A DNA stretch of 64,000 bases, taken from positions 62,001-126,000 of the forward strand of contig NZ_CP018099.1 in assembly GCF_001886815.1 (NCBI RefSeq), given 5' to 3'. This document shows, one piece after another, positions 1-64,000 of this stretch. The notes beneath the pieces were generated by a model, which worked only from the letters and a program-made list of their open reading frames with translations, was not told the origin of the DNA and ran no database searches. Made by a program: the position numbers and the translations under genes. The stretch's first letter is position 1. Every line of letters begins with the position of its first letter. Source of the DNA: Caldithrix abyssi DSM 13497 (GTDB lineage Bacteria; Calditrichota; Calditrichia; Calditrichales; Calditrichaceae).

Positions 1-1
1 A

Positions 2-883
2 CTACGGCTGAAAGAGGTGAAAATTTTCCATACCGGTATTGAGCGCCCTAATTTGTTCCTTGGCGTGGACGAAGTGTTTGGCGAAGATGAAAAGTTCGAT
101 ATTATCGCGCAGCATATTGAAAAATTAAGCACAGGTTCAGGCATTGTGTATTTTGCCCTTATTCAGGATTTGCTTAAAATGAGCGAACGGCTGAAAAAGG
201 CAAAAATCGAACATCTGGTTTATCATGGTAAGCTCGAAGCCAGCCTGCGCAAAAAAATACAGAACAACTTCATGCAGGGACAGCGCACAGTGGTCCTGGC
301 CACCAATGCCTTTGGTATGGGCATCGACAAGTTCGACATCCGCTTTGTTTTGCACGCCCAGATACCGGGCTCTATCGAAGCCTATTATCAGGAGATCGGC
401 CGCGCCGGCAGAGACGGCCTCCCATCTAATTGTATTCTGCTCTACGATCAACAGGATTTGAATATTCAGATGGAATTTATCAAATGGAACAATCCCTCCT
501 CAGATTTTTTTTATCGCGCCTACCAAATTTTACATGAACATCTGGAAGAGGTGAACGCTAACGGAATGGAATATTTTAAAGAACAATTGACGTTCAAAAA
601 TCGCCACGATTACCGGGCCGAAACCGTGCTCTCTTTATTTGATCGCTGGGGCGTCACAGTGGGCAGTATTGAAGAACGCAACCTGCAAATTATCGACGAA
701 CTGCCTGAAGAATGGCTGGATGAACAACATTTAGAAAGAAAATTAAAAATGGAGCAAATGCAGCTCTATCAGATGATGCAGTATGCTAAATTAGAAACCT
801 GCCGTAAAGCGTTCATTCACGAATACTTTGGAATTAACCACGGAACGCATTGCGCTTCGTGCGATAACTGCCAAAAAGGTTAA
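2..883 (+). CDS. recQ: RecQ-family ATP-dependent DNA helicase, C-terminal part (5' end outside window)
   Basis: The frame is open to the left edge, so this is the 3' portion of a longer gene; the GTG at 17 is internal. What is visible is the second RecA-like domain with the family's motifs: a YFAL strand, the YHGKL motif IV region, the ATNAFGMGIDKFDIRFVLH motif V and the QEIGRAGRDG motif VI. It is followed by the RecQ zinc-binding module, in which CRKAFIHEYFG precedes CASCDNC. The protein ends directly after that module, so there is no winged-helix or HRDC domain, as in short RecQ proteins. RecQ enzymes unwind DNA 3' to 5' in recombination and fork repair. The next gene is about 600 bp away, so this is the end of its transcription unit. 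Confidence 0.93.
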   Translation, partial: LRLKEVKIFHTGIERPNLFLGVDEVFGEDEKFDIIAQHIEKLSTGSGIVYFALIQDLLKMSERLKKAKIEHLVYHGKLEASLRKKIQNNFMQGQRTVVLATNAFGMGIDKFDIRFVLHAQIPGSIEAYYQEIGRAGRDGLPSNCILLYDQQDLNIQMEFIKWNNPSSDFFYRAYQILHEHLEEVNANGMEYFKEQLTFKNRHDYRAETVLSLFDRWGVTVGSIEERNLQIIDELPEEWLDEQHLERKLKMEQMQLYQMMQYAKLETCRKAFIHEYFGINHGTHCASCDNCQKG

Positions 884-1065
884 GCGGATCAATGATTAAA
901 AGGGCCGAACGAACATAAATACTTTTTCTGGCGTGTAAGAACCATTTCTTTTTAAGAATGGCCAGGCTTAACCTGGGCAACACAGCCGCAACGCGCACAA
1001 AGTAATTTTCTCGCAGATTACGCCAATCATCGCAGAAAATGATTAAACAAATTATTTCAAGCAAC

Positions 1066-1122
1066 CAGAGAAGTCACAAAGGGCGCAATGAATATTTTAA
1101 ATTAAATTGCCCTCACGCCTCG
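1066..1122 (+). repeat. Dispersed repeat family B, copy 1
   Basis: The stretch begins GAGAAGTCACAAAGGGCG, runs through an AT-rich TTTTAAATTAAA centre and ends GCCCTCACGCC. A second copy with the same ends lies at about 32424-32490 in the opposite orientation, with a longer AT-rich middle. It is non-coding in both places. Confidence 0.6.
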
Positions 1123-1199
1123 ATTCCCTTCTATCACAATAAAAATTGGGGATAAGGGGAATATTTGCTGTTGAGAATTTTCTCCGACGGTGTGCTGGG

Positions 1200-1372
1200 C
1201 GCCAACGCCGGATAATTTCTATTTAACCATTCAACGGTATAGATTCTTCACTCCGTCCCGATTTCTCAAGACTGAAGCTGGCGCTCCGTTCAGAATGACA
1301 GGCTAGCGACTATTCAACCATTCAACTAATCAACTAATCAACCATTCAACCAATCCAGCGAAACAAAAACTT
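1200..1372 (+). repeat. Dispersed repeat family A, copy 1
   Basis: Nearly the same sequence recurs at about 47622-47803. Shared landmarks in order are ATAATTTCTATT, the AGATTCTTCACTCCGTCCCG block, GGCGCTCCGTTCAGAATGAC, and a degenerate run of 8-9 nt units of the type CAACCATT/CAACTAAT ending in TCCAGCG. A truncated inverted copy sits at 32150-32226. The element lies between genes each time. Confidence 0.7.
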
Positions 1373-1500
1373 TCAAATTCCACCCGAACTGGACGTATCT
1401 TTTGGATGAGGTTTTCTAAAAACAACCTTCACGCAATTTTTTGCATCGCCAGCCGGAGTCGGTTATATTAAAAAAAAAGTTCACAAAAAAGGAGAAAAAA

Positions 1501-2397
1501 ATGCGACGCAGAAGATTTATTCGCCTCGCCTCAACAGCGCTTGCCAGTTTAAGTTTTTTACCGTATTCTGTGGGAAAACTTCACGCACAGTCACTGCCGC
1601 AGGCGGTGTGGGTGGAAAACGGAGAGCCGGAAGCCCTGCTGCGTCGCGCCCTTAAAGAGTACGGCGGGTTGGAGCGCTTTATCCAAAAGGGCAATCGTGT
1701 GGTCATTAAACCCAACATAGGTTGGGATCGTCCGCCGGAATTGGCAGCAAACACTAACCCCCACCTGGTAGCCGCTCTGGTCAAAGCCTGCAAACAGGCT
1801 GGCGCCCGAGAAGTTATCGTCTTTGATCGTACCTGTAACAATCCTCGGCGCTGTTATCGCAATAGTCAAATTGAAAAGCTGGCGAAAGATGCCGGCGCCA
1901 GGGTCGAACAAATTCGTCCCAATCGTTTTAAAAATATCGCCATACAGGGACAACTGGTTAAAGAATGGCCCATTTACGAAACGTATCTTAAAGCGGATAA
2001 AGTGATTAACGTTCCCATCGCCAAGCATCACTCCCTTTCCCGCGTCACCCTGGGGCTCAAAAACCTGATGGGCGTGATGGGCGGCAATCGTGGCGACATC
2101 CACAATCACTTTGCCCAAAAATTGGCAGAAATCGACAGAAAAATTTTACCCACGTTGACCATTATTGACGCTTATCGGATTTTGACCGACAATGGGCCGA
2201 TTGGCGGTAATCCGAAAGATGTGAAGCTGACCAAAACGTTGATCATCAGCGATTGTACGGTAAGCGCCGACTATCTGGCTCTGCAGCTCTTTGACCTTAA
2301 GCTGGATGAGGTGGCGCATGTTCAGGTGGCCTATCAAATGGGGCTGGCCAAATACGCTCCGGAAAAGTTGAAGGTTAAGCGGATTCAATTGTCCTGA
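1501..2397 (+). CDS. DUF362 domain protein with Tat signal
   Basis: The start is the ATG at 1501 because AAAGGAG lies 7 nt upstream; an upstream in-frame TTG would add 20 basic residues with no ribosome-binding site. This gives 298 residues. The N-terminus RRRRFIRLAS followed by a hydrophobic stretch and an AQS cleavage-like site looks like a twin-arginine export signal. The body fits the DUF362 family: VVIKPNIGWD, an Rossmann-like REVIVFDRT strand and KHHSLSRVTLGLKNLMG. DUF362 proteins often accompany ferredoxins, but their reaction is unknown. The downstream neighbour (38 bp gap) is a membrane polyferredoxin, so an exported redox role is inferred. Another Tat-DUF362 protein is encoded at 43935-44903. 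Confidence 0.85.
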   Translation: MRRRRFIRLASTALASLSFLPYSVGKLHAQSLPQAVWVENGEPEALLRRALKEYGGLERFIQKGNRVVIKPNIGWDRPPELAANTNPHLVAALVKACKQAGAREVIVFDRTCNNPRRCYRNSQIEKLAKDAGARVEQIRPNRFKNIAIQGQLVKEWPIYETYLKADKVINVPIAKHHSLSRVTLGLKNLMGVMGGNRGDIHNHFAQKLAEIDRKILPTLTIIDAYRILTDNGPIGGNPKDVKLTKTLIISDCTVSADYLALQLFDLKLDEVAHVQVAYQMGLAKYAPEKLKVKRIQLS

Positions 2398-2435
2398 AAA
2401 AGTTTGCAGATTAAATCGTCTTTCACGGAGGAACT

Positions 2436-3977
2436 TTGCGTACGGCGCGTCGCATCAGTCAGGTATTGTTCTTTTTGCTGTTTTTATGGCTCTTTTTAAT
2501 TACGCGATACCCTTACGAGCACGGTATTGCAAGCGACTGGTTTTTACGCCTTAGCCCGCTTTCACCCTTATTCCTGTTTATTAAAGATCTTCAGCTGCAC
2601 TGGTTTTTGTGGCCTGCGTTAATCATTCTGGCGCTAACCTTATTTTTAGGCCGTTTTTTCTGCGGCTGGATTTGTCCCCTGGGCACGTTGATTGATTTAA
2701 GTAGCAAGATCGTTAAATCGCCGGACAACCGTTCTTCTGCCAAACTTCAGAACGTACGCTTTGTTAAGTTTGCGTTGTTGGCTGGATTTGTTCTGCTGGC
2801 CATAATGGGCGTTCACTGGTGGGGCTATTTTGATCCGCTGTCTATTTTCAACCGCGCATTGACCGTTGTGTTTTATCCTTTTGCTACCTTTTTGATCGAG
2901 CCTGCCTTATTAGGCCTGGCCGATATTGCGCCGCTGGAAACGCCGGCCTACTGGTTGTACGACCATTTTAAGTGGTACGTCATGCCGGAAAATCAGGCGC
3001 ATTACCAGCAAGTTGTGTGGATCGCTCTTTTCATTTTTCTCATCCTGGCGGCAGAAAAAATATCCCGCCGCTTCTGGTGCCGCTATCTCTGTCCGGCGGG
3101 CGCTCTGCTGGGCTTTCTGTCGCAGTTTCGTTTTTACGAACGGCTTGTCGGCGAACAGTGCCCGGTTTGCAATAAATGCGTAACCGATTGCAAGATGAAC
3201 GCCATCCCGCAGGACGATGTGGGGCGCACCAGCAAGGTGGAGTGTATTGAGTGTTTTAATTGCGGCGAGGTTTGCCCGGAAAATATTAAAGCCATTACGT
3301 ACCGCTGGCGCTGGAGGCCTTATCATACGTCTGTGGATTATTCTCGCCGACAATTTTTAGGCACTACTGCAGCCAGCATTGCCGCTCTGGGATTACTGTC
3401 CGTAAATCTAAAAGATCGTTCGCAAACCGGGCGGCAGGTTCGTCCTCCGGGCGCATTGCCGGAAGATGATTTTAGAGACCGTTGCATCCGTTGTCTGGAA
3501 TGCGTGCGCGTTTGCGCTTCCAATGGCGCCTGCCTGCAGCCTTCAGGCATTCAGACATCCATTGACGATTTATGGCTGCCCATCGCCAACATGCGGCAGG
3601 GCTATTGCGAATATAACTGCAATCTCTGCACCCAGGTTTGTCCCACCGATGCCCTGCTGCCTCTAACTCTGGAGCAGAAAAAGAAGACGCCCATCGGTTT
3701 GGCCCATTTTGATAAAAATTTGTGCATCCCTTACGACCGTCACGAAGACTGCCTGGTTTGTGAAGAACACTGCCCCACATTGGATAAAGCCATCAAGTTT
3801 GATGTGCGCGATTACACCGACCCCCAGACGGGAATTACGCGCAAGGTAAAATATCCTTATGTGGTAAAAGAGTTGTGCATTGGATGCGGCATTTGTGTGT
3901 ACAAGTGTCCGCTGGTCGGCGAGCCAGGCATTTTTGTAACCACCAACAACCAGTTAAGGCTGGTGAATATATCCTGA
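2436..3977 (+). CDS. Membrane polyferredoxin, NapH-like N-terminus fused to NapG-like C-terminus
   Basis: The start is TTG with GGAGG 4 nt upstream; 513 residues. The N-terminal half has about four to five membrane segments and the NapH-type cysteine motifs CGWICPLG (Cys about 76) and CRYLCPAG (about 215), then two 4Fe-4S motifs beginning at about 242 and 270. At about 303-322 comes SRRQFLGTTAASIAALGLL, a twin-arginine-like sequence inside the chain. The C-terminal part carries four more Cys motifs (about 350, 391, 439, 481) in the order seen in NapG/MauM ferredoxins. In classical systems NapH and NapG are separate proteins passing electrons from quinol to a periplasmic reductase. No nitrate reductase is nearby; the partner is the upstream DUF362 protein. 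The electron acceptor is unknown. Confidence 0.85.
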   Translation: MRTARRISQVLFFLLFLWLFLITRYPYEHGIASDWFLRLSPLSPLFLFIKDLQLHWFLWPALIILALTLFLGRFFCGWICPLGTLIDLSSKIVKSPDNRSSAKLQNVRFVKFALLAGFVLLAIMGVHWWGYFDPLSIFNRALTVVFYPFATFLIEPALLGLADIAPLETPAYWLYDHFKWYVMPENQAHYQQVVWIALFIFLILAAEKISRRFWCRYLCPAGALLGFLSQFRFYERLVGEQCPVCNKCVTDCKMNAIPQDDVGRTSKVECIECFNCGEVCPENIKAITYRWRWRPYHTSVDYSRRQFLGTTAASIAALGLLSVNLKDRSQTGRQVRPPGALPEDDFRDRCIRCLECVRVCASNGACLQPSGIQTSIDDLWLPIANMRQGYCEYNCNLCTQVCPTDALLPLTLEQKKKTPIGLAHFDKNLCIPYDRHEDCLVCEEHCPTLDKAIKFDVRDYTDPQTGITRKVKYPYVVKELCIGCGICVYKCPLVGEPGIFVTTNNQLRLVNIS

Positions 3978-4087
3978 ATAATTGTAAAGAAGCCTTTTTA
4001 GGATACTCTCATCAAAAGATGGGGCGCTTTATCGTGTTAAATAGCAGACAGATCAACTAATTACGCATCACTCATTATGAAGATGCA

Positions 4088-4148
4088 TGCTCTGTGAGCC
4101 TGCTCTGTGAGATAGACCAGTTTCCCTAAATTGTTTTCTTTAGGGGGA
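4088..4148. repeat. Short tandem repeat and stem-loop between converging genes
   Basis: TGCTCTGTGAG occurs twice (4088-4098 and 4101-4111) with a 2 bp spacer. Just after it, TTCCCTAAA (4122-4130) can pair with TTTAGGGGGA (4139-4148) over a short loop. The stem lies between the convergent polyferredoxin and metallopeptidase genes and may act as a terminator, but there is no clear T tract. Confidence 0.3.
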
Positions 4149-4260
4149 ATACTTCCTGGTTTTATGGTTTTGGCTATTCTGACTTAGACTATAATCCATA
4201 ATTTTTAAGTTTGACTTATTGGGTGAAGATTTGTCAAAAAAGGTTTAAAAAAAGATAATA

Positions 4261-4935
4261 TTAAAAAGAACGCTCCAACACAATTCCATATTCATTTAAC
4301 CATTTTTGGGCTTTTTTTAGATTTGGAACTTGTGTTTCAACAATCGTCCAGAACCTGGACGTATGATTGCTCTCCAGAAGATGCGCCAACTCATGCACCA
4401 CCACGTAATCGATCACAAACATTGGCGCTTTAATCAACCTCCAGTTGAAGTTTAGATTATTTTTCGGCGTACAGGAACCCCAGCGGTATTTTAAATCCGA
4501 AATCAGCACCTCATTGTATGTAACGCCTAAATTGCTGGCATACCGCTGCACCCGCTCGGGGATGATCTTTTGCGCCTGTTTTTTGTACCACTCCTTAAAA
4601 ACCTCGCTGGCTCGCTCGGCGGAAACCGCGGCGACAATAAATTTACCAGCAAAGCGGATCGACTCCTCAGCGTTGTTGACGATTTCCAATCGATACCTTT
4701 TGCCCAGATACAGCACCGTTTCTCCTGAGACAAACTCTTTGTACTCGATTTTGGAAGAATACTTTTGCGCGCTCTTTAACTTTTCGTAAATCCACAATTT
4801 GTTGCTTTCCACAATGGCCGCGATTTTCTCCTCCGGCGTGCCGCGCGGCGCTTTGACCACCACCCTGCGATCCCGCTCTACCGTAATGGTGATGGTTTTA
4901 CGATCAGAATATTTTACGGAGTACTGAAAGTCCAT
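4261..4935 (-). CDS. YgjP-like (M48-type) zinc metallopeptidase
   Basis: 224 residues. The zinc motif HELAH (about residue 184) is followed by a third ligand region NHTSRFW, and RWGSC sits upstream, the usual YgjP/WLM-type layout (formerly DUF45). No signal peptide is seen, so it should be cytoplasmic. The gene starts 3 bp after the hsdR stop and is the last gene of the restriction operon. Peptidases of this family commonly lie next to type I restriction genes; a role in turning over HsdR or another operon product is plausible but not shown. Confidence 0.85.
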   Translation of the reverse strand: MDFQYSVKYSDRKTITITVERDRRVVVKAPRGTPEEKIAAIVESNKLWIYEKLKSAQKYSSKIEYKEFVSGETVLYLGKRYRLEIVNNAEESIRFAGKFIVAAVSAERASEVFKEWYKKQAQKIIPERVQRYASNLGVTYNEVLISDLKYRWGSCTPKNNLNFNWRLIKAPMFVIDYVVVHELAHLLESNHTSRFWTIVETQVPNLKKAQKWLNEYGIVLERSF

Positions 4936-4938
4936 GTC

Positions 4939-7900
4939 TCACTCTGCAAATAAAATAATGTTGTTATTGGCTCTGGCAATTTCCATGATGCGTGAAATAA
5001 TCTGGTTGCGATTTGTTACCACATTGGGCAGTCGGTTAAACCGTTCCGACAACAAAATTTGCTGAATTTCTGCTTTAAGTCGATTTCTTGCCGGAATGCT
5101 CTGCCAGAAACCGGTTAGTTCCAGTTCCCGCTTGATCACCTCAAACAGTTCCCGCGTCAATGCCACCAGGTTGTCTTCTTCATCCCTGGTGAAGGCCTCT
5201 TCTCCGTGAACCTTGCCGTAAATTTCCCGCGCCAGTACGCGGAAAAAGGGCATCTGCTTTTTGCGATGCAGCCCGCCGGGCGGCTTGGGCATGTTTTTGA
5301 TCTTCCGCCGCAGTTTCTCCAGTTCTTCGTAAATGCGCTGCCAGTTGTTTTTGAATTCTTCTAAAATGCGCTCCAGCGCTTCGGCAAAGGAAGCGTACAA
5401 TTCCGGATCTTCATCAAAATGGATATCGATGTGATGGCGAATGGCGTGTTCAATTTCCGCTGCCTTGGTCTTGACGCGTTTGCGTTTGCCCACTTCCTGT
5501 TCGAAATTGTCGTCGATGATGGAAATGGGCGCCACCTTGAGTTCAATACCTTTCGATTGTAAATAAGCGTCGGTAATGGCGCGCAGTTTGGCGGGAATGC
5601 CCTTCATGCTGAAACGCTGATCGCGAAAATGGCGCTCTGCCAGGGCGTTGATTTCGGTGAGCATCTGATAATCTTTGAAGAAATCCAGCGCCTCTTTGCG
5701 CGGAAACACCACGTTCATCGCTTTAGAAAGTTTGCGGTACAGCAGGATGTATTCAAAACGAATGTCCTCATCGTAAAACAGATCGAAAAAGGCGTCGTGA
5801 TCGGTTAAATCGGTTAAGCCATGCTTCTTCAAAAAATCAATAATCTCCCGATGGGCGGCAATCAGGTTGTTGAGTTCCTCTTCCTCCGAGCCCAGCGAAT
5901 CAAGGATTTCTTTCTGCTCCCGTTCGTCGTAACTATCGATGGCTTCTTTCAGGTGGTTCCCGACGCCAACATAATCTACCACAAAGCCTTTTTCTTTAAA
6001 AGCGTCGCCAATGCGGTTCACACGCGCAATGGCTTGCAATAGATTGTGAGCGACAATCACCCGATCCAGGTACATCACCTGCTCGATGGGCGCGTCAAAG
6101 CCGGTAATCAACATGTTCATCACCACCACAATGCCCACATCGCCTTTAACGCCCTCATCCTCGGCGTCAAAGGGCAATTTGAAACTTTTGATGATGCGTT
6201 CGTGCTTTGCCGGATCGGAGCGCTCTTTGATGTGCGGCAAATCGTTGTGCCCGCCGGAGATGACCGTTTCCACGCGCAGGGCGCGCAGACGATCCAGATT
6301 CAGTTTTTGCGGATTGTCTTTTTCCAGTTGGGCAATCTTCTCTTTCAATGCCTCTTTTAACGCCAGTTCGTAACGCACCGCCGCTTCCTGCGAAACCGCC
6401 ACCACCTGCGCCTTGTAGCCGTTGGGGAAAATGTGCCGCACATAGTGATCAATCATATCCTTAGCCTTGGCGCGGATGGTCTCTTCCGCTTCCAGATAGG
6501 CTTTGCGGGAACCGTAGCCCAGAATTTGCAACCGTTCGGCCAGATTGTAATCGCTGAACACATCTTCAAAAGCAACGTCCATGCCTTTTTTGTCAATGAT
6601 TTCCGCCCTGTGCGTGCGCCCTTCGTAAACGATTTCCAGCGTCACCTTATCGTCGATGGCCTGCCGCATGGTGTATTTATCGATGTAATCGCCGAACACT
6701 TTTTCGGTCTTGTCGATGGGCGTGCCGGTGTAACCGATTTTTGCCGCGTTGGGCAGCGCCCGATCCAGATTGGCGCCCAGCAGCGCATACTGCGAACGGT
6801 GCGCTTCATCGGTCATGATTAAAATGTGCGGACTGGGATTGAGTTCCGGAAAAACTTCCTTTAAATCCCGCTCCTGAAATTTGTGAATCATGGCCATGAT
6901 TAGATCCGACGAATCGCCGGGCAGCAGTTCTTTGAGCCGGGCAATGCTGTCAGCCACTTTCACCGTAAAGCCCACGCTCTGGCTGGTTTCCGCTAATTGC
7001 TGCTCCAATTGCGTTCGGTCGGTGACAAACACCACCTTCCACTTGCATAGTTGCGGATGGCGGTACATCTCGCGCACCATGAACATCATGGTCAACGATT
7101 TGCCCGAGCCCTGCGTGTGCCAGATGATGCCGCTGCGCTCGCGGCGATTTTTTCCGGTCAACAGCCGCTGCACCGCTTTTTTGACCGCTCGAAATTGCTG
7201 GTAGCGGGCGACAATCTTTACCAGTTGCCCTTTGTCGTTGGTGGTAAAAATCGTAAAGGTGCGGATTAGACTTAACAGATTGTTGTGATCCAGCATGCCG
7301 GCGATCAGGCGTTGTTGATCGTTGGGCGCCGATGCGCCATGCGACAGGTCGTTCAACGTGCGCGGATAGGGATCGGCCCAGCGGAAAAAATATTTTTCCA
7401 GGTGCGAGGAAATGGTGCCGAATTTACACTGGTTGCGGCAGGTGGCAATCATGAACTGGTTGTAGTAAAACAATTCCGGATTGCCCTCGCGTTTGGCGCC
7501 GCGCTGTTCGCTGTAGCGCAGCAATTGATCGATGGCTTCCGGAATGGGCTCGTGGGCTTTGGGCGATTTGCATTCCACAACCACCACCGGCAGCCCGTTA
7601 ATGAAGAGCACAATGTCCGGTACAATGTGGTGCTCGGTGCCCGGCACGCGCACTTTAAATTGGCTGATTGCCAGAAAAGAGTTGTTCTCCGGATGATCAA
7701 AATCGATGTAGTGCACGGTGGGGCTACGCTCGCCGGTCCGGCGATTCTCCGACACGCTGGTGTTTTCCAGCAGCAAATTCAGCACGTGGCGATTGTTTTC
7801 TAACAGGCCGGCGGCGGGAAAGGTGGTGATGCGTCGCACCACTTCTTCTATCTGGTCGTCTTCCAGCCAGTGGTTGATCTTTTTCAGCGCCCGGCGCAGT

Positions 7901-8076
7901 TCCGGAAGGATCACTACCTGCGCAAAATGCTCCCGTTCGCTGTCCTGCGGTAACTGCGTTTGCTCCAGCCGCTTCACCGTCCAGCCCAGTTCTTCCAGTT
8001 GCTGCAGGAACGGCTCTTCCACATGGTGTTTTTCATCGATTTTCAAATTATCCGGTATTTTTTTGTCAATAGGCAC
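4939..8076 (-). CDS. hsdR: Type I restriction enzyme, R subunit
   Basis: 1,045 residues from a GTG with AAGGAG 5 nt upstream. In order: an N-terminal nuclease domain with the PD-ExK signature (PDIVLFINGLPVVVVECKSP, about residues 150-170), an SF2 motor with Walker A TQGSGKS (about 320) and DEAH (about 421), a second motor domain containing MNMLITGFDAP and AIARVNRIG, and a helical C-terminus that normally binds the methylase core. The protein translocates DNA and cuts it when sites are unmethylated. All key residues appear intact and the length is usual. It sits after hsdM, hsdS, darT and darG in one operon, with a 76 bp gap behind darG. Confidence 0.95.
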   Translation of the reverse strand: MPIDKKIPDNLKIDEKHHVEEPFLQQLEELGWTVKRLEQTQLPQDSEREHFAQVVILPELRRALKKINHWLEDDQIEEVVRRITTFPAAGLLENNRHVLNLLLENTSVSENRRTGERSPTVHYIDFDHPENNSFLAISQFKVRVPGTEHHIVPDIVLFINGLPVVVVECKSPKAHEPIPEAIDQLLRYSEQRGAKREGNPELFYYNQFMIATCRNQCKFGTISSHLEKYFFRWADPYPRTLNDLSHGASAPNDQQRLIAGMLDHNNLLSLIRTFTIFTTNDKGQLVKIVARYQQFRAVKKAVQRLLTGKNRRERSGIIWHTQGSGKSLTMMFMVREMYRHPQLCKWKVVFVTDRTQLEQQLAETSQSVGFTVKVADSIARLKELLPGDSSDLIMAMIHKFQERDLKEVFPELNPSPHILIMTDEAHRSQYALLGANLDRALPNAAKIGYTGTPIDKTEKVFGDYIDKYTMRQAIDDKVTLEIVYEGRTHRAEIIDKKGMDVAFEDVFSDYNLAERLQILGYGSRKAYLEAEETIRAKAKDMIDHYVRHIFPNGYKAQVVAVSQEAAVRYELALKEALKEKIAQLEKDNPQKLNLDRLRALRVETVISGGHNDLPHIKERSDPAKHERIIKSFKLPFDAEDEGVKGDVGIVVVMNMLITGFDAPIEQVMYLDRVIVAHNLLQAIARVNRIGDAFKEKGFVVDYVGVGNHLKEAIDSYDEREQKEILDSLGSEEEELNNLIAAHREIIDFLKKHGLTDLTDHDAFFDLFYDEDIRFEYILLYRKLSKAMNVVFPRKEALDFFKDYQMLTEINALAERHFRDQRFSMKGIPAKLRAITDAYLQSKGIELKVAPISIIDDNFEQEVGKRKRVKTKAAEIEHAIRHHIDIHFDEDPELYASFAEALERILEEFKNNWQRIYEELEKLRRKIKNMPKPPGGLHRKKQMPFFRVLAREIYGKVHGEEAFTRDEEDNLVALTRELFEVIKRELELTGFWQSIPARNRLKAEIQQILLSERFNRLPNVVTNRNQIISRIMEIARANNNIILFAE

Positions 8077-8152
8077 ACTAACTCCTTATGATAAAGTTAA
8101 TTTTGCCCAATAACTCTCTCAAAGATATTGTGCAAAAAGTGCGTTACTATTC

Positions 8153-9175
8153 TTATCCCCAGCCATCTTCCCTTAATCGCCGTTCGGCAATTTTAATATG
8201 CTCCGGTTTGAACTGCTTGCACTTGCGATCGCTCCATTCTTGCATGGCTATGACGACGTCTTTTTTTCCTTCATGCTTCAAAATCCAGTGCACCGATGCC
8301 AGCAACTCCATTCCATAGGGCGTTTCGAAGCCTTCCACTAAATGCATCACCTGTTCCAATTTTTGCCGGGCTTCCGCATGTTTTGCCAGATACGCGTCCG
8401 CTTTTTCCACCGCCTGCGGCAAAAGAGAAATCTCCACATCCGGCTGTTGCGTGTCGCCGTAACCGCGAGTGAAATGCCCTTCAATGACTTCCAGAACCTT
8501 GTTCAGGTTGTGGGCATAGGGCCCGTAATGGTGCTTTACATATTTAAGACGCAGGGGAATACCGGCTTCCTGCAGGAAATAGGCTAATTTCTGAATTTCC
8601 AGCAAGGTTAAGCGATATGCATGACGAGAATAAAACTGCATTAACTTGATGAACAATGCCCGGGCTAATGTCATCTTCGGTTTTTCTTTTTTTACCGGCA
8701 TTGTTTCCGCTGCCGGTGCGCCCTCTGGTTGATAGACCAACACTTTAACATCGGGCATATCTTCAAATGCTTTTTCAATCATTTCCTTTACTTTTAGCCA
8801 TTCCAAACCGCCTAAACCACTTCCCAGTGGCGGAATGGCAACAGAACGTATCCCCAGCCGTTTTATCTCCTGTTTTAACGTCTGAAGTCCGGATTCAATG
8901 TATTCATATTTTGACTTGGCTTTCCAGTGTGTTTTAGTGGGAAAATTGATGATGTATTTAGGATTAACAAACGAACCGGTCGACCAAACCTGAACTCTGC
9001 CCGGACGTAATTCACCTTTACGACACGCTTTCTGGTAGGCACTAAAATAGGCTTCCGGAAAGGCTTTTTTGAATTGCAGAGCAATGCCCTTGCCCATGAT
9101 GCCCACACAATTGACGGTATTTACCAGGGCTTCGGCGTCTGCCTGCACGATGTTGCCTTTAGTAAAGGTAATCAT
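8153..9175 (-). CDS. darG: DarG macrodomain antitoxin (ADP-ribosyl-DNA glycohydrolase)
   Basis: 340 residues. Two adjacent ATGs exist; AGGAGG is 5 nt before the second (9175), which is preferred over 9178. Residues 1 to about 155 form a macrodomain: FTKGNIVQADAEALVNTVNC, GIMGKGIALQFK and a IPPLGSGLGGLEW loop. This domain in DarG removes ADP-ribose from thymidine in DNA. The C-terminal 170 residues are helical (QKLAYFLQEAG, HHYGPYAHNL) and correspond to the DarG region that binds and blocks DarT. The gene follows darT by a few bases, and its ribosome-binding site overlaps the darT stop. Confidence 0.92.
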   Translation of the reverse strand: MITFTKGNIVQADAEALVNTVNCVGIMGKGIALQFKKAFPEAYFSAYQKACRKGELRPGRVQVWSTGSFVNPKYIINFPTKTHWKAKSKYEYIESGLQTLKQEIKRLGIRSVAIPPLGSGLGGLEWLKVKEMIEKAFEDMPDVKVLVYQPEGAPAAETMPVKKEKPKMTLARALFIKLMQFYSRHAYRLTLLEIQKLAYFLQEAGIPLRLKYVKHHYGPYAHNLNKVLEVIEGHFTRGYGDTQQPDVEISLLPQAVEKADAYLAKHAEARQKLEQVMHLVEGFETPYGMELLASVHWILKHEGKKDVVIAMQEWSDRKCKQFKPEHIKIAERRLREDGWG

Positions 9176-9184
9176 CATAGCCTC

Positions 9185-9826
9185 CTAATAATACCAATCA
9201 CGGTGTATATTGACTGGTATATTGTTTATTCCGAATTTTTGTAAAATAGTTTCCACTTTTTGTTTCATTCGGTTATTGAGAACGCCAATCTCGGTAACCG
9301 CTTCAATAGGGCAAAACTGGTAGATTAAAAATTCTGCTTGTTTGCGGCGCTGACGGTCCATATCATCTAAAGTATCTGCCCAATAGTCTGCATATACCAT
9401 CTCCCAATCAATACGATTTAAATCCTTTAAGTTATCATACCAAGTTGTAAAAGCCTTAATACCTTGCCCATCAGAAAATACAAATTGAAGAGAATGTTTC
9501 AAAACTTTTTCCACAGTAGTAACAATATAGATTATCGGTTCCTGTCCTTCATGGTAACCATTTACCTCCCCTGTATGTAATTGCAAAAGCATAGGAGATC
9601 TGGGTCCAAAATAGAAGGGAACATAATCATGCATAGTACCACGTGGTCCACAAGGAATAGTTCTTTGACGTCTTACATTTTGAATGCCCACATTATGAAT
9701 AGTGCGGTACTTCAGCCCATCATCTGGAACATTATTGGGCGCATGAAAACCGCCGCGTTTTAAACACACCGCCAGATTATCCACGTGAATAATGCGATAA
9801 ATGGGCGTTGGTCTCGGTATATTCAT
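9185..9826 (-). CDS. darT: DarT ADP-ribosyltransferase toxin (ssDNA thymidine)
   Basis: 213 residues, matching the DUF4433/DarT family length. The N-terminus PRPTPIYRIIHVDNLAVCLK, the central YVPFYFGPRSPMLLQLHTG and the helix RRKQAEFLIYQ carrying the probable catalytic Glu (about 165) are family hallmarks. DarT transfers ADP-ribose from NAD+ to thymidine bases of single-stranded DNA, which stalls replication; it acts in some hosts as an anti-phage toxin. The start codon overlaps the hsdS stop (ATGA), so it is probably translationally coupled to hsdS, and darG follows 6-9 bp later. The coding sequence is more AT-rich than hsdR or hsdM. Confidence 0.92.
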   Translation of the reverse strand: MNIPRPTPIYRIIHVDNLAVCLKRGGFHAPNNVPDDGLKYRTIHNVGIQNVRRQRTIPCGPRGTMHDYVPFYFGPRSPMLLQLHTGEVNGYHEGQEPIIYIVTTVEKVLKHSLQFVFSDGQGIKAFTTWYDNLKDLNRIDWEMVYADYWADTLDDMDRQRRKQAEFLIYQFCPIEAVTEIGVLNNRMKQKVETILQKFGINNIPVNIHRDWYY

Positions 9827-11088
9827 CCCACCACCTCCGCCTGCCGCCGCTTCAGCAACCCCGTCACCCGCACTCGGCCGGTGAGCAGGTCCTGCATCAG
9901 GGCAGTTTTGAGCATATGTAATTTTCTCAATTTAGCCTTTTCTTCATCCATTCTTAAATCAATATTTAAAAAAATATTCGATATTTGTTTTTGCTCCGAA
10001 ATTTTTGGTAAAAATATTTTTGCTGTTTTTATCGTTTCAAGCGTTAATCCATATCTTGTTATTCCATTCGCTAATTTCCTAAAATGCATATTAATTTCTG
10101 GTTTGTTCAAAATTATTGCTAAAAACAAACCATTGATCTTTTTAGGCTTTAAAAGTGCCAAGTGATAACCACAAATTAAATTATCAATATTATCTTTCAC
10201 ATAGGCTGGTTTAGCAATATCTTCAAATGTTTCTGAATCTTTTGTTATTATCACATCACCTTTTTCTACCGTGAATTTTCTTAATTCATTTTCATTGACA
10301 GACCCTCTTGAGAAATTAAGTCTACTATGTATGTAATCATTTTGATAAACTTCAAGATAATTACATAGTAAGACTGAATTTTCATGTTCATATATTTTTT
10401 TATCAACATTGCTTAAAAGGATTTTTACAACATTTTGTAACTCCACCACCTCCCACTCCACCGGTATCCTGCCCAGCGGGGAGTCTTTGAAGCGGTGCGT
10501 TTTTTCGGAGCGAATGTTGCCCTGCTCGTCAATGCCTCTGGTCAGCAAATCCTGCATCAGCCCGGCTTTGATGCGCTGCAGTTTGGCAATCACCGCCCCG
10601 GTCTGCTCAATCGCCCGATCCACCGTGGAAAGAATTTCGGCAATCAGGGATTGTTCTTTTTTATTTACAGGATAAAAAATTTCACTTTCACTTAAATCTT
10701 CGGAATTAATTGATTCAAAGGTTGAGCCTTGAGACAGTTTTCTAAATTTCTCTTCTGAAAACAAGAAATATTGTTCGAGAAAATCTTGAATAATTTTAAT
10801 TCCTTTTATTGCCGCTAAACCTCTACCAATTATATAATCTCTATCTGCAATATTTATTTTTCCTACAGGTGCTCTAACGCTGAACAATATAGAACCTTTC
10901 TCCCCAACTTTTTTCGGTTGAGAACAATACAGTTTTGCTTTAGGAAATCTATTGTTAAATTCAGCACACCCTTGTAAAAATGGCAATCCGATTTCATCAT
11001 TGGAGTAATATTTGGAATCAGGAGATTGTCCCATTATTACTTGAGCAATCTCTCCTATTTTCCTTTTTTCCCAATGGTAATCGTTCAT
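9823..11088 (-). CDS. hsdS: Type I restriction enzyme, specificity subunit
   Basis: The start is the ATG at 11088, which overlaps the hsdM stop as ATGA; a longer frame reaching 11187 is shadow sequence inside hsdM. This gives 421 residues. Two target-recognition domains are visible, one opening [20 protein letters not shown] and one opening with a [13 protein letters not shown] segment near residue 210. Each is followed by a conserved coiled helix ending in [12 protein letters not shown] or [16 protein letters not shown]. HsdS dictates the bipartite DNA sequence bound by the M2S and R2M2S complexes. The recognition domains are clearly more AT-rich than the conserved spacers, as expected for domains exchanged between strains. 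Confidence 0.94.
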
Positions 11089-13751
11089 TTCAAATACCCC
11101 AACTCTTCCAGAAACCCGTTCAACTGCTTTAACGTCTCTTCCCGCCCGGCTTCTAATTGCCGCAGGCTGACGGCGTATTTGTCCCACAGGTTTTCAAACA
11201 CGGCAATCAGGCGGCGCTTTTCGGCGTTCAGGTAGCGCTCCAACTGTCCGGCGATCTGGTCGTACAGTTTTTTCAGAATCAGTTGGCGGCACTCTTCTTC
11301 CGTTATTTTATCACCGATATCCGCCATCAGGGCGTCGATGCGCTGCAGCCGTTCGTGCAGCGTCTTCTGATCTTTTTTCAGGGCGTTGATCTTCTTTTTG
11401 TCGTCTTTGTGCGCCGCGTCCAGTCGCTGCAGTTGTTCTTCCGCCTGGCGCAGCAACGCATGAATTTCCGCCTTTTCCTCGTCGGCGCCGTTGCGCTTCA
11501 GGCTCAACCGCACCTCCAGTTCAAAGCGCTTTTCTTTGATCTGCTTTTTCAGGGCTTTGATTTCCTGTTCAATGCGCTTGATGGTCTGCAACTGCTCTTC
11601 GTAAGTGCGCCGTTCTTTTTGCGCCGTGGCGCCGTAACTGGCTTGCAGGTCGCGCACCATCATGGTCAAATGCTCCTTCACCATTTTGGGCGTTACCGTC
11701 TCTTCTTCTTCCGCTTCGTATTCCACCGCTTCCACGGCTTCGGTCAGGGCGCTCTCTTTTTCGCTCAACTGCGCTTCCAGCGTTTCGATTTCCTCCGCTT
11801 CCCGGCGGAAAAAGGCGTTAATGATGTAGTCGTCTGGAATCAGGATGTGGCTCCAGCCCATGTTGACGATGGTCTTTAAATCGTAGCGGATGTTCTGCCA
11901 CCAGTTGACGAATACCCCGGCGGTCTGGAACTCGTCCAGCACGCCGATGGGCGTCAGTTGCTCTTTCAGGCTGTTCAGCAGGTGGCTGCGCACCGCCGGC
12001 AGGTTGTTGTTTTTGTACAGGCGCGAAAATTCTTCCTGCGCGCCCTGCCACCACTGGCGCATGGCCTCCTGCATACGCACCACGGTTTGCTGCACCTTGC
12101 CGTCCGCCTCGACGATCTCGCGAATCTGTGTTTTCCCCCGGATGATGGGACGAAACCGCAGGTAGCCCGGACGCCCGTCCTCAAACAGCGCGTCGGGATC
12201 AAAGCCGAATTTGGCAAACTGGGCTCGTCTGGCAGCCACCTCGTCCGCCGGCACACCGCCGATTAGATGGGCGGTCACGTCTTCCGGTTCCGGCTCGGGA
12301 GTATTGTCCACATAGCGGCGGATGTTCAGGTTAACGTCGTGTTCCTCGATGATTTCACGCACATCCACCAGCCGCGAGTATCTGGGAATTTCCAGTTTGT
12401 TGCTGAACACGTAATCGATTTTTTCGATGTCTTCCGGGCGCAGTTTGTTCTGATTCTTGCCCTCGGCGTATTCGGCGTCGGCGTTGATGAACAGGATTTT
12501 GTTCTTCAACTCGTCCGGCTTGTTCTTGTTGATCACCAGCACGCAGGCGGGAATACCGGTGCCGTAAAACAGTCCCGGCGGCAATCCGATGATGGCTTCG
12601 ATGACATCGTCCTTGAGCAGAATTTCTCGAATCACCTTTTCCTTGCCGCCGCGGAACAGCACCCCGTGGGGCATGATGGTTGCCATTTTGCCGTAGGGCT
12701 TCAGGCTGGCGATCATGTGCTGCACAAACATCAAATCTGCTTTTTTACCCGTTTCCGGACAGAATTCCTTGAAGCGGTTGGGGAATTTCATGTTCTGCCG
12801 GCTGTAATTCTGGGAGAAAGGCGGATTGGCCAGCACGCGGTCGAATTTCTTCCAGGAACCGTTTTCATCCAGAATCAGCGGTTCTTCCAGCGTATCGCCG
12901 TTCTCGATGGTAAAATTCTTGATATTGTGCAAAATCATGTTCATGATGCAGATCGTCCACACGGTGCCGTTGGAGTCCTGCCCGTAAAGATGCAGATTTT
13001 TGGGATCCTGTCCCTGTTCTTCCACATACTGATAGGTTTGAATCAAAAAGCCGCCGCTGCCCACGGTGGGGTCGTAAACTTCCATGCCTTCCTGCGGCTT
13101 GACCAGTTGCACTAACAGACGCACCACCTCGCCCGGCGTGTAGAACTCGCCGCCCTTTTTTCCGGCGCTGTCGGCAAAGTATTTGATCAGATATTCGTAG
13201 GCTGCGCCGAGCAGGTCGGGGAACTCGAAATTGTCGTTCACCAGCACAAAGCGGGGATTGTTGAAATGATCCAGCAAATCCTTCCAGCGCTGATCGGAGA
13301 CGCGCGCCGCACCTTCCTTGCCCTTGCCGGCGTTGAAATCGATGTTGTTTTTCAGCACCCCGTGCAGCAACTCGTTTTCATCTTCAATGGCTGCTAGGGC
13401 TTTATTGAGCATCTCGCCGATATTGCTTTTCAAATGCTTGAGCGGGGGCACCTCGTTGCCGTTCTCGTCGATCCAGCCTTCGTGCCAGCGGGCGCGTTTG
13501 GGCACAAAAAAGGTGTCGCCGTAGGTGGTTTTGTCTTCAAGAATTTCTTCCAAAGTTTCTTTGGGCAAATGCTTATATTTCCGGCGAATTTCTTCACGTT
13601 TGCGATCGAACTCATCAGAGAGCCGCTTGATGAACAACAAGCCAAAGATAAATTCCTTGTACTCAGACGCATCCATTTTGCCGCGCAAAATATCCGCAGC
13701 TTTAAAGAGGAAGTTTTCCAGCTCTGTAAGTGTGATTTTATTTTGCTTCAT
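11085..13751 (-). CDS. hsdM: Type I restriction enzyme, methylase subunit with long coiled-coil C-terminus
   Basis: 888 residues, much longer than the roughly 500 of classical HsdM. It starts with the helical HsdM N-domain ([20 protein letters not shown]), then an adenine-N6 methylase fold with the SAM motif DPTVGSGGF (about 225) and catalytic NPPF (about 307). After about residue 540 comes an extension: a [20 protein letters not shown] segment, an acidic stretch (about 690), and strongly charged heptad-like coiled coil to about 860. Long HsdM proteins of this kind exist in other type I systems, so the extension is not necessarily a new fusion. This is the first gene of the operon; hsdS overlaps it by 4 bp. 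Confidence 0.94.
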
Positions 13752-13929
13752 GATGATCGTTTTTCGTCCTGCTTTGTTTAAAGCGAATTTACAAAAAATA
13801 TTGTTGCTACAAAACTATCTTTAAGTTCGTCAATTGTTGTTTGCATTTTTAATGCTTTAATACTGCCTTACAAAAGGGCGTGTTCCATTGGCGTCTGGCG
13901 TGCGATTACGTTAACGGTGTGTTCCAAAA

Positions 13930-13957
13930 CAAAAAAGGCTGCACAAGGGCAGCCTTT
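13930..13957 (-). terminator. Rho-independent terminator after tRNA-Phe
   Basis: Read on the minus strand, GGCTGC and GCAGCC pair around a CCTTGT loop and are followed by TTTTTT. It lies just downstream of the tRNA 3' end and insulates it from the restriction operon. Confidence 0.8.
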
Positions 13958-13965
13958 CATGCAGG

Positions 13966-14038
<73 letters not shown>

Positions 14039-14098
14039 AACCGTTCATTGAAGAATGCAAATTTATTAATTTGTTCTCTTCAATGCAAATTTTATTCT

Positions 14099-14983
14099 TT
14101 AAAAGATGCTTAATTTCAAACCTTTTTTACGCAGGCGGTTGGCCAGCGAATCTACCGTTAGCAATGTTTTGTTTAGATTGTTGTACAGCGTCGAATCATA
14201 CATCACCTTGCCCAGTGTTCCACGTTGCGTCTGGATTTCTTTTAAAGTCTTATTCAAATTCTGCGTCAGCTGGTTTATGTTTTTGCCCATGGACTCAATC
14301 TCTTTTAAAGAAGAGGCCACCGGTTGACGGTTTTCATTAATCAATCGGTTAACATTTCTAATAGCGGCGTTGAGCTGGGTTAATGTTTCGGAAAGGGTAT
14401 CGGGCAGACTGGCAAAGCCCGCGCTGATGGCGTTTAGGTTTTCCAGCGTGGAGGTAATGTTTTCCTGTAATTGACCGGTGCGCAGCAAGCTATTAATCAG
14501 CGCGGTGGTGGTGTCCAGGCGAAACGTCAGCGCCGACATATCCTGCGCCAGCTTATCGATGGTTAACCCCACGTCAACAATGCGCCCGCCGTACTTGCCG
14601 CGGAATGGTTGTTTGGCCAGGTTTAGCCTGCGCTCGGAACGTCCGGGAAAAATTTCCACCTTCATGCCGGCTAAAAGTTCGGCGCTGATAATAGTAAAGG
14701 TGGCGTCTTCGTACAATTTCACCCGGTCGTCTAATTCGATTGTTACCAGCACATCGCGGCCTTTCCAGTCGATGTTGACCACCTTGCCCTCTTTCACGCC
14801 GTTTACGGTTACCGGGTCGCCGGGCACCATCCCGCCGATGTTGTCAAACACCAATTGTAGCTGGTGTTTATGGGTTTTCAGGCTATAGCCCTTGCCCCAG
14901 ATAATCCCATAAACTAAAATAAAGGTGGCGATCACAACCGTTAAGCCAACTTTAAACTCCGTGCTGAACAATCTCTTTTTCAT
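14099..14983 (-). CDS. MCE/MlaD family lipid-transport protein
   Basis: 294 residues. A single N-terminal membrane anchor (about 12-32, VGLTVVIATFILVYGIIWG) precedes one MCE domain (about 38-115, containing FDNIGGMVPGDPVTVNGVKEG). A long helical tail rich in Asn, Leu and Thr follows, as in MlaD-like proteins that form hexameric tubes in the periplasm for phospholipid or hydrophobe transport. The expected ABC permease and ATPase (MlaE, MlaF) are not beside it; the upstream neighbour, 10 bp away, is the PTS EIIB gene. The partner transporter must be encoded elsewhere. Confidence 0.88.
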   Translation of the reverse strand: MKKRLFSTEFKVGLTVVIATFILVYGIIWGKGYSLKTHKHQLQLVFDNIGGMVPGDPVTVNGVKEGKVVNIDWKGRDVLVTIELDDRVKLYEDATFTIISAELLAGMKVEIFPGRSERRLNLAKQPFRGKYGGRIVDVGLTIDKLAQDMSALTFRLDTTTALINSLLRTGQLQENITSTLENLNAISAGFASLPDTLSETLTQLNAAIRNVNRLINENRQPVASSLKEIESMGKNINQLTQNLNKTLKEIQTQRGTLGKVMYDSTLYNNLNKTLLTVDSLANRLRKKGLKLSIF

Positions 14984-14993
14984 TTTTGCATCT

Positions 14994-15479
14994 TTACTTT
15001 GGTAAAACTTTTTCTAAAGGGATCGCTCTGGCCGAGGGCACATCCTGACAGTAAAAATAAATGCCATTTTCAATCAGGCGCCAAAAGGCCTTGACTTCCT
15101 CTTCGTTTAAAAAAAGATAGGGTAAAAACTCTCTGCGGCCTTCTTTAAAATGGATGCCGCCCACATTGACCTTTTTGATCTTCGCGCCTTTTTCCAGCAG
15201 TTTTTCAATAACAAAAGGAGAGTTGACCAGAATAATCGCCTTTTGAAAATTCACACCGTCGTTGTTTAGGTGATCGGCCAGTTCGCCGGTGGAAACCACA
15301 GAGGCGGACAAGTAATCGGGAACGCTGGAGAGGTAAAGTTCTTTTTCCCACACATTTTGAGCCACCAGATCATCGCATAAAATGATTTCTCTGGAGTTTA
15401 AAAAGTTTGCCCAGCCAATTACGACCTGCCCATGAATCAAACGGTCATCGATTCTAAATAATTGAATGTCTGCAAGCAC
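14994..15479 (-). CDS. PTS EIIB domain protein, mannose/fructose/sorbose family
   Basis: 161 residues. The N-terminal motif FRIDDRLIHGQVVIGWA contains the phospho-accepting His (about 16) of mannose-type EIIB. The rest follows the family: ILCDDLVAQN, KAIILVNSPFVIEKLL and VNVGGIHFKEGRREFLPY. EIIB normally takes phosphate from EIIA and passes it to a sugar bound by EIIC/EIID. Neither membrane component is present here. The gene follows EIIA by 33 bp, and hprK lies upstream, so a regulatory phosphorelay is more likely than sugar uptake. Confidence 0.9.
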   Translation of the reverse strand: MLADIQLFRIDDRLIHGQVVIGWANFLNSREIILCDDLVAQNVWEKELYLSSVPDYLSASVVSTGELADHLNNDGVNFQKAIILVNSPFVIEKLLEKGAKIKKVNVGGIHFKEGRREFLPYLFLNEEEVKAFWRLIENGIYFYCQDVPSARAIPLEKVLPK

Positions 15480-15512
15480 GTTTTACTTTAGCTCCCAAAT
15501 CGTTATTCAGCG

Positions 15513-15899
15513 TTAACGAATAACAACGCCTTTTTGGGCGTCGCCAGCGACTTTTTCAAGTAGCTCCGCCCATGTCAGCCGTTTAAAATTGATCATGAAC
15601 GATATAATCATCGGCACATTAACGCCGGCAATAATATTGATATTATCGTTGTTCTTTTTCAATTTATTAGCGATTATCCAGCAGCCGCCGCCGATTAAAT
15701 CCACAAAAAGCAGTACTTTTTGCGGGCTTTCCCGCTCGATCTCCTTTTCCAGGCGGTCAATAATCTCCTCAGAAGAGAGAATTTTGGTAGAGTAACAATG
15801 TAACGGAACTTCGGCAACCGTCAAATTTTCTGCCACTTCGGCCAGGGCGCAGGCTAATTCGCCGTGCGTAATAATTGCTGCAAAAATTTTCTCGCTCAT
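15513..15899 (-). CDS. PTS EIIA domain protein, mannose family
   Basis: 128 residues, a single EIIA-Man domain. The motif AAIITHGELACAL contains the likely phosphorylated His12, and the family segment VLLFVDLIGGGCWIIANKL is present. The start overlaps the end of hprK by 4 bp (ATGA), so the two are coupled. Family knowledge: it accepts phosphate from HPr. HPr and enzyme I are not in the window. Confidence 0.9.
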   Translation of the reverse strand: MSEKIFAAIITHGELACALAEVAENLTVAEVPLHCYSTKILSSEEIIDRLEKEIERESPQKVLLFVDLIGGGCWIIANKLKKNNDNINIIAGVNVPMIISFMINFKRLTWAELLEKVAGDAQKGVVIR

Positions 15900-16882
15900 T
15901 CCCGATCTTTCTTTAAATAATCACGATCCTTATGAATGGGCACTTCGTCCTTATGCATCATATATTCGCGCAGGCGTTGATTGAACTCCCGCGCTGCGTG
16001 ATAGCCGTAGGTTTTAAGCAGGTGATTCATGGCGATGGTTTCGGCAATCACCGTAATATTTTTGCCGGGATTGATGGGCAGAATAACCTGCGGGATTTCA
16101 ACGCCCAGGATATTGGTGAAATTGTCTTCCAGACCGGTTCGATCGTATTCTTTATTCTTTTCCCAGTCCACCAGCTTTACTTCCACCTCAACCCGTTTTT
16201 GCATGCGTACCCCGCGAATGCCAAAAATTCGGCGCACATCAATCAATCCCACGCCGCGCAGTTCTAACACGTGCTGGGCGATTTCACGCCCTTTGCCTAT
16301 TAAAACCTCTTCTGCCTGACGGGTGATAATGACCAGATCATCGGCCACCAGTCGATGACCGCGCTCCACCAGATCAAGCGCAACTTCGCTTTTGCCAATA
16401 CCGCTGCGCCCGGTAAACAAAATCCCGATTCCGTAAACATCGACCAGAGTGCCGTGCATGGAAATACGCGGCGCAAATTTTTCTTCCAGATATTCACTCA
16501 ACAGGTGAACCAGACGGGTGGTGCTCAGCGGTGTACTGAAAACCGAAATGTAGCGTCGGGTGGCAACCTGGATTAAATAGTCGGGAATTTTGTTGTTGTT
16601 GGTAACAATAATGGCCGGGATTTCGAACTCCATGAAACGATCGATCGAACGCGTAATCTGGCGCGGCGGAAGACTGTGCAGATATTTGATTTCGGTGTTG
16701 CCCAGGATTTGAATACGATCCCAGGTGAATAATTCGACAAAGCCGGAAAGGGCTAATCCCGGACGGTGAATTTCGCTGGTAATGATTTTCCGGTTAAGGC
16801 CATTTTCCGAACAGATCAACCGGAGCTTTAACCGCTCCTGATTTTCTCTCAATAATGTTCTTACGGTAATATATTCATTCAT
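15896..16882 (-). CDS. hprK: HPr kinase/phosphorylase
   Basis: 328 residues, normal length. The N-terminal domain (about 1-130) precedes the catalytic domain with HGTLVDVYG, the Walker A GRSGIGKS (about 157-164), DLVERGHRLVADD and the family signature LELRGVGLIDVRRIFG. HprK phosphorylates and dephosphorylates HPr on a serine in response to energy state. It is first of a coupled set hprK-EIIA-EIIB. The ATG is preceded by AGGA at good distance. Confidence 0.95.
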   Translation of the reverse strand: MNEYITVRTLLRENQERLKLRLICSENGLNRKIITSEIHRPGLALSGFVELFTWDRIQILGNTEIKYLHSLPPRQITRSIDRFMEFEIPAIIVTNNNKIPDYLIQVATRRYISVFSTPLSTTRLVHLLSEYLEEKFAPRISMHGTLVDVYGIGILFTGRSGIGKSEVALDLVERGHRLVADDLVIITRQAEEVLIGKGREIAQHVLELRGVGLIDVRRIFGIRGVRMQKRVEVEVKLVDWEKNKEYDRTGLEDNFTNILGVEIPQVILPINPGKNITVIAETIAMNHLLKTYGYHAAREFNQRLREYMMHKDEVPIHKDRDYLKKDRE

Positions 16883-16923
16883 AGCGTCCTAAGTTATTAA
16901 ACATCTTTCCAATGTGCAAACAA

Positions 16924-16950
16924 AAAGAAAAGCGCCTTGCGGCGCCTTTC
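16924..16950 (-). terminator. Rho-independent terminator after hpf
   Basis: On the minus strand GGCGCC and GGCGC(T) segments pair around a GCAA loop (AAAGGCGCCGCAAGGCGCTT) and run into TTCTTTTTG. It begins immediately at the hpf stop and separates hpf from hprK. Confidence 0.8.
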
Positions 16951-17268
16951 TTATTCAATAACATCGCTGATTTTCTTTTTCTTGTGCTCGCGTATTTTCC
17001 CTTTAATTTTGGTGATTTGTCTCTCAACGTTGTCGATGGCTAAATCTATGGATTTAAATATATCTTCCGATCTTTCTTTAATGATAAATTGTTTTTTGCG
17101 AAGATTTACCTTGAACTCTACCACCTGATCAAGCTTTTCATAAGAAAAGATGGCTTCTATGTCCATGATCTGATCTTCAAAACGATTTAGTCGCCTCAGC
17201 TTGTCCACTAAATAATTTTTTAACCGTTCTGGCGCTTTGTAACCACGAGTGGTTATTGATACGTTCAT
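16951..17268 (-). CDS. hpf: Ribosome hibernation promoting factor, short form
   Basis: 105 residues from the second of two adjacent ATGs: AAGGAGG lies only 2 nt before the first (17271) but 5 nt before the second. The single domain fits HPF/RaiA: MNVSITTRGYKAPERLKNY, EAIFSYEKLDQVVEFKV and SIDLAIDNVERQITKIK. There is no C-terminal dimerisation domain, so this is the short type that works with a second factor, or alone, to silence 70S ribosomes. The gene abuts the recombinase stop and a terminator follows it. Confidence 0.92.
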   Translation of the reverse strand: MNVSITTRGYKAPERLKNYLVDKLRRLNRFEDQIMDIEAIFSYEKLDQVVEFKVNLRKKQFIIKERSEDIFKSIDLAIDNVERQITKIKGKIREHKKKKISDVIE

Positions 17269-17270
17269 CA

Positions 17271-18191
17271 TTACCTCCTTCGGTTTTTTGATGATTTATT
17301 TGTGGCCCGGGGATGGGCCTGATTATAAACTTTTTTTAGATGCTCGATGGACAGGTGGGTGTATATTTGGGTTGTGGCCAGGTTTTCGTGCCCTAACAGG
17401 TCTTTCACCACACGGATATCAGCGCCCTGATTCAACAAATGCGTGGCATAGGTATGTCTCAAAACGTGGGGGCTCTTTTGCTTTAAGTTGCTTGCTTGTG
17501 TCAGATATTTTTTAACGATCCGTTGAACTGCCATAGGGTACATTTTCTTTCCGGATTTAAGCACAAATAAATTATCGACAGAATTTTCCGCAAATTGAGG
17601 ACGAATTGACAGATATTTCTCTAAAATCAATTTTGCGCTTCCGCCGAATGGTACAATGCGTTCTTTATTGCCTTTTCCGATCACCCGAATCAGATTTTCC
17701 TGGAAATCAACCTGACTGACCTTTAGATTTATCAACTCAGATAAACGGATTCCGGTTCCATAAAATAGTTCCAGAATGGCCAGATCGCGCAACCCTTCAA
17801 ACGTATTAAGCTTCGGCAGTCTGAGCAGCGCCTCGATTTCTGCCGGCCCTAAATGCTCCGGTAATTTTTTTTCCAGTTTAGGCATTTTTACCGTCGCCAC
17901 CGGATTGCTTTCAATAATCCCATTTTTTAGCAAATAGCGAAAAAAGGATTTAAGAGTCGCCAGTTTCCGGGCAATGGAGCGTTTAGAGATTTTCTGTTCC
18001 TGCAGACGAATTAGAAAAAATCGAATCACTCGTTTATCGACTAAAGACCATGGAATGTTCGTCGCGGTAAAGTGTTGTTCTAAAAATTCTTCGAATTGTA
18101 GTAGATCCGTCCCATACGAGCGGATGGTGTTTCGCGCATATCGTCGTTCCAGAAACAGGTAACGTAAAAAATCGCGAATGTGTTTATCCAT
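17271..18191 (-). CDS. Site-specific tyrosine recombinase, XerC/XerD type
   Basis: 306 residues, typical of Xer. The N-terminal SAM-like DNA-binding domain (ERRYARNTIRSYGTDLLQFEEF) is followed by the catalytic domain with GTGIRLSELINLK (first Arg, about 147), HVLRHTYATHLLNQGAD (His-x-x-Arg), LLGHENLATTQIYTH and the nucleophile Tyr near 277. It probably resolves chromosome dimers at dif. XerC and XerD cannot be told apart by eye. It lies 10 bp after topA, in a housekeeping operon rather than a mobile element. Confidence 0.92.
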   Translation of the reverse strand: MDKHIRDFLRYLFLERRYARNTIRSYGTDLLQFEEFLEQHFTATNIPWSLVDKRVIRFFLIRLQEQKISKRSIARKLATLKSFFRYLLKNGIIESNPVATVKMPKLEKKLPEHLGPAEIEALLRLPKLNTFEGLRDLAILELFYGTGIRLSELINLKVSQVDFQENLIRVIGKGNKERIVPFGGSAKLILEKYLSIRPQFAENSVDNLFVLKSGKKMYPMAVQRIVKKYLTQASNLKQKSPHVLRHTYATHLLNQGADIRVVKDLLGHENLATTQIYTHLSIEHLKKVYNQAHPRATNKSSKNRRR

Positions 18192-18201
18192 CTAATTCTT
18201 T

Positions 18202-20436
18202 TTATGTTGGTTCTTCATATTTGCAAGACGGGCAACGGACGATTAACCCTTTACTTTTAAGGTTCTTTTCTACCATATAACGATTGCCGCATGCAGGGCA
18301 TTCTCGATTAACCGGTTTATCCCAGGAAACAAAATCACAATTAGGATAATTGGAGCATCCGTAGAACACGCGCCCTTTTTTGCTACGTCTTTCAACGATT
18401 TTGCCGTCGCATCCTTCTTTGGGGCAGCTTACGCCCGTACTCAACGGCCGCGTGTTTTTACACTCTGGATAGTTGGAGCAGGCCATAAAAGCGCCGTACC
18501 TGCCGCGTTTGATCACCATGGGGCTGCCGCACTTTTCGCAAACTTCGTCAGTAGCTTGCGGTTCTTCGTTCTCAAGCGGTTTGGTGTTTTTGCATTCCGG
18601 ATAGCCCGTGCAGGCCAAAAAACGCCCGTTGCGCCCCCAGCGAATCACCATGGGGCGCCCGCATTTGTCGCAAACCTCTTCGGTCTTTTCGGTGAGTAGG
18701 GCCTTCAATTCACTCTTTTGATTTTTTACCTTTTCCAGATCGGATATCAGTGGCTGGTAAAATTCGTTCATCACCTTTTCATAAGAATCGCCGTTATGCG
18801 CAATCTGATCCAGTTTCTCTTCCATTTTGGCGGTAAAGCTGACATTGAAAAGGTCCGGAAAACTTTTTACCAGAATTTTATTGACCATTTCGCCTAACTC
18901 GGTGGCGTAAAGTTTTTGCTCTTTGCGCTCAACGTACTTGCGTTGTAAAATGGTGCTAATAATCTGTGCGTAGGTGCTCGGCCTGCCAATGCCCAGACGA
19001 TCCAGCTCTTTAACCAGCGTGCTTTCTGTGTAGCGGGCCGGCGGTTTGGTAAAGTTCTGTTCGGGGATTAACTCTTTAAGTTCACAGGAAACGCCCTGTT
19101 CCAGACCTGCCGGAATATCCTGCGCCGAAACTTTCCCGTTTTCTTCCATTACGTCTTCTTTGTAAATTTTCATGAAGCCAGGGAAGGTTAACACCTCGCC
19201 GGTCGCCTGAAACAGGTATTCGCCGGCCTGCACTTCAACCGTCGTTTTCTCAAATTCGGCCGGCTTCATCTGGCAGGCCACAAAACGTTTCCAGATCAGG
19301 TCGTAAAGGCGATATTGTTCCCTGCTCAATTTGTCTTTCAGCGCTTCCGGTGAAAAGTCCGGATTGATATAAGTGGGGCGAATGGCTTCGTGCGCATCCT
19401 GAGCTGATTTTTTAGATTTAAAATGCCGGGCTTTGTCCGGTAAAAATTCTGCGCCGACATGTTCCTGGATGAAATGACGCACATTCTCTATAGCCTGTTC
19501 GCTAATGCGCGTGGAGTCGGTACGCATGTAGGTGATTAAACCAACGCTGCCCTGGCCGGGGATTTCCACTCCCTCGTACAGCGACTGAGCAATGGCCATG
19601 ATGCGTTTGGTGCTCATGCGCAGCTGTCGGGCGGCCACCTGCTGCAGGGTGCTGGTAATAAAAGGCGGCGGCGGCTGGCGTTTTACCTTTTTTCGTTCGA
19701 CTAAAGAAATAACAAAAGGTAATTGCTTTAATCTTTCAAGATGCGTTTTGGCCTGTTCTTCGTTTTCAATTTTTATTTTTTTATTGTTGAATTTTATCAG
19801 CTTTGCTTTAAAAGGAGAGTTGTTCTGCGGTTGAACCAGGGCAAAGATGTTCCAGAACTCTTCGGGTTTAAATTTGCGGATTTCTTCTTCGCGTTCACAT
19901 ATCAAGCGCAGGGCAACGGATTGAACCCGGCCAGCGCTCAGCCCGCGGTAGATGACTTCCCATAAAAAGGGAGAGATTTTATAGCCCACAATCCGATCGA
20001 GGACGCGTCGGGCCTGCTGGGAGTAAACGCGATTCATGTCGATTTTGCGCGGATGCCTCATGGCCTGATCAACGGCCGCTTTGGTAATTTCGTTGAATTC
20101 CACGCGCAGCACATCGGATTCTGGCTTGTCCAGTATGGAAGAAATATGGTAGGCAATCGCTTCGCCTTCGCGATCGGGGTCGGTAGCCAGATAAATTTTA
20201 TCTGAATTTTTGGCCTTCTGTTTTAATTCTTTTATGATTTTTTCTTTGCCCCTGATCCGAACGTATTGGGGCTTAAAGCCTTCTTCAATGCTAACGCCCA
20301 GCTTGCTTTTTGGCAGGTCGATAATGTGCCCTATCGAGGCGGCTACTTCGTAATCGGGCCCGAGATATTTATTGATGGTCCTGGCTTTGGCAGGAGATTC
20401 CACAACGACTAATGATTTTTTATTGTTGGCAGCCAT
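18202..20436 (-). CDS. topA: DNA topoisomerase I
   Basis: 744 residues. TOPRIM domain motifs VVVESPAKA (about 10-18) and ATDPDREGEAIAYH (about 88-101) bind metal. The active-site region GLITYMRTDSTRIS places the catalytic Tyr near 304. The C-terminus has four zinc-finger-like modules, each with paired cysteines (CDKCGRPM, CEKCGSPM, CPKEGCDGK and CPACGNRY starts). It relaxes negative supercoils. The gene lies between smg and the Xer gene, an order often seen around topA. Confidence 0.96.
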   Translation of the reverse strand: MAANNKKSLVVVESPAKARTINKYLGPDYEVAASIGHIIDLPKSKLGVSIEEGFKPQYVRIRGKEKIIKELKQKAKNSDKIYLATDPDREGEAIAYHISSILDKPESDVLRVEFNEITKAAVDQAMRHPRKIDMNRVYSQQARRVLDRIVGYKISPFLWEVIYRGLSAGRVQSVALRLICEREEEIRKFKPEEFWNIFALVQPQNNSPFKAKLIKFNNKKIKIENEEQAKTHLERLKQLPFVISLVERKKVKRQPPPPFITSTLQQVAARQLRMSTKRIMAIAQSLYEGVEIPGQGSVGLITYMRTDSTRISEQAIENVRHFIQEHVGAEFLPDKARHFKSKKSAQDAHEAIRPTYINPDFSPEALKDKLSREQYRLYDLIWKRFVACQMKPAEFEKTTVEVQAGEYLFQATGEVLTFPGFMKIYKEDVMEENGKVSAQDIPAGLEQGVSCELKELIPEQNFTKPPARYTESTLVKELDRLGIGRPSTYAQIISTILQRKYVERKEQKLYATELGEMVNKILVKSFPDLFNVSFTAKMEEKLDQIAHNGDSYEKVMNEFYQPLISDLEKVKNQKSELKALLTEKTEEVCDKCGRPMVIRWGRNGRFLACTGYPECKNTKPLENEEPQATDEVCEKCGSPMVIKRGRYGAFMACSNYPECKNTRPLSTGVSCPKEGCDGKIVERRSKKGRVFYGCSNYPNCDFVSWDKPVNRECPACGNRYMVEKNLKSKGLIVRCPSCKYEEPT

Positions 20437-20500
20437 AAACGGTTAAGGCTTCTCCTTTCTTAATAAATAATAAATGATTGTAATCAAGAATGCAAATTAT

Positions 20501-20971
20501 TTAGTGAATGGTATTGGAGCCAAAAGGGTAAAAGAACCCCTCCCAGTTGGCATGCTTGCCCACATCGTTGCCAAAAACAACCATGGCGGCAATTCGCTTA
20601 ATGTCATCTACGCTCACGGTCGGAGAGGCGCCCATAATGGCTTCGTCCACCACTTCTTCAAACTCCGAATCATTCAGCAACCCCAACTGACGCATCTGTA
20701 ACAGATAGCCGTACGCTTCGGGAGTAAAGATTATTTTTTCCAGATCGTGTAAAACGCGGTTGGCCCGCGAAGAGTATTCAAATTCTTCTTCCTGAGTCGG
20801 TTTTTTGTCCGTTAAATGGTTAAATATCCAGTTCAACGCAAAATTGATTTCTACATTACTATAGCCGCTGGCCATCAACTTTCGCGAAAGCGAGTTGTAG
20901 TCGGCTTTTTCTTCCAGGTTATTAAACTCTTTAAGTAAGTACATGATAACTTCAATCAAACGTTCTTCCAT
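20501..20971 (-). CDS. smg: Smg family protein (DUF494)
   Basis: 156 residues. The N-terminus MEERLIEVIMYLLKEF and the later segment ANRVLHDLEKIIFTPEAYGY followed by a QLGLLNDSEFEEVVDEAI helix fit the Smg/DUF494 family, which is commonly encoded near topA and dprA. No biochemical function is established for Smg. It is acidic, soluble and mostly helical. The gap to topA is 64 bp and to recJ about 100 bp. Confidence 0.8.
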   Translation of the reverse strand: MEERLIEVIMYLLKEFNNLEEKADYNSLSRKLMASGYSNVEINFALNWIFNHLTDKKPTQEEEFEYSSRANRVLHDLEKIIFTPEAYGYLLQMRQLGLLNDSEFEEVVDEAIMGASPTVSVDDIKRIAAMVVFGNDVGKHANWEGFFYPFGSNTIH

Positions 20972-21072
20972 TTTCCCTGACCTTCTTCTTTGTAAGGCTT
21001 CTTTCTACGATTAAACTTCCTGCCAGTTCCTCTTAATTGTATGGCATTAAATTATTTTTATTGTGCGCTAAA

Positions 21073-22749
21073 TCATTTTACCGGACGAATATCTTCGACA
21101 ACCAGTTGCAGGCGATCTCTTCCCTGCCAGTTGTTAACGCTGAGTTTGAAGGCGATATCAACCGGTTGGCCGAATTGTAAGGCGTCTTTGTATTCGGCTG
21201 CATTCCACCAGACGCATTCGTAGGTCTGGTTTCCCTTTTCAACGAAAAGTTTTAGATGCTTGCCATTACCCATCAGATACATTTCTCTGATATTGACCTT
21301 TTCGAATACGAAAACCGGCTGTGGATTGCCTTCGCCGAAGGGCCCCAGTTCTTCCACCGTTTGCGCCATGTTTAGATGTACCTGGTCAATATCCACCACC
21401 GAATCGATGGTCAAAAGCGGAATCAAATCGTCATCTGTTAAAACCTGATTGGCATATTGAACAAAATCTTCACGGAAGGCATCGAATTTTTCCGGAGAGA
21501 TGGTCAAACCGGCGGCTTTGTGGTGCCCTCCGTAGTTTAAAAAGTAATGGTTAAATTTGGTTAAGGCGTTGGTAATATGGAAGGCCTCGATGCTGCGCGC
21601 CGAGCCAACCAGGTTGCCGTCTTCGTCGCTGGTAAAGGCGATGGCCGGCCGGCCGTAACGCTCTTTGAGTTTTCCGGAAATCAGGCCGATGAGGCCGGCG
21701 TGCCACTGGGGGTCGTGAACGATAATCACTTTTTCCAGCTTTTTTTTGTCCTCAGGCAGGGCGGAGATTACGTTGTCCAGATAATCCTGCTGCAAGTTTT
21801 GCCGTTTTTGATTGAGCTTGTTGAGATAAGAGGCCAGGTAAGATGCCCGCTCTTTGTCCTGAGCAATGAGCAGTTTTACGGATGTGTCGGCTTCTTCCAT
21901 CCGTCCGGAGGCGTTCAGGCGCGGCGCCAGAAAATAGCCGACGGAAATAGGCGTAATGTTTTTGCCGTTCAGGCCCGCCACTTTTTTTAGCTCAATTAGG
22001 CCGGGTTTTTTAGTACGCGAGAGCACTTTAAGGCCAAATTTCACCAGCGCATGGTTTTCGTCGCGCAGGGGCATCACATCGGCGATGGTGCCAATGGTAA
22101 TCAGATCCAGTTGGTCCAACAAAAATTGCTTAAAATCGGCTTCCGGCAGCAGTTTTTGCGCCAGCGCCCAGATGACCTTGTAAGCGACAACGGCGCCGCA
22201 AATGGATTTAAAAGGATAATCCGAGTCTTTTCGATTGGGATTGATAACGGCAACGGCATCTGGCATTTTGCCTTCTGGCAGGTGGTGATCGGTTACCACA
22301 ACGTCGATACCTTTCTGTCGGGCGTAGTCGATCGCCTCTGCGGAAGAAATTCCGTTATCCACGGTAATCACCAGCCGGGCGCCCATTTGAGCGATGCGGT
22401 CAACCGTGCTAATGCGCAACCCGTACCCGTCTTTCTGGCGATGGGGCAAAAGATAATCGACGGGATAATTGATTTTGCGGAAAAAATACAACATCAGCGC
22501 GGTGGAAGTAATGCCGTCCACATCGTAGTCGCCAAAAACCACAATCTTTTCCTTGCGCTCAATGGCCTGCAAAATGCGTTTTACCCCTTTTTCCATATCA
22601 GGTAAAAGATAAGGATCGTGCATTCTTTCCGAGAGCCGGAAAGAGGCCAGATGCGTGGTCGGTAATTTTCTGTTTTCTAAAATAACTTCTACAATGGAAC
22701 GCGATGGGTCTGTATTTAATATTTTCCATGTATTTTTCGGTAGCTGCAA
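21073..22749 (-). CDS. recJ: Single-stranded-DNA exonuclease RecJ
   Basis: The preferred start is a TTG at 22749 with AAGGAG 7 nt upstream; this gives 558 residues. A longer frame to 22857 lacks family similarity at its N-terminus. DHH-family motifs are clear: VVFGDYDVDGITSTA (about 72-86), VITVDNGIS, VVVTDHHLPEG (about 150-160) and NYGGHHKAAG, with the APRLNASGRME segment between. RecJ degrades single strands 5' to 3' in recombination and mismatch repair. It follows the helicase-exonuclease gene in the same direction. Confidence 0.93.
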   Translation of the reverse strand: MQLPKNTWKILNTDPSRSIVEVILENRKLPTTHLASFRLSERMHDPYLLPDMEKGVKRILQAIERKEKIVVFGDYDVDGITSTALMLYFFRKINYPVDYLLPHRQKDGYGLRISTVDRIAQMGARLVITVDNGISSAEAIDYARQKGIDVVVTDHHLPEGKMPDAVAVINPNRKDSDYPFKSICGAVVAYKVIWALAQKLLPEADFKQFLLDQLDLITIGTIADVMPLRDENHALVKFGLKVLSRTKKPGLIELKKVAGLNGKNITPISVGYFLAPRLNASGRMEEADTSVKLLIAQDKERASYLASYLNKLNQKRQNLQQDYLDNVISALPEDKKKLEKVIIVHDPQWHAGLIGLISGKLKERYGRPAIAFTSDEDGNLVGSARSIEAFHITNALTKFNHYFLNYGGHHKAAGLTISPEKFDAFREDFVQYANQVLTDDDLIPLLTIDSVVDIDQVHLNMAQTVEELGPFGEGNPQPVFVFEKVNIREMYLMGNGKHLKLFVEKGNQTYECVWWNAAEYKDALQFGQPVDIAFKLSVNNWQGRDRLQLVVEDIRPVK

Positions 22750-22921
22750 TGTTTTCTCCTTATCTGTTCCGTTTCGGCGCCGCCGTGCATTAAATTTTTT
22801 TAAGCAAGTGCGTGTATTGTTTTGATTTAATACAGCGGACTTCCCTGATCTTCCCACTCTCTTCTCTGTAATTTTTGTGATAATTCAGTTTACGCAATAA
22901 TACAAAAGGAAGCAAAACGCA

Positions 22922-25903
22922 TCAAATGAAAGTTTTAATATCCACCAGGGGACGAATATTTTCCAGAAAGGGCGAGGATTTGTGTCTTCGCCCGAATCGA
23001 TTGCGCACCAGGGTAAAGATCACCTCGCTTTTGCCGCGCGTAATCCCCACGTAAAGCAGGCGTTTTTGTTCGTCTAATTTTTTATGCATGGGGCGGTCGT
23101 CTTCTTCATCGTCGCGGTAAACGTAACTGCTGGGAATGTTATGGTCTTCCATGCCGCAGATGATTACTTTTTCAAACTCCAGGCCTTTTGCGGCGTAAAG
23201 CGTAAGCAGCGAAACGGCGTTAATGGCTTCCAGGTTGTCCTGCGTATTCATCAGTGAGATAAAGGCTAAAAATTCGCTGATGGCCTGATCGACAGGCATT
23301 TTTGAATATTCCTTGCTCATCTGCATGATGCGGTCAAAAAATTCCTGGTTAGAGTCGTAATCTTTTAGGCGCAGGTTGTGTAGCTGTGTGATTTTATGCA
23401 GGTCGTTTAATAACTGTTCATCGTCTTTTGCAAAAGTAGCAGCGTACACGCGGCGTATTTTGGAAAAAGGCGAAAGCAGTTTATTCAGCCCCACCTGAAA
23501 AAGCGCCCTGTCTTCGCGGGCGTTTAAAGTGTTTTCCAGAAAGTTGCCCAGGGCAACATATTCCGCAAACTCCTCGCCGGCGGTAAAAATTTCACGTTTG
23601 CGCGCTTCTTTCAAAAGAATGCGAAAGATCAGGTTTAAAACTTTGACGTCGTCCAGGGCGCGGTGCCTGGTGCCCGTATCCAGTTTGTAGCGGTAAGCCA
23701 GGGCGTCAATCGAATTTTTTTCGTTGGGAAAGAGATTCCTGGCCATAATGAGCGAGTCGTAGCGTACGTTGCGCGGCTTTTTTAAATTGAGTTCCCGTAT
23801 GTAGCGATCCAGGATGATAAAGTCGAAGGCGTAGCCATTGTGCGCAATAAGCAGGTCTTCGCCGATGAACTGTAGAAAGTCGGGCAAAACTTTGTCGATC
23901 GTTGGCGCGTTTTGCACGTCTTTGTCCGAGATGTGGTGCACCTGCTGCGCTTCAGGATCGATTTCCATTTGCGGATTTACCAGGGTTTCAAAGGTCTCCA
24001 CAATTTCGCCTTCCCGCACTTTAACGGCGGCAATTTCCACAATACCGGCCCGGTGAGGATTGTTTCCTGTCGTCTCCAGGTCGAATACCACGTAATGGTC
24101 AAAAATCTTTTCGTCAATGGTTTGCAATTGAAATTGCAGCCATCGAAACAGAACGGTTAAGCTGCCCTGCCGCGCGCTTCCCTTGATCTGATACAACGGC
24201 AGGTCAAAATCGGAAACGGGTTCGTTTTTAAAAGGTTCCAGCAGCAGAACCAGATCGGGCTTGGATACGTGTACTACTTTTTCATCGTCAAGGGCATGGA
24301 CGGAAATCCCAAGCGCTTTTTCCAGCATCTGGCAACCCAGGTAGCAAATTTCTGGTCTGGAATGGTAGAGCCAGATTTTGCGCCGGTCGCTGAAAAGGTA
24401 CTTTTCCTTTTTTAAAGAAACCATTTCCAATAAGCGGTACGATTCCTTTAAATAAGATGTTTGTAAAGATTGAATATTGTTAATGATTTCGCGCGTCAAC
24501 TGATCAAACTTAAAAAAACTTTTGAGGTTAATTAAGTTGGCCAGGTTCCCGATAAAGGTTTGCAGCTTATTGCGCACGGTTTTACTGTTGTATTGGTGAA
24601 TGGCAAATTCGTTCAGCGCTTTTTTTAAGGAAATCTGCTTTTGTTTTGCCCATTGTTGAATTTTTTTGAAAAGATGTTCACCCAGCTCAAGCAACATTAA
24701 CTGTTCCAGTATCAGCGTATCGGATGGATCGCGAATGAGCCTGAGGTAAAGTAAAAAGCGCTTCATGATCGGATGATCGGCAAGGTTTCGTCCGCTGGCC
24801 ATCTGAAAGGGAATGCGTTCTTTCAAAAAGAAAGAGGCCAGTTTTTCGCCCATTCTGTGTTGGGGATAAAGCACGGCAATTTCGTTAAAGTCAATCTCTT
24901 CTTCCTGGTACCAGTGCTTTATTTTTTTAATGATGTAATCAACTTCCTGAAACTCGGTGTCAAAGAAGACGGCGGATAAACGAGCGTCCAGCTCCTGCAC
25001 GCTTTGAATTTTTTTTTCAGGTTCGATGCGATCGGTATCTTTTAAAATGATCTGAGCCGCTTCGATGATAGGTTGCGCCGACCGGTAGTTCTTTTCCAGA
25101 AAATGGATTTCATCGATGCGAAAGTCCTGAATGAACTGGCGGATGTTTTCCGGATTGGCGCCGCGCCAGGAGTAAATGGATTGATCGTCATCCGCCACCA
25201 CAAAAATATTGCGGTGTTTTTCGGCCAGCATCTTTAGTATCCGGTATTGAATTTTATCCGTGTCCTGAAATTCGTCAACCAATATGGCCTGATATAAAAA
25301 GCGGTATTGTTCCAGCACATCTTGGTGGTTTTCGAACAATTCCAGAGTCAAAAGCAGGATCTGGTCGTAGTCGATCAGATGGTGGCGCTGCAAATGGCGC
25401 TGGTATTCCTGAAAAACAGACGATGAAAATGGGGGCAAAGCCTTGTCTTTTAAGCGGTGGTTAGAAATAGCCAGTTGAACGGCACGCGCTTTTTGGTGCA
25501 CGTCTCTTATGGCTCGACGATTCAGGATATCCCGAATCAATGTTTGTTGGTACTCGTCGTCGCACACCGAAAAGAAGGGATGCAGCTTGACCAGCTCATG
25601 GTTTTTACGTAAAACCGTTAGGCAAAACGAATGGAATGTGCCACAGAAAATACGCCCGGCGCGTTCTTTTAAGGTTTGCTCCAGGCGACTTTTGAGTTCA
25701 TCTGCCGCTTTGTTGCTAAAGGTTAGCGCCAGAATTTGTTCGGGAGGTAATTTGTATTCTTCAACCAGGTAAATGATTCGGGCAATAATGGTTCGTGTTT
25801 TTCCAGTGCCCGGGCCGGCAATTAATAAAAGTGGCTGGCGCGGGCTGGTAACGGCTGCGTGCTGTTCTTGATTGAGGTGATCTAAATATTTTTTGATATC
25901 CAT
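22922..25903 (-). CDS. UvrD/Rep-type helicase with an inserted DEDDh (DnaQ-like) exonuclease domain
   Basis: 993 residues. Helicase motifs open the protein: Walker A GPGTGKTRTI (about 29-38), DEFQDTD (about 211), ADDDQSIYSWRGA and EKNYRSAQPI. Instead of a plain 2B region, residues about 604-765 form a complete 3'-5' exonuclease: FDLETTG (ExoI), HNGYAFDFIILDRYI (ExoII) and HRALDDVKVL (ExoIII). The helicase then resumes with TLYAAKGLEFEKVIICGM (motif V) and LLYVGITRG (motif VI). All catalytic residues of both activities appear present, so one polypeptide should unwind and degrade DNA. It starts 4 bp after holC and precedes recJ. Its cellular role is not known to me. Confidence 0.92.
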   Translation of the reverse strand: MDIKKYLDHLNQEQHAAVTSPRQPLLLIAGPGTGKTRTIIARIIYLVEEYKLPPEQILALTFSNKAADELKSRLEQTLKERAGRIFCGTFHSFCLTVLRKNHELVKLHPFFSVCDDEYQQTLIRDILNRRAIRDVHQKARAVQLAISNHRLKDKALPPFSSSVFQEYQRHLQRHHLIDYDQILLLTLELFENHQDVLEQYRFLYQAILVDEFQDTDKIQYRILKMLAEKHRNIFVVADDDQSIYSWRGANPENIRQFIQDFRIDEIHFLEKNYRSAQPIIEAAQIILKDTDRIEPEKKIQSVQELDARLSAVFFDTEFQEVDYIIKKIKHWYQEEEIDFNEIAVLYPQHRMGEKLASFFLKERIPFQMASGRNLADHPIMKRFLLYLRLIRDPSDTLILEQLMLLELGEHLFKKIQQWAKQKQISLKKALNEFAIHQYNSKTVRNKLQTFIGNLANLINLKSFFKFDQLTREIINNIQSLQTSYLKESYRLLEMVSLKKEKYLFSDRRKIWLYHSRPEICYLGCQMLEKALGISVHALDDEKVVHVSKPDLVLLLEPFKNEPVSDFDLPLYQIKGSARQGSLTVLFRWLQFQLQTIDEKIFDHYVVFDLETTGNNPHRAGIVEIAAVKVREGEIVETFETLVNPQMEIDPEAQQVHHISDKDVQNAPTIDKVLPDFLQFIGEDLLIAHNGYAFDFIILDRYIRELNLKKPRNVRYDSLIMARNLFPNEKNSIDALAYRYKLDTGTRHRALDDVKVLNLIFRILLKEARKREIFTAGEEFAEYVALGNFLENTLNAREDRALFQVGLNKLLSPFSKIRRVYAATFAKDDEQLLNDLHKITQLHNLRLKDYDSNQEFFDRIMQMSKEYSKMPVDQAISEFLAFISLMNTQDNLEAINAVSLLTLYAAKGLEFEKVIICGMEDHNIPSSYVYRDDEEDDRPMHKKLDEQKRLLYVGITRGKSEVIFTLVRNRFGRRHKSSPFLENIRPLVDIKTFI

Positions 25904-25907
25904 CTGT

Positions 25908-26366
25908 TTAAGAAGCTTTAATTAGTTTTAAAAAGCTGCCCAGTTTTTCAAAAGAAAGGTCGAAACGGCCGGAGTCCCTGAAAACTTTGTAGCGCTGCCG
26001 GCTATCCTTTAAACGATTCTGATCATAAAGCTCGGCAAAATCAATAATAATTTCATAGGAGCCGATCTGATCTACCGGGAGCGGATCATGTAAAATCAAA
26101 ACATCAGCCGTTAAGCGGACTGGCCTGTCAATCAAAAGAATGGGCTCTAAAAGATCAGGGTTTTCCTGGTCGCTTTCCTGAAAAATTGCGTGGGGCAAAA
26201 AACTGTCAGGCTTGCGCACCCACAACAGCCGGTCGAGCGCGACCAAGTTGTTTTTTTGAGCGAAAATATGAATGGACTTGTTCAGTGCAAATAAGGATTC
26301 TGTTATGTCCGTAACATATTGTTCCTTACGGGCAACCGGCAATTCTATGAAAATGATTTTTTGCAT
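25908..26366 (-). CDS. holC: DNA polymerase III chi subunit-like protein
   Basis: 152 residues. The segment LDRLLWVRKPDSFLPHAI and the C-terminal SRQRYKVFRDSGRFDLSF match the E. coli HolC layout (LDEALWARPAESFVPH and RERYKAYRVAG). ADVLILHDP lies between, where the family has its central strands. Chi links the clamp loader to SSB and, in E. coli, also binds the YoaA helicase. It starts 1 bp after the outer-membrane gene and ends 4 bp before the helicase-exonuclease, so co-expression with that helicase is very likely. Assignment rests on motif similarity by eye. Confidence 0.82.
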   Translation of the reverse strand: MQKIIFIELPVARKEQYVTDITESLFALNKSIHIFAQKNNLVALDRLLWVRKPDSFLPHAIFQESDQENPDLLEPILLIDRPVRLTADVLILHDPLPVDQIGSYEIIIDFAELYDQNRLKDSRQRYKVFRDSGRFDLSFEKLGSFLKLIKAS

Positions 26367-26367
26367 T

Positions 26368-26976
26368 TTAAAACATTTTCCCTATTTCTAAGCGAATGTC
26401 AAAGGTTGAATGATTGGTTTTTTGAGCGAAACTTTCAGAAAATTTAATAAATCGATATTGCAACCGCAGCCCTAAAAAGTATTGACTTTCAAGGGCAATA
26501 TCTACCCCGGTGCCCACATAAGCGCTGAGCCCGGGCCGGTATTCGTCTTTTCGATTTGGGTCCTCTGGAAAATTAATGCCGTACACCGGACCGCCGCCAA
26601 CAACAATAAACGGTCGTAGCGTGTCGTCAATTTCACGGGCAAACAGGCGCTTTTTTATGCTTAGAATAAGGTCCATCATATAGGCGTTGTTTTCTTTGTT
26701 GATGGTGATGGGATAGCCGGTCCAGGGATCGATATAGTCGATCTGGTTTTTATCGCGCAGCAAAAATACATCGAATTCGGCGCCGATGTGATAATAGCCT
26801 TTAAGGGGTAAGGCGTAAAAAGCGCCAAAGCCCGATCCGGACTCCACCACGCTGAAAGCGGCGCCGCCCTGTTTAAAAATTTGAGGCTCCGGATCTTTTA
26901 ACAGGTACTTTTCATATTGAGCAAATAGCTGCACGGGTAAAATGACTATTATTAAAAGCCAAAATACTTTTCTCAA
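26368..26976 (-). CDS. Predicted outer-membrane beta-barrel protein, unknown function
   Basis: 202 residues. A signal peptide (residues 1-19, ending LFAQ) precedes alternating hydrophobic strands with aromatic ends, for example FGAFYALPLKGYYHIGAEFD and FLGLRLQYRFIKFSES, and the chain ends in Phe. That pattern suits a small barrel of about eight strands. I recognise no family. It is the first gene of a tight set with holC and the helicase, an unexpected grouping; the upstream region holds a candidate FNR/CRP-type site. Confidence 0.7.
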   Translation of the reverse strand: MRKVFWLLIIVILPVQLFAQYEKYLLKDPEPQIFKQGGAAFSVVESGSGFGAFYALPLKGYYHIGAEFDVFLLRDKNQIDYIDPWTGYPITINKENNAYMMDLILSIKKRLFAREIDDTLRPFIVVGGGPVYGINFPEDPNRKDEYRPGLSAYVGTGVDIALESQYFLGLRLQYRFIKFSESFAQKTNHSTFDIRLEIGKMF

Positions 26977-27092
26977 TGCATTACCTCCGCTTCGTGTTCT
27001 TATTTTTAATCCTTGATCTTAGAACGAGTTCCAGTTTGTTAGCATTTTTTTAACTGTTGCTGATCATTTTATCAGTTGGTTGTCTCGCATAT

Positions 27093-27143
27093 TTCAAGTA
27101 TATGCCTTTGATATTTAATGATTCAAGTATATAACATTGATAT
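27093..27143. repeat. Direct repeat, two 22 bp copies 29 bp apart
   Basis: TTCAAGTATAT-N4-TTGATAT occurs at 27093-27114 and again at 27122-27143, differing only in the four middle bases. A spacing near three helical turns places both on one DNA face, which suggests a protein-binding array upstream of the gene at 26976. Confidence 0.55.
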
Positions 27144-27150
27144 ATATCAA
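27137..27150. promoter_or_regulatory. Candidate FNR/CRP-family operator
   Basis: TTGATATATATCAA is a perfect 14 bp palindrome and an exact fit to TTGAT-N4-ATCAA, the site bound by FNR-type regulators. It lies about 167 bp upstream of the ATG at 26976. A chance match in AT-rich DNA cannot be excluded. Confidence 0.4.
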
Positions 27151-27229
27151 AACTTTTCCTTAATATTTATTTTAATAAATCTGATTGCGAACATTTTTCC
27201 GACCTTTTCTTAACAATTCCTTAGAAACA

Positions 27230-27262
27230 AAAAAACCCTTTTCGAAGGGAAAAGGGTTTTTG
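27230..27262. terminator. Bidirectional-looking terminator hairpin
   Basis: AAAACCCTTTTC pairs with GAAAAGGGTTTT around a short GAAGG loop, with A and T runs on both sides. It lies just after the stop of the minus-strand gene ending at 27283 and should terminate it. Confidence 0.8.
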
Positions 27263-27282
27263 GGTTTTTTTTAAAAAACTCA

Positions 27283-27684
27283 TTATCGAAACATCGCTTT
27301 GATGGCTCCCCATGTTCGGTAGATATCGGAAATGCTCGGATGAACAAGCAAAGACATTTCTTCGACTGTTTTGTTATTTTGATCGACCGCCCGGACTTTA
27401 TAAAAGAAGATAGAAATATCTTTAAACATAACATTGCGGTCAATATATTCGTACTGGCTGCCTGCGCCTTTTGGAGCAATGCGCGTTAGCTCAACGTAGT
27501 TTGCGTCGTTATTGGAGCGTAAAATTACAAAGCGGGCGACATTTTCTTCGGAACGTGTAGTCCAGGAAATTTTGACCTGATTATTGCCAGGCGTGGCCAC
27601 GCATTCCACGAAAATATTATCTGCCAATGCAAGGGAAAAACTTACCAACAGTAAGCTGAGAATTGTAACAAAACGACGCATCAT
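27283..27684 (-). CDS. Small secreted protein with fibronectin type III-like domain
   Basis: 133 residues from the ATG at 27684; an upstream TTG at 27714 is less likely because the ATG pair places the signal peptide correctly. Residues 1-22 are a signal peptide (RFVTILSLLLVSFSLALA). The rest resembles one FN3-like beta sandwich: NNQVKISWTTRSEENVARFV, ILRSNNDANY and FFYKVRAVDQNN. Such domains bind partners at the cell surface. No function can be assigned. A terminator follows immediately. Confidence 0.7.
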   Translation of the reverse strand: MMRRFVTILSLLLVSFSLALADNIFVECVATPGNNQVKISWTTRSEENVARFVILRSNNDANYVELTRIAPKGAGSQYEYIDRNVMFKDISIFFYKVRAVDQNNKTVEEMSLLVHPSISDIYRTWGAIKAMFR

Positions 27685-27729
27685 AAGTTTTCTTTGTAAA
27701 AGTTTACACTTCAAACAGAATATAATATT

Positions 27730-28536
27730 TTATTTATTAATGTCAAGATTTTTTTTGACTTGAATTTCGTTGATATCGGGCAGCGAGGGGGCGATAAACG
27801 CCAGAGAATCCCCGGCCATTCCAACGCGATAGATGGTTAACATGGTTTCGGATTCGAGTTCAGCCAGCAATGAATCCCTTTGTTCAAAAACGGCAGCCGG
27901 CAAAAAATCCCCGGCAATATTTTGTAATTGAATGTAACCGTTAACCAACAACTCTTCCTTTATTTTTAATTGTTGATTGGGAACAATGATGGTTACCCAA
28001 TCATTTTTTAAATCCACATCGATCACCGCGCCTTTGATTTGCATGTTGTGATAAGTAAGCGTAACATTGGCGTTCCGTTTTACAAACGGCGTTTGCCAGT
28101 GGTTGAGCTTGGCGCGCATGGTCAGGTTTTCGCGGTTTTCAATGGTTAGTAGCATTTCGCCTTGCTTCAGAGTATCGGCAAGTTTTACGTAAAGTTCAGC
28201 GATAACCCCATTCATCGGCGAAAAAATTTCTACCGGCGTGTAATTTCTGTAGCCGCTTAAAGGCCATAAATGTAAAAGCAGGTCGCCCTTTTTGATCGAT
28301 TCGTTTTTTTCCACCAGCAGAGAAATTACTTTGGAGTCTATGGGCGCCAGCAAGTCCATTTTATGCCAGGCCACCAGCTTGCCTTCCACAGGGATATCGA
28401 CATTTAGCGTGTCTTTCCTTAATTCAAATTTTTGCCAGACCGTCAAACGTTTTTCAGCCTTCTGTTGTGGCCGAGAGTCCGGTTCGCAGGAAATAATGAA
28501 AAAGGAAATGAGCCCAAAAATCAAAATTTTTCTCAT
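27730..28536 (-). CDS. Membrane-fusion-protein-like lipoprotein (HlyD/RND adaptor family)
   Basis: 268 residues. The N-terminus ends in the lipobox FFIISC, so it is a lipoprotein. A biotinyl-lipoyl-like hairpin fold is visible in two halves: LLAPIDSKVISLLVEKNESIKKGDLLLHL and IFSPMNGVIAELYVKLADTL (each read in part), followed by beta-barrel-like strands (ANVTLTYHNMQIKGAVIDVD). These features fit periplasmic adaptors of efflux systems. No inner-membrane pump or outer-membrane channel gene is beside it, and the alpha-helical hairpin that usually separates the lipoyl halves appears to be very short. Confidence 0.72.
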   Translation of the reverse strand: MRKILIFGLISFFIISCEPDSRPQQKAEKRLTVWQKFELRKDTLNVDIPVEGKLVAWHKMDLLAPIDSKVISLLVEKNESIKKGDLLLHLWPLSGYRNYTPVEIFSPMNGVIAELYVKLADTLKQGEMLLTIENRENLTMRAKLNHWQTPFVKRNANVTLTYHNMQIKGAVIDVDLKNDWVTIIVPNQQLKIKEELLVNGYIQLQNIAGDFLPAAVFEQRDSLLAELESETMLTIYRVGMAGDSLAFIAPSLPDINEIQVKKNLDINK

Positions 28537-28787
28537 AGTCTGAAAATGCTTTTAATTGACTTATGATTTAATCTACAAAAAATAAGTATGGGATACTAAA
28601 AGAATAGACCGTTCATACATTAATAGAAGTTAACTCCCGCCCCAAAACCTCCCAAAGTAAAAAGAGAAATGGTGCGCAGCTTCCGCCGATTTTTTTGACG
28701 TTGCGGGAAGTTGACGCCTTTCTTGCTTTTATTTTGATAAAAGTCTAATTTTATTTTTTGTTAATGATTAAAATCAGGAGAAATAAA

Positions 28788-30179
28788 ATGAATTCTTACG
28801 ATATTGCCATAATAGGCTCAGGGCCTGGTGGTTATGTGGCGGCCATTCGTGCGGCGCAGTTAAATCTTAAAACTGTTTTAATCGAAAAAGATCGGTTGGG
28901 CGGCGTTTGTCTTAACTGGGGATGCATTCCCACCAAGGCGCTGTTAAAAAGCGCGGAATTGTTTGAACAGATTAAAAAAGCTAAAAGTTTTGGCATAACC
29001 GTTAAAGAGGCGGCGGTCGATTTCCCGGCTGTCATTAAACGTAGCCGGCAGGTGGCAGACATGAATTCCAAGGGCGTGGAATTCTTAATGAAGAAGAACA
29101 AAATCGATGTTGAGTTTGGCAGCGCCCGCTTCCAGACGGCTAATCAGCTGGAAGTGACGGATGCCTCGGGCAAAACTAAGCGCATTGAGGCCAAACACAT
29201 CATTATTGCCACGGGCGGCCGACCGCGCACCATTCCCGGTATTGAAATCGACGAAGAGAAAATCATCAGCAGTCGCACGGCCATGACCCTAAAGGAGAAG
29301 CCGGCATCAATGGTCATTATCGGCGCCGGAGCCATTGGCGTTGAATTCGCTTATTTTTACAATGCCATGGGCAGCGCAGTAACCATGGTCGAAATGCTCG
29401 ACCATCTATTGCCGCAAGAAGACGAAGAAATTTCAACGATTCTGGAACGAAATTTCAAAAAGAACAAAATTAATTTTCATACCTCGGCAACGGTAAGCAA
29501 AATCGAAAAGCTCGAAAAGGGTGTCAGAGTTTTTATTAAAAAAGGCGATAAAGAAGAGGTTTTAGAAGCGGACAAAGCGCTGATGGCCATAGGCATCCAG
29601 GGCAATGTGGAAGGTCTGGGTCTGGAAAAGATCGGGGTTGAGCATGAAAAAGGATTTATTAAAGTAGATCAATGGTACCGTACCAATGTGGATGGCGTTT
29701 ACGCCATAGGCGACATCATCGGCCCGCCTTTGCTGGCCCACGTTGCCTCGCACGAGGGTATTGTCTGCGTGGAAAAGATCGCCGGCCTCACGCCCCATGC
29801 GGTGGATTACAACAGCATTCCCGGTTGCACCTATTGCCAGCCGCAGGTGGCCAGTATCGGCTTAACGGAAAAAGAGGCGCTTGCGCAGGGTAACCAGATT
29901 AAGATCGGGCGCTTCCCCTACTCCGCTTCCGGAAAGGCGCGGGCCATTGGCGAGCGCGACGGCATGGTTAAGCTTATTTTCGATGCCAAATACGGGGAAC
30001 TGTTAGGCGCGCATATTATCGGCGCAGAGGCCACGGAATTAATCGCCGAGCTGGGCGTTGCCAAAGGCCTGGAAGTTACGCCGGTGGAATTATTCAGCAC
30101 CATCCATGCCCATCCCACCCTTTCGGAAATGATCATGGAAGCGGCAGCCGATGCCGAGAAAAAGGCCATACATATTTAA
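28788..30179 (+). CDS. lpdA: Dihydrolipoyl dehydrogenase
   Basis: The start is the ATG at 28788, 7 nt behind AGGAG; 463 residues. FAD site IIGSGPGGYVAAIRAAQL, redox disulfide in GGVCLNWGCIPTKALL, NAD site IIGAGAIGVEFAYFYNAMG, second FAD motif VYAIGDIIGPPLLAHVA and the C-terminal HAHPTLSE with the catalytic His are all present. It reoxidises the lipoyl groups of 2-oxoacid dehydrogenase or glycine cleavage complexes. No E1 or E2 gene lies next to it, so it may serve several complexes. Confidence 0.95.
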   Translation: MNSYDIAIIGSGPGGYVAAIRAAQLNLKTVLIEKDRLGGVCLNWGCIPTKALLKSAELFEQIKKAKSFGITVKEAAVDFPAVIKRSRQVADMNSKGVEFLMKKNKIDVEFGSARFQTANQLEVTDASGKTKRIEAKHIIIATGGRPRTIPGIEIDEEKIISSRTAMTLKEKPASMVIIGAGAIGVEFAYFYNAMGSAVTMVEMLDHLLPQEDEEISTILERNFKKNKINFHTSATVSKIEKLEKGVRVFIKKGDKEEVLEADKALMAIGIQGNVEGLGLEKIGVEHEKGFIKVDQWYRTNVDGVYAIGDIIGPPLLAHVASHEGIVCVEKIAGLTPHAVDYNSIPGCTYCQPQVASIGLTEKEALAQGNQIKIGRFPYSASGKARAIGERDGMVKLIFDAKYGELLGAHIIGAEATELIAELGVAKGLEVTPVELFSTIHAHPTLSEMIMEAAADAEKKAIHI

Positions 30180-30219
30180 TAGTGTTATTCCTCAAGAGTT
30201 TTTTGATTATTGCCCCTTC

Positions 30220-30278
30220 CCTTCAAGCGGGAAGAAGCTGTTATTAAAAGAGTTATGACGGCTTCTTCCCCCTGAAGG
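30220..30278. repeat. Large imperfect inverted repeat after lpdA
   Basis: CCTTCAAGCGGGAAGAAGC (30220-30238) pairs with GCTTCTTCCCCCTGAAGG (30261-30278) with one bulge. It lies 40 bp after the lpdA stop and is followed by A/T-rich sequence. It may terminate lpdA or be a dispersed palindrome. Confidence 0.5.
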
Positions 30279-30305
30279 AAATTTTAAAAAAACTGCCAAA
30301 ATCAG

Positions 30306-30320
30306 GAATAATTATTATCT
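30306..30320. promoter_or_regulatory. Candidate PerR/Fur-like operator before peroxiredoxin
   Basis: The 15 bp site has the palindromic core ATAAT-N-ATTAT, the centre of the PerR box TTATAAT-N-ATTATAA, matching 10 of its 14 fixed positions. It lies 66 bp upstream of the peroxiredoxin ATG. The region is AT-rich, so this is tentative. Confidence 0.33.
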
Positions 30321-30385
30321 AATGATCGTTCTTAGTATTTCCATTTTACGGTAAAAAATATAAACCAAATGAAAGGAGTAATACT

Positions 30386-30994
30386 ATGTCAGTACAGGTA
30401 GGTAAACCAGCGCCACTTTTTAAGGCTACGGCCGTGATGCCGGATAATTCTTTTAAAGAAGATTTTAAACTCGAGGACTATCGAGGAAAATATGTCGTGG
30501 TCTTTTTCTATCCGCTGGATTTTACATTTGTTTGCCCCACGGAAATTCTGGAGTTCAATAAATTTTTGCCGGAATTTGAAAAACGCAATGTACAGGTAAT
30601 TGGCGTTTCTACCGATTCGCACTTTAGTCATCTGGCGTGGAAGAACACCGATCTGAAAGACGGCGGAATCGGAAATATTAAATATCCGTTGGTCTCCGAT
30701 TTTACCAAACAGATCAGCCGCGATTACGGTGTATTGATTGAAGAAGACGGCGTTGCGCTGCGCGGTTCGTTTTTGATTGATAAAGAAGGCATTTTGCAAC
30801 ATGCCGTCATTAACAACCTGTCGCTGGGACGTAATATTAAGGAAATGATTCGCATGGTGGACGCCTTGCAGCATTTTGAAAAATACGGCGAAGTGTGCCC
30901 GGCCGACTGGGAAGCCGGTAAAGAGGCCATGAAAGCCAGTCCGGACGGCGTTAAAGAATTTTTGAGCAAACATGCGGACGAATTTTTAGGTTAA
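30386..30994 (+). CDS. Typical 2-Cys peroxiredoxin (AhpC/Prx1 type)
   Basis: 202 residues from an ATG 7 nt after AAGGAG. The peroxidatic cysteine lies in [13 protein letters not shown] (about Cys51) and the resolving cysteine in GEVCPADW (about 171), with a C-terminal tail for the decameric form. It reduces hydrogen and organic peroxides using a thioredoxin-like or AhpF-like donor, none of which is adjacent. It stands alone between hairpins. Confidence 0.95.
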
Positions 30995-31014
30995 TTTGTT
31001 TTTCCGAAATTCAT

Positions 31015-31050
31015 GGCGCGCTTCTTTTTGAGGCGCGCCTTATTCATTTT
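31015..31050 (+). terminator. Probable terminator after peroxiredoxin
   Basis: GGCGCGC (31015-31021) pairs with GCGCGCC (31033-31039) over an 11 nt loop, followed by TTATTCATTTT. It sits 20 bp after the stop codon. Confidence 0.65.
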
Positions 31051-31059
31051 GGGGGAGTC

Positions 31060-32124
31060 ATGAAACGCGGACATCGTTACATCGTATTTACAATGGCGAT
31101 TTTTAGTCTGATCTTAATCGCTTGCACCAAAAAGGAAGTAAAGCCCGATCTTGCTTTTGCGGGCGAGAAGCATTTGAAAAATATTCGCATGCTGACCAAT
31201 GGGGGCGAAAACGCCGAGGCCTATTTTAGCTTTGATGAAAGCCAGTTGATCTATCAATCGAAGCATGACAGCATAAAATGCGATCAAATATTTATTATGA
31301 ATCTTGACGGTTCCGATAAACGCATGGTCAGCACGGGAAAGGGCAGAACGACCTGTTCCTATTTTTTGCCGGGCGATCAGCAAATCATTTACGCATCCAC
31401 GCACGGCGTTGACGAAAACTGTCCGCCGCCGCCCGATTTTTCCAGAGGTTATGTTTGGAAGGTGTACAGCAGCTATGATCTTTACATCGCCAATGCGGAT
31501 GGTTCCGATCCTCAACCCTTTTTGCCGTCGCCAGGATATGACGCAGAGGCGACGGTTTCGCCCAGAGGGGACAAAATTGTCTTTACCTCGCAGCGCAATG
31601 GCGATCTGGATATTTACACCGTTAATATCGATGGAAGCGGGTTAAAACAATTAACCCACGAAATCGGTTACGACGGAGGAGCATTCTTTTCCTGGGATGG
31701 TAGTAAAATCGTTTATCGCGCCTATCATCCCAGAACAGAAGAAGAGCTCAAACGCTACAGGAAATTACTGGCGGAAGAATTAATCGAGCCCAATAATTTT
31801 CAACTTTTTGTGATGGATGCGGACGGCAGCAATAAAAGACAGATTACGCACAACGATTTTGCCAACTTTGCGCCGTTTTTTCATCCCGACAATAAACGGA
31901 TTATTTTCTGCTCTAACATGGGCACAACGGAAAGCACGCAGCGTGATTTCAATTTGTGGATGATCAATGAGGACGGCACAGGGCTGAAGCAAATCACCTT
32001 TTTTAAAGGCTTTGACGGTTTTCCCATGTTTACGCATGACGGCAAAAAGCTGGTGTTTGCTTCCAATCGCTTTAACAAAAAGAAAGGCGAAACCAACGTT
32101 TTTATTGCCGACTGGGTGGAATGA
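31060..32124 (+). CDS. TolB-like beta-propeller lipoprotein
   Basis: 354 residues. The signal peptide ends in LILIAC, a lipobox, so it is lipid-anchored. The rest is a WD40-like (PD40) propeller: repeated strands such as FSFDESQLIYQSKHD, VSPRGDKIVFTSQRNGDLD, FSWDGSKIVYRAYH, FHPDNKRIIFCSNMG and FTHDGKKLVFASNR. The repeats resemble the TolB propeller, but the TolB N-terminal domain is missing and no tol-pal genes are near. A periplasmic binding or scaffolding role is inferred. Confidence 0.85.
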   Translation: MKRGHRYIVFTMAIFSLILIACTKKEVKPDLAFAGEKHLKNIRMLTNGGENAEAYFSFDESQLIYQSKHDSIKCDQIFIMNLDGSDKRMVSTGKGRTTCSYFLPGDQQIIYASTHGVDENCPPPPDFSRGYVWKVYSSYDLYIANADGSDPQPFLPSPGYDAEATVSPRGDKIVFTSQRNGDLDIYTVNIDGSGLKQLTHEIGYDGGAFFSWDGSKIVYRAYHPRTEEELKRYRKLLAEELIEPNNFQLFVMDADGSNKRQITHNDFANFAPFFHPDNKRIIFCSNMGTTESTQRDFNLWMINEDGTGLKQITFFKGFDGFPMFTHDGKKLVFASNRFNKKKGETNVFIADWVE

Positions 32125-32149
32125 ACATGCTGGATGAGGAACGGTCGAT

Positions 32150-32226
32150 ATTAAATTTTTTGTGCCGCTGGAGTAGTTGAATGGTTGATTGGTTGAATAG
32201 TTGAATAGTTAGCCTGTCATTTTAAA
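32150..32226 (-). repeat. Dispersed repeat family A, truncated inverted copy
   Basis: It reads TGTGCCGCTGGAG, then degenerate GTTGAATGGTTGATTG units, then AGCCTGTCAT, which is the reverse complement of the 3' half of the copies at 1200-1372 and 47622-47803. The AGATTCTTCACTCC half is missing. Confidence 0.65.
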
Positions 32227-32266
32227 CCTGTTTCTGCAAATGTGATGAATTCCTACCACCGTTTAC

Positions 32267-32375
32267 GTAGGGGCGAAGGATTTCCAAGAACAATTCAGCG
32301 CTGGTAAACATTAATCTTTAGTCATATAAAAAAAGCGCTCTGGATAAAGTGGGGGTAGAAATCCTTCGCCCTTAC
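32267..32375. repeat. MITE-like palindromic element
   Basis: Terminal inverted repeats GTAGGGGCGAAGGATTTC (32267-32284) and GAAATCCTTCGCCCTTAC (32358-32375) agree at 17 of 18 positions and enclose about 73 bp with no ORF. The arrangement resembles a small non-autonomous mobile element; no transposase is present in the window. Confidence 0.5.
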
Positions 32376-32423
32376 AAGTACGGTCATTCCTGATCTTTTG
32401 TCTGGGAGTAAGGGTACATGGCG

Positions 32424-32490
32424 TGAGGGCCATTGAAACTATTTTTAATTTAAAACATTCTTTACGCCCTTTGTGACTTCTCTGAGCTCT
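32424..32490 (-). repeat. Dispersed repeat family B, copy 2
   Basis: GGCGTGAGGGCC, an AT-rich centre, and CGCCCTTTGTGACTTCTC form the reverse complement of the copy at 1066-1122, with roughly 12 bp more in the middle. Confidence 0.6.
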
Positions 32491-32491
32491 C

Positions 32492-32520
32492 TGGTGCGCC
32501 AGCCTTATCCTGGCGCACCA
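32492..32520. repeat. Perfect 11 bp hairpin
   Basis: TGGTGCGCCAG (32492-32502) and CTGGCGCACCA (32510-32520) pair perfectly over the 7 nt loop CCTTATC. There is no T tract, so it is not a standard terminator; it abuts the family B copy and may belong to it. Confidence 0.6.
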
Positions 32521-32826
32521 ACAAACGCAAATCATGGTAATCCAAAAATCAAGCAAATCCTGGTTCAAAAATTAAATTGTTCATCGGCCGCTTATTTCGA
32601 ATTCCCATCTTGCTGGATACGAAAATTTTTGTGCTGTTTAAAAAACTCATCGCTGAAAAAGTCTAAAAATGACGCAAATAATTATATATTGCGGTTTTTT
32701 ACAACTATTTTTCTATTTAAGCGTCCCCTTTATGCATTTTTTACCTCTATATTAAAATAGACATTATTTAAAACTTTTGTTAATTTACAGCGGTCATGAA
32801 ATTTTAGCGAGAAAGGAGCATTTAAA

Positions 32827-35094
32827 ATGACTTTTGATTTGGACATGATTAAAAAAGTATATGCCGAACTGCCCGAGCGAGTCAATGCCGCACGCAAAAT
32901 TATAAAGCGCCCGATGACATTGACAGAAAAGATATTGTACGCTCATCTATACGATGGCAAGGCGAACAGAGCGCTGCAACGTGGCAAAGAATATGTTAAT
33001 TTTGCGCCCGATCGAGTGGCCATGCAGGACGCCACGGCGCAAATGGCCCTGCTGCAATTTATGATGGCCGGTAAAGAGAAGGTGGCGGTGCCCTCCAGCG
33101 TACACTGCGACCATTTAATTCAGGCAAAAGTAGGCGCAGAAACCGATTTAAAGTTTGCGCTGGATACCAATCGCGAGGTGTACGATTTTCTGGAGAACAC
33201 CTCTAAAAAATACGGGATTGGCTTCTGGAAACCGGGCGCTGGCATTATTCATCAGGTGGTGCTGGAAAATTACGCCTTCCCGGGCGGCATGATGATCGGC
33301 ACGGATTCGCATACGCCCAATGCCGGCGGCCTGGGCATGGTGGCTATTGGCGTGGGCGGCGCCGATGCCGTTGACGTGATGGTGGGCATGCCGTGGGAAC
33401 TGCTGTTCCCCAGGCTAATTGGCGTTAAATTAACCGGAAAACTCAGCGGCTGGACGTCTCCCAAAGATGTTATCCTGAAAGTAGCCGGATTGTTAACCGT
33501 AAAAGGCGGAACGGGGTACATCGTGGAATATTTCGGTCCGGGCGCTCGCGAAATTTCCGCCACGGGCAAGGCGACCATCTGCAATATGGGCGCAGAAATC
33601 GGCGCCACAACCTCCACCTTTGGTTATGACGAGATGATGGCTGAGTACCTGCGCATTACCGAGCGCGCTGAGGTGGCCAGAATGGCCGATGAAATCAAAG
33701 AATATTTAACCGGCGATCCGGAAGTTTACGAAAATCCCGAGCAGTATTTTGACAAAGTAATTGAAATCAACCTTTCGGAGCTGGAACCGCATGTCAATGG
33801 CCCTTTTTCGCCGGACAGAGCCTGGCCCATTTCTCAGTTAGCCAAGGCGGTGGAAGAAAACGGCTGGCCGGAAAAAGTGGAGGTGGGATTAATCGGCTCC
33901 TGCACCAACAGCTCGTACGAAGACATCACGCGTGCCGCTTCGGTTGCTCAGCAGGCCATCGACAAAAAGTTAAAGGTTAAGGCAGAGTTTACCATTACGC
34001 CCGGTTCGGAACAGGTGCGCTATACTATTGAGCGCGACGGCTACATTGACATTTTCAAGAAGATTGGCGGTAAGGTGCTGGCCAATGCCTGCGGGCCGTG
34101 CATCGGACAGTGGAACCGCGAAGGCATTGATGACCGCCCCAATACCATTGTAACCTCTTTTAACCGCAACTTTGCCAAACGCAATGATGGTAATCCGAAC
34201 ACGCACGCCTTTGTCACATCGCCGGAGCTGGTAACGGCCCTGGCCATTGCCGGCACGCTGAAATTCAATCCGCTGACCGATACGCTGCGTAATGAAAAGG
34301 GCGAAGAGGTAAAGCTGGAAGAGCCCAGGGGCATGCTCTATCCCCCGAAGGGTTTTGAAGTTAAAGACCGTGGATTTGAACCGCCCGTAGAAGACGGCAG
34401 CAAAATTGAAATTAAGGTGGACCCCAAATCGGAACGTTTGCAATTGCTTAAGCCCTTTGAACCATGGGACGGCAAAAACATTACCGGCATGCGCGTGCTG
34501 ATCAAAGCCAAAGGAAAATGCACCACCGATCATATTTCGCCCGCCGGCCCCTGGCTGCGCTTTCGCGGGCATCTGGACAATATTTCCAATAACTTGCTAA
34601 TCGGCGCGGTTAATGCGTTTAACGGAAAGACCAATTCCGTTAAAAATCAGTTAACCGGTAAATACGAACCCGTGCCGCAGGTGGCCCGCGCGTACAAAGA
34701 AAAGGGCATTCCGACGATTATCGTGGGCGATGAAAACTACGGCGAAGGTTCTTCTCGCGAACATGCGGCCATGGAGCCCCGCCACATGGGCGTGCGCGTG
34801 GTACTGGTGCGCTCCTTTGCCCGCATCCATGAAACGAATTTGAAAAAACAGGGCATCCTGGCTCTGACCTTTGCCGATCCGGCGGATTATGATAAAATTC
34901 AGGAAGATGACGTCATCGATGTTATTGATCTGGTCGAATTTGCGCCGGGTAAGCCGTTGACCCTGATTGCGCGTCATGCGGACGGAACGGAAGATGTGAT
35001 TAAGGCTAACCATTCTTACAATGCTTATCAAATTGAATGGTTCAAGGCCGGTTCGGCGCTCAACTTAATCCGCCTTAAAAATCAGAAGAATTAA
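32827..35094 (+). CDS. acn: Aconitate hydratase, mitochondrial type
   Basis: 755 residues from an ATG behind AAGGAG. Fe-S ligands lie in [11 protein letters not shown] and [10 protein letters not shown]. Active-site segments include [26 protein letters not shown] and [21 protein letters not shown] (read in part). Length and the N-terminal layout match eukaryotic mitochondrial aconitase rather than the about 890-residue bacterial AcnA or AcnB. It interconverts citrate and isocitrate in the TCA cycle. It is monocistronic, with a strong terminator behind it. Confidence 0.95.
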
Positions 35095-35115
35095 AACCTT
35101 CTGAAGCCGTAAAAC

Positions 35116-35153
35116 AAAAATCCCGTTTTCCTGCAGAAAACGGGATTTTTTTG
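35116..35153 (+). terminator. Rho-independent terminator after aconitase
   Basis: AAAATCCCGTTTTC pairs with GAAAACGGGATTTTT over CTGCA and ends in a T run. The A run on the other side could also serve the convergent giant gene that ends at 35183. Confidence 0.85.
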
Positions 35154-35182
35154 TTGTACAACCACATTTTTTAAAAACCGCG

Positions 35183-38100
35183 CTAACCGTTTTCGCCTGT
35201 TAAACGCGCTATTTGCAAAATGTAAAAACGCAATTCCTGCTGTTCTGCTTCCGTTAGAGGTTGGCTTTCAATCCGAACGATGCGTTCCACATCGTGCAGA
35301 GCGCGCATCACGTGGATGGGAACCTCGCTGCCTTCCTGGCGGGAGATGGTCAGGTACTGCAGGGCGGCCAGTAAAAACTGTTTCAGGTTTTCGTCCGTAA
35401 GCGCCCGCAAACCGGAAGATATCTGTTCAAAATTCCGCTGGAACTTTGTAAAGTTCTGGCTTAAACTCTCTCCCGCAGAATTTTGTTGTTTCATCAGGTG
35501 CATAATGGCCTGCGCCAGCTGCACAAAACTTTCCACCTGCATGGCTACCTTTTGTTCGATTAAGCCCCAGATTTTTGTTCGCCAGCGCGTAATTTGAACG
35601 GGAATTTCCAGCAGCTCCTGCACCTGCATTTGCCATTGTTGCGGCAGCGGCGGTTCTATTTGGTCAAACAGCTTTTGCGGGCGCGTATTGAACAGATCAG
35701 GCTGTAACAACACGGCCAGGTCAGGACGCAGAGCAGGCAAAAGGTTAATCTTAAAATGCCCATTTTCGAAAAAGTCGGTCACCGGTAAGCCGTGTCGTCG
35801 AATGAGCTCCTTTTGAAAAAGAGGAATAAATTCATTGATTAGCGCCATGTCTTCTCTGAGGGAACTGACCGCGCTATTGCCGGGCGGAAAAAAAGGCTCT
35901 AACCTTGACCAGAATTTCAGATCAATGTCCTGGTACAGGCGCAAATCTTTTAAGATTTCGTAAACCGGTAGATGGGGCAAAATCCGTTCCTGCAAAAGCA
36001 ATTGCGGGCTGAGCAAGCCCTGTTGTTCGTTGACAAACTCCTTAAGGGCGCGGAACAACCCCGTGGTCAACTGAGCGATGCCCAGAATCATGGTTTGCGC
36101 CCGATTGTGGCCGATGGCGCGCAACATGGTGCCATGTTTGGCCTGGGGCAGTACACGCGAAAGTCTTTCAATGACGCGTTGTCCGGCATCGCCGGTCTGA
36201 ATTCTGCCCGGGCGTACGGTGGGCCGGTCTCTGAAGGCAGGCACCATGCGCGAGATGAAATAAGAAGCCAGATGAATGCCCACGATGTCTTCTTCTCTGC
36301 CGTACACAATTTGCTTGAAATTGGTCATTCGAATTTGTAGAAACTTTTCGAAAAGCGGGTCGGTCCAGCCCAGGGTCAGGCGTTTTAATTCTTTTTCGCC
36401 GCGTTCGCCAAAGCGCAGACGCGTTTGCACCAGAGGCTCGCTGGCACGGACGATCTCCTTTTCAAAATATGTTTGTAAGTTCTTGTAATGAAACAAAAAA
36501 TTGGCCCGCTCAAAGGCGGAGATCATGCGTATCTTTTCAGAGATGGTGCTTTGAAAGGTGCGCAAATCGCCGCTACTGATGACGCCGCGCAGGGGCGTTA
36601 CGGCAAAATCGCAGGCTCTGGCCGAAGAGGCGTTCAGCTCTTTGAACAGGCGTTGTCTGTTCTGTCGGTTAAGGGTAAAGGCCGGCAGGCTGCCCCGGTC
36701 GTCATAAAAACCGCCCTGACGTTGCATGGGTTCGCCACTACCCAGCTTGAGGCGAATTTGACCGGCCAGACCCTTGCGCGCCAGCCAGCGCACCACTTTG
36801 AAACGCGTTTCTTTGTAAAGGTGGGAAGCAACGGTCTGGCTGACCTGCTGACTTAAATCGGACCCGGCTACAAAAATTTCACAAAGCATCTCGCGCAGCC
36901 TGTTTTCCACGCTCTGGCTGGTGGAATGGTGCGTTTGAGCGTAGGCCCACAGTTCGTCTAAATAGCCTTCGATGTTTTTTACCACGTCAATTTCTTCAAA
37001 TAAGGGGATGATGCGAATAAAAGGCATGGGCAATTCCGGCGCATTGCGCAAAACGGCTTCACGCCGGGCGCGCAGCTTTTGTTCCACCTTGATGATGGCA
37101 TCGGAACGGCTGCACATACTGATTTGCAGAGCCAGAATCAGCCCCGGATTGCCAAATCGCGCACCCAGTTCGTTGATCTCCGTTAGATTGAAAACGGTGG
37201 TGTCAATGGCAAAAGGATCATGGGCGGTAATCATATTCTGGTGGATGCGCGGCGTTAAAGCAAAGCGTTTTAGCAGATCGCGGTAAAAGATCAAACGGTA
37301 AAATAGTTCCGGATGGCCGAGATGGTTTAAAAGTAAATGAAGGTGCTGGCGCAGGGTTTTACGCAACTGTTTGTTCAGTTGAAAATAGTATTCCAGGTTT
37401 GAGCGCCGCTGCTCCCGCAATTGCAGCATTTTGCGCTCAAGGCGATCGTTGTGCTGCCAGAGCACGGTTAAGGGATCGGGTACCAGATGCAGTTTCATGC
37501 CGATTTTTCGCCAGCGTGAAGGATGAACCGAAGCCGGCGACAGGCTGCGGTAGCGTTTTTCCAGTTGATTGGTCAGGTGCGTAATCTGATTGAGCAATTG
37601 CCAGAATTTTTTCCGGCGTTGCGGAAAACTTACCAGGGCGTCGTTGAGCGCGGCGTCAATTTTTAAGTCCGGCTCCAGTTTTAAAAGCAGTTCAAGAATT
37701 CGGGCCATGCGAGCCACGTTCTTCAGCAGCACAGCGGCAATCAGGCGGTGGCCCTGTCCGGAAGGGCGGGAGCTTCCGTCCCAGTCGCCCCAGTAGGAGA
37801 GAAAGGTTGGCAATTCCTCCTTCCCCTGCAATGCGGCGAGCAGTTCTGCGTCGTTGAGCGAATCGAGATCCAGCAACAACTCGTCCGATTCCTGTATGGA
37901 GTTAATGGGCACGGAGCGGCCTTTGAATTCGTTAAGAAGCGCCCGGGCCAGAGCCTGTAATTGACCTGCGGCAATTTGCTGTTGAGTCAAAAAAGAGTCG
38001 ATGATTTGCCGGGCCTGTTGATCGACCTGAATGCTAAAGATTTGCGTGGGGTGCACCGTCCGGTCAAAAAGGCGCGTAAAAAAGCGCTGTTGTCGGCGAT

Positions 38101-40786
38101 TCAGGTCGTCTTTGTAAAATTCATTTTCCAGAATTTCCCGGAGCAGTCGTTGCCTTTCTGCGCTGTCCTTTTGCCGCCATTTCTGCCAGATGAAAAAGCG
38201 GGAGTGGAATTGGGCGCGGATACTCTGCAGGCGTTCGGGTAAAAATTGCCTCTGGAAGGTTGTTTGCGACTCCTGCATTTGTTTGTCGTTGGCGCTGTGC
38301 TTTTCGAATTCTTGCAAAGCCAGCTCTTTTAATTGAGAAAGCAAAGGTTGCCAGGGCTCGCCAACAGGCGCGGGCTCTGAGATTAGTAGCGCTTTTTGAA
38401 ATAAGCTCGCTTCCTGGGCGATGATGCGGTTTAAGTCGATCAGCACGCGGCGCGTCTGGTAGTAGAGCCTTTCTCCGCTGATATGGCCGCCCAGGGTCAG
38501 GCGAAAGGCTTTACGCGCCATCTGGTAACCGGCGGCGGTGCGGGCAAAGGTGGTTAAAGGCACCAGGCCGATTCCCTGATTGGCCAGAATGGTGGAAAGC
38601 GAATCCAGTGAAATGCCTGCCGGAAGCGCCTCAATGATCATTAGAGGATACATGCTGCCCTGCGGCGCCTGAATTCGTATTTTGAAAGGATTGCGTTCGC
38701 CTGGCAGCTCATCCATGGCCCGTTGCAGGGTGGCCATTCGTTCGGCAAACAGTTGATTTCTGAAATGCCAGTAACTTTCGACCCTTTCTCTGCCGTTTCG
38801 GTAAAACAGGTAGGCAATAAGCAGCGGCAGGCGGTGCGGTTTAATCTCTTTTAAATGAATTTCAAATTGGCTGCGTAAGGAGGAATCCGGTATTTCAAGC
38901 ACCGTTAAGCGCGCGCCGGCAAAGCTGTCGGTTTTGGAGAGCGAATGACAGGTGATGAGCCGTTTTACTGCATCGGCGTGCAGCAGGCCTTTTTTAATAA
39001 GTTTATTGATGGTCTGACGGGCGGTGGGCGTGCGGCGGGGCTCCGGCCAGGGACCGACATTCTGGTACGAAAGGTCGTCAATCAAATAAAGCCCTTTGCT
39101 TATGGCCCAGCGAAAAATTTCTTCTAACGCCTTTTGCGGAATTAAGGCTCCGGTGGCATTGTGCGGGTTGTTAATGATCAGCGCCCCGCTGGTTAAAAGG
39201 TCCGCGTCTTTTTCAATCAATTTTTGAATTTCTTTGATGACTTCGGCGGATGAGAAGTTTTCCATGGGGTTGATGGGCAAAACGCGCACCTGGGGAAAAC
39301 AGTGTTCGTACGTCCAGCCCAGGTCAAAGGTAATGACTTTTTTCACCGGCCCGTGGAAGCCTAAAATGCCCAGCGCCGTGCGCGCCGAGCCGCTGACTGC
39401 CAGGCAGGCGTTTCGGTCGTATTGCGGGTGAACGGCCACAAAAGCGTCTAAAAAACGCTCTTCCAGCGCCTGCGCCCATTGCGGATGGTCAAGCCGATCA
39501 AAAAAGTTTTCAATCAGCTCCCAGACCGTTTCTCCGGCCCAGACATCGTCCGGCAGAGATTGCAAAGGGGAAAAACTTAGGCGGCGGTGGATGACGCGCT
39601 GGGCTGAATGTTCCGCCCTTTGGGCTGTTTGCAGCAAACGGGTTGTAAGATCGGCCGGATGGCGCGACGCATTTTCAAGGCGACGTTCCAGGCGGTGGAT
39701 CAGGCTGCCGGCGGTTCTTAATGATGGCAAATCCGGCTTCTGGCTGGCATCAACCTGTTCTCTTGCTGAGGGCGCGGATGGGACATTCTGTTGTAAAAGG
39801 TAGTAAAGAAGCTCGGCTTCCGGAGCGGACGGCGTTCCCTTTAACTGAAAATGAATGGTTTCCAGATGTTGAATGTAATCGCTGCGTCCGGCGACAATGA
39901 TGATGGAAAGGTCCTTAAGCTGCGGACGGAAAACAGCGGGCGTTAAAAAGCGCAGTACGCGTTGTTCCAGCAGGGCCTCGCGCGCTAAAGAAAGATGGTT
40001 TGGCGCGTCGTTAACTTCTACAATGAAAAGCGGGAACTGGAGCGCAAGCTGGCGCGCCTGCCGCCGGAAATGTTCTGACGGAATTGAACCGAGGATCAAA
40101 AACTGCGGACGTTCTGGTTGTTGATTAAAAAAATGGGAAATCAATTCCAGCGCAGACATTTCGTCTTGCGGTAAAACCTGAAAACGGAGCGCAGAAAAAT
40201 CGCCGGCGCAGGCAGGTTCTGGCCGGTTAAACAGTAAAATGGTTGCCGGAAGCCTTTCCAGGAATTGATTTAAAGTAAAAAACAGAATGCGTAAATTTTC
40301 GTTCAGGCCGCCGCTGCCCAGCATCAATTCTTTTTGGCCGTTTTGCCGACCTGTGTCATAAAGGAGCGTTTCTAACTGCCCGTTTTCAAACCAGTCTTGA
40401 ATAAAACGGATCAGCGGCGTTGGGTTGCGCCAGGAATACCCGCCGCGCGCCATGTAAGGGACACAGGAGGGCAGGCTGTTGAAGACAAACAAAATCTTTT
40501 CGATTAAATCATCGTCAAGCTGTAATTCTTGTAAATAATTTTTAAAGGATTGCGCATCGTTCAGAGCCCCGGCCTCATCCGTTTGAAAAACCAGTTGCCC
40601 AAAAGCGCGCGTCAACTCTTCATCCTGAATAGGATGGCCGATGTGGAAATTAACGCGTTCTTCGGCTTTGACCGGCGCAGCAGAGGTCGCTTCGCTGATT
40701 TCGGAAACTTTGGCCGCCTTTAAAGACTTTAGTTTAAAATAATCTTGAATCATTGTTTTGCGTTCAGTTTTTTTATGTTTGTTCAA
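35183..40786 (-). CDS. Giant protein with PLP-dependent aminotransferase-like domain; rest unassigned
   Basis: 1,867 residues from a TTG, or 1,856 from the ATG at 40753; neither has a strong ribosome-binding site. Residues about 45-330 look like a degenerate aminotransferase fold (VNFHIGHPIQDEEL, LGSGGLNENLRILFFTL) without a recognisable Schiff-base lysine. Residues about 400-800 form a fold-type I PLP domain with all expected signs: SGSARTALGILGF loop, NNPHNATG, the LIDDLSYQNVG Asp/Tyr pair, SLSK with Lys near 618, and a terminal FRLTLGG Arg. The last thousand residues are helical, rich in Leu, Arg and Gln, and I recognise no family. No signal peptide or membrane segment is seen. The next gene upstream encodes an SPFH-like protein. 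Function unknown. Confidence 0.8.
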   Translation of the reverse strand: MNKHKKTERKTMIQDYFKLKSLKAAKVSEISEATSAAPVKAEERVNFHIGHPIQDEELTRAFGQLVFQTDEAGALNDAQSFKNYLQELQLDDDLIEKILFVFNSLPSCVPYMARGGYSWRNPTPLIRFIQDWFENGQLETLLYDTGRQNGQKELMLGSGGLNENLRILFFTLNQFLERLPATILLFNRPEPACAGDFSALRFQVLPQDEMSALELISHFFNQQPERPQFLILGSIPSEHFRRQARQLALQFPLFIVEVNDAPNHLSLAREALLEQRVLRFLTPAVFRPQLKDLSIIIVAGRSDYIQHLETIHFQLKGTPSAPEAELLYYLLQQNVPSAPSAREQVDASQKPDLPSLRTAGSLIHRLERRLENASRHPADLTTRLLQTAQRAEHSAQRVIHRRLSFSPLQSLPDDVWAGETVWELIENFFDRLDHPQWAQALEERFLDAFVAVHPQYDRNACLAVSGSARTALGILGFHGPVKKVITFDLGWTYEHCFPQVRVLPINPMENFSSAEVIKEIQKLIEKDADLLTSGALIINNPHNATGALIPQKALEEIFRWAISKGLYLIDDLSYQNVGPWPEPRRTPTARQTINKLIKKGLLHADAVKRLITCHSLSKTDSFAGARLTVLEIPDSSLRSQFEIHLKEIKPHRLPLLIAYLFYRNGRERVESYWHFRNQLFAERMATLQRAMDELPGERNPFKIRIQAPQGSMYPLMIIEALPAGISLDSLSTILANQGIGLVPLTTFARTAAGYQMARKAFRLTLGGHISGERLYYQTRRVLIDLNRIIAQEASLFQKALLISEPAPVGEPWQPLLSQLKELALQEFEKHSANDKQMQESQTTFQRQFLPERLQSIRAQFHSRFFIWQKWRQKDSAERQRLLREILENEFYKDDLNRRQQRFFTRLFDRTVHPTQIFSIQVDQQARQIIDSFLTQQQIAAGQLQALARALLNEFKGRSVPINSIQESDELLLDLDSLNDAELLAALQGKEELPTFLSYWGDWDGSSRPSGQGHRLIAAVLLKNVARMARILELLLKLEPDLKIDAALNDALVSFPQRRKKFWQLLNQITHLTNQLEKRYRSLSPASVHPSRWRKIGMKLHLVPDPLTVLWQHNDRLERKMLQLREQRRSNLEYYFQLNKQLRKTLRQHLHLLLNHLGHPELFYRLIFYRDLLKRFALTPRIHQNMITAHDPFAIDTTVFNLTEINELGARFGNPGLILALQISMCSRSDAIIKVEQKLRARREAVLRNAPELPMPFIRIIPLFEEIDVVKNIEGYLDELWAYAQTHHSTSQSVENRLREMLCEIFVAGSDLSQQVSQTVASHLYKETRFKVVRWLARKGLAGQIRLKLGSGEPMQRQGGFYDDRGSLPAFTLNRQNRQRLFKELNASSARACDFAVTPLRGVISSGDLRTFQSTISEKIRMISAFERANFLFHYKNLQTYFEKEIVRASEPLVQTRLRFGERGEKELKRLTLGWTDPLFEKFLQIRMTNFKQIVYGREEDIVGIHLASYFISRMVPAFRDRPTVRPGRIQTGDAGQRVIERLSRVLPQAKHGTMLRAIGHNRAQTMILGIAQLTTGLFRALKEFVNEQQGLLSPQLLLQERILPHLPVYEILKDLRLYQDIDLKFWSRLEPFFPPGNSAVSSLREDMALINEFIPLFQKELIRRHGLPVTDFFENGHFKINLLPALRPDLAVLLQPDLFNTRPQKLFDQIEPPLPQQWQMQVQELLEIPVQITRWRTKIWGLIEQKVAMQVESFVQLAQAIMHLMKQQNSAGESLSQNFTKFQRNFEQISSGLRALTDENLKQFLLAALQYLTISRQEGSEVPIHVMRALHDVERIVRIESQPLTEAEQQELRFYILQIARLTGENG

Positions 40787-40934
40787 ATTTCAGGAACAGC
40801 TCAGAACTGTTAATTAACGTCAACACTCCGTCTGTGTTTTTTTAAGGGCATGATTGCCGTTGTTCACGTCATGCCTGGCAATTCGGCATGTTTCGCGCTG
40901 CTTAACGCAGGGGGCATTTTTCTGTCCGGCGAAC

Positions 40935-41897
40935 TCAGGTTGTCTTTTTCTGCAAAACCTTTTGCAACGTTTGTTCGATTATTTCCAGCACGTTTATCCC
41001 TTTTTGTAAATCGCCGCCGGTTAAGGAGACCACCGTTTTGGCGTTTTTTAGTTGTTGACTGGCCTCGGCCAGGCGTGCGATTTGCGGCGAAAGCAGGATT
41101 AATTCCGGGTGTTGTTCAAAAATTTTCAGTTCTTCCTTTTCCAGCTCCATTTGCAGGCGTCGCCGTTCCAGCTCCTGTTCTACCTGATAGCGGGATAATT
41201 CAGCTTCCCGTTGCTGTTCTGTTTTTTGCAGTTCAAGTTGTTTGAGGCGTAATTCGTGTTCCATCCGGCGGATTTTTTCATCGGTTTCAAAGCGAAAACG
41301 ACTGGCTTCGAGTCGGGCTTTCTGGTTGACCTTTTCGGTCTTTTCACGAATGCGGGCTGCTTCCTGCTGTTGCATGGCCTCGGCAATTTCACTGTCCAGG
41401 GGTTCAATGAGTTGAACGTTGACGCCCAATAATTTCAGACCTAATTTTTGCGCTTCTTTGATTAAATTAGTTTGCAAAAAGTCTTGCAGGTCTTTACTGC
41501 TCAGCTCTTCGATTTCCAGAGCCTGGCAAAAACCTCCGGTCAACGCCTGCACAAAAAGCCCCAATTCTTTACTGGCCTTTTGTACCAGCGCGGAATTCCA
41601 ACCGCCGGCGCGCACCAGCTCGGTTAAATGCGCGTCATCCGCGGCGGTGGAAATGGTTAGTTTGATTTTTACGGGAAGCTTTCCACGCGCCTCGCTTTCA
41701 AATTCCATGTCCATGGAGTGAAGAGTGGCCGGCACGGCAAGGCTGAAGTGACGCGGATAAAAACGGGCCTTGCGTTTAATGATTTTACCCTGTACATCGG
41801 CCAGAACGATCTGGTCCGGGCGGCGCTGACGAAATTCAAAAAGAAAAGCAAAAACGATGATTAAAAGAATAAAAATACTGAGGAAAACAGCGGTCAT
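40935..41897 (-). CDS. SPFH/band 7-like membrane protein with coiled coil
   Basis: The start is the ATG at 41897 behind GGAG; 320 residues. One N-terminal membrane segment (TAVFLSIFILLIIVFAFLF) precedes an SPFH-like domain (about 50-185; QALEIEELSSKDLQDFLQ, KLLGVNVQLIEPLDSEIAEA) and a long charged coiled coil (about 190-275, rich in Glu, Arg and Gln), then a short tail. This plan resembles stomatin/flotillin-type membrane scaffolds. Similarity is by architecture, so the family call is moderate. It precedes the giant PLP gene with a 148 bp gap on the same strand. Confidence 0.6.
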   Translation of the reverse strand: MTAVFLSIFILLIIVFAFLFEFRQRRPDQIVLADVQGKIIKRKARFYPRHFSLAVPATLHSMDMEFESEARGKLPVKIKLTISTAADDAHLTELVRAGGWNSALVQKASKELGLFVQALTGGFCQALEIEELSSKDLQDFLQTNLIKEAQKLGLKLLGVNVQLIEPLDSEIAEAMQQQEAARIREKTEKVNQKARLEASRFRFETDEKIRRMEHELRLKQLELQKTEQQREAELSRYQVEQELERRRLQMELEKEELKIFEQHPELILLSPQIARLAEASQQLKNAKTVVSLTGGDLQKGINVLEIIEQTLQKVLQKKTT

Positions 41898-42078
41898 GAT
41901 GCTCTCCAATTTTAATGGTTGTTTTAACCTATGCAAAATACATCGCGCTGGCAAATGTATTTTGGCTCTACATTTATTTGATAATTGTTGCGAAATATTT
42001 GAAATTTAAAACACAAATGCAATTTTATTTTCATAAAAATTGTAGATTTTGAATTAAAATTCACGATGGAGCAAAAAT

Positions 42079-42516
42079 ATGTCGAAAAAGCAAAGGCGCA
42101 CCATGCCCCAAAAGAAAAGAATCGCTTTAATCGCCCACGATAACCGTAAAAGGGATTTACTGGAATGGGTTCGCTTTAATAAACATGTTTTAAGCCGCCA
42201 TCATCTTTTTGGCACCGGCACCACCGGCAGTCTGATTAAAGATGAGCTGGCCCTGCCCATTCACTGCTTTAACAGCGGCCCCCTGGGCGGCGATTTACAG
42301 ATTGGCTCTAAAATTGTAGATGGAGAAATCGATGTATTGATCTTTTTCTGGGACCCTTTGGAAGCCCAGCCGCACGATGTGGATGTTAAAGCGCTGCTGC
42401 GCGTGGCGGTGCTGTACAATATTCCCACGGCCAGCAACCGCGCCACGGCCGATTTTTTAATCTCATCGGTTTTGATGGAGCAAACCTACGAACGGGAAAT
42501 TCAGTTGATGAAATAA
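42079..42516 (+). CDS. mgsA: Methylglyoxal synthase
   Basis: 145 residues, the family's usual size. The phosphate-binding HLFGTGTTGSLI, GGDLQIGSKIVDGEIDVLIF and FFWDPLEAQPHDVDVKALLR segments contain the conserved catalytic Asp and His residues. It converts dihydroxyacetone phosphate to methylglyoxal and phosphate, a bypass used when phosphate is short or sugar phosphate accumulates. The ATG has GGAG 7 nt upstream. It is divergent from the SPFH gene and no glyoxalase is adjacent. Confidence 0.94.
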   Translation: MSKKQRRTMPQKKRIALIAHDNRKRDLLEWVRFNKHVLSRHHLFGTGTTGSLIKDELALPIHCFNSGPLGGDLQIGSKIVDGEIDVLIFFWDPLEAQPHDVDVKALLRVAVLYNIPTASNRATADFLISSVLMEQTYEREIQLMK

Positions 42517-42535
42517 ATCAGGCAGCGAATAATAC

Positions 42536-42690
42536 AGCAAGCCTTCGACTGCTTCAGGGAGCGGGAGTACGGTTGCTGAGCGTAGTCGAAGCAACCGTTG
42601 ATTGTGAAGGAACTTTCATCGGCTCCGCTCCCTTCGACTTCGCTCAGGGAGCGGTTGGCCTTCTCTCCCCTAAACCTCTAAACTTTTTCA
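42536..42690 (+). repeat. Dispersed repeat family C, single unit
   Basis: CCTTCGACTNC(G)CT(T)CAGGGAGCGGGAGT (interrupted variant), a CGGTTGCT/AGCAACCG hairpin around GAGCGTAGTCGA, a TTGATTGTGAAGGAACTTTC link, another CTTCGACTTCGCTCAGG, and the end block TTCTCTCCCCTAAACCTC. The same parts make up the arrays at 50769-51350 and 56880-57320. Confidence 0.75.
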
Positions 42691-42752
42691 CTTTCCCCGT
42701 CACGTATTTCCTCCGCTAAAGCGCCAGATCTTTTGAAGGAAGAATTCCAAAA

Positions 42753-43919
42753 TTACTGCCAGATGCCAGGGATTTTTAGACCGCACTGCGGGCAGCGGTT
42801 GTTAGCGATCTTCATTTGCCGCACCAGAAAACCAGTGCGTTCGATTAACATGGCGCCGCAGTTCGGGCAGTAGGTGTTTTCTGCAGAGTGCCCCGGCACA
42901 TTGCCGATGTAAACATATTTTAAACCTTCGGCGTCGGCGATGGCCTTACAACGCTCCAGGGTGGAAACGGGCGTGGGCGGTAAATTTTTCAACAAATACT
43001 GCGGGTAAAAACGCGTAAAGTGAATGGGCACTTCCGGATGCAGGTATTCCTTAACGAATTGAGCCAGATTTTTAATCTCCTTTTCGCTGTCATTCAAAGT
43101 GGGCACCACCAGGTAAACGATTTCCAGCCAGGTTTCCTGCTCCACAATAGTCTGCATGGCCTGTAAAACCGGTTTTAATTCGCCGCGTACAATTTCGGCG
43201 TAATATTTCTGGCTGAAGGCTTTTAAATCCACCTTAATGGCGTCAACCACTTTGCACAATTCTTTAAGCGGTTCCTGTTCAATAAAGGCGGCGGTAATCA
43301 CCACGCTTTTAATATTTCTCTGGCGACCGGCAATAGCCGTATCGTACATGTATTCATAAAAAATGGTGGGTTCGCTGTAAGTATAGGCAATAGAACGCGC
43401 CCGGTAATCGCGCGCCATATCGGCGATTTTTTCCGGCGGCAGGTAGTAACTATTCACCTGTTCTGGGGTTACCTGAGAAATTTGCCAGTTCTGGCAAAAT
43501 TTGCAATTCAAATTGCATCCGGCGGTGGCAATGGAAAAGGCTGCGCTGCCCGGCAAAAAGTGAAACAATGGTTTTTTTTCAATAGGATCCAGGTGGTAGG
43601 TGCAGGGTCGGGCGTAAACCAGGGTGTAATAAGTGCCGTTGCGATTTTCGCGCGCGCCGCAATAACCGCGTTCCCGATCGTCGATAACGCATTCGCGCGG
43701 GCACAGTTTACAGCGTATCTTTTTGTGGGCTAATTTTTCGTAAAAGCGCGCTTCTCGCACAAAGCGATCGTCGCTGCCAGCAGCCCGCAGCAAAAGACTG
43801 CGCGAAAAGGGATTAAAGGGCAGCCCTAATAAAACACAGGCCGAAGAAGCGGCGGTTAAAAACTGCCGACGATTAAGCGTGGTCTTTTTTTCAGGCAGTT
43901 GATCGATGTAACCACTCAT
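42753..43919 (-). CDS. amrS: AmrS-type radical SAM enzyme with Tat signal
   Basis: 388 residues from the ATG at 43919 (a GTG at 43928 is less likely). The N-terminus LNRRQFLTAASSACVLLGLP is a twin-arginine-like signal, unusual for a radical SAM protein. It continues with CKLCPRECVIDDRERGYCG, the radical SAM cluster CNLNCKFCQNW, YTYSEPTIFYEY, and a C-terminal zinc-ribbon-like pair CPNCGAM and CPQCGLK. The core matches the RadiSAM part of the AmmeMemoRadiSam group (related to pyruvate-formate-lyase activases). The AMMECR1 and Memo partners are not adjacent. It starts 15 bp after the upstream Tat-DUF362 gene. Confidence 0.85.
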   Translation of the reverse strand: MSGYIDQLPEKKTTLNRRQFLTAASSACVLLGLPFNPFSRSLLLRAAGSDDRFVREARFYEKLAHKKIRCKLCPRECVIDDRERGYCGARENRNGTYYTLVYARPCTYHLDPIEKKPLFHFLPGSAAFSIATAGCNLNCKFCQNWQISQVTPEQVNSYYLPPEKIADMARDYRARSIAYTYSEPTIFYEYMYDTAIAGRQRNIKSVVITAAFIEQEPLKELCKVVDAIKVDLKAFSQKYYAEIVRGELKPVLQAMQTIVEQETWLEIVYLVVPTLNDSEKEIKNLAQFVKEYLHPEVPIHFTRFYPQYLLKNLPPTPVSTLERCKAIADAEGLKYVYIGNVPGHSAENTYCPNCGAMLIERTGFLVRQMKIANNRCPQCGLKIPGIWQ

Positions 43920-43934
43920 GGATGTCACCCTGCT

Positions 43935-44903
43935 TTAAATGTGAACGGTTTCTATTTTATTTTTATCAAAATGCCCCAGGCGATGTTCCGCGTCTCCGGC
44001 CGTAAAGATGTAACGGGGCTCGCGGTTTTCCTGTTTAAGAGGCGGTAACCCTTTTTCTTTACGTTTTTGTTCGATGATCTGCCAGGCGACGGCGTCAGTG
44101 GCCACGGGATCCTGGCTGAGCATGATCCCGGCAAACGGCCAACGCCACTGCGGCATAAAGGCCGGGCCGCCGTGGTACTGGCCCTCAAGGGCGTCCACAA
44201 TGTGCAGGCGAATTTTAGAACGAATCATCGGAAAGGCATTCACGTCGGCAATGAACGGATTACCGGCGTTTAGATGGTATTTGTTAGGATTGTGGATGGC
44301 GCCGAACATATTTTTCAAGGCGACCGAAATGCCGGCGATGCTGTGGTCGCGTAAAAGGGCGACATTAATGATGCCGTCGCAAAGATCGGTTACAATGCGA
44401 CTAACCAGGCTGCCAGCCTGACCGAACACCTGTAGTTCAGGATAAAAACCAACCGCGTCATTGCCAAAACATTTAACGCCTTTACCGCGGTAGTTGATTT
44501 TAAATTTGCAATCTTCCAGGTCTTTATTCAATCGATCCCAGATGATGATGTTGTAAGGTTTGATTCCCGCCTGCTGCAAGCGCTCAACAATAGCCTCAAC
44601 CAGTTCATGATGCGTGGAGCCGGCGCCGGAAAGGCAGTTAATTTTCAGGCCGATTACTTCTCCGGTACGCGCCACTTTTTGCCAGGCCCTGACGGGATGG
44701 TCGCAATCAAAATAGCTTTGCATGGCGTTGTCCAATAGCGAAAGCAAGACATCGCCGCGTACCTGCTGTTGAGCCAGCACCTTCGAATTTTGCGCGATAA
44801 TCACCTTAGATTTTTGCGATGCGGCGCGTACCGCTCTTTTGCCGCTTAACCAGACGGCGCCGCTTACAATCAGACCTCTTTTTAAAAAGTTTCGTCTATT
44901 CAA
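43935..44903 (-). CDS. DUF362 domain protein with Tat signal (second copy)
   Basis: 322 residues from a TTG with AGAGG upstream. MNRRNFLKRGLIVSGAVWLS is a clear twin-arginine signal. DUF362-like segments are GLKINCLSGAG, IIIWDRLNKDLEDCKF, HSIAGISVALKNMFGAIHNP and SQDPVATDAVAWQIIEQKR. It keeps several cysteines. The reaction is unknown; the AmrS-like radical SAM gene follows in the same operon. The DUF362 protein at 1501-2397 is distant in sequence but shares export signal and Fe-S partner context. Confidence 0.85.
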   Translation of the reverse strand: MNRRNFLKRGLIVSGAVWLSGKRAVRAASQKSKVIIAQNSKVLAQQQVRGDVLLSLLDNAMQSYFDCDHPVRAWQKVARTGEVIGLKINCLSGAGSTHHELVEAIVERLQQAGIKPYNIIIWDRLNKDLEDCKFKINYRGKGVKCFGNDAVGFYPELQVFGQAGSLVSRIVTDLCDGIINVALLRDHSIAGISVALKNMFGAIHNPNKYHLNAGNPFIADVNAFPMIRSKIRLHIVDALEGQYHGGPAFMPQWRWPFAGIMLSQDPVATDAVAWQIIEQKRKEKGLPPLKQENREPRYIFTAGDAEHRLGHFDKNKIETVHI

Positions 44904-45113
44904 TGTTCAGGGCCTCTTGTTTGCCTTTTGCGTTAAAATAACATTTCAAAATGGTTAGATCAAATTAAAGCAAGAAATAAATAGCCGTTTGTAAACGTTT
45001 CATTGTTTAAATTAAACGCTTTTTTAGCAAACGAAATGTTTGATTTTACTGCGATTTTTGTTAAATTGCATCCTTTAATTATGGTTGAAATGAGTTAAGT
45101 TGAAGGAGTTCTG

Positions 45114-45470
45114 GTGAAAACGAATCCGACCACGTTGTTTTTGGCTTTCATGTTGCTAACGTTATTAATCGTTGGCGGATATCTATTGCTTTCCGATCCG
45201 TTTGCGGGGACAGCACAAAAAGGCGTTCATCAATTTTCACAATCGCAAAGCCAGAACCAGGGCGCAATGGTCTTTTATTTACAAAAATGTGCCAGCTGCC
45301 ACGGCGCGAGGGGCGAGGGCAAGGGCGGAAATCCTTCATTGCAAAATACGCCGTTTACCGAAGCCCAGATTCAGGAGATTATTAAAAATGGTCGTGGCGA
45401 AATGCCCGCATTCCCGGAGCTTTCTCCGGAGGAGTTAAAACAGCTTTCGAGGTTGATCAAACAGTTTTAA
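45114..45470 (+). CDS. Membrane-anchored monohaem cytochrome c
   Basis: 118 residues from a GTG 5 nt after AAGGAG. An uncleaved or cleaved N-terminal segment (TTLFLAFMLLTLLIVGGYLLL) precedes a Gln/Ser linker and a class I cytochrome c domain with CASCH haem site and the distal Met in GEMPAFPELSPEEL. It should carry electrons in the periplasm. It is 110 bp from the hydrolase operon and may be transcribed alone. Confidence 0.9.
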   Translation: MKTNPTTLFLAFMLLTLLIVGGYLLLSDPFAGTAQKGVHQFSQSQSQNQGAMVFYLQKCASCHGARGEGKGGNPSLQNTPFTEAQIQEIIKNGRGEMPAFPELSPEELKQLSRLIKQF

Positions 45471-45580
45471 TATGATGATTAAATTCTACACGCAAACGCT
45501 TCATCTTTTGACTTACGAATATATTTTTCGATTTCCCACAGGTAAAATATGTAAAAAATCATGAGTTTTCTGGAGATTTT

Positions 45581-46426
45581 ATGATTTACCGTACGCAATC
45601 GATACGCAACGCTTCGGGCGAAATCATTCGTTTTGACCTTCGTTATCCCGAAGGCACTTCAGACGCGCCAGCCATTATTATTTTGCACGGTTTTAAAGGT
45701 TTTAAAGACTGGGGCTTTTTCCCGGATCTGGCTACTTCTCTGGCCTTTAGCGATTATGTGACCATTACGCTCAATTTTTCGCGCAATGGCATCGGATCGG
45801 ATGGTAAAAATTTTACCGCTCTGGAAGCGTTTGCCCGCAATACGATTTCGCACGAGTTAGAGGACGTTCAGACGTTAATCGATGCCATTAAAGGCGGACG
45901 CATTGACAACCATGTGATTAATCCGGAAGCCATCGGGCTGCTGGGCCATAGCCGCGGGGCAGCGGTGGCCTTGCTTTCTGCGCAGGAAAATGAAGAGCAC
46001 ATTGGCGCCGTGGTAACCTGGGCGGCGGTTGGCAATCTGTACCGCTATTCCGAAGAGGAGATATCGGCCTGGAAGGCGCAGGGCTACAAAGAGGTGGTCA
46101 ATCAACGAACAGGACAGGTTATGCGCATGAACGCAACCTACCTGGAAGACCTTGAAAAGAATAAAGAAAAATTCGATCTGTATCATCGCATCGAAGACCT
46201 GGAGGCGCCAACGCTTTTTATCCACGGTAGCGAGGACACAACGGTGTCTCCGGAAGAGAGCGAAAAGCTCCATGAAAGGTGCGGGGCATATTCAAAACGA
46301 TTGGAAATTATCGAAGGCGCCAATCATACATTCGGGATTAAGCATCCGTTTGAAAAAAGCACCGAGCCGTATGCCATCGCCCGAGATCTGACCGAATCGT
46401 GGTTTGATCGTCATTTAAAATATTAG
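45581..46426 (+). CDS. Alpha/beta hydrolase
   Basis: 281 residues. Oxyanion strand IIILHGFKGFKDWGFF, nucleophile elbow GLLGHSRGAAVALL (Ser near 126), acid region LFIHGSEDTTVSPEES and catalytic His in GANHTFGIKHPF complete the triad. No signal peptide. It resembles dienelactone-hydrolase/BAAT-like esterases; the substrate is unknown. It heads a tight operon with a metallo-beta-lactamase-fold hydrolase (9 bp gap) and a Rieske protein. Confidence 0.88.
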   Translation: MIYRTQSIRNASGEIIRFDLRYPEGTSDAPAIIILHGFKGFKDWGFFPDLATSLAFSDYVTITLNFSRNGIGSDGKNFTALEAFARNTISHELEDVQTLIDAIKGGRIDNHVINPEAIGLLGHSRGAAVALLSAQENEEHIGAVVTWAAVGNLYRYSEEEISAWKAQGYKEVVNQRTGQVMRMNATYLEDLEKNKEKFDLYHRIEDLEAPTLFIHGSEDTTVSPEESEKLHERCGAYSKRLEIIEGANHTFGIKHPFEKSTEPYAIARDLTESWFDRHLKY

Positions 46427-46435
46427 GAGCCAGCA

Positions 46436-47278
46436 ATGAAAATCGGACCTTATGAAATTTTTACCGTTAACAGCGGTATTTTTAGCCTGGATGGCGGGGC
46501 CATGTTTGGCGTGGTGCCCAAAGTATTGTGGAATAAAACCAATCCGGCCGACGAGTTAAACCGCATTCAGCTTGCTTTACGTACGCTGGTCATTAAAGGC
46601 GATGGGCGTATAATTTTAATCGACGCCGGCGTGGGAAACAAAATGAACGAAAAGCTGAGAAAAATTTACAATATTGATTCGCAGCAAAACGATCTGGAAC
46701 GAGGGCTGGCAGAAAAAGGCATCGCTCCCGAACAGGTTACGGATGTGATTATCACGCATCTGCACTTTGACCATGTCGGCGGGGCAACCCGACTGGATAA
46801 TGGCCTTTTAAAACCCACTTTTCCCAATGCCCGCTATTATGTGCAGGGCGAGCAATGGTATTGGGCCAATAATCCCAGCGAAAAAGATCGCGCCAGCTAC
46901 ATGCCGGAAAACTTTAAACCCATCGAAGAGGCCGGTTTGTTAGTCGAATTGAATGGGCCGGGTGAAGTTTTGCCGGGCATTGAAACGCTTGTCATGTACG
47001 GCCACACGCACGGCATGCAACTGCCGAAAATCTCGGACGGGAAAAGCACTTTGCTGTACTGCGCCGACCTGATTCCAACGGCCTCTCACATTCCCCTGCC
47101 CTATATCATGGCCTATGACAACAACCCGCTTATTACCCTTGAGGAGAAAAAACGCCTGCTGCCACAGGCCGTGCGGGAAAAATGGATCCTGGTTTTTGAA
47201 CACGATCCGTTTCGACCGGCCGGAACGGTGATTGAAACGGAAAAAGGCTTTAAACTGGGTGAGGAAATCTTTTTATAA
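46436..47278 (+). CDS. Metallo-beta-lactamase-fold hydrolase
   Basis: 280 residues. Metal motif ITHLHFDHVGG, a GHTHGMQL segment, YCADLIPTASHIPLPY and a final FEHDP give the ligand set of the MBL superfamily, quorum-lactonase-like in layout. No signal peptide is seen. AGGAG precedes the ATG. Its stop overlaps the Rieske start (TAATG), so both are made together. The substrate is unknown. Confidence 0.9.
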   Translation: MKIGPYEIFTVNSGIFSLDGGAMFGVVPKVLWNKTNPADELNRIQLALRTLVIKGDGRIILIDAGVGNKMNEKLRKIYNIDSQQNDLERGLAEKGIAPEQVTDVIITHLHFDHVGGATRLDNGLLKPTFPNARYYVQGEQWYWANNPSEKDRASYMPENFKPIEEAGLLVELNGPGEVLPGIETLVMYGHTHGMQLPKISDGKSTLLYCADLIPTASHIPLPYIMAYDNNPLITLEEKKRLLPQAVREKWILVFEHDPFRPAGTVIETEKGFKLGEEIFL

Positions 47279-47586
47279 TGGCCGGGCTGATTAAGGTGGC
47301 GCACAGCGAGCAGATAAAAGAAAACAAACCATTTGCCCTGACCCTGGAAGATCAAAAAATCGTTTTGATTCGCCATCAGGGCCGACTGCTGGCCTTTAAG
47401 GATTCATGCCCACACCAGGGCGCGCCCCTGAGCCATGGTTTTGTAAGAGACGGCCAGATAACCTGCATTTACCACGGCTGGAAGTTTAACCTTGACGACG
47501 GCAGTTTTTCGACCAATGAAAAATTAAAACTGAAAAGTTACGCCGTTCGGGAAGAAAATGGCGAGGTGTTTTTAGAACTGCCCTGA
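47278..47586 (+). CDS. Rieske 2Fe-2S ferredoxin-type protein
   Basis: 102 residues, one Rieske domain: CPHQGAPLSHG and CIYHGWKF supply two Cys and two His ligands. There is no signal peptide or membrane anchor, so it is a soluble ferredoxin of the NirD/dioxygenase-component type. The partner oxidoreductase is not visible; operon context links it to the two hydrolases upstream. A 12 bp perfect inverted repeat overlaps its stop codon. Confidence 0.92.
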   Translation: MAGLIKVAHSEQIKENKPFALTLEDQKIVLIRHQGRLLAFKDSCPHQGAPLSHGFVRDGQITCIYHGWKFNLDDGSFSTNEKLKLKSYAVREENGEVFLELP

Positions 47587-47615
47587 ATCGGCTTCAATTT
47601 GCTGATTCAGGGCAG
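47578..47615. repeat. 12 bp perfect inverted repeat across the Rieske stop
   Basis: CTGCCCTGAATC (47578-47589) includes the TGA stop, and GATTCAGGGCAG lies at 47604-47615 after a 14 nt loop. There is no T tract. It could end or stabilise the operon mRNA. Confidence 0.6.
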
Positions 47616-47621
47616 CAAAGC

Positions 47622-47803
47622 CGCCAATGCCGAATAATTTCTATTCAACTAATCAACGGTATAGATTCTTCACTCCGTCCCGATTTCTCGAGACTGAAGC
47701 TGGCGCTCCGTTCAGAATGACCAGGCCGGCGACTATTCAACCAATCACCTATTCAACCATTCAACTAATCAGCCATTCAACCACTCCAGCGGCACAAAAA
47801 TTT
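47622..47803 (+). repeat. Dispersed repeat family A, copy 2
   Basis: It aligns along its whole length with 1200-1372, sharing CAACGGTATAGATTCTTCAC, GGCGCTCCGTTCAGAATGAC and the CAACCATT-type unit run ending CCACTCCAGCGG. Confidence 0.7.
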
Positions 47804-47846
47804 TCGCATCCAGCCATGGCAGGAAAGATCTTACCAAGGAAGTTTC

Positions 47847-49451
47847 CTAATCTGTCACGATGCGCTTCACAAAACTTTCCCACAGCCCTCTGGCCTGTGG
47901 ATTGCTGTTTTTTTCTTTGATGAGAAAATAGCGCTGTCCCTCTTTTTTCAGACGTAGCCCTATCTTTTGTACAAGCTCGTAAGGCAGGGGACGGGTGGAG
48001 TGGACGGCGGTTTTTAGAAATTTTTGCCCGGACTCGCCTGTCATGTTGATGATCATCCGTTCAACTTCCTGCTGCGTGTAACCACGGCCTGAAAGAAAAT
48101 AATCGCTCTTTTCGTTCTTGTAAAAGGTTAACCACATCTGACGTATTAAATCGTCCAGGGTTGAGGGGGACTGCGTCTGACTCCTTAAAAGAATATCCAG
48201 CAAAAAGCCTGTGATCAGCCCTTTGTAATAAAAGGAGTAGGTGGTCTGATTGATGTTGGTTTCGGCGTAACGAGGCATGCGGCGATTGAACAGCCAGCTT
48301 AAAATGGATGTTTCCGCCATGGTGCGGTATGCTTTCCCCGGGCTGTTTTCATAACGCGTAATGCGCCCGGAAAGCTCGCTGAGAAATTTTTCCTGCGTGT
48401 AAATGCCGCTGCGCAGCAAGGCAAGATAGGCGTAATAAGAGGTCCAGCCCTCTGCAATCCACAAATTCGGCGTGTAAACTTCTTTGCTGTAGTCAAATGG
48501 CCCCAGCCCGGCCGGACGCAAACGTTTAACATTCCAGACGTGGAAAAATTCATGGGCGCTCAGCCAGATCAAATTGTCGTAATTGGCGTCGTTGTTGGCA
48601 TCTGGTTTAACCTGATCCACATTCATCCGCAGAATAACACGGCTGGCGTTGGCGTGTTCCATGCCGTCTGTGTGCTTAAGATTTTCATTCAAATGAAAAA
48701 AGAATGTGTAATGATCGTAGGGAAGGTTACCGTCGAATAAACCGGCAAAATAGGCGATGATTTTTTTCAAATCCCGTTTAAACGGCTTCAGCAGTTCCGG
48801 CCTGATGGCCTGCCGAAAGACCAGAAAATGATCTTTGTCCTGTATTTTAAAGCGGTAGGTAAACAGCTTGCCCATTTCCAGCGGGCTGTCAACTAAATGG
48901 TCGTAACAGGCGGCTTTGAATTCGCGTTTGGCCAGCGGGTCTAACGCGCAAACCACCTGCCAGTGGTCGGGCGCATCGATGCGTAATTCCACAGGCGAGC
49001 TCATCCTTTCGGCGATGTAGGCAAAAACGCTGCTCCCGTTAATGGTGGCGCCGCTGGAATCGATGCTGGAAAAGGTGCCGTCCAGTGTATTGGCAAAAAC
49101 ACGATAGCGGATGGTAATCTGGCGTGAACCGGCGACCGGGATTTTCCATGTCTGCTTGTCTATTAAAATGGGGCGAATGTGTTTATTGTTTTCATCTTTT
49201 ACCTGCAGGTCAAACACATTTTGAGCAAAGTTGTAAATGATATAACGGCCGGGCGACCAGGCCGGCATGGCCAGAGTGAGCGTGTCTTCTTTCACGGCAA
49301 GCTGAATGCTTACGCTGGCGATGTGTTGGCGCGGCTGGTCAATGATTAAGCGGTATTTCAGAACGGATTCGTCGGCCAACAGGGACGACCAAGGGCACAG
49401 GCTTAAAACCAGCAAGAGCAGTATTTTTGTAAGCCTTTTATTAAAGACCAT
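47847..49451 (-). CDS. M61 family glycyl aminopeptidase-like metallopeptidase
   Basis: The start is the ATG at 49451 behind GGGAGG; 534 residues. A signal peptide (RLTKILLLLVLSLCPWSSLLA) directs export. The beta-rich N-terminal domain (MPAWSPGRYIIYNFAQNV) precedes the thermolysin-like domain with zinc motif HEFFHVWNVKRLRP and the third ligand in WIAEGWTSYY. The M61 C-terminal PDZ domain seems missing: the protein ends about 75 residues after the catalytic helices. It overlaps the end of rmuC by 11 bp. Confidence 0.9.
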   Translation of the reverse strand: MVFNKRLTKILLLLVLSLCPWSSLLADESVLKYRLIIDQPRQHIASVSIQLAVKEDTLTLAMPAWSPGRYIIYNFAQNVFDLQVKDENNKHIRPILIDKQTWKIPVAGSRQITIRYRVFANTLDGTFSSIDSSGATINGSSVFAYIAERMSSPVELRIDAPDHWQVVCALDPLAKREFKAACYDHLVDSPLEMGKLFTYRFKIQDKDHFLVFRQAIRPELLKPFKRDLKKIIAYFAGLFDGNLPYDHYTFFFHLNENLKHTDGMEHANASRVILRMNVDQVKPDANNDANYDNLIWLSAHEFFHVWNVKRLRPAGLGPFDYSKEVYTPNLWIAEGWTSYYAYLALLRSGIYTQEKFLSELSGRITRYENSPGKAYRTMAETSILSWLFNRRMPRYAETNINQTTYSFYYKGLITGFLLDILLRSQTQSPSTLDDLIRQMWLTFYKNEKSDYFLSGRGYTQQEVERMIINMTGESGQKFLKTAVHSTRPLPYELVQKIGLRLKKEGQRYFLIKEKNSNPQARGLWESFVKRIVTD

Positions 49452-50679
49452 TCTCCTCCCTTTCATCATTTTCTGGTTCTGGTAGCAATGGGGCGTCCCC
49501 GCTTTGGAGTTGTTCCGGAAGACGGACGTTTTCAATTTTACGCAACGGCCTTTCCAGTTGCGTGGTACGCGTGGTTACCAGTTTAGTGTATTCATTTTTG
49601 GCGTCGTCGATTTTTTTGCCCATCTTTTGCATGGCTTCTTTAAAGCGTTCCCATTGCTTGCTAAAATCTTTAAGCAACGACAGAATATTGGCGGCCGTTT
49701 GCTCCAGCCGGAAGTTGTCCACCGCCTGGCGAATGACGGCTAAAACGGCGTAAAGCGTGATGGGCGAGCAGAGAATCACCTTGTTTCTCAGAGCCTCGTC
49801 TAAAATGCTGATGTCGTGTTCGTTAATAAAGGCGTACACCTGTTCATTGGGGATGAATACGATGACATAATCGACCGTATGATCGGCGGGGTTAATGTAA
49901 TCCCGCGTTGTAACTTCCTTGATCCTGGCCCGCACATCGCGCAAAAACAGGGTTTTGTAGCGTTCTTTTTCCTGTTCGTTTTCGGCGTTCAAATAGTTGA
50001 GGTAGTTGGTCAGGGGAAATTTAACGTCCATGTTTACCTTTAAGTTCTGGGGCAGCAAAAAGGTGAAATCCGGGCGGCTGCGCGCGTCTTGTACTCGAGA
50101 TTGCTTAAGGTAGTTAATGCCTTCTCTGAAACCGGCCAGGCGCAGCACGTCTTCAGCCATACGCTCACCCCACTGCCCGCGCACCTGCGAATGGCTTAAA
50201 GCCGCTGAGAGCTGATTGGTGATCTCCTGCAGCCGCTGGGATTGTTCGACCGATTGTTTTAATTGCTGCGAAAGCTGCCCGAAACTTTGCTTACGTTCGT
50301 TTTCTATTTGCTTGATCATGTTTTCCACTTTAGAAAGCTCTTCTTTCATCTGGCCCAGGGTTTGATCGATTAGTTTCTTTTTGCCGTCCAATTTTTCTTC
50401 GCCCAGGCGCGATTGATCCTTTAATACTTCGTTGGCCAGCTTCAGGAATTGTTCTGAGCTTTCCCTTAGAGCCTTCATGGAAAGATTGCCAAAAGAATCG
50501 CGCATGTGGGCAATAATTCTTTCCAGTTCCTGCAGTTTTTGCTGCTCGGATTTTTCATGGAATTCGCGGGCCAATTGCTCGGCTGTTTTTTGCTGTCTGG
50601 ACATGAAGAAGTACATCAATCCCAGACCGATGATCAGTCCCAGGGAAAATCCGACAATTAAGGTAAGCGCCAGGGTCAT
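49441..50679 (-). CDS. rmuC: RmuC domain protein (putative DNA recombination nuclease)
   Basis: 412 residues from the ATG at 50679, with AGGAG 9 nt upstream. One membrane anchor at the N-terminus (TLIVGFSLGLIIGLGLMYFF) is followed by a coiled coil (about 30-150) and the conserved RmuC core: QVRGQWGERMAEDVLRLAGF, SRPDFTFLLPQN, NMDVKFPLTNYLNY and YVIVFIPNEQVYAFI. RmuC limits inversions between short repeats in E. coli; the mechanism is not settled. Confidence 0.93.
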   Translation of the reverse strand: MTLALTLIVGFSLGLIIGLGLMYFFMSRQQKTAEQLAREFHEKSEQQKLQELERIIAHMRDSFGNLSMKALRESSEQFLKLANEVLKDQSRLGEEKLDGKKKLIDQTLGQMKEELSKVENMIKQIENERKQSFGQLSQQLKQSVEQSQRLQEITNQLSAALSHSQVRGQWGERMAEDVLRLAGFREGINYLKQSRVQDARSRPDFTFLLPQNLKVNMDVKFPLTNYLNYLNAENEQEKERYKTLFLRDVRARIKEVTTRDYINPADHTVDYVIVFIPNEQVYAFINEHDISILDEALRNKVILCSPITLYAVLAVIRQAVDNFRLEQTAANILSLLKDFSKQWERFKEAMQKMGKKIDDAKNEYTKLVTTRTTQLERPLRKIENVRLPEQLQSGDAPLLPEPENDEREENGL

Positions 50680-50721
50680 TTTGGTATGCTCCTTGTTTGT
50701 TGTTCTTAGCAATTTATCCAA

Positions 50722-51692
50722 TTTGTGGATGATTTAAAAGAAAAAATAACGCCAGGGAAGGAGTGTAAGAGTTTAGTGGTTTAGGAGCTTAGGGGAGAGA
50801 AGCCAATCGCTCCCTTCGACTCCCGCTCCCTTCGACTGCGCTCAGGGAGCGGGAGTACGGTTGTTGAGCGTAGTCGAAACAACCGTTGATTGTGAAGGAA
50901 CTTTCATCAACTGCGCTCCCTTTGACTACGCTCAGGGCAGGCCTTCGACTGTGCTCAGGGCAAGCCTTCGACTTTGCTCAGGGAGCGGGAGTACGGTTGT
51001 TGAGCGTAGTCGAAACAACCGTTGATTGTGAAGAAACTTTCATCAACTGCGCTCCCTTCGACTACGCTCAGGGCAAGCCTTCGACTGTGCTCAGGGCAAG
51101 CCTTCGACTTTGCTCAGGGAGCGGGAGTACGGTTGCTGAGCGTAGTCGAAGCAACCGTTGATTATGAAGAAACTTTCATCAACTGCGCTCCCTTCGACTA
51201 CGCTCAGGGCAGGCCTTCGACTGCGCTCAGGGCAAGCCTTCGACTTTGCTCAGGGAGCGGGAGTACGGTTGCTGAGCGTAGCCGAAGCAACCGTTGATTA
51301 TGAAGAAACTTTCATCAATTGCGCTCCCTTCGACTACGCTCAGGGAGCGGTTTTTGATACGTTCCGCGCCGTCCGGACGTACCGACGTTGCCGATGTCCC
51401 TTTCATTTCGAGCATTCCCTTCCGGCGGGAGACGAGAAATCTTTCCCTTATTTCCTGTCAGAATGCGAAAGCGGGATTATTCAACGAGCCGTTTGCTGTC
51501 GGCGAACTTTCTTTCTGTGCTGTTCTGTCCTGAAAAGGGCGAGTAATGGCAAAAAATGGTTAGAACAGTGTCCCCATTTAAACATTCCACAGGTTGAAGA
51601 AGCGTTTTTTTTCAAAACGACAGGACGTTCTAAATTTGTTTTTAACGGTATTCATGTGTAAATTTTGTTTACAGTCAGTCAGGTTATTGAAC
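50722..51692. other. Non-coding gap holding a repeat array
   Basis: 971 bp. From 50769 to 51350 it is family C repeats. About 51400-51446 carries a different palindromic piece (TTTCATTTCGAGC ... GACGAGAAATCTTTC), a common type of dispersed repeat. Nothing recognisable follows up to the kinase gene. Four overlapping frames of 79-167 codons here are artefacts of the repeat. Confidence 0.6.
50769..51350 (-). repeat. Tandem array of repeat family C, 136 bp unit
   Basis: Units recur at 136 bp steps (landmarks near 50886, 51022, 51158 and 51294). Each holds GGAGCGGGAGTACGG, a hairpin CGGTTGTT/AACAACCG or its CGGTTGCT/AGCAACCG variant with compensating changes, a GTTGATTNTGAAGNAACTTTC link, and two or three CCTTCGACTNYGCTCAGGGC modules of about 23 bp. 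The end block (reverse complement of CTCTCCCCTAAG) sits on the left, so the array is inverted relative to the one at 56880. Confidence 0.85.
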
Positions 51693-54600
51693 ATGAAGCG
51701 TATTTTCACTCTTTATTTGGCGTTTATCTTTATTTCGGTGTCTTTCGGATTTACACCAGGCAACGATTCCTTCCGCTTGCTGCAGGCCAACCTGATCACG
51801 GGCATCATACCAGACATCGACGACGCCTACGGCGTGGCGTTTCTGGATATTAATCAGGATCGCTATCCGGACATTTACATCACCTGTTTCCGAAATTTAA
51901 ACCGTTTGTTAATCAATAACGGAGGTATCATTCCTTTTATAGACCGCACCATTTATTCCGGTCTGGGCGGCGACTTAATGCAAAAAGGACAAACCAATCT
52001 GGAGTTGGCCGCTTCAGTTGCCGATTACGATAATGACGGCCTGCCCGATCTCTTTTTAGCCGGCTGGGGAAAGACCTTTCGTCTGTTCAAAAATTTAGGC
52101 AATGTCCGCTTTAAAGACGTAACGCCGCTGTTAAACCTGCACGGCGTGGTGGATGCCAATCAGGGCATCTGGTTTGACGCCAACAACGACGGCTTTCTGG
52201 ATTTGTACATCACTGATGAACATCATGCCAACCGTTTACTGCTAAATAAAAAAGATGGCACATTCCGCGAGCAGATCTGGAGTGAAGAATTTCTTGATTC
52301 GGCCACCAGTCAGGGCGCCCTGGCAGCGGATTTTGACGCGGACGGCGATGTTGATCTTTATGTCTGCAACTGGTTTCAGGGGGATTATCTACTGTTAAAT
52401 GACGGAACCGGCCTGTTCCACAGGTGGCAACTGAACCTGCCCACCCTGCAAAAGGCTTACAACTCCAATTCAGCCGTGGCCGCCGACCTGGACAATGACG
52501 GCGATCTGGATATTCTGGTCGCCACGCGCGACGGTCTGGTTTTTTATTATGAAAACCAAAGCGCCGGAGACGGGCTGTTGTTTTCAGCGGATACCTTAAA
52601 GCCTTTTTACCGAATCGGACGACAGGTTTACGGAATGGTCAGCGAGGATTTTAACAATGATGGCTGGCTGGATATCTTTTTTACGGTCAATGGTCCGAAT
52701 CGTCTTTACTTGAATCAGGGCGGCGGGCGATTTGGAGAAAGTTACGACACCGATCGCCGGGATAACATCAGCACGGGCGCCTCGGCTGCCGACTTTGACC
52801 GGGACGGCGATCTGGATTTGCTGGTGGGCAATAAAAAAGGGTTCAGTCAGATTTACCTCAATCCTTTGAACAACAAAAAATACGTCCTCTTAAAATTAAT
52901 CGGTGTGAAGAGCAACCGCGATGCCATCGGGGCCCGCGTGTACTTAACCGGACATCGGGGAGAGGACACGGTCTCTCTTGGGATGAGAATGGTTACCTGG
53001 CAGGCGGGGTATTTTTCTTCCAGAGCGCCGCTTGTACATGTGGGCAGCGGCGATTTTCCTTCTTTAAGCGCAACCGTCATTTTCCCGTCGGGTCGACAGG
53101 TAGAGGTCGAGCGGCTCATTCCCGGTCGCCAGTACACCATCTACGAATACCAGCAGCCTGTGGCCGGCGTATTAATACTTTTACAGCGGTCGATTTTCTA
53201 TTTAAAACAAAAACAAACCTGGTACGTTTTGGCTTTAACCTTTTTATTGATTTTAATCTTAATCGTGTACATTCGACTAAGTTTGGGGCGTTACCACTTT
53301 TCCACCGGCGCGCTGGCTTTTCAATTTGCCCTGTGGTTTACGGTGGCCATCGTTATTTTTGTGTCTTTGTATCGCAGTCCCGTTTATCTTCCGCTACTGG
53401 CCATTAATGGTTTTTCCCTTTTAAGTCTGGCCTTTACCATTTTGTATGCGGAAAAGCAGCGCTCTTTGCGCTTAAAGCGTCAGCAATTTCGCAATGCCCT
53501 ACAAACGCTCAGTCAAAGCATGCTGCAAATTCATGATGAAAAAACACTGTTTCAAAGACTCATTGCGGTTCTAAGAAGCAATCAGGCTGTTGCACGGGTA
53601 TTTATCTTTCGGCGTCAGGACAACGATCGCTATTTGGTGTATCCGCTAAACAGGGCCATTAAAATGGAAGCGCGCTTTCCGTCGGCGCCAAAAATCTTGA
53701 AAAGGCCTTTTGAATTCAGGGTTGACGACTCTACTTACCATTTAAATGTTCTGGCTCCCATTGCCAGCGGAAAACAACTGCTGGCAACGATCGGCCTGAA
53801 CATGCAGGCGCCGCATCATCCCATTAATCGGGAAGACCTGCAGTTGATTTTTCAGATTGCCAATCAAACGGCTATTACGCTGGAGAACATTTATTACATC
53901 GAACACACGGCCCGGTTGACGCGCCAGGTTACAGAAGCTCGATTAAAAGAGAAATATTTAAAGCAACTGGAAGAGACCAATCGTCAGTTAGATGAGAAGA
54001 ATCGCGAGTTAACGCGTCTTTTCAAAGAATTGCAGGCAAAGGAGTCGCAGCTCATTCATTCCGAAAAAATGGCGGCGCTCGGTCAGTTGGTTGCCGGTAT
54101 TACTCACGAGATCAACAATCCGGTCAGCTTTATTTACGCCAACTCCAGGGCGCTGGAAACTCTGTTGAAGCAGTTAAAAGAACTCTGGGGGCAGTTGCCC
54201 TCAACGGTGCGCTCCAGCTATGCAGAAAAGTTTGAGGACATAATTTCAGATATCTGGGGCATTATTACAGACAATCTGAATGGCAGCCGGGCCATTAAAG
54301 AGCTGGTGTTGCAGTTAAAGAACTTTTCGCGGCTTGATCAGGCGGAGTGGAAGGAGAGTTCGGTTGTGGAAGGTCTGGAAACAGCCATACGACTGGTGCG
54401 ACATCAGTTAACGAACAGGATAGAAGTGGTTAAAAACTTTAAGGCCAATCCGCGCATTTATTGTAATCCAGCTCAACTTAATCAGGTATTTGTCAACCTG
54501 CTGATTAACGCCATTCAGGCCATTGAAGATAAAGGTACAATTACCATCGAAACCAGAGAGTCGGACGGGTTTCTGGAAATTGTCATAACCGATACCGGCC

Positions 54601-54833
54601 GGGGCATACCGCAAGAAGTTTTGCCCAAAATTTTTGATCCGTTCTTTACGACAAAAGACGTTAATCAGGGGACCGGTCTTGGTTTGAGCATCAGTTATTC
54701 CATTGTGCAAAAACATCATGGAACCATTATTGTAAAAAGTTCTCCGGGAAAGGGCGCGGCGTTTACCATTCGTTTGCCTTTAACAAATAAAAGCCAAAAT
54801 CTTGAGGTAAAACACGATGCACAGCAGCACTGA
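51693..54833 (+). CDS. Sensor histidine kinase with extracytoplasmic FG-GAP propeller and UnbV domain
   Basis: 1,046 residues from the ATG at 51693, where a signal peptide begins (KRIFTLYLAFIFISVSFGF). Seven calcium-loop motifs of the form DxNxDGxxD recur at about residues 50, 110, 162, 212, 264, 318 and 366, a spacing of about 52 that suggests a seven-bladed FG-GAP/VCBS propeller. An ASPIC/UnbV domain follows (about 391-486), then about three membrane helices (510-590), a GAF-like region (600-745), coiled coil, and a kinase core: EKMAALGQLVAGITHEINNP with His near 805, N box NLLINAIQAI, DTGRGIP and GTGLGLS. The regulator gene overlaps its 3' end by 17 bp. Confidence 0.9.
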   Translation: MKRIFTLYLAFIFISVSFGFTPGNDSFRLLQANLITGIIPDIDDAYGVAFLDINQDRYPDIYITCFRNLNRLLINNGGIIPFIDRTIYSGLGGDLMQKGQTNLELAASVADYDNDGLPDLFLAGWGKTFRLFKNLGNVRFKDVTPLLNLHGVVDANQGIWFDANNDGFLDLYITDEHHANRLLLNKKDGTFREQIWSEEFLDSATSQGALAADFDADGDVDLYVCNWFQGDYLLLNDGTGLFHRWQLNLPTLQKAYNSNSAVAADLDNDGDLDILVATRDGLVFYYENQSAGDGLLFSADTLKPFYRIGRQVYGMVSEDFNNDGWLDIFFTVNGPNRLYLNQGGGRFGESYDTDRRDNISTGASAADFDRDGDLDLLVGNKKGFSQIYLNPLNNKKYVLLKLIGVKSNRDAIGARVYLTGHRGEDTVSLGMRMVTWQAGYFSSRAPLVHVGSGDFPSLSATVIFPSGRQVEVERLIPGRQYTIYEYQQPVAGVLILLQRSIFYLKQKQTWYVLALTFLLILILIVYIRLSLGRYHFSTGALAFQFALWFTVAIVIFVSLYRSPVYLPLLAINGFSLLSLAFTILYAEKQRSLRLKRQQFRNALQTLSQSMLQIHDEKTLFQRLIAVLRSNQAVARVFIFRRQDNDRYLVYPLNRAIKMEARFPSAPKILKRPFEFRVDDSTYHLNVLAPIASGKQLLATIGLNMQAPHHPINREDLQLIFQIANQTAITLENIYYIEHTARLTRQVTEARLKEKYLKQLEETNRQLDEKNRELTRLFKELQAKESQLIHSEKMAALGQLVAGITHEINNPVSFIYANSRALETLLKQLKELWGQLPSTVRSSYAEKFEDIISDIWGIITDNLNGSRAIKELVLQLKNFSRLDQAEWKESSVVEGLETAIRLVRHQLTNRIEVVKNFKANPRIYCNPAQLNQVFVNLLINAIQAIEDKGTITIETRESDGFLEIVITDTGRGIPQEVLPKIFDPFFTTKDVNQGTGLGLSISYSIVQKHHGTIIVKSSPGKGAAFTIRLPLTNKSQNLEVKHDAQQH

Positions 54834-56259
54834 AAACATCTTAATCGTTGACGATCAGAAAGAGATTTTGAACAGCTTGAAACGTTTGTTGAAAGACCGT
54901 TTCGAAGTAGCGGTGGCAGAAAGCGGAGAGGAGGGATTGGCGCTTGTGCGTCGGCAGCCGTTTGCCGTGGTTGTTTCCGATCAGCGTATGCCGCGCATGG
55001 ATGGAGTTACGTTTCTGGAACAGGTAAAAAAAATTCAGCCGGATGCGGTTCGTATTTTGCTCACGGCTTACGCCGATATTGAGGCCACCATTTCGGCCAT
55101 TAATCAGGCGCAAGTTTTTCAGTACATTTCCAAACCTTTCGAGCCGGATGAGTTTCGGCAGATTTTAACCAACGCCCTTGAACATTACCGGCTGGTTCAG
55201 GAAAATAAACGCCTGCAGAAAGAACTGGCGGAAGCCAATAAACGACTTGCCAGCGAAAACATTATTTTGAAGCAGCAGGTGGAACGGCAGTTAGACCTGG
55301 GAGAGTTCATCGGCAGCAGTCCGGAGATTTTGCGCATTTTGAAGCTGGTTAAAAAGGTGATGGACACGCCAACCACAGTTTTACTGCTGGGCGAAACGGG
55401 CACGGGCAAGGAACTGCTGGCCAAAATCATTCATTACAACAGCAACCGTAAAGAGCGGCTGTTTGTGGCTCAGAATTGCGCCGCCATTCCCGATACTCTG
55501 CTGCAGAGTGAGCTTTTTGGTCACGTAAAAGGCGCTTTTACCGGCGCCATTCGCGACAAAAAGGGATTGTTTGAACTGGCGGATAAAGGCACTATTTTTC
55601 TGGATGAAATTGGCGACACCTCGCCTGCCCTGCAACTGGGCTTACTGCGCGTATTGCAGGAGGGAGAGATTCGGCCTCTGGGATCGCATACGACCAAAAA
55701 GGTGGATGTGCGCGTAATCGCGGCCACCAATAAGGACCTGGAGGCGGAAGTCAAAAAGGGAAATTTTCGAGAAGACCTGTTTTACCGCTTAAGTGTTTTC
55801 CCCATCGTACTGCCTCCCCTGCGCGAACGAAAGGACGATATTCCCGATCTGGTGCAACACTTTATTAAGAAATATGCCGCGCGCATCGGAAAGCGCATCC
55901 CGGGCATTACCGATGGCGCGCTAAATCGCCTGCTGAGTTATCACTTTCCGGGCAATATTCGTGAGCTGGAAAATGAGATCGAGCGCATGGTTACCCTGGC
56001 CGACGACGGTCAGGCGCTGGATGTTTCTTTACTATCGCCGCGTATTGCACAGCGCAGCGAAGCAACCGCTTTAACTTCTCATTTAACGCGTCTCCCCTTA
56101 AAACAGGCCATTTATCAGTTAGAAGACGAAATGATTCGCCAGGCTTTGAAGGAGTTTAAGGGGAATATTTTACGTTCCGCCCAAAAATTAGGCGTTAGCC
56201 GCGTTGGGCTGCACAAGATGCTTAAACGCCACAATCTGAATCCCTCGCAGTTTAAGTGA
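54817..56259 (+). CDS. NtrC-family response regulator (sigma-54 activator)
   Basis: 480 residues. Receiver domain with NILIVDDQKEI and the phospho-Asp in VVVSDQRMPRMDG (about 55); AAA+ domain with Walker A GETGTGKELLAK, the sigma-54-contact loop GAFTGA, DEIGDTSPALQLGLLRVL and AATNKDLEAEV; and a Fis-type helix-turn-helix at the end (RSAQKLGVSRVGLHKMLKRH). It is coupled to the kinase before it and should activate sigma-54 promoters. I found no convincing -24/-12 promoter in the window. Confidence 0.95.
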   Translation: MHSSTENILIVDDQKEILNSLKRLLKDRFEVAVAESGEEGLALVRRQPFAVVVSDQRMPRMDGVTFLEQVKKIQPDAVRILLTAYADIEATISAINQAQVFQYISKPFEPDEFRQILTNALEHYRLVQENKRLQKELAEANKRLASENIILKQQVERQLDLGEFIGSSPEILRILKLVKKVMDTPTTVLLLGETGTGKELLAKIIHYNSNRKERLFVAQNCAAIPDTLLQSELFGHVKGAFTGAIRDKKGLFELADKGTIFLDEIGDTSPALQLGLLRVLQEGEIRPLGSHTTKKVDVRVIAATNKDLEAEVKKGNFREDLFYRLSVFPIVLPPLRERKDDIPDLVQHFIKKYAARIGKRIPGITDGALNRLLSYHFPGNIRELENEIERMVTLADDGQALDVSLLSPRIAQRSEATALTSHLTRLPLKQAIYQLEDEMIRQALKEFKGNILRSAQKLGVSRVGLHKMLKRHNLNPSQFK

Positions 56260-56365
56260 GAATGAAAAGCGGGCGGAAAAGGACGGAGTGGAGAGGCATT
56301 GGAGGAGATGGTCGGAACCCAGGAGTTTTAGAAAGAATATTGTAAACATAATAAGGAGCGAGACC

Positions 56366-56836
56366 ATGATCGAACTTGAAATTCCCGGCTTCGGAACGCT
56401 ACAATTGAAATATCTGGTAATGGATTACAATGGAACGCTGGCCGTTGACGGTAAATTGATCGATGGCGTTGAAGCGCGCCTGTTCGAATTGGCCAATCAT
56501 CTAAAAATCCATGTTATTACGGCCGATACGTTTGGCCTTGTAAAAAGCCAGATGGAACACTTTCCGATTACATTGAAAATTATCGAATCAACAGAGCAGG
56601 GCAGACAGAAATGGGAATACATCCGCCAGTTAGGCGCTTCTTCAACAGTGGCCATTGGCAATGGGCGGAACGATCGTTTAATGTTAAAAGAGGCCCGGTT
56701 GGGTATTGTCACCGTTCAAAACGAAGGCGCTGCTGTTGAGACACTGCAATCGGCGAAGATCGTGGTTTATCATATTAATGATGCGCTGGATTTATTGAAA
56801 AACAGGCTGCGCTTAACCGCAACCCTGCGGGATTAG
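56366..56836 (+). CDS. Small HAD-superfamily protein, soluble P-type-ATPase-like
   Basis: 156 residues from an ATG with AAGGAG upstream. The HAD motif I is MDYNGTLAVDG, with Asn in place of the second Asp usual in phosphatases; motif II lies in HVITADTFG and motif III/IV in AIGNGRNDRLMLKEA. The layout matches the stand-alone P-type ATPase-like HAD group (COG4087 type). The function is unknown; the missing general acid suggests slow or absent phosphatase turnover. It lies about 100 bp after the regulator gene and may be co-transcribed. Confidence 0.8.
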   Translation: MIELEIPGFGTLQLKYLVMDYNGTLAVDGKLIDGVEARLFELANHLKIHVITADTFGLVKSQMEHFPITLKIIESTEQGRQKWEYIRQLGASSTVAIGNGRNDRLMLKEARLGIVTVQNEGAAVETLQSAKIVVYHINDALDLLKNRLRLTATLRD

Positions 56837-57348
56837 CATTAGGGCGAACGGTTTGCTGTTTTCGTCCACATTCCTTCTACCGCTGAAAGTTTCTTCACAA
56901 TCAACGGTTGCTTCGACTACGCTCAGCAACCGTACCACTCCGCTCCCTGAGCGTAGTCGAAGGGAGCGCAGTTGATGAAAGTTTCTTCATAATCAACGGT
57001 TGTTTCGACTTCGCTCAACAACCGTACTCCCGCTCCCTGAGCGTAGTCGAAGGGAGCGTAGCCGCTGAAAGTTTCTTCACAATCAACGGTTGTTTCGACT
57101 TCGCTCAGCAACCGTACCACTCCGCTCCCTGAGCGTAGTCGAAGGGAGCGGAGTTGATGAAAGTTTCTTCATAATCAACGGTTGCTTCGACTTCGCTCAG
57201 CAACCGTACTCCCGCTCCCTGAGCGCAGTCGAAGGCTTGCCCTGAGCGTAGTCGAAGGGAGCGGAGCCTAAGGGAGCGAGTGGCCTCTCTCCCCTAAACT
57301 CCTAAACCGCTAAACAGCTAAGCTCATACCCCCTGGTACTTTTCCCCA
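56837..57348. other. Non-coding gap holding a repeat array
   Basis: 512 bp between the HAD gene and bcp, nearly all family C repeat. The last 30 bp show nothing recognisable. Confidence 0.6.
56880..57320 (+). repeat. Tandem array of repeat family C, about 92 bp unit
   Basis: GAAAGTTTCTTC recurs at 56885, 56977, 57067 and 57159. Each unit carries TCAACGGTTG, a hairpin (CGGTTG...CAACCG), CCGCTCCCTGAGCGTAGTCG and AAGGGAGCG. The last unit gains one extra CTTGCCCTGAGCGTAGTCG module. The end block CTCTCCCCTAAACTCCTAAAC is on the right, so this array is oriented opposite to the one at 50769-51350. Confidence 0.85.
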
Positions 57349-57828
57349 CTACGCCTTACCACCTTCTTTCAGCTTCTGCAAATCGTTCATTACCTCTTCG
57401 TGGTGCGTTTTGACTTTAACTTTGGGATAAACCCTGGCGATTTTCCCATCGGGATCGATTAAAAAAGTGGAGCGGTTGATGCCCATGTATTTGCGGCCGT
57501 ACATGTTCTTTTCCTGCCAAACACCGTACGTTTCGCAAACATTGCCCTCTGCGTCGCTCAACAGGCGGAATTGCAGGTTGTGCTTTTCGGCGAACTTTTT
57601 GTGCCGTTCCACGGAATCTTTGCTCACGCCCAGAACGACCGCCTCCATATTTTGAAAAGCAGGCAGGGCTTCCTGAAAGTTGCAGGCTTCTGTTGTACAC
57701 CCCGGAGTCATATCTTTGGGATAAAAATAGAGAACCACCCATTTCCCTTTAAAATCAGACAATTTGACTTTATTGCCGTCCTGATCGGGTAATTCAAAGT
57801 CAGGGGCCTGAACGCCAGCTTCTAACAT
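57349..57828 (-). CDS. bcp: Thioredoxin-dependent peroxiredoxin, Bcp/PrxQ type
   Basis: 159 residues. YPKDMTPGCTTEACNFQ contains the peroxidatic Cys (about 46) and, five residues on, the resolving Cys, the atypical 2-Cys pattern of Bcp. DGNKVKLSDFKGKWVVLYFY opens the thioredoxin fold. GGAGG precedes the ATG and lies inside the end of the upstream gene, showing an operon. It reduces hydroperoxides with thioredoxin. Confidence 0.95.
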   Translation of the reverse strand: MLEAGVQAPDFELPDQDGNKVKLSDFKGKWVVLYFYPKDMTPGCTTEACNFQEALPAFQNMEAVVLGVSKDSVERHKKFAEKHNLQFRLLSDAEGNVCETYGVWQEKNMYGRKYMGINRSTFLIDPDGKIARVYPKVKVKTHHEEVMNDLQKLKEGGKA

Positions 57829-57830
57829 TT

Positions 57831-59765
57831 TTAATCCTCCTGTTTTAATTGCTCCTTTAGTTTTAGCGCCGCCGCATGAGAGGGCGCTTTTTGTAACACC
57901 GTTTCCAGCGCCTTGCGGGCTTTACCGTTCTTACCAATTTTTAAATAGGCCAGCGCCTGTATGTAGAACAATCCGGCTTGCTGGGCGAGATTAAGCTGCG
58001 AAAGCAAAGCGTCACTGGAAACGATTTGATTAATAACGTTCAGGGCGTTGTAAACATTCCCTTTTAACAGAAAAATCTGAGCCATTTTAGCGCGTAAAAA
58101 GGCCTTACGCGGATGGAGCGCGGCGGCTTTGCGGTACAATTGTAAAGCAGAATCTAACGATCCTTTTTTAAAGTAAACATCACCGGCTTTGTACAAAGCA
58201 GTTACATGAGCAGAATCATAAGCAAGAACAACAAGGTATTCCTTTAAGGCGCGGTTCAGATTTCCGTTTTCAAAAAAATAGTCGCCCAGATGAAAATGGC
58301 TGGCATCCCACAGCAACCCTTCCTGAACATGTTGTCTGGCAATCTGGTGGATGACGGAAGGGGTAAAGCGTCTTGGCTTAAAAGCCGTTCGTCCGTAAAA
58401 AGGCGCATGGACGGTCAGTTTTTCGATTTTAAGTTCACCAATGGCAATATCCAGTTCGCTAAAGTTGTTGAATCCATTCCACTCTTTTGAAGGCAGATGA
58501 GCAAAGAAAAGACGTCCGATCGGTTTTAAAAAGGCGCGGGCCAAAAGCTGGTAGCCCCTTTCGTTGGGGTGCAGATGTTCCAGAAAAAGCGTTTGATCCG
58601 CGATGCCATGCGGCGAAAAAGCGTCAAAAAGGCTGTCCGTTGCCGCCAGAAGCGCGTTGTTTTCCTTCGCCCGTTTTAAGATGACCTGGTTAATCGCCGA
58701 AGGAGCGCGAAAAGGAGCCTGATCGTAATCGCGCGCCAGAGCAAAATGCTCACGCGCCCTGTCAAGTTGATTGAAGTGGTAATAGACCGTGCCCAGTAAA
58801 TAGTGTAGCAGGGGATGTTCGGGCTGTTTTTTAAGCGCTTCAAGCAGCCGCTGTCGAGCCTCAGCAAAATCTTTTTGGCGCAAAGCCTTTTGAATGGCCT
58901 CGTAAGTGGGAATGGATTGGCGCGGATCCGGATAGCCCAGAGGCTGTTGATCTTTAAGGTTGCAAACCAGCGGCGAAAGGACCAGCGGAACATTTTGCTT
59001 TTGAAAGGTTTGCAAAATGTGCGCTAAATTTTCTTTAAAATAAGCGATGGTTTTTCGGTAAAGGGGACTGTTGAAACGTACGCGCTGTGTTTTAATCATT
59101 CGCGCCATTAGAGTGGATTCCGGGGCGTCCGATTTGGGCAAAAGATGGAAGAGAGCAGACTCCAGCAGCTGGTACAGGCGCAGAGTTTTGAGCTTAAGAA
59201 ACCACTGCACCAGGGTGGGATTTGAAATCCCGCCGCGGGCCGAAGCCGGACCAAAAACACCATAAAATTCATTATGCCCCATGTAGAGCAAAACCAGGTC
59301 CGGTTTAAGCTTTAACACCTCCGGAGCAAGGTGGCGCACACCGTGAGAGTTCACTGCAGAAATGCCCAGGTTAATCACTTCCCACTTTTTTTGCGGAAAA
59401 CGTTGCTGCAGGGCGCACTTCAAAAACACAGGAAAGTTAACATTAACTTCAAAAGGGAAACCCGCTGTTGTGGAACCGCCCAGACAAACGATGCGGACGG
59501 TGCTGGTATCTCTGGCAATTTTAATTTTCTGTTCGATCAGCTCCGGAGCGGAACGATCAAAACGGCCAAAAAACTTTTGCGGATATTGGGGATTAATATG
59601 GTAGTAGCCGTCTTCCTGATAAAAAAGCGCGTAATCGGTGCCGTAGCCGGCGATTCTTAATACCATTTCGATCAGCACAAAAAACAACAGGGGGATGACG
59701 ATCAGCGTTAAAAAGAAGATCCCCCGTTTTACGGAATGGCGTTGCGGATTGTGGCTACCTTGCAC
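57831..59765 (-). CDS. Membrane-anchored SGNH/GDSL hydrolase with TPR repeats
   Basis: About 644 residues from a GTG at 59765; a TTG at 59807 lies in a hairpin loop and is less likely. A membrane segment (GIFFLTLIVIPLLFFVLIEM) precedes an SGNH domain: CLGGSTTAGFPF (block I Ser), INLGISAVNSHG, YMGHNEFYGVFG and, after an inserted TPR region, EHLHPNERGYQLLA (block V His). Two TPR sets are seen, one inside the hydrolase and one at the C-terminus. An esterase or deacetylase acting on envelope polymers is plausible but unproven. The gene overlaps the bcp ribosome-binding site. Confidence 0.82.
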   Translation of the reverse strand: MQGSHNPQRHSVKRGIFFLTLIVIPLLFFVLIEMVLRIAGYGTDYALFYQEDGYYHINPQYPQKFFGRFDRSAPELIEQKIKIARDTSTVRIVCLGGSTTAGFPFEVNVNFPVFLKCALQQRFPQKKWEVINLGISAVNSHGVRHLAPEVLKLKPDLVLLYMGHNEFYGVFGPASARGGISNPTLVQWFLKLKTLRLYQLLESALFHLLPKSDAPESTLMARMIKTQRVRFNSPLYRKTIAYFKENLAHILQTFQKQNVPLVLSPLVCNLKDQQPLGYPDPRQSIPTYEAIQKALRQKDFAEARQRLLEALKKQPEHPLLHYLLGTVYYHFNQLDRAREHFALARDYDQAPFRAPSAINQVILKRAKENNALLAATDSLFDAFSPHGIADQTLFLEHLHPNERGYQLLARAFLKPIGRLFFAHLPSKEWNGFNNFSELDIAIGELKIEKLTVHAPFYGRTAFKPRRFTPSVIHQIARQHVQEGLLWDASHFHLGDYFFENGNLNRALKEYLVVLAYDSAHVTALYKAGDVYFKKGSLDSALQLYRKAAALHPRKAFLRAKMAQIFLLKGNVYNALNVINQIVSSDALLSQLNLAQQAGLFYIQALAYLKIGKNGKARKALETVLQKAPSHAAALKLKEQLKQED

Positions 59766-59789
59766 GGCATTCTCACTTTCAGGCCCTTT

Positions 59790-59820
59790 CCGAATCCCCC
59801 TTTGCAAATGGGGGATTCGG
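59790..59820 (-). repeat. Perfect 11 bp inverted repeat between MFS and SGNH genes
   Basis: CCGAATCCCCC and GGGGGATTCGG pair perfectly over a 9 nt loop. On the minus strand it starts 30 nt after the MFS stop. With no T run it may be an attenuator or a small dispersed palindrome. Confidence 0.6.
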
Positions 59821-59849
59821 AACGACCGTATTTAAGAATTCAATGAAAC

Positions 59850-61442
59850 TCACGAGGCCTTTTGCTTCATGCCTTTCATCATCCAACCTTTGGCCAGCAC
59901 CAAAAAGATCGTGGTTGAAATAGCGATCAGGCCATAGATGAACCACATTTTACCCGATTGAATGGGCAGCCCCGTTTCAGGCCGTGGAATGTATTTTTCA
60001 ACAAAGTAGCCGGAGTAGAGGCCGGTGAGCACTTTGGTCAAAAACCAGGGCAACTGGCCAATGCCCATATAGGCGCCGGTTTTGCCTTCGGGCGCGATCT
60101 CGGCAATCCACTGCAAAAAGCGGGGCTGCCACATAGCTTCGCCGATGGACATGATCAAAATGTAAGCAAGAAAGAAGACGACGTTGGGGCCCAGCGCCAG
60201 TAAAAAAGTGGGCGCGGCCATGACCAGGGTGCCGTAAATCATCATTTTGTAAATATTGCGCGAGGCGGTTAAACCGGCCACCACCGGCGCCAGCACAAAA
60301 ATCAAAATGGGATTAATGTTGGAGAATAATTCAAAATACTGGCTGACAACCGAACCGTGAAAGGCGCGGTCCAGGTAATAAGGAATGGTCAACCAGTTGT
60401 GCGCAAAAAGCGTTTGCACAGGAATCAACATAAAGATAAAGGCCACGAAACGCAAATCGCGGAAAGGGTGATCCGGGCGGTGACGTAAATATTCCCAGAT
60501 CGTCAGCAGAAAACTGGCGCTCAGAGCAACGCCGGCCAGCGGCAAATTAAACTGCACACGGTCATTGCGAATCATAATCACCAGGAATAACAACCCAAGT
60601 GTGACCATGGCGTAAATGGCCAGGGGGATGTTGTTGATTTTTGCTTCCGGTTCCGTGCTTTTTGGCGTGGCTTTTTCATCTTCGCCGGTCATTTCGGTGG
60701 TTTCGCGCGCAATTTGTTCAACCGCTTGCTGGTCGGTTTTTCTGGTTAAAATAAAGACCGTGATTAAAAGGGAAAGCAGGGTTAATCCGGCGTAAACCCA
60801 GAATACGGCCGGCAGGCCGTTTGGGGGAAAGGTGCTTTCGAAGCGATGTCGTACCAGCGGTGAAATAAATCCTGAAAAAAACGCGCCCAGATTCATCAAA
60901 CCGTAAATGACGGCGTAACCCATGGCCGCAGTTTGAGGATTGGTGTACCGTTTTACCCCGGCGTAACTGGCAGGCTGGTAAAGGCCGTAGCCCAGAACCA
61001 TCAAAAACAAGCCGCCGAACATTACAAAAAACATGGGAGAACCAAGGCCCGAACCCAGCGGAATGGTGCCGGAGAGCCCCACCAGCGCCCGCCCGAAGAA
61101 CATCACGGCAAAGGCCACAATGAGCGAAAGGCGCACGCCTAATTTGTCTGATACGCCGCCTAAAATAAGCATGGCAAAGGTGATGCCGCCCGTTACAAAA
61201 CTGTAAATCCAGCCAGCCTGCGGGTCTGTTAAACCTACGTTTTCCGAACAGAATTTCCCCAGAATGGTGAGGATGCCAAAATAAACCAGACCTTCGATAA
61301 TATAAGGAATGTTAATGGCCCACAGAGCTTTTGGAGCATTTACAAAGGCCACAAATGTGTCGCCCAGCTCTTTAAAAGCATCCTGTACGGCCTGCTTGAG
61401 CGTCTTCTTTTCTACGGCTTCTTCAAGTTTCGTTTCATCCAT
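59850..61442 (-). CDS. Major facilitator superfamily transporter
   Basis: 530 residues with about 12 to 14 membrane segments. The loop GGVSDKLGVRLSL after helix 2 matches the MFS signature region. A cytoplasmic N-terminal extension (about 35 residues) and a charged central loop (about 245-275, rich in Glu and Thr) separate the two halves. GGGAGAG precedes the ATG. It resembles POT-like or peptide/sugar-type members in layout, but the substrate cannot be told. SGNH and bcp genes lie downstream. Confidence 0.85.
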   Translation of the reverse strand: MDETKLEEAVEKKTLKQAVQDAFKELGDTFVAFVNAPKALWAINIPYIIEGLVYFGILTILGKFCSENVGLTDPQAGWIYSFVTGGITFAMLILGGVSDKLGVRLSLIVAFAVMFFGRALVGLSGTIPLGSGLGSPMFFVMFGGLFLMVLGYGLYQPASYAGVKRYTNPQTAAMGYAVIYGLMNLGAFFSGFISPLVRHRFESTFPPNGLPAVFWVYAGLTLLSLLITVFILTRKTDQQAVEQIARETTEMTGEDEKATPKSTEPEAKINNIPLAIYAMVTLGLLFLVIMIRNDRVQFNLPLAGVALSASFLLTIWEYLRHRPDHPFRDLRFVAFIFMLIPVQTLFAHNWLTIPYYLDRAFHGSVVSQYFELFSNINPILIFVLAPVVAGLTASRNIYKMMIYGTLVMAAPTFLLALGPNVVFFLAYILIMSIGEAMWQPRFLQWIAEIAPEGKTGAYMGIGQLPWFLTKVLTGLYSGYFVEKYIPRPETGLPIQSGKMWFIYGLIAISTTIFLVLAKGWMMKGMKQKAS

Positions 61443-61569
61443 TTTAACTCTCCCTGATTAGTTACAAGCGTAAAAAATAAAGGTGTAAATATAAGGATTT
61501 ATTTTGTGTTAAAAAAGAGAAGAACGCAAATTATGGAAAAAAATCTTAACGAATGCGGTTAAATGTTCG

Positions 61570-63126
61570 CTATTCATTCCTTCCCGGCCGGTACCAGCGA
61601 AAAACCGTCACCCCCGAAGGCGTGCTCAACCACAAATTGAAGCCGTCCACATCGATACGGTAAACGGTGTTGTGCGCCAGCCCATCGCGAGTGGTGTACA
61701 AATACCAGTAATTTTGCTGAATGACGTATTTCAAAAGACCTTCGGAAGTGGCAAACCAGACGATGCCGGGCGTAAAAGCCATATCGTAAAATTTAAACCG
61801 AATTTGGGTAAACGATTGCCAGCTTTTGGTGGCCGGATCATAAAAAGCGACGCCGTTTTGTCCGGCAAACCAGAGAGAATCGTGATTAAACCCCACGGCT
61901 CCGATGCGCACATCCAGCACAGAAGAGCCGGTTTTTAAAAGAGTTAGTCTATCTTTGACGGGTAAATACTGGTAAATGCCGTAAGGCGTGGCGAACAAAA
62001 GAGATGAATCGGTGGCGGCAATGCGTGTTACGGGAATGTTGTTTAATTTATGGTTTTTGGAACGCTGGATGGCATCGTAGCCGATTTCCATCCAGTTAAA
62101 ACCGCGATCGGTGGCAATGAACAGGGTGTTTTTAAAAATGAACAGATCATTAATCTCTTCGGACAGCAGACGGTTGTGCCGCGTAAAGGTTTCCCAGTCT
62201 TTCTTTTTCTTGTCGTAGCGTACCAGTCCCTGCTGCGATCCAAAAAAGACAAAACGTCCCTTACCGGCAATGGCTCGAATATTGTGGTCGTAAATACCGG
62301 AAATCAGACCGGCTTCAAAGTATTGCCAGGACTCCGGGTTCCCCTTCCATAAACAGATGCCGGAAGGGATGTAGCCGTTGCTCAGGCCCCCGATCCAGAT
62401 ATCGTCGCCGTCAAAAAAGACATCGTGGGGGTAAATATTGGGTAGAGATTGCGTCAGGATGCGCAGGGTGTTATCGGTCAGGCTGGCCACCGCCGGGCCG
62501 AGGCCGTCTGTGGCCAGCCACAGGCGATTAAACTTATCGGCCACCATCTGAGCTTTAATGTGAAACAGGCGGTTGTAAGGGTCAAGAATTTCGTTAGGCG
62601 GCCGGAACAGGTATTGCCTGCCCGTAAAGAAGTCGGGCAGTTCGTTAAATTCGGGCCTGTAGTACGGAGGAAATTGAAAGGATCTCCGGTCTTTTTTGAA
62701 TGCGCTCACTTCAACATTCAAAGGCTGGCGCGGAGGGGGCATTGTTCCGTCATAAGGCTGCCAGTAATTAAAGCCGAAGTCAAACACATCAATGCCTGCG
62801 GCGTTCCGGGCATAGAGTTTGCGGTTGCGTTCGTCATAACTCAGCTTGAATATGGCATTGCTGCGCAAACCGGAGCTGGTTGTAAAAGGATAATCCCAGT
62901 AACCTTCGTAAAGATGGTAGCGCAAAATGCCGCCAAAGCGCGTGCCAAAGTACACGTAATCGTCACCCACTTCCACGGCGGTTATGTCGGTAGCCGGAGC
63001 GTAGGTAATCCAGTCGTCAATGTCGTAATGCGTAAAACGATCAAAGTACATGGTCTGCACGATCTGAGCGGGCAGTATTGTAGCTAACAAAAAGAGGAAA
63101 ATAAAAATTTTGCTGGTCAGGTTCAT
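61570..63126 (-). CDS. Secreted beta-propeller protein (two-component-propeller type)
   Basis: 518 residues. A signal peptide (SKIFIFLFLLATILPAQ) is followed by propeller-like repeats with the WFATSEGLLKY and LYTTRDGLAHNTVYRI style seen in the periplasmic sensors of hybrid two-component systems: also FFGSQQGLVRYDKKKKDWE and WFAGQNGVAFYDPATKSWQ. There is no membrane or kinase domain, so it is a free-standing exported version. Function unknown. It starts 4 bp after hflX. Confidence 0.8.
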   Translation of the reverse strand: MNLTSKIFIFLFLLATILPAQIVQTMYFDRFTHYDIDDWITYAPATDITAVEVGDDYVYFGTRFGGILRYHLYEGYWDYPFTTSSGLRSNAIFKLSYDERNRKLYARNAAGIDVFDFGFNYWQPYDGTMPPPRQPLNVEVSAFKKDRRSFQFPPYYRPEFNELPDFFTGRQYLFRPPNEILDPYNRLFHIKAQMVADKFNRLWLATDGLGPAVASLTDNTLRILTQSLPNIYPHDVFFDGDDIWIGGLSNGYIPSGICLWKGNPESWQYFEAGLISGIYDHNIRAIAGKGRFVFFGSQQGLVRYDKKKKDWETFTRHNRLLSEEINDLFIFKNTLFIATDRGFNWMEIGYDAIQRSKNHKLNNIPVTRIAATDSSLLFATPYGIYQYLPVKDRLTLLKTGSSVLDVRIGAVGFNHDSLWFAGQNGVAFYDPATKSWQSFTQIRFKFYDMAFTPGIVWFATSEGLLKYVIQQNYWYLYTTRDGLAHNTVYRIDVDGFNLWLSTPSGVTVFRWYRPGRNE

Positions 63127-63130
63127 GTTT

Positions 63131-64000
63131 TCACCGATATTTTGCTGTAATCTGATTGATTTTCGATTTATTGGCTTTGTCGTACTTGATGGTCAGGTAC
63201 AGGTACTGTTCGTCCGAAGATTTTTCGAGAATTTTGGCCAGTGGATAGATCAGGTGTTCGGCCGCGCCTCGTTGATAATTTAAACGGATTTGTTCGATCT
63301 CGTACCGTTCTTCCGCTAAGTTCAACAGGCGGTTACGCAAATGTTGCAAGCCGATGTGTCTGGCCGCCGAAATAAACAGAGCCTCCGGATGTAACAACCT
63401 TAACTGGTCAATGAGGTGGTGATTTTTCAGGCGGTCCACCTTGTTAAACACCAGCAGGCGTTTTTTTTCATTTAAATGTAACTCATCCAGAATTTGATTG
63501 ACGGTCTTCACCTGCGCCTCAAAATGAGGATGGGTAACATCCACCACATGGATCAGCAAATCCGCCTCGATGGCCTCGGCCAGAGTTGTCTGGAAGCTAG
63601 CCACCAGATGATGGGGGAGCTTTCGAATAAACCCAACGGTATCGCTTAAAAGAATGGTGGTTGTCGGGTTCAAAGCCAGACGTCGCACCGTGGTATCCAG
63701 CGTGGCAAACAACTGGTCTTCGATCAACACGCGCGCATTGGTCAGGGCGTTCATCAGGGTCGATTTGCCGGCGTTGGTGTAACCGATTAACGCCGCGCGA
63801 AACAATTCCTGGCGTTGCTGACGTTGCACCTCGTTTTGATGGGCGATCTTTTCCAGCTTTTCTTTAAGATGAGAAATTCTTTGACGCACCAGACGACGGT
63901 CTGTTTCCAATTGCGTTTCACCGGGGCCCTTGGTGCCTATGCCGCCCACCTGCCGTGAAAGGTGCTGCCACTGGCGGGTAAGGCGTGGCAGGTAGTAATT
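63131..64000 (-). CDS. hflX: GTPase HflX, C-terminal part (5' end outside window)
   Basis: The frame is open to the right edge, so the N-terminal domain lies beyond the window. Visible: the end of the HflX domain (LPRLTRQWQHLSRQ), the conserved GGIGTKGPGETQLETDRR, a coiled linker, and the GTPase with G1 GYTNAGKSTL, G3 DTVGF, G4 NKVD and G5-like ISA. HflX splits stalled or hibernating ribosomes. The propeller gene follows in the same operon. Confidence 0.95.
   Translation of the reverse strand, partial: NYYLPRLTRQWQHLSRQVGGIGTKGPGETQLETDRRLVRQRISHLKEKLEKIAHQNEVQRQQRQELFRAALIGYTNAGKSTLMNALTNARVLIEDQLFATLDTTVRRLALNPTTTILLSDTVGFIRKLPHHLVASFQTTLAEAIEADLLIHVVDVTHPHFEAQVKTVNQILDELHLNEKKRLLVFNKVDRLKNHHLIDQLRLLHPEALFISAARHIGLQHLRNRLLNLAEERYEIEQIRLNYQRGAAEHLIYPLAKILEKSSDEQYLYLTIKYDKANKSKINQITAKYR

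Follow-up and report, generated by a model that had tools for sequence, protein, structure and literature searches.

Class I aminotransferases (PF00155; T. thermophilus AspAT, LysN and glutamine aminotransferase) are fold-type I enzymes that normally form homodimers of ~400-aa chains with two sites, and in these homodimers a tyrosine reaches into the PLP phosphate site of the neighboring subunit. PEP carboxylases (PEPCs) include the bacterial and plant enzymes (PF00311; E. coli 1jqn, maize and Arabidopsis PPC), with an overall length near 900-1,000 aa, and the free-standing archaeal-type enzymes (PF14010; C. perfringens 3odm), of about 485-560 aa. In E. coli PEPC, residues H138, R396, E506, D543, R587, R699 and R713 belong to the active site. 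As for the SPFH/Band_7 proteins (stomatin, flotillin, HflK/C), those of bacteria rarely have, to our knowledge, a defined soluble enzyme partner.

Here, we describe a giant protein of Caldithrix abyssi in which a degenerate aminotransferase domain (AT1), an apparently working one (AT2) and a PEPC-like barrel follow each other in a single chain, encoded next to an SPFH gene. We hold this three-part architecture and the SPFH pairing to be highly probable. Among the papers searched, none dealt with a PEPC-aminotransferase fusion, with a link between SPFH proteins and PEPC or with such a pairing.

A giant gene conserved in three bacterial groups

In the window, i.e., the whole stretch of 64,000 nucleotides that was analyzed, the giant gene is a single unbroken frame on the minus strand (35183-40786), which confirms the uninterrupted 5.6 kb reported in an earlier note made from the sequence. 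Counted from a TTG codon the frame has 1,867 codons; because homology begins around the ATG at 40753, this codon was taken as the start (1,856 aa) and all residue numbers are counted from it (Table 1). The gene is single-copy in its own genome (4.98 Mb, one-contig assembly). No family model covers the first 400 or the C-terminal 1,080 residues, and annotation pipelines would therefore at best call the protein an aminotransferase.

Table 1. Features of the giant gene and its SPFH partner, in window coordinates
Feature	Residues	Coordinates	Strand
Giant gene, 1,856 codons from ATG; alternative TTG start 11 codons upstream possible	1-1856	35183..40753	-
N-terminal arm, invariant NFHIG-P; aligns with GEPD segment of class I aminotransferases	1-45	40619..40753	-
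AT1, aminotransferase large domain in degenerate form, catalytic Lys absent; Y100 (Tyr70*-like) and K305-G-T-P kept	46-325	39779..40618	-
Linker; low model confidence; zero invariant residues	326-409	39527..39778	-
AT2, PLP-dependent aminotransferase large and small domain	410-776	38426..39526	-
Predicted Schiff-base lysine of AT2, invariant	K607	38933..38935	-
Variable helical lead-in; zero invariant residues	777-870	38144..38425	-
PEP carboxylase-like eight-stranded barrel and inserts; H901, R1169, E1253, D1299, R1345, R1510, R1545	871-1700	35654..38143	-
C-terminal helical part; conserved GENG at end	1701-1856	35186..35653	-
SPFH/Band_7 partner gene, directly upstream of the giant gene, same orientation		40935..41897	-

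The phyletic range, which the earlier note had proposed to map, extends over Calditrichota (12 of 40 genomes), Acidobacteriota (4 of 396 sampled genomes of the phylum) and the Ignavibacteria group (41 of 294 sampled genomes of the class), with full-length relatives ~40-57% identical end to end. Intact genes nearly always have frames of 1,800-1,930 aa, and the domains of the protein were not found apart among the relatives in the sampled genomes. Since 31 non-redundant relatives from the three groups keep 246 of the 1,856 positions invariant, the giant gene is not a chance frame. Some genomes (L027:9971-15551, G662, G506 and G514) have frame breaks or single stops in the giant gene or in its SPFH partner, owing either to sequencing error or to pseudogene formation. 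Most acidobacterial copies fall within those of Ignavibacteria in a tree, which suggests lateral transfer; two copies of the acidobacterial sample (L065, L066) branch at other points within Ignavibacteria, which may reflect either transfer or contigs that were misbinned. The protein had no match in plasmids or viral contigs, nor did any defence-system model match the locus.

Two unequal aminotransferase halves

AT2 has what characterizes a class I aminotransferase. It matches Pfam Aminotran_1_2 (PF00155) with E 2e-11 and 44.2 bits, against a cut-off of 19.7, and carries the catalytic Lys/Asp/Tyr/Asn/Arg set. When AT2 is aligned (E 8e-18) with a profile of aminotransferases in which an AspAT-like protein from the same genome comes first, N532, D560, Y563, K607 (K618 when counted from TTG) and R615 pair with the catalytic positions of the class (N194, D222, Y225, K258 and R266, respectively), and the motifs NNPHNATG, D560/Y563 and SLSK align with those of a true class I aminotransferase. 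The complete fold-type I PLP site claimed earlier, with its NNPHNATG, Asp/Tyr pair and SLSK Lys near 618, is thus confirmed by the Pfam match and the alignment, and AT2 is apparently a working PLP aminotransferase, as judged from its sequence. R458 and K305 are candidate dicarboxylate-specificity residues in an ambiguous alignment; the equivalence of R458 with K109 of the T. thermophilus enzyme, the distal-carboxylate residue, was discarded, as hhalign puts that Lys at A457.

Regarding the first ~325 residues, the claim that they are a dead aminotransferase twin without the Lys is supported by the strand order of an AlphaFold2 model and by a shuffle-tested profile alignment. The model of residues 1-776, built on an 18-sequence alignment (pLDDT 85.3, pTM 0.85), resembles class I aminotransferases (VIA Z about 28-30; Foldseek E down to 2.7e-13), and in it AT1 has seven large-domain strands (at 141, 170, 189, 217, 242, 266 and 285) in the same order as those of AT2 (450, 472, 488, 523, 556, 599 and 616). 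The AT1 profile aligns in register with aminotransferases by hhalign at a score of 33.5, whereas the best of 120 block shuffles reached 25.8. Single AT1 sequences do not stand out from unrelated proteins in hhalign, and the AT1 profile had no relevant match among PDB sequences. In an alignment of the relatives, Lys is not conserved where SK would be expected, K305 being the only invariant Lys in the AT1 region.

The two halves keep complementary residues. In a global alignment, Y100 of AT1 pairs with the interface tyrosine of aminotransferases and NFHIG-P with their GEPD segment; AT2 lacks such N-terminal elements and AT1 lacks a small domain. Moreover, the VIA alignments of single aminotransferase chains, judged by their first and last residues only, run from residue ~1-30 of the model to 776, as if the N-terminal arm packed on AT2. 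The N-terminal half of the model therefore looks like a single-chain pseudo-heterodimer with one PLP site formed by two unequal halves, whereas class I aminotransferases are homodimers with two sites and lack the fused PEPC-like domain.

A PEP carboxylase-like C-terminal half

The rest of the chain had been described as about 1,000 residues of unknown fold and as a large helical module of unknown role. Here the earlier interpretation, which stood for the PLP site and its dead twin, has to be replaced: as modeled with AlphaFold2 (pLDDT 79.6, pTM 0.81), the C-terminal ~1,080 residues are a PEPC-like eight-stranded barrel, and the helices are the PEPC-type scaffold and inserts around it. All 12 Foldseek matches at E<=0.001 are PEPCs, the best being archaeal-type 3odm (E 2.0e-8) and E. 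coli 1jqn (3.1e-8), and VIA gives PEPCs Z scores of 16.6-19.7, the next fold being malyl-CoA lyase at 13.6. With 3odm, 484 of 527 residues align at 3.6 A and 19% identity; with bacterial and plant PEPCs, which share the fold, the helical inserts and a similar overall length, identity in structural alignment is about 11-15%. The half thus belongs, at the level of fold, to a well-characterised family, an outcome that the earlier note had named as contrary to its proposal, and no Pfam or NCBIfam model covers it above cut-off.

Sequence profiles point the same way with less force. By hhalign, the half scores 35.8 against PEPC with 18 sequences (E 0.0056) and 40.9 with a 34-sequence alignment, a value exceeded by 1 of 120 shuffles. 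The profile alignment matches the PLFE, SD and glycine/arginine blocks to PEPC, and its register is reproduced by several PEPCs individually, the archaeal type likewise. Detection from sequence alone was abandoned, as single-sequence hhalign scores lie within the noise of 186 unrelated proteins, and it is the fold comparison that decides.

The seven E. coli positions named above correspond to H901, R1169, E1253, D1299, R1345, R1510 and R1545 in the same order, those of E506, D543 and R587 having been placed by hhalign and the other four by eye from motif order and strand ends. One after another, they fall at strand ends of the predicted barrel; six are invariant in all 31 non-redundant relatives and R1345 is kept in 30, with one gap. 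The giant thus keeps the PEPC positions that bind metal and most of those that bind phosphate. K546, H579 and R581 of the bacterial and plant enzymes are, in contrast, replaced by Q1302, L/M1337 and S/C/A/N1339, and Q1302, K1336 and WGDWDGS-RPSGQGH are new invariant residues in the motif regions of the giant. As K546, H579 and R581 are likewise missing from two archaeal-type sequences, 3odm and L034 (3odm reads SDTAMSYG and ILGCGSLPFRG there), their loss alone is no argument against PEPC activity.

The archaeal-type enzyme shares with the giant the barrel fold, the TPRI and TFQS motifs (3odm), the positions of H138, R396, E506, D543, R587 and R713, and small or hydrophobic residues at those of H579 and R581; it differs in being about half as long and unfused. 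The giant chain ends in GENG in most relatives, a conserved C-terminal end that it has in common with E. coli PEPC, which ends in RNTG. The protein fails the Pfam gathering scores of both PF00311 and PF14010, the models of PEPC; with K546, H579 and R581 missing it is not filed with the bacterial type, nor, given its length, with the archaeal type. Within the PEPC superfamily, it is best placed in a third branch of its own.

The SPFH partner and possible functions

A feature missed by the earlier note is the conserved SPFH partner. By ORF clustering, 27 of 31 loci have an SPFH/Band_7 gene (~320-330 aa) immediately upstream of the giant and co-oriented with it, and tblastn adds another (L024); the loci without an adjacent one (L021, L025 and L029) are from related Bryobacteraceae. 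The gap between the two genes is often 10-60 bases, and ORF clustering of the 31 loci revealed no other conserved neighbor. Among the 294 genomes of the Ignavibacteria class, the giant is found in 41, the partner in 41 and both in 40, on the same contig in 39 of these; the two unpaired cases (one giant alone, one SPFH alone) lie on contig fragments or ends. The two genes are thus a near-obligate two-gene module. The partner resembles stomatin, flotillin and HflK/C in its hydrophobic N-terminal segment and in its match to PF01145 (Band_7; 18 of 20 partners), and it has a charged coiled-coil-like tail. It forms, however, a subfamily of its own, with a conserved C-terminal NPEL--LSPQ-ARLAEASQ--NA-TVV-L block, which in the sampled Ignavibacteria-class genomes occurs only with the giant, contig-edge exceptions aside. 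In C. abyssi, a methylglyoxal synthase-like (MGS-like) gene, which is not a conserved neighbor, diverges from the pair (42079-42516, plus strand), and near four acidobacterial loci (L016, L018, L021, L029) a cluster of PLP-enzyme-like ORFs of 367-810 aa matches the AT2 profile.

Our main reading, to which we give a probability of about one half, is that the giant is an SPFH-associated PEPC-aminotransferase that makes oxaloacetate and transaminates it, probably to aspartate. The C-terminal barrel, whose residue set resembles the archaeal type of PEPC, would carboxylate PEP with bicarbonate, and AT2 would then transaminate the resulting keto acid, the most likely donor being glutamate and the most likely product aspartate. 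AT1 would be a fixed second subunit that has lost the PLP lysine and supplies the residues that cross the interface in homodimers, so that the enzyme would have one PLP site and not two. Oxaloacetate would be handed over between the PEPC-like and AT2 sites, and the enzyme would be anchored to the membrane, or enclosed there, by the SPFH protein. The computation itself shows the predicted folds, the conserved active-site positions and the near-obligate SPFH pairing. PEPC activity, the identity of the amino acid, the hand-over, the pseudo-dimer contacts and the binding of the SPFH protein are all features that we infer. A fuller version, in which a third PEPC branch and a one-site pseudo-dimeric aminotransferase constitute a membrane metabolon that is enclosed by SPFH protein and converts PEP and bicarbonate directly into aspartate or a different amino acid, we put forward tentatively and would rather doubt than trust.

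The same architecture could also perform other chemistry, the barrel acting on another enol- or keto-acid or catalyzing a different C-C bond reaction and AT2 making a different amino acid or an amine, possibly for a membrane-linked product, as the SPFH partner might suggest. The exchange of K546, H579 and R581 and the new invariant motif residues would fit this, as would aminotransferase matches spread over many substrates and a patchy, accessory distribution with ordinary PEPC alongside in some genomes; since archaeal-type PEPC (3odm and L034) differs at the same three residues, however, and the giant retains the positions for metal and most of those for phosphate, we consider it somewhat unlikely. 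A regulatory or structural protein, whose two dead enzyme domains would sense PEP, aspartate and PLP and control or build an SPFH membrane assembly, would agree with the clear degeneration of AT1 and with the near-obligate partner. It is nonetheless improbable, as AT2 and the PEPC-like barrel have active-site positions, the catalytic lysine included, that are invariant across 31 divergent relatives and that a dead enzyme would not need. An artefact, be it a chance frame or separate genes joined in assembly, is already refuted by the same frame of ~1,850 aa in independent genomes of three groups; no support for it was found, and the breaks in some MAG copies (L027, G662) are as expected of drafts.

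If true, the synthesis of aspartate from PEP by the giant would represent a third PEPC lineage and lead from PEP to an amino acid within one chain; an aminotransferase homodimer would have become a pseudo-heterodimer with one site, and the enzyme would be coupled to an SPFH protein. With defined soluble partners of SPFH proteins being so rare, the pair makes the question of SPFH scaffolds directly testable.

Regarding the metabolic setting, the Pfam search of the C. abyssi genome returned neither a PF00311 or PF14010 PEPC nor a PF02436 pyruvate carboxylase, and the only enzymes that the genome paper (PMC5317091) mentions at this node are an ATP-dependent PEP enzyme and malic enzyme. The genome has an ATP-type PEPCK and separate aminotransferases, and the fusion therefore does not simply stand in for a missing enzyme. 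Several other hosts carry the giant with an ordinary PEPC; the fusion is thus not simply a replacement, and the idea that it occurs only where PEPC is missing does not hold. Finally, elsewhere in the C. abyssi genome (L069, C1:3089289-3090362), a class I AspAT-like protein lies within a 785-aa frame, whose ~385-aa C-terminal part has a P-loop-like GPRGTQKT and no Pfam match. A partial PEPCK_ATP match is found about 2 kb away, and L069 may be a further case of an aminotransferase fused to another part at the PEP/oxaloacetate node.
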